Assembly (NCBI GenBank): GCA_021325365.1
Contig: JAJPHF010000112.1
Span: 1 to 19,580 of the forward strand
Direction: 5' to 3'
Source of the DNA: Pseudomonadota bacterium
GTDB lineage: Bacteria > Chloroflexota > UBA6077 > JAJPHF01
Length of the DNA: 19,580 nucleotides
The notes beneath the pieces are model-generated. The model made no database searches and was not told the origin of the DNA. It worked only from the letters and a program-made list of their open reading frames with translations. The position numbers and the translations under genes were made by a program. Within the stretch, counting starts at the first letter, position 1. Every line of letters begins with the position of its first letter. Below are positions 1-19,580 of this stretch, piece after piece.

Positions 1-177
1 CGAGCGCTGGCCTTCCCCCTGCTGGTGGACGGCCGGAACATCTACGAGCCGGACGCGATGACCCGCCTGGGCTTCATCTACTGCGGCATCGGCCGCGGCC
101 AGCCGGTCCACTATCCGCCCGACCAGGCGCCCGCCGCCAACGGCCACGTCGCTCCCAGCGCCACCCCCGCCCGGTAG
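1..177 (+). CDS. UDP-glucose 6-dehydrogenase, C-terminal end (partial)
   Basis: The last 58 codons of a gene that enters from the left edge are visible, read in frame 1 and ending at TAG 175-177. The segment [20 protein letters not shown] followed by GIGR matches the C-terminal part of UDP-glucose/GDP-mannose dehydrogenases. In that family, a DGRN(I/L)Y-P-x-M sequence and a terminal Y-x-GIGR lie in the UDP-binding domain. Members oxidise UDP-glucose to UDP-glucuronate with NAD+, feeding capsule, exopolysaccharide or teichuronic-type polymers in the cytoplasm. After the conserved end there is a roughly 20-residue Pro/Ala-rich tail that is not typical of the family core. The catalytic Cys and the Rossmann domain lie outside the window. 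Assignment to UDP-glucose rather than another nucleotide-sugar dehydrogenase is likely but rests on a short segment. Confidence 0.8.
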
Positions 178-236
178 CCGGCCCGCGCGTTTGCAGCGCT
201 CGGCGGTGCGCCAACCGGAGCGCGCCCTCACCCCGA

Positions 237-257
237 CCCTCTCCCAGGGGGAGAGGG
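237..257. repeat. Short palindrome of the CCCTCTCCC-GGGAGAGGG type
   Basis: The two arms, 237-245 and 249-257, are perfect 9-bp reverse complements around a 3-base loop. Palindromes of this composition, usually preceded by CCTCACCCC as here (228-234), are common intergenic repeats in many GC-rich bacterial genomes. It may act as a transcription terminator or simply be a dispersed repeat. Confidence 0.6.
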
Positions 258-289
258 GGAGGGACGAGGGGGACGCCCGCACCCTGCGA

Positions 290-307
290 CGCGGCATACT
301 GCGAGCG
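290..307 (+). repeat. 18-bp repeat, copy 1
   Basis: The motif CGCGGCATACTGCGAGCG occurs here and again, identical and in the same orientation, at 9391-9408. Both copies lie in spacers between convergent genes. A second shared block, GGGACGAGGGG, precedes both (261-271 here, 9354-9364 there). The two sites therefore look like diverged copies of one repeat roughly 50 bp long. Confidence 0.6.
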
Positions 308-440
308 TCGCTCCTCGCCCAGGGAGCGAGGGAGTACGGGAAGGCCAGCGCCGGGTTCAGTGTACGGGAGAGAGCAAAGGGCGCCCCTGCGCGGTGCTCG
401 TGCCGGAGCGCCCCTCGCTGCGCCTGGGCCGCGGCGGTCG

Positions 441-1337
441 CTAGACGAGAATCGACTCGCGGTAGCCCGCGCTGCCGCTCTGCTCCGCGGGGAAGATCTG
501 CAGCTCTTCCATCCAGCGGTGCGTCTTTTCGAACATCTCCGCCGTGTACGGCTCCCCTACGACCCGCTCGCCCGTACCGAAGCCGCGCACGTCCACCAGA
601 GCGTGGTACTGCTCGGGCAGCTCTTTCAGGAAGTAGTGCTTGTAGCGCTCGGGCTCCAGGTCGATGTCGCGCTGCGCGCGCAGCAGCGCCCGGAAGTAGC
701 GCTCCACGTCTTCACGGTCGGCATCCGGCGAGATCATGTAGCCGATCATGAAGGTGGTGTCGAGCACCTTGCGGAAGCCCTGCTGCTCGACGACGTACAG
801 CGGCGCGCCGAACAGCGCCGCGGCCGGCACCTCGCGGCCGAGCGCCATCCGCAGCCGGTCGAGCGGGAAGCCGCCGAACCGCAGCTTCACCTGATCCGCC
901 GGCACGACCTGGGCCAGCGCTTGCAGGGAGGAGAAGTGGCTGCCCGAGTGGTAGCCAACGGCGATCTCGACGCCCGCCAGGTCTTCGGGCTTGCGGACCG
1001 GCGACTCCGGGGGCACGTAGATCCCCGATGGCGTGACCGAGTATGCCTTGCCGTACATCCAGCCGCGGCCCGCGGAGGCCGCCATGTTCGTCGCCCAGTG
1101 GCAGGCCGACGAGACCTCGCAGTCGCGGCCAGCTTCGTACGTCTCGAAGGCGCCGCGCGTTACGCCGACCGGCGCCGCGTCCGTGGACTGCACGCTGCCC
1201 ACGTCGGGATGGAACGTGCTCAAGTCAAGCGGTCGCACCAGGAAATCGTAGTCGAGGCCCTCGTCCTTGAAGTAGCCGTGCTCCTCAGCTACCCACTCCT
1301 GGAGCCGTCCGTGGGAGTGAATGCGGAACTTGCCCAT
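441..1337 (-). CDS. NMT1/THI5-like substrate-binding-fold protein without signal peptide
   Basis: This 298-residue protein resembles periplasmic-binding-protein type 2 (NMT1/THI5, SsuA/TauA-like) sequences. Residues 1-30 have the usual helix pattern with GYFKDEGLDYDF. Residues 128-136 read GYHSGSHFS, a probable ligand-loop segment, and residues 150-205 carry the second half of the fold. I chose the ATG at 1335-1337 because a strong Shine-Dalgarno (GGCGGAGGAGAG) sits just upstream. The frame stays open to 1745, but that extension is Arg/Pro-rich and unlike the family. From this start the protein has no signal peptide, lipobox or membrane segment, so a cytosolic enzyme or sensor role is as possible as transport. 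No permease or ATPase gene is adjacent. Thiamine-pyrimidine synthesis of the Thi5 type is not supported, because its Cys-rich CCCFC motif is absent. The substrate is unknown. Confidence 0.7.
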   Translation of the reverse strand: MGKFRIHSHGRLQEWVAEEHGYFKDEGLDYDFLVRPLDLSTFHPDVGSVQSTDAAPVGVTRGAFETYEAGRDCEVSSACHWATNMAASAGRGWMYGKAYSVTPSGIYVPPESPVRKPEDLAGVEIAVGYHSGSHFSSLQALAQVVPADQVKLRFGGFPLDRLRMALGREVPAAALFGAPLYVVEQQGFRKVLDTTFMIGYMISPDADREDVERYFRALLRAQRDIDLEPERYKHYFLKELPEQYHALVDVRGFGTGERVVGEPYTAEMFEKTHRWMEELQIFPAEQSGSAGYRESILV

Positions 1338-1580
1338 CTCTCCTCCGCCAGGTGAGCAGCGCGTAACCCCGCTGGGCCGCGCTCGCTGGGCTGTCGCCTC
1401 GCAGCCGGCGCACCGCCGGCCATCCCGCCTACGGCCAGGGTACTCACTCGTGCCATAGACTGCAAGGGAGAGGAGCCTATAGCGCCATCGAAGATTTCGA
1501 TGACACTCGCGGCGGTCCCGATTGGCAGGTTCGGCGCGCGGTCGGCCGACGCCGGGCGGGGCGACGGCCCGCGAGTCGCG

Positions 1581-1722
1581 GACGGGCATGACACCCGTTC
1601 TCACCAAGCGCTGGCTGTTCGATGCCGAAGCCACCCCGGCCACGGGGCGGCAGGGGGCGAGCCCCTGCCCTACGTCGGCCGGGGCCCGTAGACGGGTGTC
1701 TAGTCCGCGCGGGACGCCCGTC
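1581..1722. repeat. Nested inverted-repeat element (MITE-like)
   Basis: Outer arms GACGGGC (1581-1587) and GCCCGTC (1716-1722) enclose inner arms GACACCCGT (1590-1598) and ACGGGTGTC (1692-1700). All four are exact reverse complements, in nested order. The interior carries a further perfect hairpin at 1649-1669. The 142-bp unit has no coding capacity. The structure fits a small non-autonomous palindromic repeat, but no target duplication is obvious and no transposase is nearby. Confidence 0.45.
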
Positions 1723-1865
1723 ACAGAGACCTCTTCCCTGCCCAACGGCTGCCGGGGCCTGGAGACTGACGCGCGATGCGGGCCGGGCGGCGAGGAGCGG
1801 CGCCTTGGCGCCGCGCCGGGTAACTGGCGCGTTGCGGCCTCCGCACCGGCCTCCGTCCGGTGTGG

Positions 1866-1877
1866 TATAGCTAGGGC
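1866..1877 (+). promoter_or_regulatory. Candidate -10 box for a leaderless mutS transcript
   Basis: TATAGC at 1866-1871 is one of very few AT-rich hexamers in this spacer and ends only 6 bases before the mutS ATG at 1878. A sigma-70-type start would therefore fall on or next to the A of ATG, giving a leaderless mRNA. In agreement, no usable Shine-Dalgarno is present: AGGG lies one base before the ATG, which is too close. No good -35 hexamer is seen at 16-18 bp (the position reads GCACCG). Confidence 0.4.
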
Positions 1878-4800
1878 ATGGCGAATCGACTACGCGAGCA
1901 GCTTTCCCTGCTGGGCGACGACGAGACTCTCGTGGCGCGCGGCCTGGCGGGCGCCTCGCCGGTGCGCCGGCAGTACCTGGAGTTCAAGCGCCGCCATCCC
2001 GACGCCATTCTCTTCTTCCGGCTGGGCGACTTCTTCGAGACGTTCGACGACGACGCGGAGCTGGTGGCCGGCGCCCTGGACCTGACGCTGACGAGCCGCG
2101 ACCTCGGGCGGGGCGACAAGGTGCCGATGGCGGGCATCCCCGCCCACGCCGCCGAGGGCTACATCGCCCGCCTCATCGCCCAGGGCCACCGCATCGCCAT
2201 CTGCGACCAGGTGGGGCCGGTGCCTGAGCGGGGCCTGGTCCCGCGTGAGGTGGTGCGTGTCATCACGCCGGGCACGCTCGTCGAGCCGGCGCTCCTCGCC
2301 GCCGAGACGAACAACTACCTGGCGGCGATCTGGGTGGGGAATAGGGGCTGGGGGATAGGGGATAGAGGACGAGATGCGAGGACCGTTTCGCAGCCCCTAC
2401 CCTCTACCCTCGAAGCGCCTCGGAGCGTCGGCCTGGCGTACGCCGACATCAGCACGGGGCAGCTGGCCGTCACGACGCTGGGCGGCGACGACAGCGCGGG
2501 CGACGACGTGGCCGAGCAGCTGGCCGCCGAGCTAGCCCGCCTGCGGCCCGCGGAGGTGCTGTTGGCGCGCGGCCCGGACGGCGAGGTGCCGGCCGCACTG
2601 CTGGCGCTGCTGCCCGAGGGCAGCCATGCCACCCCCCGTGCGCCGGACCTCTTCCGCCCCGACGCCGCCCGCCGCACTGTGCTCGACCACTTCCAGGTGC
2701 CGTCGCTCGAAGCCCTTGGCCTGGACACGGACACCGCAGGGGCGTCCGGTAGAAGCGGGGCCGGTCGGCGGAACGGGTCCGGCCCCAGCGTTGGGGGGGC
2801 GAGGGGAGGCCAGAGCGCCACCGTGCCCGCGCTTGGCGCGCTGCTCGCGTACCTGGCCGACACGCAGGGTGCCGCGCTGCCGCTGCTGAAGCGTTTGCAG
2901 GTGTACGCCGTCGAGGGCGCCATGCTCCTCGATCCGGCCACGCGCCGCAACCTGGAGCTGCTGCAGGGCGTGCGCTCGGGCAACCGCCAAGGGTCGCTGC
3001 TGGGCGTGCTCGACTATACCCGCACGGCCATGGGCGCGCGCCTGCTGCGGCAGTGGCTGACGCAGCCGCTGCTCGACCTCGCGCGCCTCGAAGCGCGCCA
3101 GCAGGCCGTGGCCGAATTGTTCGACTCGCCGCTGCGCCGCGCGGAACTGCGCGAGGCGCTCGGCCGCGCCGGCGACCTGGAGCGCCTGGCGGCGCGCGCC
3201 GCCCAGCGAATCATCGGCCCGCGCGAGTGCCTGGCGCTGCTGCGCGGCCTGGAGACGGTGCCCGCGGTGCGGACGTTGCTCGCCGATCCGGCGCTCGTCA
3301 CGCTGCGCCGCGAGGAAACCGCGCTCGACCCTTGCCCGGCGGTCGTGCAGGCGATCGGGACCGCGCTCGCCGACGAGCCGCCGGCCGTGGTGGGCGAGGG
3401 GACTATCCGCGCCGGCCACTCGGCCGAGCTGGACGAGCTGCGCGCGCTCAGCGGCGACGCCAAGCAGTGGCTCGCGCGGCTGGAGCGCGAGGAGCGCGAG
3501 CGGACGGGCCTCAAGGGCCTGAAGATCGGCTACAACCGGGTCTTCGGCTACTACCTGGAGGTGTCCAGCGCCGTCGCGGCCGGCCGCACCGACCATTTCC
3601 AGCGCCAGCAGACGGGCGCCGCGACGGTGGGCGAGATGCTGGAGCGGCTGGGCTACCAGCGCAAGCAGACGCTCGCCAACGCCGAGCGCTACGTCACGCC
3701 GGCGCTAAAGGAGCAGGAGCTGCGGCTGCAGAACGCCCAGGATGAGGCGCTGGAGCTGGAGCGCCGCCTGTACGCCGAGCTGGTGAACACCCTGGCGGCG
3801 GCAGCGCCGACGCTGCTGCGTACGGCGGGTGCGCTCGCCCGTCTGGACGTGCTCGCCTCGCTGGCGGAGGCGGCCGCGCAGGGCAACTGGACGCGGCCGA
3901 CGCTGGTCGAGGACGGCCCGATCGACATCACGGCCGGCCGCCACCCGGTGGTCGAGCGCACGCTGCCCCCCGGCAGCTTCGTCGCCAACGACACGTTGCT
4001 AGCGAGCGGGAGGGAACCTAACCCCCCAGCCCCCTTCCCTGCGAAGGCAGGGGGAGCAGACCTGGCCGTGCCTTCTCCCCCCTTCCTTGATAGGGAAGGG
4101 GGGCCGGGGGGGTTAGCTGCTGCGCCCCAGATCGTGATCCTGACCGGCCCGAACATGGCGGGCAAGAGCACGTACCTGCGGCAGGTGGCGCTGATCGTGC
4201 TGCTGGCGCAGATCGGCAGCTTCGTGCCGGCGCAGCGCGCCCGGCTGGGGCTGGTCGACCGCATCTTCACGCGCGTCGGCGCGCAGGACGACATCGCCAG
4301 CGGCCACAGCACGTTCATGGTCGAGATGGTCGAGACCGCGGCCATCTTGCGGAGCGCGACGCGCCGCAGCCTGGTGATCTTGGACGAGGTGGGGCGCGGC
4401 ACGAGCACCTTCGACGGCATGGCCATTGCGCGCGCCGTGGTCGAGTACCTGCACGACCACCCGCGCCTGGGCGCCCGCACGCTGTTCGCCACCCACTACC
4501 ACGAGCTGGCCGACCTGGAGCGCACGCGTCCGCGGGTGCGCGCCTACCGCGTCGCGGTGCTGGAGGAGGGCGACGACGTGGTGTTCCAGCACCGCGTGGT
4601 GCCCGGCGGCGCCGACCGGAGCTACGGCGTCCACGTCGCCCGCCTGGCCGGCCTGCCGCCGTCCGTCACGCGGCGCGCCCAGGAGCTGGTCGCCGAGCTG
4701 GAGACGCGCGCCGCAGCGGCCGACGCGCCGCCCGCGGGCGTGGCGCCAAGCAACGGCGCCGCCGACCACCCGGCGCTCGCCGAGCTGCGCCGCCTCGACG

Positions 4801-4892
4801 TGCTGAGCCTGTCGCCGCTCGAAGCGCTCAGTAAGCTGCTCGACCTGCAAGAGCAGGCGCGGCAGCCGTACAGCGGCTTGCGGGCAGACTGA
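1878..4892 (+). CDS. mutS: DNA mismatch repair protein MutS with three extra segments
   Basis: MutS recognises base mismatches and small loops and, using ATP, recruits downstream mismatch-repair factors. The order of landmarks is complete. The mismatch-wedging Phe-x-Glu motif lies in DFFETF (F52, E54), then come the connector and lever/clamp regions. Walker A is GPNMAGKST (about 757-765), Walker B LDEVGRGTS (D836-E837) and the family signature THYHEL (from about 872). The product is 1004 residues against about 850-880 in typical MutS. Most of the excess sits in three inserts, at about 153-183, 286-314 and 714-747, each encoded by repeat-like palindromic DNA. The core motifs are intact, so activity is likely. 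The ATG at 1878 is chosen because the family N-terminus begins shortly after it. No mutL follows; the next gene is convergent. Confidence 0.97.
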   Translation: MANRLREQLSLLGDDETLVARGLAGASPVRRQYLEFKRRHPDAILFFRLGDFFETFDDDAELVAGALDLTLTSRDLGRGDKVPMAGIPAHAAEGYIARLIAQGHRIAICDQVGPVPERGLVPREVVRVITPGTLVEPALLAAETNNYLAAIWVGNRGWGIGDRGRDARTVSQPLPSTLEAPRSVGLAYADISTGQLAVTTLGGDDSAGDDVAEQLAAELARLRPAEVLLARGPDGEVPAALLALLPEGSHATPRAPDLFRPDAARRTVLDHFQVPSLEALGLDTDTAGASGRSGAGRRNGSGPSVGGARGGQSATVPALGALLAYLADTQGAALPLLKRLQVYAVEGAMLLDPATRRNLELLQGVRSGNRQGSLLGVLDYTRTAMGARLLRQWLTQPLLDLARLEARQQAVAELFDSPLRRAELREALGRAGDLERLAARAAQRIIGPRECLALLRGLETVPAVRTLLADPALVTLRREETALDPCPAVVQAIGTALADEPPAVVGEGTIRAGHSAELDELRALSGDAKQWLARLEREERERTGLKGLKIGYNRVFGYYLEVSSAVAAGRTDHFQRQQTGAATVGEMLERLGYQRKQTLANAERYVTPALKEQELRLQNAQDEALELERRLYAELVNTLAAAAPTLLRTAGALARLDVLASLAEAAAQGNWTRPTLVEDGPIDITAGRHPVVERTLPPGSFVANDTLLASGREPNPPAPFPAKAGGADLAVPSPPFLDREGGPGGLAAAPQIVILTGPNMAGKSTYLRQVALIVLLAQIGSFVPAQRARLGLVDRIFTRVGAQDDIASGHSTFMVEMVETAAILRSATRRSLVILDEVGRGTSTFDGMAIARAVVEYLHDHPRLGARTLFATHYHELADLERTRPRVRAYRVAVLEEGDDVVFQHRVVPGGADRSYGVHVARLAGLPPSVTRRAQELVAELETRAAAADAPPAGVAPSNGAADHPALAELRRLDVLSLSPLEALSKLLDLQEQARQPYSGLRAD
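2334..2415 (+). repeat. Repeat-like insert 1 within mutS
   Basis: This stretch encodes roughly residues 153-180 of MutS, between the NNYLAAIW and VGLAYADISTG segments, which are nearly adjacent in other MutS proteins. The DNA is a G-run/purine repeat (GGGGATAGGGGATAGAGG) followed by a complementary C-rich run. TAGGGGCTG (2342-2350) and CAGCCCCTA (2391-2399) are exact 9-bp inverted repeats. Such sequence is typical of spacer repeats, not of conserved coding DNA. Confidence 0.55.
2735..2820 (+). repeat. Repeat-like insert 2 within mutS
   Basis: This stretch encodes a Gly/Ser/Arg-rich, low-complexity segment (about residues 286-314) just before the conserved PALGALLAYL helix of MutS. It contains an exact 8-bp hairpin, GGGGCCGG at 2757-2764 with CCGGCCCC at 2779-2786, and a run of seven G residues. 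MutS relatives normally have only a short linker here. The palindrome evidence is weaker than for the other two inserts. Confidence 0.4.
4018..4116 (+). mobile_element. 99-bp palindromic element inserted in frame in mutS
   Basis: The left end CTAACCCCCCAGCCCCC (from 4018) and right end GGGGGGGTTAG (to 4116) form terminal inverted repeats of about 23-25 bp that continue inward through CTTCCCT and AGGGAAG. A second internal hairpin is formed around CCCTGCGAAGGCAGGG. The length is exactly 33 codons with no stop in the mutS frame. It adds a Pro/Gly-rich segment (about residues 714-747) between FVANDTLLASG and the PQIVILTGPNMAGKS P-loop, which are separated by only a few residues in other MutS proteins. 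The behaviour resembles the Rickettsia palindromic elements that insert in frame in genes. I infer homology of behaviour, not of sequence. Confidence 0.7.
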
Positions 4893-4910
4893 GCGGGCCG
4901 CCGGCCGGGG

Positions 4911-4936
4911 GTGGGGGCCACGAGAGCCGGCCCCAC
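4911..4936. terminator. GC-rich hairpin between convergent mutS and HD-GYP gene
   Basis: GTGGGGGCC (4911-4919) pairs with GGCCCCAC (4929-4936), with one bulged base and a 9-base loop, inside the 79-bp convergent spacer. Its position suits a bidirectional terminator for mutS and the opposing HD-GYP gene. There is no T tract on either side. Confidence 0.4.
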
Positions 4937-4971
4937 GACACGCCGGCTGTTCCCCTGGCGCGCAAGCGGCT

Positions 4972-6306
4972 CTAGGCGCCGGGAAGCGATACCAGTGGGG
5001 GGGCCTCGACGACCCGCAGAAACGCCCGCACCACGAGCGGGTCGAACTGCGAGCCGGCGCAGCGCGCGATCTCCTCTAACGCGACGCTCGCCGGCAGCCC
5101 CTTGCGGTAGGGCCGGTCGCTGGTCATCGCGTCGAAGGTGTCGGCCACGGACACGATCCGCGCCTCCAGCGGGATGGCCGTGCCGGCGAGTCGGTGCGGG
5201 TAGCCCGCGCCGTCGAAGCGCTCGTGGTGGTACAGCACGCAGCTCAGCGAGGCCTGCAGGAACGGCACGTCGCGCAGCATGTGCGCGCCCAGCTCCGGAT
5301 GGCGCTGCATGTGCGCCCATTCGTCCGGCTCGAGCTTGGCCGGCTTGCGGAGCACGCCGTCGTCCACGCCGATCTTCCCAACGTCGTGCAACAGCGCCCC
5401 CAGCTCCAGCGTCATGAGCTGGTCTTCGTCCCAGCCCAGCTCGCGGCCAATGGCCACCGAGTACTCCGCGACGCGCTCGACGTGGCCGCCGGTGTAGGCG
5501 TCGCGCGTCTCGATGGCCGCCGCCAGCACCCGTACCGTCGTGATGTAGGCTTGCTGCACCTCGGCCCGCCGCGCTCGCTCACGCTCGTACACCTCGCGCA
5601 GGTCGCGCGCGTAGGCGACCATCTGCTGCTCGGCCCGCTCCAGCGCCTCCGCCCGCACCCGGCTCTCCGCCAGGATGCTGGCGTTCGCCAAGCTTACGGC
5701 CACGTGCTGCGCCAGCAGTGTCAACAGCGTGCGCTCGCGCGCCGTGATCTGGCGGGGCGTCACCCAGGCCACGTAGAGGAGCCCGACCGGCTCGTCGCCC
5801 AGGCGCAGCGGCAGGCCGGCGAGCGCCCGCCAGCCCAGCGCCCGCGCCGCCGCGCGGTCCGGGTCGGCGGCGGGCAGGTCCTCGACGTCGGGAACGGCCC
5901 GCGGCCGGCCCGCCGCGACGATCGCCGCCGACAGCGCACCGCAGGCGAGCGACGCCAACCCTTCGGGCGCCTCAGTCCCCGACGACCCGCCGCTGCGCAG
6001 AGCCCGTGCGGCTGGGTCCCAAGGGAAGATCACGGCGGCGCGCGCCCCCAGACGCTCCACGCACTGGCCGACTCGCGGGACCAGGTCGGGCAGGTCTCGG
6101 CTCGCGCTTATCGCCACGCTCCAGTCCCACACGGTAAGCAGGTCAGGACACGGCAGGTCCATCGCGCCCGCGGCCTCGTACGGGCCGCCTGCCTGCAGCG
6201 ACGCGGGATCGGGCGCAGGCGCGTGGCCATCGCCGGCCGCCTCGGCCCACGAGGAGATGCGGGGCAGGCGCGGCCCGCGCGCCGGTGCGAAGACTGGTGG
6301 GGTCAC
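4972..6306 (-). CDS. GAF and HD-GYP domain cyclic-di-GMP phosphodiesterase
   Basis: The 444-residue protein is soluble. A GAF-type sensory domain lies at about residues 58-212, a charged coiled coil at about 213-253, and an HD-GYP phosphodiesterase domain at about 255-435. The metal and signature residues are in place: H275 of GGHVERVAEYS, the HD pair H307-D308 in LLHDVGKIG, and HHERFDGAGYP at 360-370. HD-GYP enzymes hydrolyse cyclic-di-GMP, and this gene is therefore likely to lower that second messenger in response to a signal sensed by the GAF domain. The start is GTG at 6304-6306, chosen for the strong Shine-Dalgarno GGAGGAGGG about five bases upstream. A 68-residue ORF lies 36 bp upstream on the same strand and probably shares the transcript. 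No response-regulator receiver is attached. Confidence 0.92.
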   Translation of the reverse strand: MTPPVFAPARGPRLPRISSWAEAAGDGHAPAPDPASLQAGGPYEAAGAMDLPCPDLLTVWDWSVAISASRDLPDLVPRVGQCVERLGARAAVIFPWDPAARALRSGGSSGTEAPEGLASLACGALSAAIVAAGRPRAVPDVEDLPAADPDRAAARALGWRALAGLPLRLGDEPVGLLYVAWVTPRQITARERTLLTLLAQHVAVSLANASILAESRVRAEALERAEQQMVAYARDLREVYERERARRAEVQQAYITTVRVLAAAIETRDAYTGGHVERVAEYSVAIGRELGWDEDQLMTLELGALLHDVGKIGVDDGVLRKPAKLEPDEWAHMQRHPELGAHMLRDVPFLQASLSCVLYHHERFDGAGYPHRLAGTAIPLEARIVSVADTFDAMTSDRPYRKGLPASVALEEIARCAGSQFDPLVVRAFLRVVEAPPLVSLPGA

Positions 6307-6342
6307 ACACCCTCCTCCGCCGAACGCCGGGCCGCCCCGGCG

Positions 6343-6549
6343 TCAGCAGCACTCATCACCGCCCGTGGCGGCGAGGTAGCGCGAGTAGCGCCGGCGGTAC
6401 GCCGTGACGCGGTCGGCCGCGCTGCGGCCCGGGGGCGTCAGCAGGACGACCGCGGGCGCCGGCTCGCGGCGCATGGACGGCGGGGCGCCCAGCAAGGCGC
6501 ACAACGCCCGCGCTACCTTCGACAGTAGGTCGTTCGCCTTGATCGCCAT
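6343..6549 (-). CDS. Small hypothetical protein (68 aa)
   Basis: An ATG at 6547-6549 has a good ribosome binding site (GGGAGGGG, four bases of spacing) and opens a 68-residue frame ending at 6343. It lies 36 bp upstream of the HD-GYP gene on the same strand, so the two are probably co-transcribed. The product is basic in its middle and C-terminal parts, starts with an amphipathic MAIKANDLLSKVARALCALL helix, has a YRRRYSRYLA segment, and ends GGDECC. I do not recognise a family. The initiation signal and operon position argue for a real gene. Against it, the same frame stays open far upstream through the neighbouring LCP gene, so openness alone proves nothing here. Confidence 0.5.
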   Translation of the reverse strand: MAIKANDLLSKVARALCALLGAPPSMRREPAPAVVLLTPPGRSAADRVTAYRRRYSRYLAATGGDECC

Positions 6550-6684
6550 CGTGCCCCTCCCTGGGTTGCCCCGGTCGCCGCCACTTGCCGCGCGGGCAAG
6601 CGCCTCATGACACGCTGGGGCCACACTTCCCTGTCTGACGCGGGAGACGCCGGGCGGCTGCGACCGCTCCGGCTTCCTATGGGA

Positions 6685-6713
6685 ATCATCGGCGGGTCGC
6701 GGACGGGAGTAAA
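6685..6713 (-). promoter_or_regulatory. Candidate promoter for the small-ORF/HD-GYP unit
   Basis: Read on the minus strand, TTTACT (6708-6713) and GATGAT (6685-6690) are separated by exactly 17 bp and each matches four of six sigma-70 consensus positions. The pair lies in the 185-bp spacer between the LCP gene stop (6735) and the small ORF start (6549), giving a leader of roughly 130 bases. Confidence 0.3.
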
Positions 6714-6734
6714 GGGAGGAACACCGCGGGACGC

Positions 6735-8093
6735 CTACGGCGGGGCCGGGGCGAGGCGGAAGTCCGCGCCCAGCGTCACCTCGAGCGCCGCGGCCGGCGC
6801 GCGCTCGGCGTCCACTTGGACGACGGCGGCGGGCAGCGCGAGGGCTCGCGCCAGCGCCTCCGCCTCGGCCTGTCCCCCGGCGGGCGCCCGGATCGCCGTC
6901 GCGCTGGCGGCGCCCGCCGCCCATCGGGGCGCCGCCACCTCGTAGCCGAGGCCGCGCAGGTACGCCACAACCGTCGGCCCCAGGTCTGGCGTGCCGGCGG
7001 TGGCCACGGTCACGGTGGGGCGCGGCGCGGCCGGCCCGCCGGCCCACAGCGCCGCCAGTGCGGGCTCGACGCGCGCCCGATCCAGGCGCAGGAGGTACGC
7101 GCCGTCCGACCCGGTGTACGGCTGGACGAACGGCGGGGCGAGCACCAGCGACTTCAGCCCGCCGGCCGGTAGCTGCTGGGCGACCTTCGCAAACGCGAGG
7201 AGGTCGGCCGGCCCGAGGTCGGTGCGTACCGCGCCCAGCGCCTCCGGGACGAGCTGGGGCGCGCGGAGCAGGACCGGCCAGCGGAGCGCGCGCTTGCGCA
7301 GAGCCAAGAGGAGCTGCTGCTGGCGCTCCATGCGCCCGAAGTCGCTGTCCATGTGGCGCGAGCGCACGTAGCTGAGGGCGGTGGCGCCGTCCATGTGCTG
7401 GACGCCCTGGGGAATGACCAGGCGCCGCGTGCCGTAGTCGTCCGTCGGGTAAGCGTCGTCCACGAGCGCGCGCGGCACGTCGACGTCCACGCCGTCCAGC
7501 AGGTCGACCAGCCGCTCGAAGCCGCCGAAGTCCACCACGGCGTAGTGGTCGATTGGCTGGCCGAGCATGTCGCCGACGATTTGCTTGGCGAGCGCCGGCC
7601 CGCCGCCGGTCTGACGCACCTCGCCGTAGGTGAACGCCGTGTTGATCTTCGTCTCGCCCACGCCCGGCACCGTGACGGCCAGGTCGCGCGGCACCGACAG
7701 CAGCGCCACCCGGCGCTCGGCCGGCACGACGCTGAGCACCATCATCACGTCCGTGCGGCCCGGCAGCCCGGCGCGGCGCTCGTCGGGCCGCAAGTCGACG
7801 CCCATGAGGAGGATGTTCGTGCGCGCCGGCCCCTGCCAGTCGGGCAGCGGCGCCGGCAGGCTGGCGCGCGGGTCGGCCGCCCGGACGGCGGGCGGTGGTG
7901 GCTGCGCGGCCGGCGCGCGCGCTTCCGCCGTCCCGCGCGCGCTGGGCGGGATGGGCGGCGCGGTCCGGCCCTGGGCGATGGCGCCCAGTCCGCTGCCCGC
8001 GGCGGCGGACAGCGCGAACAGCGCCGCCAACAGGCCGCGCGCCAGCCAGCGCGGCCGGCGCGGCGGAGCGGGCGTGGGGATCCCGGCCGCCAT
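6735..8093 (-). CDS. LytR-CpsA-Psr (LCP) family cell-wall glycopolymer ligase
   Basis: The 452-residue protein has one N-terminal membrane segment (about residues 17-40) preceded by Arg/Pro residues, then a Pro/Ala-rich linker (42-88). An LCP catalytic domain follows at about 92-270 and a LytR C-terminal domain at about 358-445. Typical LCP residues are visible: NILLMGVD (93-100), R113 and D115 in GRTD, SVPRDL (133-138), and RSRHMDSDFGRMERQQ (244-259) with its Arg residues. LCP proteins transfer lipid-linked polymers such as teichoic acids, arabinogalactan or capsule onto peptidoglycan outside the membrane. The ATG at 8091-8093 places the membrane segment correctly; a G-rich ribosome site (GAGGGCAGG) is close upstream. 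It is transcribed divergently from the NlpC/P60 gene, another envelope enzyme. The polymer attached is unknown. Confidence 0.93.
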   Translation of the reverse strand: MAAGIPTPAPPRRPRWLARGLLAALFALSAAAGSGLGAIAQGRTAPPIPPSARGTAEARAPAAQPPPPAVRAADPRASLPAPLPDWQGPARTNILLMGVDLRPDERRAGLPGRTDVMMVLSVVPAERRVALLSVPRDLAVTVPGVGETKINTAFTYGEVRQTGGGPALAKQIVGDMLGQPIDHYAVVDFGGFERLVDLLDGVDVDVPRALVDDAYPTDDYGTRRLVIPQGVQHMDGATALSYVRSRHMDSDFGRMERQQQLLLALRKRALRWPVLLRAPQLVPEALGAVRTDLGPADLLAFAKVAQQLPAGGLKSLVLAPPFVQPYTGSDGAYLLRLDRARVEPALAALWAGGPAAPRPTVTVATAGTPDLGPTVVAYLRGLGYEVAAPRWAAGAASATAIRAPAGGQAEAEALARALALPAAVVQVDAERAPAAALEVTLGADFRLAPAPP

Positions 8094-8342
8094 CCTGCCC
8101 TCTCGCCTCCCTCGGCGCCGCTCCCCTCAGCGCTCTCCTCCGGGATGATCGGCTGTCCCGGGGGCTCCCACCAGTACGCGCGTACCGGCGGATGGCGGGC
8201 GCCACGGCCCGCGACGAAGTCGGTACCTGCGTCTGCCCGCGCCCGCGACCTCTGGCTGCCCCGCGCGGGCCGGCCAGCCCTGTTGGCTGCGCGCGGGCGT
8301 CCGTATGCTGACGGGGACGACGGACCATGACAGGAGCTGCCG
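8094..8342. other. Divergent spacer between LCP and NlpC/P60 genes
   Basis: This 249-bp stretch holds the start signals of both envelope genes. A candidate promoter toward the NlpC/P60 gene lies at 8283-8309. CGCGCGGGCCGG-type runs at 8253-8300 could fold, but I find no recognisable riboswitch. I see no coding sequence in it. Confidence 0.5.
8283..8309 (+). promoter_or_regulatory. Candidate promoter for the NlpC/P60 gene
   Basis: TTGGCT (8283-8288) and TATGCT (8304-8309) are separated by 15 bp, which is short. Both hexamers match four of six sigma-70 positions. Initiation near 8316 would give a leader of about 27 bases containing the AGGAG ribosome site at 8332-8336, six bases before the ATG. 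Confidence 0.4.
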
Positions 8343-9260
8343 ATGGGGGTGCCCGGTCCTATCCAGAACGTGCTCGGCCAACCGCGCGTCGCGCGGATCG
8401 CCGTCGCGGTCGCGGCGCTGGGGCTGCTCGGCATTGCCGCGACCGTCGCGGCGCCGGCCGCGCAGGCGGGTAGCGCGGGCGGCGCGCCGCGCCCCGCCCA
8501 GGTGGCCGCCGGCGCGGCACCCCCGCTCACCCAGACGGGCGGCGCGGCGCCGGCCGCGCCGGCCGCGCCCGCCGCCGCCCCACCGGCACCCGTGTTTGGC
8601 GCCCGCCCCCCCGCGGCGCCGCCCGCCCCGCCGACTCCGGCTGCCAGCCCCGAGCCGGCCGTCCGCGTGGTGCTCGCGCCGGATGCGCGCGGCCCGCTGC
8701 CGCCCGCCGTCACCGTGCCGGCCAGCCAGGTGCCGCCGAGCGCGGTGGCGCCCGCAACCGCGCGCGGGCCGGCGACGACGCCGGCCAGTGCGCCGGTCGC
8801 CGGCTCCGCCGGCAGCTTCAGCCTGGCGAGCATGACGGCGCCCGGCGAGGCCGGCGGCGCGGCGCGCGTGGAGGCCGGGCCGAGCGCCGCCTTGCGCCTC
8901 ACCAGCGTCGCGCAGAGCCAGCTTGGTGCGCGCTACACCTGGGGCGGCACGTCGCCCGCGACCGGCTTCGACTGCAGCGGCTTCGTCTACTGGGCCTACA
9001 ATCAGATCGGCCATCCCATCTCGCGGGTGATGACCGAGCAGTTCGCCGGCGGCCGCCCGGTGCGCGTGGACGAGCTTCAGCCGGGCGACGTGCTCTTCTA
9101 CCAGAACACCTACACCGCCGGGCTGTCGCACAACGGCATCTACGTGGGCGACGGCAGGTTCATCCACGCGGCCGACGAGAGCACCGGCGTGGTGCTCACC
9201 CCCGTCCACACCGCCTACTGGGAGCAGCACTTCGCGGGCGCCATCCGCATCCTGGAGTAG
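8343..9260 (+). CDS. Secreted NlpC/P60 family cell-wall peptidase
   Basis: The 305-residue protein begins with a signal peptide or membrane anchor (hydrophobic stretch about residues 18-41, ending APAAQA-G). An unusually long Ala/Pro-rich, probably disordered stalk follows (about 42-180), then an NlpC/P60 domain (about 183-305). The Cys-His-His catalytic set is present: C211 in FDCSGFVYWAY, H263 in LSHNGIYVGD and H275 in FIHAADE. Family members cleave peptide stems of peptidoglycan (typically gamma-D-Glu to diamino acid bonds) during wall remodelling or division. The ATG at 8343 has an AGGAG ribosome site six bases upstream. Transcription is divergent from the LCP gene. No LysM or SH3 wall-binding domain is visible, so the stalk may span the envelope. 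Confidence 0.93.
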   Translation: MGVPGPIQNVLGQPRVARIAVAVAALGLLGIAATVAAPAAQAGSAGGAPRPAQVAAGAAPPLTQTGGAAPAAPAAPAAAPPAPVFGARPPAAPPAPPTPAASPEPAVRVVLAPDARGPLPPAVTVPASQVPPSAVAPATARGPATTPASAPVAGSAGSFSLASMTAPGEAGGAARVEAGPSAALRLTSVAQSQLGARYTWGGTSPATGFDCSGFVYWAYNQIGHPISRVMTEQFAGGRPVRVDELQPGDVLFYQNTYTAGLSHNGIYVGDGRFIHAADESTGVVLTPVHTAYWEQHFAGAIRILE

Positions 9261-9294
9261 GCTCGCTGCCGGTGGCCGGGAGAGGGAGAGGAGG

Positions 9295-9330
9295 GGCCGG
9301 TTGGGGGGACACCCCTCAGGCCCCCCGGCC
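9295..9330. terminator. Terminator-like hairpin after the NlpC/P60 gene
   Basis: GGCC (9295-9298) and GGGGGG (9303-9308) can pair with CCCCCC (9321-9326) and GGCC (9327-9330), with a small bulge. It lies 35 bp after the NlpC/P60 stop in a convergent spacer (9261-9452) and may terminate transcription from one or both sides. No T tract follows, so intrinsic termination is uncertain. The remainder of the spacer is G/C-run repeat sequence without a gene. Confidence 0.35.
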
Positions 9331-9390
9331 GGGGAGCCTCCCTGCACCCCCGGGGGACGAGGGGAAGGAGCAGCCCCCGGCCGGGTGTGG

Positions 9391-9408
9391 CGCGGCATAC
9401 TGCGAGCG
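9391..9408 (+). repeat. 18-bp repeat, copy 2
   Basis: This is the second identical copy of CGCGGCATACTGCGAGCG (first at 290-307), again in a spacer between convergent genes. The companion block GGGACGAGGGG is at 9354-9364. Spacing between the two blocks differs (26 bases here, 18 in copy 1), so the flanks have diverged or changed in length. Confidence 0.6.
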
Positions 9409-9452
9409 CCACTGCCCCGGCCCCCCCGGGCGGCGGCGGATGGTGGGCGGCG

Positions 9453-12400
9453 CTAGGCGGCGGGGCGGGGGCCGGCGAGCTGGGCGACGAGGCGGTGGAG
9501 GTCGTCGACGCGGTAGGGCTTGGCGATGACGGCCTCGACGCCGCGGGCCGCGGCCTCCTCGGGAGAGATGCGGTCGCCCCAGCCGGTGGCCAGGGCGAAC
9601 CGCGCGCGCGGGAAGTGGCTCCGCACTTGCTCGGCGAGCTGCCAGCCGTTCATGCCCTCGCCGAGGCCCAGGTCGGAGATGACCAGGTCTACGGGGGTGG
9701 TGGCCAGGTACTCAAGCGCCTCCTCGGCCGAGGCCTTCGTCTCCACCGTGTGCCCCTCGATCCGGAGCACGCGGGCCATCGCGCGCGCTAGGTCCGGCAG
9801 GTCGTCGACCACCAGGATGCGGAGCCCCGCGGGCGCGCTCGCGGGCTTGGGCGCCGCCGCCTCGGCGCCGCCGCCCGCGTCGACGGCCGGGAACGAGAGC
9901 TGAAAACAGGTGCCCTTGCCGACGGCCGAGCGGACAGCGATCTGCCCCCCGTGCTGCTGCACGAGGCCGAAGACCATCGCCAGGCCGAGCCCGGTGCCCC
10001 GCTCACCCTTCGTCGTGAAGAACGGGTCGAAGACCTGGGCCTGGACCTCGGGGCTCATGCCGACCCCCGAGTCCGCGACGTCCACGGCGATGCGGCCGCC
10101 CTCGCGCCGGGCGGCCAGCCGGATCGTGCCGCCCGCCGGCAGCGCGTCCACGGCGTTGAAGATCAGGTTGGTGAAGACCTCGCGCAGGCCCTCTGGCGAG
10201 CCGTCGACGAGCAGGTCGCGCTCGGCCTCGACGTGCAGGCTGATCGGGCGCCCCTGCTCCTGCGCGCCGTCGCGCCAGCTGGGCGCCGTCAGCTTGGCCA
10301 CCTCGCGCAGCAGGGCGCCGACGTCGATGCGCTCGGTCGGCCCCTGCTGGCGCGGCCGCGCGAACGTGAGCAGCCGCTTCACCGTCTGCCCGCCGTCCAT
10401 CGCCGCCTGCACGATGATGTTCAGCGAGTCCTCGAGGTCGTCGAGCGCCGGCGTCGGCTGGTGCAGCGCGGCGCGCGCCAGGCTGCCGTGGGCCGCCACC
10501 AGCCCGAGGTACTGGTTCAGGTCGTGGGCCACACCGCTCGCCATCTGGCCGAGCGCGCGCAGCTTCTCGCTCTGGGCCAGCGATTTCAGCTGGCGCTCCG
10601 CCTCCTTGTAAGCCGTTACGTCGCGGGTGATCGTCGCGGCGCCGGTCACCCGGCCCTCCGCGTCACGCAGCGGCGAGATGCTGATCGAGACGTTGAGCCG
10701 GCGCCCGTCGCGGCAGACGCGCTCGCTCTCCAGGTGCTCGATGCTCTCGCCCCGCTGCACGCGCGCCAGAATGTCCGCCAGCTCGTCCACGCGGTCGGGC
10801 GGCACGATCAGGATGCCGGACTGCCCGACCGCTTCGGCCGCCGTGTAGCCGAACATGCGCTCGGCGCCACGGTTCCAGTCCACGATGGTGCCGTCGATCG
10901 CCTGGCCGATGATGGCGTCTTCCGAGGCTTCCACGATCGCCGCCCAGCGCGCGAGCTGCTCCTCGGCCTGCTTCCGCTCGGTGATGTCGGTGACCATCGC
11001 CAGGGCGCCCAGATACTCGCCGCCGTCGTCGAACAGCGGGTTCGTGACGACGATGGCCCAGAGCGGCGTCCCGTCTCGGCGCTGGAACTTGAAGTCGTGC
11101 CCCTCGGCGATCCCCTCGCGGCGCCGCGCCACGTTGCGGAGGGCAATCGTCCGCTCGGTGGCATCCATGAAGCTCAGGAAGGAGGCGCCCAGCATCTCGT
11201 CGACGCCGTAGCCGAGCATCTCGGCCATGCGGTGGTTGACGAAGGTAGTGTTGCCCGCCGCGTCGATGATCCAGATGCCCTCGCGCGAGGTCTCCACGAT
11301 GCGGCGGTACCGCTCCTCGGAGGCCGCCAGGTCGCGGACCAGCCGCCGCTCGCGGGTCACGTCCGAGAAGACGGCGAGCGCCGCGGTGATCTGGCCGCCC
11401 GCGTCGTGCAGCGGCACCGCCGAGGCCTGGACCAGTCGCTCCTCGGTCTCGCCCGGGCGCGTAAACGCGTACTCGAAGTCGTGGACCGTCTCGCCCGCCA
11501 GCGCGCGCCCCACGGGGGTGGCGTGGGGCGGGATGGGCAGGCCGGTCGCCGGGTACCGGAGGCGGAAGACGTCGGCCTGGTCGGCGAGCGGCTGGCGCGG
11601 GTTGGGGAGGGCGCCGCTGATCGCCCGCCCGGCCTCGTTCATCAGCACGGTCCGGCCGGCCGCGTCGACCACCACGACCCCGCTCGGGATGTGCTCGATG
11701 ACGGCCGCGCGCTCGGCCGCGGCGCGCCGCAGGTCCTCCGCCTGCGCGGCCAAGGCCGCGTGGGCGCTGGCGCTGTCCAGGATGGTCGCCGCGTAGCTGG
11801 CCACCGCCTCGGCCAGGCGCACCTGGGCGGTCGTAATCTGGGTCTCCGTGCGCCACCCGACGATCAGCGCGCCCAGCGCGCCCCCATGGCCGTGCAGCGG
11901 CGTGCTGAGGGCGCTCTGTCCGCCTTCGGCCTGGTGCACGGGGAAGTCGTGCTCCCGCTGCGCCGTGACCTCGCCCAGGCGCTCGAACAGCACCGTGCGC
12001 CCGGCCGCCAGCGCGCGTCCGGCGGCGCCCTGGTCGCGGGGCACCCGCACGTTCTGCCATCCCGTCGACCGGTGGCCGCTCATGCCGTGGAAGGACAGCG
12101 TGTCGTCGGCCTCCAGCAGCGAGACGCCGGCGTAGTCGGCGCCCAGGAGCCGGCAAGCCTGATCGGTGATGAGCTTGATCGCGCGCTCGGTATCGGTGGT
12201 GGCCGCGCCCTGGCGCGCAAGCTCCGCCAGCGCCTCCGCCTCCACCCGCCGCCGCTGCGCGTCGTCGTGCAGCCGCGCCGCTTGCAGGGCAGGCGCCACC
12301 TGGGCGGCCAGCAGGGAGAGGAGCTGCTTCTGCTCCGCGGTAAACTCGCGCGGCCGGTGCGCGAGCGCTTCCAGCACGCCGACCGCGCGATCGCCCACCC

Positions 12401-13301
12401 GCAGCGCCACCGCCGCGACCGCTCCCACGCCGGCGGCCAGCGCCCAGGGAGCGGCCTGCTCCCAAGCCGCGTAGTCCGCGACGACCACCGGCGCCCGCTC
12501 CCGCAGGGCCGCGGCGGCCAGTCCCTCGCTCGCCGGCAGCGCGTCCGCGTCCACCGGCAGCGGCCCGTTGTACGCGAGCCGCCGCAGGGACTCCCCCTCG
12601 GGCTCCCACCAGAACAGCGCGGCCGCGTCGGCGCCCAGCAGGTCACGGGCCTGGTCCACCGCCAGCCGGGCGAGCGCGCCGGGGTCCAACACCCCGCCCA
12701 CCGCCACGCCGAACTCGTACAGCGCGCGGAAGATGCGCGCCTGGGCCTCGGCCTCCGCGGCCAGCTTCTCCTTGGCGGCGTAGGCCCGCACCACCTCGGC
12801 GCTGAGCTGCTGCGTGGTGATCTCCGACCGCATGCGCTCGGCGGCCACCCGCGCGTTCGCGGCCTCCTCGGCGAGACGCGCTTGCTCGCGCCGGATGTCC
12901 TCGTAGGCCGCGGTTAGGCGGCGGCGGGTCTGCACCCAGACCTGCACGCGGGCCAGCAGCTCCGCCGTGTCGAAGGGCTTCACGACGTAATCGTCGGCGC
13001 CGGCCGCGAAGCCCGCGCGCCGCTGGTCCGGGTGGGACACTGCGGTGAGCATGATGATCGGCACGTAGTCGTCGCGCTCGCGCGCCCGGATGCGCTGGCA
13101 GACCTCGATGCCGTTCACGTCAGGGAGCAGCAGGTCGAGCAGCACCAGGTCGGGGCGGACGATCTCGACGCAGTCCAGGGCCGTCGCACCGTCGTGTACG
13201 ACTTCGACGCCGTAGCCTTCCCGCTCCAGGATCTGCTGAAGGATTTCGGCAATCGACGGATCGTCCTCGATGACGAGCACGACAGAACGATGCGGCTGCA
13301 T
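9453..13301 (-). CDS. Hybrid histidine kinase, REC-GAF2-PAS3-HisKA-HATPase-REC
   Basis: This 1282-residue cytosolic protein has a receiver at each end. The N-terminal REC is at 6-118 (acidic D13-D14, phosphoacceptor D56, K108). A coiled coil covers about 125-190, GAF domains about 195-345 and 355-515, and PAS domains about 528-650, 660-780 and 783-900. HisKA follows with H926 in GVAHDLNQYLG, then the ATPase with N-box N1045/N1049, DSGVGM (1077-1082) and GTGLGLA (1102-1108). The C-terminal REC is at 1161-1278 (D1166-D1167, D1210, K1261). It should autophosphorylate on H926 and pass phosphate to a receiver; no output domain is present. I prefer the ATG at 13299-13301, where REC homology starts; an in-frame ATG at 13373 would add 24 unrelated residues. 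No ligand is evident. Confidence 0.93.
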   Translation of the reverse strand: MQPHRSVVLVIEDDPSIAEILQQILEREGYGVEVVHDGATALDCVEIVRPDLVLLDLLLPDVNGIEVCQRIRARERDDYVPIIMLTAVSHPDQRRAGFAAGADDYVVKPFDTAELLARVQVWVQTRRRLTAAYEDIRREQARLAEEAANARVAAERMRSEITTQQLSAEVVRAYAAKEKLAAEAEAQARIFRALYEFGVAVGGVLDPGALARLAVDQARDLLGADAAALFWWEPEGESLRRLAYNGPLPVDADALPASEGLAAAALRERAPVVVADYAAWEQAAPWALAAGVGAVAAVALRVGDRAVGVLEALAHRPREFTAEQKQLLSLLAAQVAPALQAARLHDDAQRRRVEAEALAELARQGAATTDTERAIKLITDQACRLLGADYAGVSLLEADDTLSFHGMSGHRSTGWQNVRVPRDQGAAGRALAAGRTVLFERLGEVTAQREHDFPVHQAEGGQSALSTPLHGHGGALGALIVGWRTETQITTAQVRLAEAVASYAATILDSASAHAALAAQAEDLRRAAAERAAVIEHIPSGVVVVDAAGRTVLMNEAGRAISGALPNPRQPLADQADVFRLRYPATGLPIPPHATPVGRALAGETVHDFEYAFTRPGETEERLVQASAVPLHDAGGQITAALAVFSDVTRERRLVRDLAASEERYRRIVETSREGIWIIDAAGNTTFVNHRMAEMLGYGVDEMLGASFLSFMDATERTIALRNVARRREGIAEGHDFKFQRRDGTPLWAIVVTNPLFDDGGEYLGALAMVTDITERKQAEEQLARWAAIVEASEDAIIGQAIDGTIVDWNRGAERMFGYTAAEAVGQSGILIVPPDRVDELADILARVQRGESIEHLESERVCRDGRRLNVSISISPLRDAEGRVTGAATITRDVTAYKEAERQLKSLAQSEKLRALGQMASGVAHDLNQYLGLVAAHGSLARAALHQPTPALDDLEDSLNIIVQAAMDGGQTVKRLLTFARPRQQGPTERIDVGALLREVAKLTAPSWRDGAQEQGRPISLHVEAERDLLVDGSPEGLREVFTNLIFNAVDALPAGGTIRLAARREGGRIAVDVADSGVGMSPEVQAQVFDPFFTTKGERGTGLGLAMVFGLVQQHGGQIAVRSAVGKGTCFQLSFPAVDAGGGAEAAAPKPASAPAGLRILVVDDLPDLARAMARVLRIEGHTVETKASAEEALEYLATTPVDLVISDLGLGEGMNGWQLAEQVRSHFPRARFALATGWGDRISPEEAAARGVEAVIAKPYRVDDLHRLVAQLAGPRPAA

Positions 13302-13435
13302 ACCTCGGCCCCCACTGCTGGCATGTGCTGCCAGCCAGACTGGAGCATAGCACGCTAGCAGAATTAACCGCATCGGTCAGGTGGCATATTTCGTTAACCA
13401 TCCGGCAACCCGCAGCCGGCGCTAAGCTGCTGGCC

Positions 13436-13597
13436 CTAGTGCAAGCTCAAGCAAGCTCTTCGGGTTAGCGAAGCCTGCCCGGGAGCGCGGCCGTCCCGGC
13501 CGCCTGGCCGGCGCAGCCGACGCCGGGGCGGGCGGGCGAGACGCCCGCGCTCCCCGGTCGCCTGCGTCGCCGAACAGCAAGTCTGGATATACACTAG
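13436..13597. repeat. Palindromic repeat element (MITE-like)
   Basis: The core (13480-13556) has two roughly 25-bp arms, starting CGGGAGCGCGG and ending CCGCGCTCCCCG, that are reverse complements with a few mismatches. Each arm contains its own small palindrome. Weaker symmetry extends outward (TTCGG at 13459-13463 with CCGAA near 13570) to exact ends CTAGTG (13436-13441) and CACTAG (13592-13597). It has no coding capacity. This type of GGGAGCGCGGGCGTC palindrome is recurrent in spacers of some GC-rich genomes. The outer boundary is less sure than the core. Confidence 0.55.
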
Positions 13598-13612
13598 ATG
13601 GTCTCAACGGCG

Positions 13613-13628
13613 CCGCCGTAAACGGCGG
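13613..13628 (-). terminator. Hairpin downstream of cheR
   Basis: CCGCCGT and ACGGCGG form a tight stem of six to seven base pairs around TAAA, 71 bp past the cheR stop on the minus strand. It could end the chemotaxis operon transcript. A T tract is missing, so this is tentative. Confidence 0.3.
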
Positions 13629-13698
13629 GCCAGGGAGACGCGCTTGGCCGGCCGTTCACGGCAGCGACCGGAACTGCGTCACAACCGGGACCGGCCGC

Positions 13699-14517
13699 TT
13701 AGGCTGGGCGGGCGTTCCGCCGCGCCGCGACCTCCTTGCGGTAGAAGGACGGCCCGGCCGGCCGGAGGCCGAGCTGGTCCGCGCCGCGTACGATCTCGGT
13801 GCCGCCGACGAAGAGCACCCCGCCGGGCCGCAGCGCGTCCACGAATCGCTGGTACAGCAGGTTCTTGGCCTCGTCCGTGAAGTAGATCACCACGTTGCGG
13901 CACAGAATCAGGTCGTAGCCCTCGCCCAGCGCGGCGCCCAGCAGGTTGTGCTCGCGGAACTCGACGAGCGGCTTCAGCTCTGGGCGCACCGCATGGCTCT
14001 GCCCATCCGGGGCGGCCATGAAGTACCGGGCCAGGCGCTCGGGCGTCACCTGGCGCAGGTCGGCCGGGCCGTAGCCGTCGCCGCGCCGCGCCCGTTCCAG
14101 GACCGTGCGGTCCACGTCGGTCGCCACGATGCGGTGGGCGCCGCGCTGGGCCAGCTCCTTCAGCAAGATCGCCACCGAGTACGGCTCGGCGCCGATCGAG
14201 CAGCCCGCGCTCCAGATCCGCAGGCTCGGCCGCGCCGCCAGCAGCTCCGGCAACACGCGCTGCTCCAGATACAGGAACCGGTCCGCGTCGCGGAAGAACT
14301 CCGAGACGTTGATCGTGAAGTAGTCGCGGAACTCTTGCAGGCGGGCGGGCTCGCGCTCCAGCAGGCGGGCGTATTCTATGAAGCCGTCCGCGCCGACCCG
14401 CTGCACCAGCGCCTCTAGCCGCCGCCGCAATTGGCCCTGCCGGTAACACGTCAGGTCAACGCCCGTCAGGCGCCGCACCGCGCGCAGAAAGTACGCGTAG
14501 CCGACCTCGTCAAACAT
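13699..14517 (-). CDS. cheR: Chemotaxis protein methyltransferase CheR
   Basis: CheR uses S-adenosylmethionine to methylate glutamates on chemoreceptors, the forward arm of adaptation, opposing CheB. The 272-residue length is normal. The N-terminal helical domain (about 1-75) ends in TINVSEFFRD, the family signature. The SAM-binding motif is IWSAGCSIGAEPYS (101-114), followed by ATDVD (132-136) and CRNVVIYF (206-213). No TPR extension or pentapeptide-tether domain is fused. The ATG at 14515-14517 lies inside the end of cheB (8-bp overlap), with a GAGGAGGG ribosome site in the last cheB codons, so translation is probably coupled. It is the last gene of the chemotaxis operon. Confidence 0.96.
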   Translation of the reverse strand: MFDEVGYAYFLRAVRRLTGVDLTCYRQGQLRRRLEALVQRVGADGFIEYARLLEREPARLQEFRDYFTINVSEFFRDADRFLYLEQRVLPELLAARPSLRIWSAGCSIGAEPYSVAILLKELAQRGAHRIVATDVDRTVLERARRGDGYGPADLRQVTPERLARYFMAAPDGQSHAVRPELKPLVEFREHNLLGAALGEGYDLILCRNVVIYFTDEAKNLLYQRFVDALRPGGVLFVGGTEIVRGADQLGLRPAGPSFYRKEVAARRNARPA

Positions 14518-15754
14518 GGATTGCCCTCCTCGCGGCGCGCGCCGGCAGCGCGGCCAGGTGGCGGCGAATCGCGGCCGCCATCTGGTCCAGCGGCACCACC
14601 TCGTCCGCGAGCCCCGCCGCGATCACCGATCGCGGCATGCCAAACACCACGCAGGTCGACTCGTCCTCGGCGAGCACGACCCCGCCGGCCGCCTTCACCG
14701 CGCGCGCCCCGGCGGTGCCGTCCTCGCCCATCCCCGTCAGGATCACCGCGAGGACCGCCGGCCCGAACGCCTCGGCCGCGTCCTCGAGCGTCGTATCCAC
14801 GGACGGGCGCACGCCGTGGCGCCGCGCGCCCTGGTCGAGCGTCACCCGGCAGCCGGCGAGCTTCAGGTGGAAGTCCCCGGGCGCCACTAGCGCGCGGCCC
14901 GTCGCCAGCGCGTCGTGCTCCTGCGCCTCGGCCACCGCCAGCGCGCTGCCCTGGTCGAGCCGCTCGGCCAGCGAGCGCGTAAAGCCCGCCGGCAGGTGCT
15001 GCACGATGAGGGCGGCGCCGGGCAGGTCGCCCGGCAGCCCGGCCAGCAGCTCGGCCAGCGCCCGCGGCCCCCCCGTCGAGGAGCCCACGACCAGCAGCCG
15101 GTCGGGCGCTGGCCCGCTCCCGAACAGCGTGGGCAGCGGGGCCAGCGGCCCGGTTCCCGCGGCCGTGGAGTGCCCGGCGCCGGCGGGGCCCGCGGCGGCG
15201 CGCCCGAACGCCGGTCCGGCGCCGGCCGCCCCCCGCGGTCGGGCCGGATCACCTGCCGCGTGGGGAGGGTGGGGCGAGCGCGGCGTATGGGGCCGGCGTA
15301 CTCGCGCGCGCGCGGCGGTCTTGACCTTCGCAATCAACTCGCCGGCGATGCCCGAGAAGCCGGTGCCCAGCTGCCCCGAGGGCTTCTGGATGAAGTCCAC
15401 GGCCCCGAGGCCCAGCGCGCGCACCGTCGTCTCGGTGCCGGCCGCCGTCAAGCTGCTGAACATGACCACCGGCCGCGGCGACCGTTCCATCAACATGCGG
15501 AGGGCTGTGAGGCCGTCCACCCGCGGCATCTCGACGTCCATCGTGATCACGTCGGGCTGCAGCTTCTCGACCTTCAGCAGCGCGTCCAGCCCATCGCGGG
15601 CGGTGTCCAGCACCTCGATCTCCGGATCGACCTCCAGCACCCGCCGTACTCCCTGCCGCATGAGGGCCGAGTCGTCGGCGATCAGCACCCGGATGCGGCG
15701 GCCGGCCGCCACGCCCAGCGCCGCGGCCGGCGTTCCGGTCGACAAGTCGCTCAT
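14510..15754 (-). CDS. cheB: Protein-glutamate methylesterase/deamidase CheB
   Basis: CheB removes methyl groups from chemoreceptor glutamates, and can deamidate glutamines, when phosphorylated by CheA. The 414-residue protein has a receiver at about 21-140 (phosphoacceptor D73 in TMDVEMP, K124 in QKPSG). An Ala/Pro/Gly-rich linker of about 65 residues follows, longer than usual, then the esterase domain at about 215-405. The catalytic triad is S226 in GSSTGG, H253 in VQHLP and D345 in TGMGEDG. The start at 15752-15754 is preferred over the frame's long Arg-rich upstream extension, because the receiver begins soon after it. GGAGGTGGAG precedes it, and its ATG overlaps the cheD stop by four bases (ATGA), a classic coupling arrangement. 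Confidence 0.97.
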   Translation of the reverse strand: MSDLSTGTPAAALGVAAGRRIRVLIADDSALMRQGVRRVLEVDPEIEVLDTARDGLDALLKVEKLQPDVITMDVEMPRVDGLTALRMLMERSPRPVVMFSSLTAAGTETTVRALGLGAVDFIQKPSGQLGTGFSGIAGELIAKVKTAARARVRRPHTPRSPHPPHAAGDPARPRGAAGAGPAFGRAAAGPAGAGHSTAAGTGPLAPLPTLFGSGPAPDRLLVVGSSTGGPRALAELLAGLPGDLPGAALIVQHLPAGFTRSLAERLDQGSALAVAEAQEHDALATGRALVAPGDFHLKLAGCRVTLDQGARRHGVRPSVDTTLEDAAEAFGPAVLAVILTGMGEDGTAGARAVKAAGGVVLAEDESTCVVFGMPRSVIAAGLADEVVPLDQMAAAIRRHLAALPARAARRAIHV

Positions 15755-16245
15755 AGCTCCACCTCCGGGCCGCTCACTTTCCGCACCATCACGCGGCCGC
15801 TCGCGGCGTCCAGGCGCACGGTCCGTCCCTGTGTGCCCCCCGTGTCCTCGGCGCGTACCCGCACCCGGGCCAAGGCGAGGGCCGCCTTCACAGCCTCGAC
15901 GTTGCGCTGACCGATCGGCGGCAAGCTGCCGGTGCCGCCGATGGCGAGCACTGCCGCGCCGCCGGCCAGGCGGCAGTGTAGCCGCGCCGCCGCGGCCCCC
16001 GCGCGCTGCATGGCCGCCAGCAGCGCCGGCACCGCGGTGTCGGCGAACTTCCCGGGCGCGGTCCCGGCGCCCTTCTCCGGCACGGCCGGCAGGACCACGT
16101 GCGCCATCCCGGCCACCTTGGCCAGCGGGTCGTAGAGGCAAATCGCGACGCACGATCCCAGGCTGTAGGCCACCAGCTCGCCGTCACGCGCCACCTGTAG
16201 CTCGCCTAGGCCCACGCCCACCGCGCTACTCGCCGTGGCGACCAT
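15751..16245 (-). CDS. cheD: Chemoreceptor glutamine deamidase CheD
   Basis: CheD converts specific receptor glutamines to glutamates and, in Bacillus and Thermotoga systems, forms a complex with CheC that stimulates CheY-P dephosphorylation. The 164-residue protein is full length. The catalytic Cys is C32 in LGSCVAICLYD and the catalytic His is H49 in GMAHVVLP. The family segments GKFADTAVPALL (65-76), IGQRNVEAV (111-119) and AEDTGG (132-137) are present. The threonine that lies six residues before the Cys in Thermotoga CheD is A26 here. The start at 16243-16245 overlaps the end of cheC by 20 bases, and the stop overlaps cheB by four. Adjacency to cheC supports a CheC-CheD partnership. Confidence 0.95.
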   Translation of the reverse strand: MVATASSAVGVGLGELQVARDGELVAYSLGSCVAICLYDPLAKVAGMAHVVLPAVPEKGAGTAPGKFADTAVPALLAAMQRAGAAAARLHCRLAGGAAVLAIGGTGSLPPIGQRNVEAVKAALALARVRVRAEDTGGTQGRTVRLDAASGRVMVRKVSGPEVEL

Positions 16246-16885
16246 GGCCCACCCCCACGAGCATTGCCTCCGTGACGGCCTGGACCATCGCCGGGCCCGG
16301 GAACATGAAGAACGCCACGTCCACGACCTGGTCGTCGCAGGCGAACTCGGTCTCGACCACTAGCGCGTCGTCCCACTCCAGCAGCATCAGCTCGGCCGCT
16401 AGCGTGTCGAGGATCGCGCCGCGCATCTCGTGGAACACGATGGGCGGCGTCGGCGCGAGTACCAGCCGCGCCCCGTCGGCCAGAGCCGTCAGGAAGAACG
16501 ACCCGGCCACGTTGCCCACCTCGGCGAGCGCCGACACCTCCAGCGGCTCCAGCGCCCGCGTGGTCCCGGCAGGCTGCCCGAGCAGCATGTCCACTAGCTC
16601 GTAGGCCGCCGACTCGCTGAGCGCGAGCAGGATGCAGCCCGAGCCGTCGCCCCCCACGCCCAGGTGGATCGCCACCACGGGGCGCTCCGGGTCGCCGGCC
16701 AGCGTCGACAACTCGGCCAGTGGCACGGTGCGCAGGGCCACGGCCTCGGCGGCGATGCCGCGCCCGGTCATCTCGGACAGCGCGGCCGCGCCGCGCTCGG
16801 CCGCGTGGCGGATCGCCCGGGCCAGCGCGTCCGACGCGGGATCGCTAGTTGAGCGCGAACGCCGGCTCCGCCTGCTCACGGCCAT
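16226..16885 (-). CDS. cheC: CheC-family CheY-P phosphatase / CheD partner
   Basis: CheC proteins dephosphorylate CheY-P and bind CheD. This 219-residue protein has the pseudo-duplicated CheC fold. The second half keeps an active-site motif, E122-V-G-N125 in ALAEVGNVAGSFFLTALAD. The equivalent first-half motif, E-x-x-N in Thermotoga and Bacillus CheC, aligns with R23 and R26 in ARAIRHAAERGAAALSEM. The first catalytic site therefore appears lost, and this may be a one-site CheC. The ATG at 16883-16885 has an ideal GGAGGT six bases upstream and lies 41 bp inside the end of cheA. The first dozen residues are very Arg/Ser-rich. It overlaps cheD at its 3' end, consistent with co-translation of interacting partners. 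Confidence 0.9.
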   Translation of the reverse strand: MAVSRRSRRSRSTSDPASDALARAIRHAAERGAAALSEMTGRGIAAEAVALRTVPLAELSTLAGDPERPVVAIHLGVGGDGSGCILLALSESAAYELVDMLLGQPAGTTRALEPLEVSALAEVGNVAGSFFLTALADGARLVLAPTPPIVFHEMRGAILDTLAAELMLLEWDDALVVETEFACDDQVVDVAFFMFPGPAMVQAVTEAMLVGVGHGRHGE

Positions 16886-18920
16886 CCGCGCACCTCCATT
16901 CCTGGCGGCCCGCGGCCACCTGCTGCACCAGCCCCGGCACGTCCACGATCAGCGCCACCGTGCCGTCGCCCAGAATCGCCGCGCTGGAGATGCCCGGCAC
17001 CTGACCGATGACCGGCCCAAGCGCCTTGATGACGACCTCCTGCTCGCCGAGCAGGGCGTCGACCATCAGGCCCACCTGCCGGTCGCCCACGCGCACCGCC
17101 ACCACCAGCGCGTCCTTGCCGTTCGGCGCGGCGGATGGCGCCGCGCCGAACACCGCGTTCAGCCGCACGAGTGGCAGCACGCGGCCGCGCAGCAGGATCG
17201 CCTCCTGGCGGTGCATCCGCTGGATGTCGCGCAGCGGCACGCGCAGCGTCTCGGTCACCGAGCTGAGCGGCAGCGCGTGGATGTCACCCGCCACCCGGAC
17301 CAGCAGCGCCTGGACGATAGCAAGCGTCAGCGGCAGCCGCAGCACAAAGCGGGTGCCCTGGCCGAGCGCCGACTGCACCTCGACCGAGCCGCCCAGCCGC
17401 TCCACGTTGGTGCGGACGATGTCCATCCCCACGCCGCGGCCCGAGATGTCGCTGATCTCCTTCGCCGTCGAGAAGCCGGGCGCGAAGATCAGGTCGATGG
17501 CCTCGCTCTCCGAGAGCCGTGCCGCCGCCTCGGCCGTCAGCATGCCGCGCTCGGCGGCCTTCTGGCGGACGCGCTCGGCGTCGACGCCCGCGCCGTCGTC
17601 CTCGACGAGGATGACGATCGAGTTCTCGACGTGCTCCGCGGCCAGGCGCACCCGCGCCGTCTCGGGCTTGCCCCGCGCCAGCCGGTCGGCCGGCGCCTCG
17701 ACACCGTGGTCGACGGCGTTGCGGAGCAGGTGGACCAGCGGGTCGCCGATCTCCTCGATCACCGAGCGGTCCAGCTCGGTCTCCTGGCCCTCGACGACCA
17801 GCTCGACGCGCTTGCCCTGTCGCGCCGCCAGGTCGCGCACGACGCGCGGGAAGCGACTGAATACCGTACCGATGGGCAGCATCCGGCTCTTCATCACCTC
17901 GGCCTGCAGCTCGTCGGTGATGCGGCCCAGGTGGAGCGTCGTCTCGCTCAGGTCGGCCAGCAACCGCTGCTCGCCGATCTGCTCACCCAGCGCGCGCCCC
18001 AGCTCCAGCAGTCGGGTGCGGTCGATCACCAGCTCGCCCACCAGGTTGAGCAGATTGTCGAGGCGCTCCACGTCGATGCGCACGGTGGTCGAGCCGCCGC
18101 GCACACCGCCGGGCCGCGGGCTCTCCGCTCCCTTGGCCTCGCTGGAGCGCGGCGCGGGCGCCGGCCACTCGGCCTCGGCTGCGGCAGCGCTAACCTCCTC
18201 CGCGAGCTGCAGGCTCAGCACGCGCGTCTCGTCCACGTTTGCCAGCAGCTCGCGCAGCTCGGCCCCGCTCTTCTCCGAGCGCAGCCACAGCTCCAGCCGC
18301 TCTTTGACGGCGCCCTGCTCTACCTCGCCGCGCGACGGGTGGCTGACCAGCACGTCGGCCGCGCTGTCCAGGGCGAGGAGCGCCTGGAGCGCGCGCACCG
18401 CCGTCCAGTCGCCCGGGTCGAAGCCGAGCAGCACGTGGTGGGTGGCACCATCGGGCGCCGGCAGCATGGTGGGGCGAATCGCCGTGGGAGCATGCGCCGG
18501 CGGCGCCGCGGCCGCCCCGGCGGCCTCGCCCGCCGCGAACGCCTCCAGCGCCGCGGCGAGGCTCTCCACCTCGGTGTCCGTCTGCTCGCCGGTCTCCACC
18601 TCGCCGGCGAGCACCTTGAGCACGTCCAGCGCCTCGAAGAAGCGGTCCACGAGCGCCGAGCTGATCGTCAGCTCGCCGTGGCGCAGCTTGTCGAGCAGCG
18701 TCTCCCAGGCGTGGGTCAGGCGGGCCATCCGGACGTGGCCAATGGCCGCGCCCGACCCCTTGATCGTGTGCGCCGCGCGGAAGATCTCCTGCAGCAGCGC
18801 CTCGCTGGCCCCATCCTGCTCGAGCCGCACGAGCTGGGCGTCGAGCCCGTCGAGCAGCTCGGTGGTTTCGGCCAGGAAGACGTGCAGCTCCTCCGGCGTC
18901 GCGTCGAGATGCAGCTCCAT
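16845..18920 (-). CDS. cheA: Chemotaxis sensor histidine kinase CheA
   Basis: CheA couples receptors to phosphorylation of CheY and CheB. The 691-residue protein has all five regions. P1 Hpt is at about 1-125 (H51 in AAHTIKGSG) and a P2-like region at about 160-245. P3 dimerisation is at about 275-340. The P4 ATPase lies at about 340-525, with N-box HLLRNAVDHG at 397-406, G1 DDGAGVD at 441-447 and G2 GRGVGMD at 494-500. The P5 CheW-like domain is at about 530-670. The ATG at 18918-18920 lies 4 bp after the cheX stop, with AAGGGGTGAGG upstream as ribosome site overlapping that stop. No receiver is fused. No cheW lies in the window, although P5 needs CheW to reach receptors, so cheW is probably to the right or elsewhere. 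Confidence 0.97.
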   Translation of the reverse strand: MELHLDATPEELHVFLAETTELLDGLDAQLVRLEQDGASEALLQEIFRAAHTIKGSGAAIGHVRMARLTHAWETLLDKLRHGELTISSALVDRFFEALDVLKVLAGEVETGEQTDTEVESLAAALEAFAAGEAAGAAAAPPAHAPTAIRPTMLPAPDGATHHVLLGFDPGDWTAVRALQALLALDSAADVLVSHPSRGEVEQGAVKERLELWLRSEKSGAELRELLANVDETRVLSLQLAEEVSAAAAEAEWPAPAPRSSEAKGAESPRPGGVRGGSTTVRIDVERLDNLLNLVGELVIDRTRLLELGRALGEQIGEQRLLADLSETTLHLGRITDELQAEVMKSRMLPIGTVFSRFPRVVRDLAARQGKRVELVVEGQETELDRSVIEEIGDPLVHLLRNAVDHGVEAPADRLARGKPETARVRLAAEHVENSIVILVEDDGAGVDAERVRQKAAERGMLTAEAAARLSESEAIDLIFAPGFSTAKEISDISGRGVGMDIVRTNVERLGGSVEVQSALGQGTRFVLRLPLTLAIVQALLVRVAGDIHALPLSSVTETLRVPLRDIQRMHRQEAILLRGRVLPLVRLNAVFGAAPSAAPNGKDALVVAVRVGDRQVGLMVDALLGEQEVVIKALGPVIGQVPGISSAAILGDGTVALIVDVPGLVQQVAAGRQEWRCADGREQAEPAFALN

Positions 18921-18924
18921 GGCC

Positions 18925-19449
18925 TCACCCCTTGATGGCGAGCTGGGCCTCGAGGGTGCCGAACGGCGTGACTAGCGGCACCACGAGCCGCTGAATCCCC
19001 GCCGTCGATACACGGCTCCCCGCGCCCACGAGCAGCACCGGCGGAGCGATCTCGGCCGCGATGCCCTGCTCGGCGAGCAGCGTCGCCGCCCGCCCCGTGA
19101 TCACGTTGCCAAGCTCGCCGATCCCGGACAGCGCCAGGTCGTCCAGCTCTTCCACCGGCGCGCCCATGAGCTGCCCGACCACCGCGACCGCCATCTCGCG
19201 GCTCATGCCGTACACGGCCAGGCCCGTAAGCCGCCCCGTGATCCCGACGATCGCCGTTACGTCCTGGGTGGTGTGGCTTCCCGCCTCCAGCCGCAGCGGA
19301 CCGCGTTCGACGCTCACGCCCAGCTCCGCCTCCAGCACCTCGCGGGCGCCGGTCAGGAACGGCTCCAGGTGCTCTGCCCGCGGCATCCCCCGCGGCGGCT
19401 GGCGCAGCGCCTGCTCCACTTCCGGCGCCAATATGGTGTTCGTCGTCAT
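18925..19449 (-). CDS. cheX: CheX-family CheY-P phosphatase
   Basis: The 174-residue protein matches CheX. The N-terminal helix HLEPFLTGAREVLEAELGV is followed by a strand-rich segment TAIVGITGRLTGLAVYG. The single phosphatase motif is E112-L-G-N115 in LALSGIGELGNVITGRAATL, where family members place the acidic and amide residues that attack CheY-P. CheX acts as a cytosolic dimer to shorten the CheY-P lifetime. The ATG at 19447-19449 has GAGGAG about seven bases upstream. It sits 25 bp downstream of the cheY stop and 4 bp upstream of cheA, so it is transcribed between the regulator and the kinase. It lacks the internal duplication of CheC, so the two phosphatase-family genes are distinct. Confidence 0.88.
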   Translation of the reverse strand: MTTNTILAPEVEQALRQPPRGMPRAEHLEPFLTGAREVLEAELGVSVERGPLRLEAGSHTTQDVTAIVGITGRLTGLAVYGMSREMAVAVVGQLMGAPVEELDDLALSGIGELGNVITGRAATLLAEQGIAAEIAPPVLLVGAGSRVSTAGIQRLVVPLVTPFGTLEAQLAIKG

Positions 19450-19474
19450 CGCGTTGCTCCTCGTCGCGGCGCGG

Positions 19475-19580
19475 TTAGCGCAGCATCTTCTGGACGGCAG
19501 CCAGCACGCGCTCCGGCTGGAACGGCTTGACCACGAAGTCCTTCGCCCCCGCCTGCACCGCTTCCAGCACCACGTGCTGC
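19475..19580 (-). CDS. cheY: CheY-like response regulator, C-terminal end (partial)
   Basis: Only the last 35 codons are in the window, ending at TAA 19475-19477. They read HVVLEAVQAGAKDFVVKPFQ followed by PERVLAAVQKMLR. This is the end of a receiver domain, with the conserved Lys-Pro (KPF) at the loop after beta-5 and the final helix, and no output domain after it. A stand-alone receiver placed directly before cheX and cheA is almost certainly CheY, which carries phosphate from CheA to the motor or other target. The phosphoacceptor Asp is outside the window. Confidence 0.85.
   Translation of the reverse strand, partial: QHVVLEAVQAGAKDFVVKPFQPERVLAAVQKMLR

Follow-up and report, generated by a model that had tools for sequence, protein, structure and literature searches.

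A probable in-frame copy of a dispersed palindromic repeat family beside the P-loop of a Chloroflexota MutS

The mutS gene of the window, the 19,580-nucleotide stretch of DNA analysed here, encodes 33 additional residues next to the ATP-binding site of the protein, which raises the question of what kind of sequence they derive from. The gene (positions 1878–4892, plus strand, 1004 codons) encodes Pfam MutS domains I–V and matches the NCBIfam equivalog NF003810. The best fold match of its product is to E. coli MutS structures, and the MutS domains and the P-loop motif are intact. The additional residues correspond to a 99-bp palindromic element at positions 4018–4116, delineated by its end-to-end fold, its open frame and a full-length, non-orthologous copy of 81% identity in the genome G176. 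The 99 bases start with CTAACCCCCCAGCCCCCTTCCC and end with GGGAAGGGGGGCCGGGGGGGTTAG, and the ends may be abbreviated as CTAACCCCCC...GGGGGGTTAG; each carries a tag in which CTAAC is followed by a run of C before the stem. The element enters mutS at codon position 2, and its translation, with the edge codons completed by flanking bases, is PNPPAPFPAKAGGADLAVPSPPFLDREGGPGGLA. An earlier note, written from the sequence of this DNA, had remarked on a length divisible by three and on the lack of stops in the mutS frame. Both are correct, and the mutS frame is the only stop-free one of the three forward frames; of the other two, one ends in TAG and the other starts with TAA and contains further stops.

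The predicted DNA fold of the element pairs the first base with the last. The ends are inverted as the earlier note had stated; however, the terminal repeats of 23–25 bp that it proposed match only with indels, and the 99-mer aligns with its own reverse complement at 76% identity over 102 alignment columns. The fold has a z score of −1.95, with 6 of 200 shuffles folding at least as well, and 173 of 1771 contig windows equal or exceed it. The gapless arm score is reached by 53 of 500 shuffles and by 45 of 591 contig windows. Palindromicity is by itself weak evidence in such a GC-rich contig, and it was dropped as sole proof because shuffles and contig windows score alike: the structure is present, but the claim could not stand on inverted-repeat statistics alone. 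A search of the window against Rfam gave no match at the gathering threshold. As the scores expected by chance overlap those of the palindrome, the argument depends on the copies dispersed through related genomes.

Relatives were reached through a MutS search of 400 genomes of the phylum, which led to G080, and then through 16 genomes of the order of G080. The G080 MutS is 76% identical to P0006, a member of the window's MutS clade, and two further relatives of the window MutS, P0011 and P0012, carry the names Chloroflexota/Chloroflexi. G176 belongs to the same order as G080, which has the closest complete MutS among the genomes examined. With the 99-mer as query, 13 of the 16 genomes of the order match at E ≤ 1. 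There are 96 matches in G176, the best of which extends over all 99 bp at 81% identity (E 8.7e-19), 29 in G096, 26 in G072 and 18 in G192, a palindrome often being scored on both strands; G080, G045 and G063 yield no match at this threshold. At the stricter threshold of E ≤ 1e-6, 5 of 29 genomes of the class match. Exact copies of the tag CTAACCCCCCNGCCCCCTTCCC are present in 4 of 121 genomes of the phylum (52 times in G176, 5 in G099, 4 in G096 and 3 in G107), and the mirrored control tag occurs in none of the 121. In G176 the matches merge into 43 places within the 39 loci fetched, and 33 of these places lie outside any coding-like open frame. GGAC directly precedes CTAAC in 48 of the 55 tagged ends of the G176 loci. 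Some G176 contigs, for example C217 and C36, terminate at an element, as is expected because repeats break assemblies. Separately, the tag was seen in eight IMG/VR contigs (L272–L279), which may be viral or host pieces, and it lies in frame in open reading frames of L272, L274 and L278.

The earlier note had named many copies with matching ends in spacers as support and had held against its own reading the case of single-copy DNA that has no palindromic relatives; the genomes of relatives contain the dispersed copies. These also bear on the view that the insert is an ordinary Pro/Gly-rich, low-complexity loop that expanded in MutS, the palindrome being a by-product of GC composition. The overlap of the palindrome scores with shuffles and other contig windows agrees with such an origin, which nonetheless appears very improbable given that another genome contains full-length, non-orthologous copies sharing these ends, mostly outside coding-like frames, and that similar peptides occur in unrelated proteins.

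The element is composed of two units. The left unit (positions 4018–4057, plus strand) comprises the CTAACCCCCC tag followed by a hairpin and corresponds to query positions 1–40/41, which match at up to 93% identity in G176. The right unit (positions 4078–4116, minus strand) is its inverted counterpart and corresponds to query positions 61–99, which match such units in the opposite orientation. In the relatives the unit of tag and hairpin, ~40 bp in length, occurs alone, paired inversely as in the window, or grouped. We consider it likely, with a probability of about 0.87, that positions 4018–4116 hold a copy, in frame with mutS, of a REP/MITE-like family of palindromic repeats dispersed in Chloroflexota, in which the ~40-bp unit would be the building block and two inverted units would generate the ~99-bp form. 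The proposal of the earlier note, a coding-compatible palindrome analogous to the Rickettsia palindromic elements (RPE), is supported by dispersed copies, in-frame copies and empty MutS sites in relatives. The dispersal of the family and its presence or absence at comparable sites suggest that it is mobile.

In-frame copies in other genes, which the earlier note had also named as support, are found in unrelated conserved genes of the relatives. On the basis of open reading frames and Pfam matches, those of G176 reside in a PurD-PurE fusion (L188), two DUF7948/SBBP proteins (L165 and L166), a DUF2298 protein truncated at the contig start (L173) and a cation P-type ATPase in which two copies lie in tandem (L227), such that 5 of 44 G176 places, the 43 together with L227, passed the in-frame test. 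A coding-like open frame surrounds 10 of the 43 places. Four of these were accepted (L165, L166, L173 and L188); five close to an ORF start or a contig end count as possible cases (L163, L185, L186, L190 and L195), as does L189, where a better-scoring ORF competes on the opposite strand. A further G176 locus, L162, was first flagged as in-frame and failed the second in-frame test. In-frame copies are frequent in the conserved genes of the 5.9-Mb genome G096, where 6 of the 15 loci fetched hold them and further matches exist: a CobB-like protein (L125), a MiaB/MtaB-like radical SAM protein (L138), PriA (L206), a PMT-family protein (L255), a PPDK-like enzyme (L259) and HypF, at two sites (L263). 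G192 contributes Mfd (L210), one of eight places. Candidates near ORF starts were left out in G192 (L266 and L268) and in G096 (L258 and L262).

Seven of the 13 sites fall between two different domains (L125, L138, L188, L206, L210, L259 and the first HypF site), as counted by hand from element positions and Pfam boundaries. The elements of L165 and L166 lie within DUF7948, that of L227 at the margin of the Cation_ATPase domain and that of L255 after the PMT match; the second HypF site splits the Sua5/YrdC domain, and L173 is truncated. Two reading frames are seen at the left end: cCT AAC, which reads as PNPPAPFP, in the window, L165 and L166, and CTA ACC, which reads as LTP, in L188, L227, L138, L206, L255, L259 and L263. 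The in-gene copies keep phase and contain no stops, neither of which would be needed if the hairpin were skipped by ribosomes or removed from the RNA to yield a MutS free of the extra residues, although a search biased toward open frames favors such copies. Mobile byp hairpins of yeast mitochondria are skipped by ribosomes, and here too a hairpin-forming sequence adjoins an essential motif; even so, skipping or removal seems very improbable.

The Mfd insert of G192 is absent from the Mfd of G063, which is 70% identical to it; Mfd matches were obtained in all 16 genomes of the order, and the eight that passed a motif filter were aligned. The G176 Mfd (L250) was observed to have a different insert, RRQKAEGSLQPPASNLQPG, downstream of the site of the CTAACCCCCC-type unit in the G192 Mfd. 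For PriA, matches at E ≤ 1e-20 came from only 5 of the 16 genomes, and some were drawn by the repeat itself, so no statement on an empty site is made. Four of the 14 genes listed are of the repair type, namely those for MutS, Mfd, PriA and a DnaE-like protein; no enrichment is claimed from this figure, which lacks a background and comes from an analysis that began with MutS. The DnaE-like gene (L130, G054) contains a related hairpin that lacks the CTAAC tag, and L131 (G223) is not counted among the 14. That the element created the PurD-PurE fusion was rejected as a simple story, since the linker of a fused ORF of PurD-PurE type in G199, similar in length, shows no such peptide by eye. In G099, an ORF at L281 1450–3120 comprises several hairpin-type peptides and ends, in frame, with a 45-bp repeat that gives four 15-residue units in tandem.

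The insertion site was compared across 120 listed MutS homologues of 7,997 scored, P0001 being the MutS of the window. The separation of FVANDTLLASG from QIVILTGPNMAGKS that the earlier note described is evident in the distance from the F-V-x-N landmark to TGPN, which is 55 residues in the window versus 17 or 18 in 110 of the 120 listed homologues; conservation of the insert in distant relatives, which that note had named as evidence against its reading, is thus not seen. The distances in P0001–P0007 are 55, 56, 44, 70, 23, 30 and 71 residues, respectively, P0020 has 25 and P0056 has 33, and the motif is missing in one listed homologue. P0002, 93.3% identical to the window MutS over 616 columns with the insert columns left out, carries at the site a palindrome-type peptide of other sequence and length, as do P0003, P0004 and P0007. 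The nearest homologue, P0005 (95.0% over 616 columns), has only GGGEPNA there, an excess of 5 residues, and the short stretch present in P0006 may be a remnant. In P0008 and P0009, both 84% identical to the window MutS, the site is empty. Near relatives therefore provide the empty site that the earlier note had called for, at 84% identity and less, and a near-empty one at 95.0%. The site turns over within the clade, as its members hold different palindrome-type peptides or remnants. Among the 80 matches listed from a MutS scan of genome contigs there is no clade member, and the best listed identity is 48%. At the same loop, P0056, whose MutS is 59% identical, has an unrelated insert, VGTRDATPPSGRQAG, and the site may therefore tolerate other sequences too.

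This pattern could arise from repeated insertions at the site or from one ancient insertion in the ancestor of P0001–P0007 that was later remodelled by slippage or gene conversion, and we give the single insertion an even chance. The position, and by implication the reading frame, is shared by the window, P0002, P0003, P0004 and P0007, and the short stretches of P0005 and P0006 could be its remnants. However, P0008 and P0009 lack an insert despite being roughly as similar to the window as P0007 is (84% in each case), the excess over the empty site varies from 5 to 53 residues, and the relevant branches, which order P0006, P0007 and P0008/9, have support of only 43–45. Because that branching order lacks support, one old insertion with turnover and repeated insertion are indistinguishable. 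Over 95 codons at the start of mutS, the window and G176 are 81, 91 and 65% identical at codon positions 1, 2 and 3, respectively, and for their elements the identity reaches 81% over the full length and 93% within the left unit. Silent sites of mutS are thus less well preserved than the element, a difference suggesting that the window copy is young or refreshed.

An AlphaFold2 model of the window MutS, computed with a 30-sequence alignment, has a mean pLDDT of 81.1 and seven segments below 50. Three of these segments, residues 157–177, 285–310 and 715–745, correspond to lineage-specific inserts, and the remaining ones are the termini and residues 894–914 and 953–961. In the model, residues 715–745 are located between strands 704–708 and 752–756, directly before the P-loop, and an alignment of the sequence with E. 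coli MutS is interrupted at E. coli residues 600–604. Near this position is E. coli Phe596, which we take to be the phenylalanine that stacks on the adenine. The 33-residue insert is probably a floppy, unfolded loop adjoining the ATP-binding site, in agreement with the surface loop guessed in the earlier note. Its place beside the P-loop, together with some excess sequence throughout P0001–P0007, would also suit an insert that has been domesticated and kept for tuning the ATPase or partner binding of MutS. We regard domestication as unlikely, since neither length nor sequence is conserved, the nearest relative, P0005, is nearly devoid of the insert, and the model depicts a low-confidence loop. 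It is likewise improbable that the loop before the MutS P-loop, perhaps with the Mfd and PriA sites, is a recurrent landing and excision site where palindrome gain and loss switches repair proficiency, a mutator switch at the DNA level. The other two inserts are also in frame on the plus strand. The second (positions 2334–2412, GGGGATAGGGG.../...CCCCTACCC) lies in the domain II region, covers the segment at 157–177 and is absent or different in relatives; its 15-mer has no copy in 271 loci, and hence its membership in a repeat family is without support. The third (positions 2730–2807, residues ~285–310) was identified from the alignment and the low pLDDT.

As an in-frame copy of the Chloroflexota family, the mutS element may be accounted for as follows. 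Copies would be made and inserted by machinery acting in trans, and those that survive would be the ones that entered a flexible loop or linker within an open frame. The tags may aid survival, since at each end a stop arises in one frame and the other two stay open. The Pro/Gly-rich peptide would be translated and be near neutral for MutS, and the mutS copy would later shrink, vanish or be replaced. With respect to the mover, a Y1_Tnp domain was found in 6 of the 16 genomes of the order. The one Y1/RAYT-like gene of G176 (L199) is surrounded by GTAGGGG hairpins, and its region of 2958 bases contains no CTAACC, CCCCTTCCC or GGGAAGGGG. A RAYT as mover is thus not supported in G176, the sole genome whose Y1 gene was inspected.

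Three known systems resemble the family. RPE are palindromic repeats of 105–146 bp that lie in spacers or form in-frame fusions with conserved genes (PMC2229807), and they are reviewed with other in-frame MITE fusions in that paper and in PMC10969869; repeats similar to RPE are reported from Wolbachia. The Chloroflexota family is likewise palindromic and present, in relatives' genomes, in spacers and in frame in unrelated genes, whereas it belongs to another phylum, is GC-rich and is built of modular ~40-bp units with CTAACCCCCC tags. RPE-like here thus denotes a functional class, the likeness being to the description of RPE and not to their sequence families. GTAG/CGTC REPs are small hairpins, single, inversely paired or grouped, some of them intragenic, and GTAG repeats are known in Chloroflexi (PMC3733652). 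Many intragenic REPs reside in the DNA repair genes uvrA, uvrB, recB and dnaE2, and different REPs occupy about the same recB site in two Xanthomonas species (PMC3733652), a close parallel to the MutS site of the window; the word mutS does not occur in the main text of that paper. The Chloroflexota hairpin units are also single, in inverted pairs or grouped, and some lie within genes, but their ends read CTAACCCCCC..., a tag that is neither GTAG nor CGTC, and no association with a RAYT was seen in G176. The MITEs ERIC/RU-1, Correia and YPAL are short elements with inverted repeats, and some of them contain open frames that are fused to genes (PMC2229807). The Chloroflexota element is similarly short, has inverted ends and is fused to genes in frame, a likeness that consists of ends and fusion, with no parent insertion sequence or target duplication tied to the element.

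A literature search, from which subscription papers were largely absent, found no coding palindrome family of this sort in Chloroflexota. The earlier note had called the palindrome possibly undescribed. This applies to the family, which has neither published tag and was for that reason classed as a new family within a known kind; it does not apply to the phenomenon, which is not new in kind (PMC3733652, PMC2229807). Protein-coding palindromes are best known from Rickettsia, and intragenic REPs from several other bacteria (PMC2229807, PMC3733652), and the Chloroflexota family adds another phylum and another repeat type. In the MutS clade, one site beside a catalytic motif occurs in a graded series from empty through near-empty to filled, which would allow a direct measurement of what coding palindromes cost and how they turn over.

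Two other hairpins were observed in the window. The intergenic one at positions 225–275 (CCCTCACCCCGACCCTCTCCC...GGGAGAGGG) is of another repeat type. Its 19-mer core is present in 5 of 271 loci (L138, L234, L245, where it occurs twice, L255 and L263), and in L138 and L255 it lies within in-frame inserts. Upstream of mutS, at positions 1640–1675 of the minus strand, is a GTAG-type hairpin, GTAGGGCAGGGGCTCGCCCCCTGCC, which resembles the published GTAG REPs.
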